From NCBI GenBank assembly GCA_903927685.1, contig CAIYOB010001130.1, positions 1 through 11,860 on the forward strand: 11,860 nucleotides of DNA, in the 5' to 3' direction. The number at the start of each line of letters is the position of its first letter. Positions within the stretch are counted from its first letter, which is position 1. Shown here in pieces: positions 1 through 11,860 of this stretch. Below the pieces are notes generated by a model. It did not search any database. It was not told the DNA's origin and saw only the letters and a list, made by a program, of their open reading frames with translations. Made by a program: the position numbers and the translations under genes. Source of the DNA: an uncultured Planctomycetaceae bacterium. GTDB lineage: Bacteria > Planctomycetota > Planctomycetia > Pirellulales > Pirellulaceae.

Positions 1-1227
1 ACCCACGTCGCCCGAGACACCGTGGAGAATGGGCGGAAGATCCCCGGCGGGAACACCAAATTGCCCACCGCCTTCGCCTCGCGGCAGGTGCTGCGGCGTG
101 AGTTCGCCCTGACGCGCGCCAAACGAACCGCGTTGTGGTGGTTCGACTTCCTCGGCGGCAACTACGCCCGCCCGGAGATGATGGACATGATCGCCGAGTT
201 AGTGCGGGCGCAGGACCGGCTGCGCGACGTGCCGCTGCGGTCGGTGGCCGAAATCGCGGTGTTCGGCGATGTGCCGTCCATGTACCACATTCACGCGCGC
301 TCCAGCGTCGCGGACGACCTCCTGGTGCAACCCCCCGACGCCTTGGCCCGCATCGGCGCACCGTACGACATCTACAACTTCTCGGACCTGGACCACCAGG
401 ACTTGCCTTGGGACCGCTACAAGTTGTGCATCTTCCTGAACGCCTTCTGCGTGCCGGACGAGAAGCGGGCGTTCCTCCGGTCCAAGGTGCAGCGCAACGG
501 CCGGACCCTGCTCTGGTTCTATGCTCCGAACTACATTCAGAACAACGGCTTCTCCGTGGACGCGATTTCCGACGTCACGGGGATCAAGGTGGCGCGGCGT
601 GCGGGAGACGAGAGCGCAGTCACGGTGCGTCCCGAAGGCATTTTCGCCCGGCTCGGTGCCGCCGCACGATGCGGCTTTACGCCGGGGCAGAAGTCCAGTG
701 CCCGGCGCGATCAGACGTTCGACATGCGCAGCCAGGGGCTGTTGCAGACCACACCGCTGTTCGAGGTTCGAGACGACTCGGCTCGGACGTGCGGCGGCTA
801 TGATTCCGATCAGGCGCCCGCCGTTGCTGCGAAGACGTTCGCCGAACACACGTCGGTCTACAGTGCGGTGGGCAACTGGCCGGCCGCGCTCTACCGCGAA
901 CTGGCGCGGTCGGCGGGAGTTCACATCTACTACGAAGGCAACGACCCGGTCGACATCAACAACCGGCTGATCGGCATTCACATGCAGACCGACACGACGC
1001 ATCGCCTCGTGCTTCCCGTCGGCAAGACCTGCCGACTCGAAGAACTTTTCGATGGCGGCGAGGTGCTTCTGGAAAATGGCACGGGACAGCTCGCGCACGA
1101 GCCCGGCGTAACGAAACTCTACCTGCTGGCCGATACGGAACTGTGGCCGGCCAACCGTCCACAGCTCCGTTCCAACGACTCCGACATGGCTCCAACGGCC
1201 AAGCCAAACAAGTCCGGCTCGCCATGA
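1..1227 (+). CDS. GH42-like beta-galactosidase family protein, C-terminal part (5' truncated by window edge)
   Basis: The reading frame is open from base 1 to a TGA at 1225-1227, so the gene begins upstream; an internal GTG at 22 should not be taken as the start. Codons 31-37 (LRREFAL) and 46-53 (WWFDFLGG) resemble the end of the catalytic barrel in planctomycete GH42-like proteins. A Rossmann-like segment follows from about codon 78 to 200. It resembles the beta-galactosidase trimerisation domain (PF08532 type) and includes TLLWFYAPNYI at codons 169-179 and a DVTGIKV motif. The remaining beta-rich part, with AGVHIYYEGND near codon 306, fits the C-terminal domain of these enzymes. Known members hydrolyse beta-galactosides or related glycans, but the catalytic acidic residues lie outside the window, so substrate and activity cannot be judged. 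The tail after about codon 385 is polar and low in complexity. The next gene starts 26 bp downstream on the same strand. Confidence 0.75.
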   Translation, partial: THVARDTVENGRKIPGGNTKLPTAFASRQVLRREFALTRAKRTALWWFDFLGGNYARPEMMDMIAELVRAQDRLRDVPLRSVAEIAVFGDVPSMYHIHARSSVADDLLVQPPDALARIGAPYDIYNFSDLDHQDLPWDRYKLCIFLNAFCVPDEKRAFLRSKVQRNGRTLLWFYAPNYIQNNGFSVDAISDVTGIKVARRAGDESAVTVRPEGIFARLGAAARCGFTPGQKSSARRDQTFDMRSQGLLQTTPLFEVRDDSARTCGGYDSDQAPAVAAKTFAEHTSVYSAVGNWPAALYRELARSAGVHIYYEGNDPVDINNRLIGIHMQTDTTHRLVLPVGKTCRLEELFDGGEVLLENGTGQLAHEPGVTKLYLLADTELWPANRPQLRSNDSDMAPTAKPNKSGSP

Positions 1228-1253
1228 ATTGAAACAGCGTCGGGAACCCAAGC

Positions 1254-1721
1254 ATGACGCGAATCATCGACTACTGTTCCTTCGCGCCGTCCTACCCGGT
1301 GGCATGCTATGTGTTACGCATGTGGTCGATATCATTTCCGTCTACCGTGATCGTAGGCCTGCTTGTCATGGGGTTCAGCTCGACGAAGCCGGCTGGGCAT
1401 ACTGCTCACGCAGCGCTAGCCGCCTTCTCCACCGTCGTGCTTGTTCCGGTCATCGAGACACTGCTGCTCGCGGCGACCATCAACCTCGTGTCTCGGTTCG
1501 CACGCGAGCCAAATGCGGTTGGGATCGGAGCGGCGCTGATTTGGGCCGGGCTGCATTCCCTTGCGTGGCTGCCGTGGGGCCTGATCGTGGCGTGGTCGTT
1601 CTATGTGATGTCTCGCGCCTACCTTGCCTGGCGCCCCCTGGGTTTCGGCAGGGCCTTCTTGGTTGTGGTATGCATCCATGCCGCGCATAATCTCATCCCA
1701 GCCCTGGTAATGCTCGCATGA
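1254..1721 (+). CDS. CPBP family (Rce1/Abi-like) intramembrane metalloprotease homologue, small
   Basis: This 155-residue hydrophobic protein has about four predicted membrane segments (roughly residues 27-42, 53-75, 90-118 and 132-155). The CPBP motifs are partly visible: E68 in PVIETLL (motif 1, normally EExxxR), W97-x-x-x-H101 (motif 2, normally FxxxH) and H142-AAH-N146 (motif 3, HxxxN). In characterised Rce1 proteins the key residues are one glutamate, two histidines and one asparagine, and all four have counterparts here. The second Glu and the Arg of motif 1 are missing. The length is short for the family, which usually has six to eight helices, so it may be a minimal or reduced version. 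CPBP proteins can act as membrane proteases or in bacteriocin self-immunity; the substrate here is unknown. The ATG at 1254 has only a weak GGGA upstream. A second frame across the same bases (1229-1690) lacks any such motif and is a shadow. A LamG gene starts 28 bp downstream. Confidence 0.7.
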   Translation: MTRIIDYCSFAPSYPVACYVLRMWSISFPSTVIVGLLVMGFSSTKPAGHTAHAALAAFSTVVLVPVIETLLLAATINLVSRFAREPNAVGIGAALIWAGLHSLAWLPWGLIVAWSFYVMSRAYLAWRPLGFGRAFLVVVCIHAAHNLIPALVMLA

Positions 1722-1749
1722 TTGACGTTGAAACCGAAGGGAACCGCTC

Positions 1750-3063
1750 ATGAGCCCAACCATCGCCCGCATCATCGCGGGCTCGCTGGCGTTCGTCGTC
1801 GCCGCGACGACAGAGGCCGCTGAATCGGATCGCAAGGCCGCTGCCTATCGGCAGCGGGTCCATGTTGTCACCGGCCTCAAGGGCTGCGTGGCCTTGTGGG
1901 ACTTCGTCCAACGCGAGCCGAACGGGCAGCGGCGCTTCACCGCCCATGTGCCGCCGGGGGCCACCACCGACTACCCGCTGGATGCCGCCAACTACATCAA
2001 GGACTTCTGGGGCGCGGGACGCGAGGCCACGTATGCCGACTTTCCGCAGCTGGAGCGAGGGCCGTTTGGCAACGCCATCCGCATCGTGAAGGAGACGGAC
2101 GCCAACTTCCGTCCCTTCCTGTTCGTGCCCCGCACGCGGCTGCATGATTCCCCGCTGGACATCAAGGGCGCGGGCAAATCGGTCACCGTCGTCGTGTGGG
2201 CCATCCGCGAGAGCGGGAATCACGCGCTGGCAGGCATCTGGCATGAGGGGACCGACTTGAAGCAGAGCGAGACGGCCTCCATTCAGAAAGTGCAGCGTGG
2301 CCAGCGGCAGTACGCCCTCTTTGCCGGACTGAACAAGGAAGGCAGCGCCTGCGGCCATGTCTCGGAGAATGGGGCGAGTTCCTTCCTGAACAAGTACGCC
2401 CTGCACAAATGCAACTCCGCGGCTCAGTCACCTGCGGTTCCAGCCGATTCGCCGGCCGACGTGCTGGATGCCTCGTGGCAGTGCTTCGCCATGACGTTCG
2501 ATCACGAGCAGGATGAACTCACCGGCTGGCTCAACGGCGTCTCCGGCGACCGCTGGCTGGAGAACCCGCAGAACGATGGGCTCATCTCCTCCGCCTACCA
2601 CGCCTACCTGCAGGGCCACTACGCCCGCACCCCGGAGAAGGAACCCGCGGAAGACCCCGCCTTTCCCAAAGACCAATACTACAACCCGCCGGAGGACAAG
2701 CCGCTCTCCGTCCAGGTCCTCGCCGAGTCCGCCGACGAGCGCACCGAACTCCGTGAATATCGCTTCACGAAAGTACAGCTCACGCTCCGCAGAACGGCCG
2801 GCGGCACCTTCCGCGAGACCAGCCGCGACCTCGTGGCCCTGCGACTGAATCCGTGGTGGTATCCGCACGACATCTACGCGCCGCCGAACGACGGCAGCGG
2901 CGGCCCGTTCACCATCGGCCGCGTCATCCACAGCAGCCGCAGCGTCGGCTTCACCGGCTGGATCGGCGGCGTGGCGGTGTTCAATCGGGCGCTGAGTGTG
3001 GAGGAGTTGATGAAGCTGTCGGCAATTCGAAGCGAGACGCCTGTATTCTTGCCGACGCGCTGA
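1750..3063 (+). CDS. Secreted LamG/concanavalin A-like domain protein
   Basis: The 437-residue protein begins with a signal peptide: a short N-region, a hydrophobic core at residues 6-19, and likely cleavage after the TEA or EAA near 22-24. The rest reads as one concanavalin-like jelly roll: CVALWDF near 46-52, VTVVVWAI near 143, DASWQCFAMTFD near 240, GWLNGV near 259, and GGVAVFNRALSVEEL near 405-420 as the closing strand and helix. This order is typical of LamG_3 (PF13385) domains. LamG domains usually run 150-200 residues, so this one carries large insertions, including a proline- and acid-rich loop at about 290-320. No catalytic module is visible; the likely role is binding glycan or protein outside the cytoplasm. 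The ATG is preceded by AAGGGA at 1737-1742 with a 7-nt gap, which supports the start. The gene ends at a TGA, followed by a non-coding gap. Confidence 0.78.
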   Translation: MSPTIARIIAGSLAFVVAATTEAAESDRKAAAYRQRVHVVTGLKGCVALWDFVQREPNGQRRFTAHVPPGATTDYPLDAANYIKDFWGAGREATYADFPQLERGPFGNAIRIVKETDANFRPFLFVPRTRLHDSPLDIKGAGKSVTVVVWAIRESGNHALAGIWHEGTDLKQSETASIQKVQRGQRQYALFAGLNKEGSACGHVSENGASSFLNKYALHKCNSAAQSPAVPADSPADVLDASWQCFAMTFDHEQDELTGWLNGVSGDRWLENPQNDGLISSAYHAYLQGHYARTPEKEPAEDPAFPKDQYYNPPEDKPLSVQVLAESADERTELREYRFTKVQLTLRRTAGGTFRETSRDLVALRLNPWWYPHDIYAPPNDGSGGPFTIGRVIHSSRSVGFTGWIGGVAVFNRALSVEELMKLSAIRSETPVFLPTR

Positions 3064-3369
3064 CCCGCGCACCGCGTGTACCTGGAAGATCCACCGTAAC
3101 TGCGGACAGAAAGATCGGGGACAGAAAAATGGGAGCGAAGGCGGTCAAATCCCGGAGCTTTGTCCCCCATTCTTCTGTCCACCATTCAATCACGAGAGCA
3201 CTGACGATGAACCCAACGCCATCGACTCGCCGTGAGCTTGGAAACGATGGGTTGCCGGAACGCTTGATCCGCCTGCGGTCGCATTTCTTGTCCAAATTGT
3301 CTGCCAGCGGTGGATATTGGATAAGCCGAGGGTCTGTTTCTGAAGAAGCGCGAGGGTTGCCTGCCGCCC
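3064..3369 (+). other. Intergenic region with repeat and possible promoter for the sigma-like ORF
   Basis: About 306 bp contain no convincing gene. The first half holds the GGACAGAAA inverted repeat described separately. An ATG at 3207 opens a frame that runs to 3512, but its product has no recognisable motif and it overlaps the better supported sigma-like ORF in another frame, so I treat it as chance. The second half is slightly richer in AT near 3280-3325 and contains TTGTC-type and TGGATA-type hexamers, but their spacing does not give a clear sigma-70 promoter. A GAGGG at 3352-3356 lies 13 nt before the GTG at 3370 and is a weak ribosome-binding candidate. No terminator with a T-tract was seen. 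Confidence 0.5.
3104..3180. repeat. GGACAGAAA-type repeat cluster with 15-bp inverted repeat
   Basis: Two head-to-tail copies, GGACAGAAAGATCGGGG (3104-3120) and GGACAGAAAAATGGG (3119-3133), are followed by an inverted copy, CCCATTCTTCTGTCC (3166-3180). The second copy and the inverted copy pair at 14 of 15 positions around a 32-nt loop. The sequence could form a hairpin in DNA or RNA. Similar GGGGACAGAAAAATGGGG words recur, from general knowledge, as dispersed repeats in planctomycete and other genomes, sometimes near transposase genes. No transposase is present here, so this is either a REP/MITE-like repeat or an element remnant. The stem lacks a following T-tract, so an intrinsic terminator for the LamG gene is possible but not clearly shown. 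Confidence 0.65.
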
Positions 3370-3960
3370 GTGGACGATCACGAACGTTTCATGCGGTTGT
3401 TGCTGACGCACGAGCCGGAGATTCTGCGCTCGGTGCTGGTGTTCGTGCCGCACCGTCCCGATGCGCGGGACATCATGCAGGAAACGGCCGCGGCGTTGTG
3501 GAGCCACTTTGACGAATACGATCCGTCGCGGCCGTTTGTGAATTGGGCGCACGGTTTTGCCCGGAACGAGGTCCGCCGATTCCTGCGCGCCAGGCGACGC
3601 CGCCAGGCACTGACGGAACGCGCGGCCGCAGCGCTGATGGCAACCGCCGATGCGACGGAAGGGACTCGCGTCGAGCGCGAGCGGCAGCTGACCGATTGCC
3701 TGCAACGTTTACCGGCGGAACAGCGGCGTTTGTTGGACGGGTACACACTCGAGTATGCCGTGCCGTGGTCGTTGCTCGGCGCCGCGGAAACGCCCCCGCG
3801 CCCCGGAGATACGCTCGCCGTTTCCTGGACGACCCACTGGAGCGATGCCGGCGGACGCCTGTGGCGCGGTCAACTCGTTGAACTCCGGAACTCCGCGGAG
3901 CCGGTCCGCATCCACACCTGGGAACGCGCCGCGACGTGGGGTCGGGCGCTCTACCGTTAG
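3370..3960 (+). CDS. Chimeric ORF: ECF sigma factor (truncated in region 4) joined to CBM9-like domain C-terminus
   Basis: The 196-residue frame starts at GTG 3370; the in-frame TAA at 3322 limits any extension. Residues 1-123 match the Rhodopirellula/Verrucomicrobium type of ECF sigma factor: HERFMRLLLTHEPEILR at the start, region 2 with DARDIMQETAAALW (31-44) and FDEYDPSRPFVNWA (47-60), the DNA-facing ARNEVRRFLRARRRR (64-78), and the first helix of region 4, CLQRLPAEQRRLL (110-122). The sequence then changes at about residue 125 (near base 3742) to EYAVPWSLLGA, a PGD turn and a TWERAATWGRALY end, which resembles the last strands of CBM9/DOMON-like carbohydrate-binding domains of extracellular enzymes. 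The region 4 helix-turn-helix that contacts the -35 element is absent, and so is the front part of the CBM9 fold. No signal peptide or membrane segment is present. The most likely origin is a deletion joining the 5' end of a sigma gene to the 3' end of a CBM9-containing gene, so the product may be non-functional. The beta-helix gene begins 19 bp after the stop. Confidence 0.72.
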   Translation: MDDHERFMRLLLTHEPEILRSVLVFVPHRPDARDIMQETAAALWSHFDEYDPSRPFVNWAHGFARNEVRRFLRARRRRQALTERAAAALMATADATEGTRVERERQLTDCLQRLPAEQRRLLDGYTLEYAVPWSLLGAAETPPRPGDTLAVSWTTHWSDAGGRLWRGQLVELRNSAEPVRIHTWERAATWGRALYR

Positions 3961-3979
3961 ACACAAGGCAGCGACTCGA

Positions 3980-5923
3980 ATGAAACCGCTATCGAAAGCC
4001 AAGCCAAGCTTCGATTCGTGCCGTTTACCCAATCCGCTCCTGCCGGGTTTCTGGCTGGTTCTGATCGTGGCGACGCCCTCGGTTACGGCTAACGACGGCA
4101 GTGACGCGGACTCGCCCTATCGCGTGCGGGTCCATGGTCAGCCGGTCACCGTGTATCGCGCGCACACCTGGGACCCGGGCTACGTGCCGTCCTATGGCGG
4201 TCCCTACTGGTTTTGTTCGTTCGACATGGCGGGACCGGTACAGGTCGAGGTCTCGACGACGAGATCGCTGGACAAGCTGGTTGTGCTGCCGGAGTCGCGC
4301 GGGGTTGTGGCGCGGGTCGCGGGCCCGAACGCCGTGATGCAGCTCGCCCAACCGGGGCAGATTGTCGTCGAGCCGGATGGCAAGAACGGGCCGCTGTTGT
4401 TGTTTGCCAATCCGCCCGAGGCAACCCCGCCCGACAAGAACGACCCGAACGTGAAGTACTTCGGCCCCGGACTGCATCGCGTCGATGCCATTCAGCTCAC
4501 CGACAACCAGACGCTCTACCTGGCACCGGGCGCGGTCGTGCAGGGCGGTATCCACGCGTGGGGCAGGAACATCACCATTCGCGGACGCGGGATCCTCGAC
4601 GGCCACGCTTACCCGCGGTTCAAGGGGCCGACACGGTATCCGGTGCTGCTGGAGAACTGCCGGGACATTACGGTCGAGGGCATCGTGATCAAGGACGGTT
4701 GGAGCTGGACCTTCGTGCCCGGCGGGTGTGACCGGGTCCGGATCGAGAATGTGAAGCTGCTCTCGGCGCGGGTGGAGAACGGCGACGGCTTTGACATTGT
4801 CAATTCACGGGACGTCACCATCGCCAACTGTTTCGTACGGTCCGACGACGACTGCGTGACGCCCAAGGGCATGGGGGCGCGCTGGCAGGGATTTTACGGC
4901 GACGCCGGCGCTGCCGGTTCGACCGCGACTCCGGCCCGAGGTATGCCGGTGGAGAACCTGCGAGTAGAGAACTGCATCCTGTGGAGCGACCGCGCCCATA
5001 TCTGGCGGATTGGTTGCGAGTCGCAGGCGGAGGCTTTTCGCAACCTTGTTTTTCGGAACATCGATGTCGTGCATTTTCCTGATTTGTGGACTCCGGACGA
5101 AGTTCCGTTCTGCATCAGCCTGGAGCCCTCCGAAGACATGGTGCAGGAGAACATCCTGTTCGAAGACATCCGCATCCGGACTGCCGGGCAGCGAGGTCTG
5201 ATCGACGTACGGCCGAAGGTCACGCAGTGGGCGCGGCAGCCGGTGCCGGGCAGAATCCAGAATGTCGTGTTCCGCAATGTCGCGTTCACCGGCCCGGCAG
5301 GAAAGGCTCCCGGCCGCGTCCGCGTGTGCGGTCCCGGTCCCGACCACTCCGTCGCCAATGTCAGATTTGAAAACGTCACGCGGAACGGAGAGGCCCTGAC
5401 GGCCACCGCCGCGGGCGTCGAGTTGTTGGGATCCACCGACGGGATCGCTTTCACCGCCGGCACCGCGAGGGCACCAAGGGCCGACTCGGCTTCGGGCTCC
5501 GAAGCGCGCCGCCACGCGCCGATCGTGCTGATCGAAGCCCGACAGGCCCGCGGGGTGATCGCGGTTCAAGGCGGTGCGGACGGCCCCTTCCGGGCCGCCG
5601 TCGTCCGCCTGCAAGAGGGCTGGAAGCGGGCGACCGGGACAACGCTTCCGGTCGTGGAAGTGGCCCAACCCGGCCCGGCGGTGGTCCTGGGCGATTCGCC
5701 GCAAGCGGCGGCCGAAGGGTTGAAGAGCGCGCAGATTCCAGCCGGAGGATACGAGATCCGGACCCTCAAGGAACGCGTCTTGATCGTTGGCGACCCATCA
5801 GGGGCACTACGCGGCGTGGAGGCCCTCCTCGCCAACTCGCTTCACTACGTTCCCGAGGGCTCAACCGAGACGGGTACGGACCTGGTGGTTGCACCGATGT
5901 CGCTCAGCGGCCGACCCGAGTAG
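3980..5923 (+). CDS. Secreted GH28-like (polygalacturonase-fold) beta-helix protein with C-terminal hexosaminidase-domain-2-like module
   Basis: I chose the ATG at 3980 because it opens a signal peptide (basic N-region, hydrophobic LLPGFWLVLIVATPSVTA at residues 20-37). The same frame is open further upstream, but that part overlaps the preceding ORF and has shadow-like composition. The product is 647 residues. Residues ~45-120 form a beta-rich N-terminal domain, and ~125-495 a right-handed beta-helix with repeated turns (NITIRGRGILDG, DITVEGIVIKDG, RVRIENVKLL). GH28 acidic residues are visible: N267-G-D269 (the NTD motif) and D289/D290/D291 in SDDDC (the DD motif). H340 in RAHIWRIGCES sits where the GHG histidine is expected, but the flanking glycines differ. 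Family members cleave polygalacturonan or related glycans by inversion; the substrate here is open. Residues ~514-647 add an alpha/beta segment (EGWKRATGTTLPVV, SGALRGVEALLANSLHYVPEG) like the non-catalytic domain that precedes GH20/GH67/DUF4838 catalytic domains. No catalytic domain follows. Confidence 0.75.
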   Translation: MKPLSKAKPSFDSCRLPNPLLPGFWLVLIVATPSVTANDGSDADSPYRVRVHGQPVTVYRAHTWDPGYVPSYGGPYWFCSFDMAGPVQVEVSTTRSLDKLVVLPESRGVVARVAGPNAVMQLAQPGQIVVEPDGKNGPLLLFANPPEATPPDKNDPNVKYFGPGLHRVDAIQLTDNQTLYLAPGAVVQGGIHAWGRNITIRGRGILDGHAYPRFKGPTRYPVLLENCRDITVEGIVIKDGWSWTFVPGGCDRVRIENVKLLSARVENGDGFDIVNSRDVTIANCFVRSDDDCVTPKGMGARWQGFYGDAGAAGSTATPARGMPVENLRVENCILWSDRAHIWRIGCESQAEAFRNLVFRNIDVVHFPDLWTPDEVPFCISLEPSEDMVQENILFEDIRIRTAGQRGLIDVRPKVTQWARQPVPGRIQNVVFRNVAFTGPAGKAPGRVRVCGPGPDHSVANVRFENVTRNGEALTATAAGVELLGSTDGIAFTAGTARAPRADSASGSEARRHAPIVLIEARQARGVIAVQGGADGPFRAAVVRLQEGWKRATGTTLPVVEVAQPGPAVVLGDSPQAAAEGLKSAQIPAGGYEIRTLKERVLIVGDPSGALRGVEALLANSLHYVPEGSTETGTDLVVAPMSLSGRPE

Positions 5924-5979
5924 ATCCCACGATCGCAACAGAACCTCAATTTACCCCTGATTTCCAATCACCAAATCCC

Positions 5980-8900
5980 ATGTCCAAGACCGCAACACCC
6001 AGTCTGGCGCTGATCCTGTTGATGACCAGTGTCACGCTCCGCGCCGAAGTCACGATTCCCTATTCCGTTCCCCGAGGGGGCCGCGTCTCGCTCGCGCTCT
6101 ATGATGCCGAGGGCCGCATGGTGCGCACGCTGCTCACTGGAAAGCCCCACGCGAAAGGGGATTGCGCCGCAACCTGGGACGGCCTCGACCGCTACGGCAA
6201 CGCGCTGCCCGCAGGCGATTACACCTGGAGATTGCTTGCGACCGAAGGGCTGCGCGCGGAGTTCATCACGCAGGTTGGCCAGAACGTCGATCCGGCTTGG
6301 GAACGGGCCACGGGAAACCACGCTCCGCCCAACAGCGTGGCAGTCGACGCGACCGGACTTTATCGCGTCGGGGCCACCAACGAAGGCGCCCATTGGGGTG
6401 TCAAGACGAACCTCGACGGGCGGCATCTGTGGACGAACGACCGCTGGTCGGCCGACCCGTGGGTGCAGGATACGGTCGCCGTGACGTTGGTCGGTGATCG
6501 GCTGTTCGAGCTGATGCCGAACGGTCATGTCTATGGTTACGACGCGAAGTCGGGCCGCGTATTCACGGGCGGCGATTTCGATCCGAAGCCGTGGAATCTG
6601 CGCTGGAACCGCGTCGAGCCGCCAGCCGGCGGGAAAGATGAAAACCGGAGAAAACTGAACGCCGCGGAAAGCCCGCGCGACCTTGCCGGGGACGCGGCCA
6701 GCGGATTGCTCGTGGCGGCGTTTCCGCAGCACGATGCGATTGCCTGGTTCAGCGCGAAGGACGGACAGCTTGTGGATACAGCCACGAATATCACGGGACT
6801 CGCGGGCGTGGCGGTAGCAAAGGAGGGCACGGTATTCGCGATCTCCGGCGGCGAGGTCGTCGCGTTCTCGCGGGAAGACAAGACTCCGCGCATCGTCATC
6901 GCCGCGGAGAAGCTGCAGTGTCCGTGGCGGCTGTGCGTGAGTCCGCAGTCCGGCGACGTCTTCGTGGCGGAGAACAGCGATTTGGCAAAGGGCACCGTGG
7001 TGCCGGTCCTGCTGGACGCCTCGGATGGCAAGGTTCCGGACCTCGGGGCGGGAGCAAGAGTCACGCCCGTGCCCGGACTGCGGCACCATCAGGTCAAACG
7101 CTTTGCGGCGGACGGGACGTTGGTCAAGTGCTTCGACCGACGAGAAGGCCGGGACGACGGCGTCTACGCGCCGACCGACTTCCGCGGGCTGACGGACATC
7201 GAGGCGGATGCCGACGGCGGGTTTGTCGTCACCGAGGGGAACCATACGCCGCCGCGGCGCGTGGCGAGATTCGACGCAGACGGGAACCCGCTCCGCGAGT
7301 GGTACGGGGCTCAGCATTACGGCGTCATTGCCTGCCCGGAGCCGGGTGACCCGCGTTTCGTCTGGACCCTGGCCAACGCGCCGCAGCCGGGCTTGGTCCG
7401 CTGGGAAGTCGACTATGCCAAGAAGACGTGGCGCGTGGCCGAAGTCTATCAGGAAGCGTTTGCCGCCAACAAGTTCGCTACCGTGCCGCCGGTGCCCAAC
7501 GTGTTTGAGAAAGACGGGCGCATCTACATCCAGGGCGGCGGTGTGCAGCCGGTCGGCTGGACGCTCTGTGTCTATGACCCCGTGGCCAAACGCATCCGGC
7601 CCTGCAATGCCAGCGAGTCGCGCGACAACAAGCGGCGGGCCTATCTCTGGAATGATCTCAATGACGACGGTCTTGCCACCGACGACGAAGTCCAGTGGCT
7701 CAGCCGCAACAAGCTCGGCGGGTGGATCCATCCCGGCGATTTCACGCTGCGGACCACGTCGACGGCCAGTGATTACAGCCCCGGCCCGCTGTTGAAGCCC
7801 GTTCGCATCACGGCTGGCGGCACGCCCGTCTACGACATGCAGGCGGCCGAGCAATCCGCTCCGTGGCTGGAGCACGGCCGGAAGCATTTCCCCGGCGATT
7901 TCCGCGTCGCAGCCGATGGCAGCGTCTTCGCCTGCTTTTCCGACGGCGCCAGCAACCCGCACGAAGGCATGGAGACGCACGGCGCCTGGTACTACAACTC
8001 GTGCTCGGCGATCGACCGGCTGGTGAAATGGAGCCGCGAGGGCAAGCCCCTCTGGAGCGTCGGCCGCCACACTCCCGACAAGACGGCGATCACCGCGGAC
8101 ATCTTCAGCGCCCGCTGGAGCGGCACGTATGAAGCGGCCACGAGCGAGGATACGCGGTTCGAGATCCGCGGCAGTTTCCCCTGGCGAGCCCAAGGCCAGC
8201 CGCTCTGGTCGCGCCTCTGGCTGGGCGGCGAATTGGTGTTCGACTCCAAGCCATCCGGCGTGCAGGGGCAGACAACCTACGACCAGCAGGCGGCCAGCAG
8301 CCTGGGCACGGTGGCGGTGAAGCTCCGCGCCGGCCAGCGGCTCGACCTGCGGTTGGAGTGCGGATTCAAAAAGGGCCAAGCTGCCCTTGCCCTGAGTCAC
8401 GACACACCCGGCCTGGACCGCCGCGTGATCCTGCCGGAATTTCTCCATCCCGAGCCCGGCCCCAAGGCCAAGCTCGAACGCGTTACCGAGCAACGGCCGG
8501 AAGTCATCGCCCACTTCGACTTTGACGAAGTGGATGGCATGTTGTCGTGGAGTCGTGCGGGCGGCGATGTCTTCGGTCGGCTGACCGGCGGCACGCGCCG
8601 GGTGGCGGGCAAGACGGGCCGGGCGGTTGAGTTGGCGGCCAAGGGCGAGTTTGATCCCGCTCTGTTTCCAATCGACGAAGAACTCCGCCTGCCGGTCACC
8701 GACTACACAGTTGGCTTCTGGTTCAAGACCACGGCGTCCAACGTCCGGCTGTGTGAGGCCAAACGCTACTCCAGCTACAACAACCGCTGGAGCGACCACA
8801 TCGTGTCCGTGGAAGGCGGCAAACTGCGATTCCAGCTCCAGGGCGACGGCCCGCTCGAAACGTCGGGACCAGTCAACGACGGCCAATGGCACCACGTCGT

Positions 8901-9105
8901 GACCACCGTCGCCCCCGGCGGCCAGCGTCTGCACGTGGACGGCCAACGGATCGCCACCGGCAAGCTCGCCCAACGCACGCGAGTGAGCAACCGCCTGGGT
9001 CTGGACCTCGGCCCTGGCGGTGGGCAAGGGACCGTGGCCATCGACGATTTGTCCGTAATCGGGCGTAGTCTCTCGGAACGCGAAATCGTGGCAATGAAAG
9101 ACTGA
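5980..9105 (+). CDS. Large secreted multidomain protein: FlgD-like Ig, beta-propeller, PA14-like and LamG segments
   Basis: This 1041-residue protein has a signal peptide (MSKTATPSLALILLMTSVTLRA, cleavage near 22). Residues ~25-90 match a FlgD-type Ig-like domain: VSLALYDAEGRMVRTLL, then TWDGLDRYGNALPAGDYTW. Residues ~95-695 contain repeated NHL/propeller-like strands such as NSVAVDATGLYRVG, GLAGVAVAKEGTVFAI and GLTDIEADADGGFVV. Residues ~706-830 read as PA14-like (FSARWSGTYEAATSEDTRFEI, then LWLGGELVFDS). Residues ~842-1038 are a LamG/concanavalin domain (VIAHFDFDE, YTVGFWFKTT, DGQWHHVVTTV, HVDGQRIATGKL, IDDLSVIGRSLSEREI). There is no clear catalytic motif. The likely role is extracellular glycan or surface binding. 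The end of the propeller passes abruptly into the PA14-like part near residues 690-706. No Shine-Dalgarno sequence precedes the ATG, and the 56-bp gap upstream is AT-richer. The gene may be co-transcribed with the beta-helix gene. A long antisense frame covers it but has no recognisable motif. Confidence 0.75.
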   Translation: MSKTATPSLALILLMTSVTLRAEVTIPYSVPRGGRVSLALYDAEGRMVRTLLTGKPHAKGDCAATWDGLDRYGNALPAGDYTWRLLATEGLRAEFITQVGQNVDPAWERATGNHAPPNSVAVDATGLYRVGATNEGAHWGVKTNLDGRHLWTNDRWSADPWVQDTVAVTLVGDRLFELMPNGHVYGYDAKSGRVFTGGDFDPKPWNLRWNRVEPPAGGKDENRRKLNAAESPRDLAGDAASGLLVAAFPQHDAIAWFSAKDGQLVDTATNITGLAGVAVAKEGTVFAISGGEVVAFSREDKTPRIVIAAEKLQCPWRLCVSPQSGDVFVAENSDLAKGTVVPVLLDASDGKVPDLGAGARVTPVPGLRHHQVKRFAADGTLVKCFDRREGRDDGVYAPTDFRGLTDIEADADGGFVVTEGNHTPPRRVARFDADGNPLREWYGAQHYGVIACPEPGDPRFVWTLANAPQPGLVRWEVDYAKKTWRVAEVYQEAFAANKFATVPPVPNVFEKDGRIYIQGGGVQPVGWTLCVYDPVAKRIRPCNASESRDNKRRAYLWNDLNDDGLATDDEVQWLSRNKLGGWIHPGDFTLRTTSTASDYSPGPLLKPVRITAGGTPVYDMQAAEQSAPWLEHGRKHFPGDFRVAADGSVFACFSDGASNPHEGMETHGAWYYNSCSAIDRLVKWSREGKPLWSVGRHTPDKTAITADIFSARWSGTYEAATSEDTRFEIRGSFPWRAQGQPLWSRLWLGGELVFDSKPSGVQGQTTYDQQAASSLGTVAVKLRAGQRLDLRLECGFKKGQAALALSHDTPGLDRRVILPEFLHPEPGPKAKLERVTEQRPEVIAHFDFDEVDGMLSWSRAGGDVFGRLTGGTRRVAGKTGRAVELAAKGEFDPALFPIDEELRLPVTDYTVGFWFKTTASNVRLCEAKRYSSYNNRWSDHIVSVEGGKLRFQLQGDGPLETSGPVNDGQWHHVVTTVAPGGQRLHVDGQRIATGKLAQRTRVSNRLGLDLGPGGGQGTVAIDDLSVIGRSLSEREIVAMKD

Positions 9106-9263
9106 GCCAGCGGGGCGGAGGCCATGCGCCGGGCGGAAGCCTTGGGGAGTGGAAAACTCGCCGATTTTCGGTAATAACTCCGGCAGGTCGGCCATCGATC
9201 TGATATCCGCGGACCTCCCAACTATGCTGTCCGTATCAACCCGTTGCCAACCGGAGCACGCTC

Positions 9264-11860
9264 ATGCCAACGCGACGCTGGGTCTTAGCCCTATCCGCCC
9301 TGTGGCTCACGAGTGCGCCGGCTGTGACCGGGGCACTCCGCGCCCAGTCGCCCGCCGGTGCGGAGCTGCGTTCTCTCGGCGTGCGTCTGTCGTGGGGGCA
9401 TCGCTCGCCCCAGGCTGCGGCATGGTTCGTCCGGCTGATGCCTGCAGCGAGCGGAATGAAGCTTCAAGACGCGGCGGGGTGGAATTTGGAGGAATCGGAC
9501 GGACTGGCCGACGGGGTTGTGCGAACCACCGCTGGGGCGGGCGACGTGGACGGTGTCCAGTTCACGCTGAGTTACCAGGAACCGGCCGAGACCAAGCCCC
9601 GGACCGAGCATTCCATCTGGAACTACCTGCTCACGCACGGCGACGCGGACGCGGCGAGCCGCTTGCGCAGCGATCCGGCCTTCCAAGTCGATCCGCGGCT
9701 GTTGACGGTGCAATTGAATGAGGAAGGGACGCGCGGTTTCTCGGTGAGCGTCGACCAGTTGTTGCGCGAACGAACCCTGTGGGTTCCGGACCTGGACGTG
9801 TTTCTCGCCGCGGGCGACGAATTGCTCACGTTCCAGCAGCATCAAGCCGCGATTCAACCCTACGCCGGCCAACGGATCCTGGACCAACTCGAACGAGAAC
9901 CGGACGCCACCTATGAACAATACACGGCACGTTGGGAAGACATGGGCAGCCCCGCCTATCAGAACCCGCATTCCGTCCCGCCTGGACACATCGTGGGGGT
10001 GACATGGGACAGCGCCATTCCAAAATTCGGCATTGATCGATGGGCCGGCGTGGCCAGCGATTACGGCAATCCCGACAAGTTCAAATTCCAGCTGGACCTG
10101 CAAGGCTGGGAGTGGAAAGGCCAGCGGCTGACCGCTGGCCTGCCGGTGCTGACGACGACTTTCGAGCGTTCCGGCGTGCGTCTGGAAATCGAGCAGTTCG
10201 CGTACCCGCTGGTCGGCCCGCCGCCGGAACGGCGCGGCGATATCGCGCTGGTCCTGTTGCAGCAGGTGCGGGCCACGGCCCAGGACGGTACGGCTCAGAC
10301 GGTGAGCTTGAGTCTCCGTCACGAGCGATCCCTGGCGGACGCGGTCGGAGTCGTCTACCTCGGCCCCACCGCGCTCGTCGAGGAATCCTCGTCGCACCGC
10401 GTGCTGTTTTCGGCCCAAGGCGTGGACACGATTTCCGACGTCACGCCCACAAACAAGTCCGTCACCGCGGCTCTGGTCTTGAACTTGCCTGCCGCGGGCG
10501 CCAAGGAGATCGTCCTCAAGCTGCCCTCGCCGGTGGTCGAGGCGGACGCCCGCGCGACCCTGGCCGGACTGGATTACGCCGCCGCCCGCTCGGCCACGCT
10601 GCGGTTCTGGGAGGGCTATCTCGCTCGCGGCGCGCAGTTCCGGGTGCCCGAGCAGGTCGTCAACGATCTGTTTCGCGCCAACCTGTGGCATGCACTGCGT
10701 TTGCCGCGCCGGCACGGCGGCAATGAGCCGGGCGTGAGCCTGGACCTGCCCTACTCGAACTTTGCCTATGACCAGCGCGGCACGCCGTGGCCGGTCAACC
10801 AGGCGATCTACGTGGACTACATGCTGTACGACTTGCGCGGTTACCACGCCATCGCGGCCGAGGAACTCGCGGCCATCTATCGGAACAACCAGGAACCCGA
10901 CGGCCGCGTGGGCGGCTTTGCTAACTGGGGTGTGTACACGCCGTCGATGTTGCTCGCTGTGGCCGAGCATGGTTTGCTGTCGGGCGATCGGGCGACCATC
11001 GACGCTCTGCTGCCCGCGACGCTCCGAGCCGGGGACTGGTGCCTGGCCGAGATCGCCCGCGCCCAGCAATCGGACGGCCCGGCACGGGGGCTGATCCGAG
11101 CGCCCTTGAACGACCTCTCGCATAACCCGCAGGCCTGGGCCTTTAACCAGGCGTACTTCTACGCCGGCTGCGACCGGCTGGCGCGGCTGCTCCGCCGGCT
11201 GGAGCACCCGCGCGCGGCCGAATTCCAACGGGCCGCCGACCAGATGCGGCAGGCGGTCGAGCGGGGCTTCGGCCAGGCCGCGACGCGGGCTCCGCTGGTG
11301 CCGCTGCGCGACCGCACCTGGATTCCCTACGTGCCGGCCGACGCCTCGACGCCTCGGCGGTTGCTGGAGGTCTGGTATCCGACCGACGTCGATACGGGGG
11401 CGCTGCACCTGTCGCGCCTGGCGGCCCTGGACCAGTGCGGGCCATTGACTACCTACCTGCTGCACGACCACGAAGACAATCTGTTCCTGAACGGCTGGGG
11501 CATGGCCAACGAGCCGGTCTACAACCAGCACGCCACGGCCTATCTGCTGCGGGATGAAGTGCAGCCGGCGATCCGGGCGTTCTACAGCATGCTGGCGTGC
11601 GCCTTCAGTCATTCGGTGCTGGAGCCGGTCGAGCATCGCTGGGGATGGGGCCAGTACTTCGGACCGCCCAGCACGGACGGGGCCTGGTTCGACCTCTATC
11701 GCCATCTCCTGATCCAGGAGCGGGATGATGATACGCTGGTCCTATTGGCAGCCACGCCGCGGAAGTGGCTGGAGGATGGCAAGCAGATGGAAATCCGCCG
11801 GGCGCCGACGTACTTTGGGCCGCTGAGCATGACCGTCGAGAGCCGCGCGGCAACCGGCAC
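9264..11860 (+). CDS. Secreted six-hairpin (alpha/alpha)6 glycosidase-like protein, 3' truncated by window edge
   Basis: The frame starts at ATG 9264 and runs without a stop to the last base, giving at least 865 codons. GGAG at 9253-9256, 7 nt before the ATG, supports this start. The N-terminus MPTRRWVLALSALWL followed by TSAPAVTGALRA is a signal peptide. Residues ~40-440 are mostly beta-sandwich in character, including WDSAIPKFGIDRW near 248, and VLTTTFERSGVRLEIEQFAYPL near 293-315. From ~445 the sequence becomes helical and rich in Trp, Tyr and acidic pairs: FWEGYLARGAQF, QAIYVDYMLYDLRGYHAIAAEEL, GFANWGVYTPSMLLAVAEHG and HDHEDNLFLNGWGMANEPVYNQH. This beta-sandwich plus alpha-toroid order is that of six-hairpin glycosidases (GH15/65/94/95 and related folds). 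I cannot assign a GH family or name the catalytic acids; D/E residues in the HDHED segment and in YVDYMLYD are candidates. The long reverse-strand frame across 9291-11705 is a shadow. The gene lies 158 bp after the LamG-containing protein on the same strand. Confidence 0.7.
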   Translation, partial: MPTRRWVLALSALWLTSAPAVTGALRAQSPAGAELRSLGVRLSWGHRSPQAAAWFVRLMPAASGMKLQDAAGWNLEESDGLADGVVRTTAGAGDVDGVQFTLSYQEPAETKPRTEHSIWNYLLTHGDADAASRLRSDPAFQVDPRLLTVQLNEEGTRGFSVSVDQLLRERTLWVPDLDVFLAAGDELLTFQQHQAAIQPYAGQRILDQLEREPDATYEQYTARWEDMGSPAYQNPHSVPPGHIVGVTWDSAIPKFGIDRWAGVASDYGNPDKFKFQLDLQGWEWKGQRLTAGLPVLTTTFERSGVRLEIEQFAYPLVGPPPERRGDIALVLLQQVRATAQDGTAQTVSLSLRHERSLADAVGVVYLGPTALVEESSSHRVLFSAQGVDTISDVTPTNKSVTAALVLNLPAAGAKEIVLKLPSPVVEADARATLAGLDYAAARSATLRFWEGYLARGAQFRVPEQVVNDLFRANLWHALRLPRRHGGNEPGVSLDLPYSNFAYDQRGTPWPVNQAIYVDYMLYDLRGYHAIAAEELAAIYRNNQEPDGRVGGFANWGVYTPSMLLAVAEHGLLSGDRATIDALLPATLRAGDWCLAEIARAQQSDGPARGLIRAPLNDLSHNPQAWAFNQAYFYAGCDRLARLLRRLEHPRAAEFQRAADQMRQAVERGFGQAATRAPLVPLRDRTWIPYVPADASTPRRLLEVWYPTDVDTGALHLSRLAALDQCGPLTTYLLHDHEDNLFLNGWGMANEPVYNQHATAYLLRDEVQPAIRAFYSMLACAFSHSVLEPVEHRWGWGQYFGPPSTDGAWFDLYRHLLIQERDDDTLVLLAATPRKWLEDGKQMEIRRAPTYFGPLSMTVESRAATG

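Follow-up and report, generated by a model that had tools for sequence, protein, structure and literature searches.

In the SigI-RsgI system of Clostridium thermocellum, a membrane anti-sigma factor senses polysaccharide through its outer part. The intact counterpart of the locus described here, an ECF sigma factor paired with a FecR-type anti-sigma factor that carries a CBM9-like sensor (FecR-CBM9), probably works alike, by analogy with this and other membrane anti-sigma systems, although both the sigma family and the sensor differ. On the sigma side, the closest described group is the Rhodopirellula/Verrucomicrobium family of ECF sigma factors (TIGR02989), and on the sensor side it is the CBM9 of xylanase 10A from Thermotoga maritima (1i82). 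Neither a FecR-CBM9 anti-sigma factor nor a collapsed sigma/anti-sigma pair is named in the titles or the beginnings of abstracts of the literature matches listed in full-text searches.

The window, by which we mean the whole stretch of 11,860 bases, contains a fused ORF that no longer has the parts needed by a system of the SigI-RsgI kind. Its front corresponds to an ECF sigma factor and its end to the last strands of a FecR-CBM9 protein. With a probability of roughly 0.84, this ORF is what remains of an operon of two genes, sigma followed by FecR-CBM9, after collapse by an in-frame deletion.

The Sigma Half of the Fused ORF

The fused ORF (product P0001) occupies positions 3370..3960 on the plus strand and encodes 196 residues in a single open frame, running from a GTG start to the stop codon at 3958..3960 (+) with no internal stop codons. 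Residues 1–125 (3370..3744, +) comprise region 2, the linker, and the start of region 4 of an ECF sigma factor, with the remainder of region 4 missing. Sigma70_r2 (PF04542) is found by Pfam at residues 13–78 (E 2.1e-11), and residues 6–125 align with positions 2–123 of the 158 in TIGR02989, scoring 98.1 bits against a curated cut-off of 124.55. The last 35 positions of that model, which make up most of region 4, are missing from P0001, and Pfam reports no region 4 family in it up to E 1, which bears out the sequence-only reading of an ECF sigma factor lacking region 4.

A comparison of P0001 with 5.8 billion proteins gave 148 matches, among them the intact relatives P0003 and P0004, both sigma factors of 173 residues, with 94% and 91% identity covering 64% of the query. 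The 253 proteins collected for the comparisons below are those listed from this search (120 of the 148), from a search with the tail of P0001, residues 124–196 (22 of 22), and from a search with the outer part of the FecR-CBM9 protein of locus L001 (120 of the 442 proteins matching at E of 1e-3 or below). Within this set, residues 1–125 of P0001 are 93.6% identical to residues 4–128 of P0003 (BLASTP E 1.5e-83). Region 4 of P0003 is recognized as Sigma70_r4_2 (PF08281) with E 2.7e-5, its 24.2 bits being slightly below the curated 25.7.

Rare residues at conserved columns, taken as a gauge of relaxed constraint, are not in excess in the sigma half. P0001 has one such residue (A41), equal to the median across 111 sequences, which comprise P0001 and 110 sigma homologues of 150–215 residues, with joins and proteins of odd length left out. 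The event would thus be recent, or the decay slow, or the frame not wholly free.

The position at which the intact relatives have their start codon is occupied in the window by CTG (3361..3363, +), as can be seen from the in-frame codons upstream of the GTG. The N terminus of P0003 and P0004 reads M-P-P-V-x-D-H-E-R-F, whereas the window has L-P-P-V-D-D-H-E-R-F (beginning CTG-CCG-CCC-GTG-GAC-GAT). A GAGG motif (3352–3355) lies immediately 5′ of the CTG, and the GTG at 3370 could serve as the translation start.

The CBM9-Like Tail and Its Intact Parent

The rest of the ORF (3739..3957, +) encodes the final 73 residues of a FecR-like anti-sigma factor, which form the end of its CBM9-like sensor and include the four C-terminal β-strands. 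Residues 124–196 of P0001 and residues 476–548 of P0145 are identical at 72 of 73 positions (98.6%, BLASTP E 3e-48 in the set of 253 proteins), in agreement with the in-frame fusion to CBM9-like C-terminal strands that had been read from the sequence. Even in so small a set, the E values of the two parts are far from what chance would give. P0145 is an intact protein of 548 residues. Its record bears the label Pirellulaceae, possibly through faulty binning, and Verrucomicrobia or Chthoniobacteraceae are given for other relatives. Pfam places FecR in P0145 slightly above the cut-off and leaves CBM9 unreported, and in the FecR-CBM9 protein of L001 it finds DUF4880 above the cut-off, with FecR and CBM9_1 below it (13.1 of the required 23.4 bits for CBM9_1).

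As modelled by AlphaFold (mean pLDDT 81), P0145 starts with helices in residues 3–57, which form the anti-sigma domain, followed by a helix of membrane length (90–114), a FecR-type β domain (122–263), and a β-rich domain of 13 strands that extends from residue 307 to 547. In a Foldseek search, the top match to this model is 1i82 (E 1e-8, TM 0.77 by target), which is also matched by a profile search (E 0.0014); other CBM9 structures and the FecR-type domains of anti-sigma factors (4m0h, 6ovk) are matched as well. Only four of the 13 sensor strands are kept in P0001 (476–484, 500–510, 517–522, and 542–547 in P0145 numbering), so that, by comparison with the CBM9 of 1i82, the window retains the last four strands alone and the complete β-sandwich with its binding face is absent. 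The anti-sigma domain, the membrane helix, the FecR domain, and the front two thirds of the CBM9-like domain are likewise missing. In keeping with the loss of the helix, P0001 has no membrane-like stretch, its best 19-residue hydropathy being 0.97 compared to 1.78 in P0145.

Anti-sigma factors of the FecR type that carry a CBM9-like sensor make up a family of considerable size, of which P0145 and the product of L001:2464-4113 are examples and to which the 442 proteins found with the outer part of the latter attest. A different arrangement is seen in P0184 (353 residues, longest contig 12,819 bases), where the CBM9-like sensor is joined to a front that, by eye, begins like a signal peptide and then resembles an enzyme. 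No Pfam family matches P0184, which may be either a natural architecture or another join.

The two halves of P0001 differ in their predicted structure. In the sigma part, pLDDT averaged by tens is 76–97 as far as residue 120, and the best structural matches of P0001 are to region 2 of ECF sigma factors (best E 7.5e-3, none reaching E 0.001), whereas the tail has pLDDT of 29–54 in the fusion, compared to 65–96 for the equivalent residues of P0145. A well-folded region 2 might occupy the RNA polymerase core, in the manner of the split subunit RsoA with SigO, and the tail might tune it, making the fused product a functional decoy or regulator. Two-subunit sigma factors do exist, as in SigO-RsoA, where RsoA is a subunit with region 2 only (PMC8103513). 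However, folding is not predicted for a tail with four of the 13 strands, Pfam showed no lone region 4 in the seven frames of the window that were scanned, and the five joins described below break at differing places, leaving such a role scarcely credible. The related suggestion in the sequence-only reading, that the protein responds to sugar in the cytoplasm as an anti-sigma factor or decoy, has no support, as the anti-sigma domain is absent and the tail is not predicted to fold.

The Junction

The two halves meet at the codons GGG TAC (Gly-Tyr, residues 124–125; 3739..3744, +), overlapping the beginning of the range near residue 125 (about 3742–3753) in which the switch had been placed from the letters of the sequence. 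The parents share these two residues, with G-Y-Y in the sigma factors and G-Y-T in FecR-CBM9. The listed intact sigma genes have GGN TA(C/T) TA(C/T) at this point, and seven intact FecR-CBM9 loci have GGN TAC AC(G/C), which makes a microhomology of 5–6 bases (GGNTAC) at the junction probable. The G+C content is continuous across it (0.63–0.67 around 3251–4250), GC3 is 0.77 on one side and 0.79 on the other, and no short repeats of 16 bases or more are present around it. Protein alignments give a loss of 45 sigma residues and 475 anti-sigma residues, or ~1.56 kb; we infer the exact breakpoints from the same alignments.

Relationship of the Two Parents

An ECF sigma gene, belonging to another subfamily, lies immediately 5′ of the FecR-CBM9 gene in four of four related MAG loci (L001–L004), in each of which a protein of ~540–570 residues ends in the homologue of the tail. 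In L001, the sigma gene (1937–2467) and the FecR-CBM9 gene (2464–4113) overlap by 4 bases. This gene order, although seen with the other sigma subfamily, and the identification of the two parent families through P0003 (sigma, 94%) and P0145 (FecR-CBM9, 98.6%) favor a deletion joining two genes, which had been proposed as the simplest explanation.

Related genomes, in which the sequence-only reading proposed to look for the intact genes, have the adjacent pair in L001–L004, with its different sigma subfamily. Of loci with a sigma factor like that of the window, none of the 35 fetched with sigmas 40–65% identical to it has a CBM9 tail nearby, the contigs of L038 and L117 among them ending too soon. 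An exception is L048, where a sigma factor 37% identical is followed by a FecR-CBM9 protein with a 46% identical tail. Among the best 45 scored FecR-CBM9 proteins, 32 have an anti-sigma domain of the other type, seven (three of them weakly) have the type that matches this sigma subfamily, and six are unclear; this typing was restricted to proteins of at least 500 residues, which left out P0144 (390 residues, without the N terminus). Together, the 35 loci and the 32 proteins suggested a join of two different regulator pairs.

That explanation was dropped in view of four of the proteins. The three intact proteins of at least 500 residues with the best tails (P0145, P0148, and P0153) score 128–133 at their N termini against the anti-sigma type of this sigma subfamily, and when P0151 is included the scores are 124–133 for the matching type versus 26–44 for the other. 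It is on these four proteins that the case for a CBM9 sensor paired with this sigma subfamily stands, and since they carry the matching type, the fusion most likely joins cognate partners, and the parents were probably a sigma and an anti-sigma gene that were neighbors in the ancestor. For the sigma factor P0006 (73% identical to that of the window) and for P0151, the longest contig measures 4,296 bases in both cases, with jgi as the source, and this equality suggests that the two are neighbors. The presence of one sensor on differing anti-sigma domains, belonging to differing sigma subfamilies, suggests that sensors have been swapped.

Genes Downstream of the Fusion

A gene for a GH28-like enzyme (3980..5923, +; Glyco_hydro_28 in Pfam, E 2.4e-9) starts 19 bases past the stop codon of the fused frame and is stop-free from its ATG at 3980. 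It is a probable target of the lost regulator pair. It is followed by a gene for a protein with FlgD_ig, NHL, and laminin-G-like parts (5980..9105, +), assigned by Pfam. A homologue of the latter gene, matched in tblastn segments of 51–71% identity, is found downstream of the intact sigma and FecR-CBM9 pair in L003, where it follows directly, as well as in L001 and L002, where other genes intervene. A further long open frame (9204–11858, +) runs off the end of the window, and no Pfam family was found for 9255–11858.

Search for the Fusion in Genomes

An identical fusion in other genomes, as considered in the sequence-only reading, did not emerge: no match to P0001 spanning both halves is listed in 4 genomes, in 293 genomes of one order, in 14 of one family, in 387 of the phylum (cut-off 1e-33), or in 150 of another family. 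These samples overlap, their cut-offs differ, and in many genomes the candidates were partly scored, so that distant fusions could be missed; further searches of 372 and 386 genomes used the intact sigma P0003 as the query and were unable to reveal a fusion. With the intact FecR-CBM9 protein P0136 as the query, 74 genomes of the 293-genome order set have matches. These are free of internal stop codons, and a single short frame of the tail (120 residues) is located near the start of a contig in G134. No relatives were found in the viral contigs scanned.

Other Joins and Remnants

Six of the 253 collected proteins (P0001, P0002, P0005, P0116, P0124, and P0128) have both sigma and FecR-CBM9 parts. 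P0002, with five member sequences, represents the join of the window; its longest contig, of 1,799 bases, is shorter than the window itself. The remaining four are joins with differing breakpoints. P0005 (longest contig 5,305 bases) includes the sigma subfamily of the window, and P0116, P0124, and P0128 (longest contigs 32,613, 2,556, and 1,342 bases) include another one, with P0128 apparently broken twice, its parts having been read partly by eye. The value of 32,613 bases recurs for the longest contig of an intact FecR-CBM9 protein, P0188. An unbroken match of P0001 to a single established family over its 196 residues, which would have spoken against a fusion, is not seen among the matches listed, where beside P0002 only P0005, itself a join, shares both parts.

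Remnants of other kinds are also present. P0037 is apparently an intact sigma factor, read by eye, that runs out of frame into FecR-CBM9 sequence. At L048:7463-7892 (genome G004, contig 19), a frameshifted ECF sigma stump of about the first 50 residues was recognized by eye, as was a fragment resembling a formylglycine-generating enzyme into which this stump runs. At L002:17875-17976 (-), a 34-residue end of a CBM9 tail lies just behind and opposite the NHL/laminin-G gene and seems to be what is left of a lost FecR-CBM9 gene at its 3′ end.

Two short records differ from all of the above. In P0119 (longest contig 1,087 bases), region 2 of the sigma subfamily of the window runs into a stretch resembling Hsp70 (Pfam E 0.024), and this protein may be a chimera. 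P0130 (longest contig 908 bases) has, by eye, a HAD-like start, a phosphatase-like middle, and a CBM9 tail in one frame, and looks like an assembly chimera. Such records in the collection, together with the absence of a spanning join from the genomes searched with P0001, lend some weight to the idea that the fusion in the window is itself an assembly or library chimera, formed in a metagenome from two places in the same or a related genome. Yet P0002, with its five members and a contig shorter than the window, seems to place the join on another contig as well, even if the members may be repeated assemblies of one sample; the two sides are probable partner genes in the correct order and on the same strand, with the frame kept and GC3 even; and the longest contig of the similar join P0116 measures 32,613 bases. 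An artifact of this kind is therefore unlikely.

The recurrence of the joins, which is known only from metagenome-type protein matches, might be taken to mean that the pairs collapsed repeatedly in frame since the outcome was useful, either in supplying the enzyme operon with a non-polar leader or in acting on RNA polymerase as a decoy made of region 2, and we regard this as very improbable. For the first of these uses, selection would have preserved the fused frame, and with it the promoter, the translation start, and translation through the operon, so that the downstream enzymes are expressed, perhaps under a paralogous sigma factor. Five distinct in-frame joins do keep the front of the sigma factor and the end of the anti-sigma factor, and the GH28-like gene is close behind the fused stop codon. 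On the other hand, the searches required both ends in one frame, so that in-frame joins are over-represented by design and no selection on the frame can be claimed; the original start position is occupied by CTG; and P0037, as far as can be read by eye, indicates that the frame is not always kept. Only the slimmest chance is left to a selected leader. Plain decay by deletion explains the joins.

Proposed History of the Locus

Collapse of an operon by deletion, the preferred reading, would have started from an ECF sigma gene directly followed by one that encoded its cognate anti-sigma factor in the membrane. The latter would have consisted of an inhibitory N-terminal domain, one membrane helix, a FecR domain, and a CBM9-like sugar-binding sensor outside the cell. 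Judging by RsgI-type and FecR-type systems, binding of sugar outside would have released the sigma factor and led to transcription of the secreted carbohydrate-active genes behind the pair. About 1.56 kb would then have been deleted, probably through recombination between short homologous stretches (GGNTAC), and with it the last 45 residues of the sigma factor and the first 475 of the anti-sigma factor, with the frame kept by chance. If made, the product would have region 2 without the −35-binding region 4, plus an unfolded tail, and from its sequence and model it should not work as a sigma factor, an anti-sigma factor, or a sugar sensor.

As a gene remnant, the fused ORF carries little weight, except as a caution that such a frame may be annotated as a sigma-70 factor. 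The other joins, if real, would offer a small, testable example of regulator families that decay and are outlived by the enzymes once under their control. The more useful lead is the intact FecR-type anti-sigma factor with its CBM9-like sensor, which in relatives is located ahead of secreted carbohydrate-active genes.
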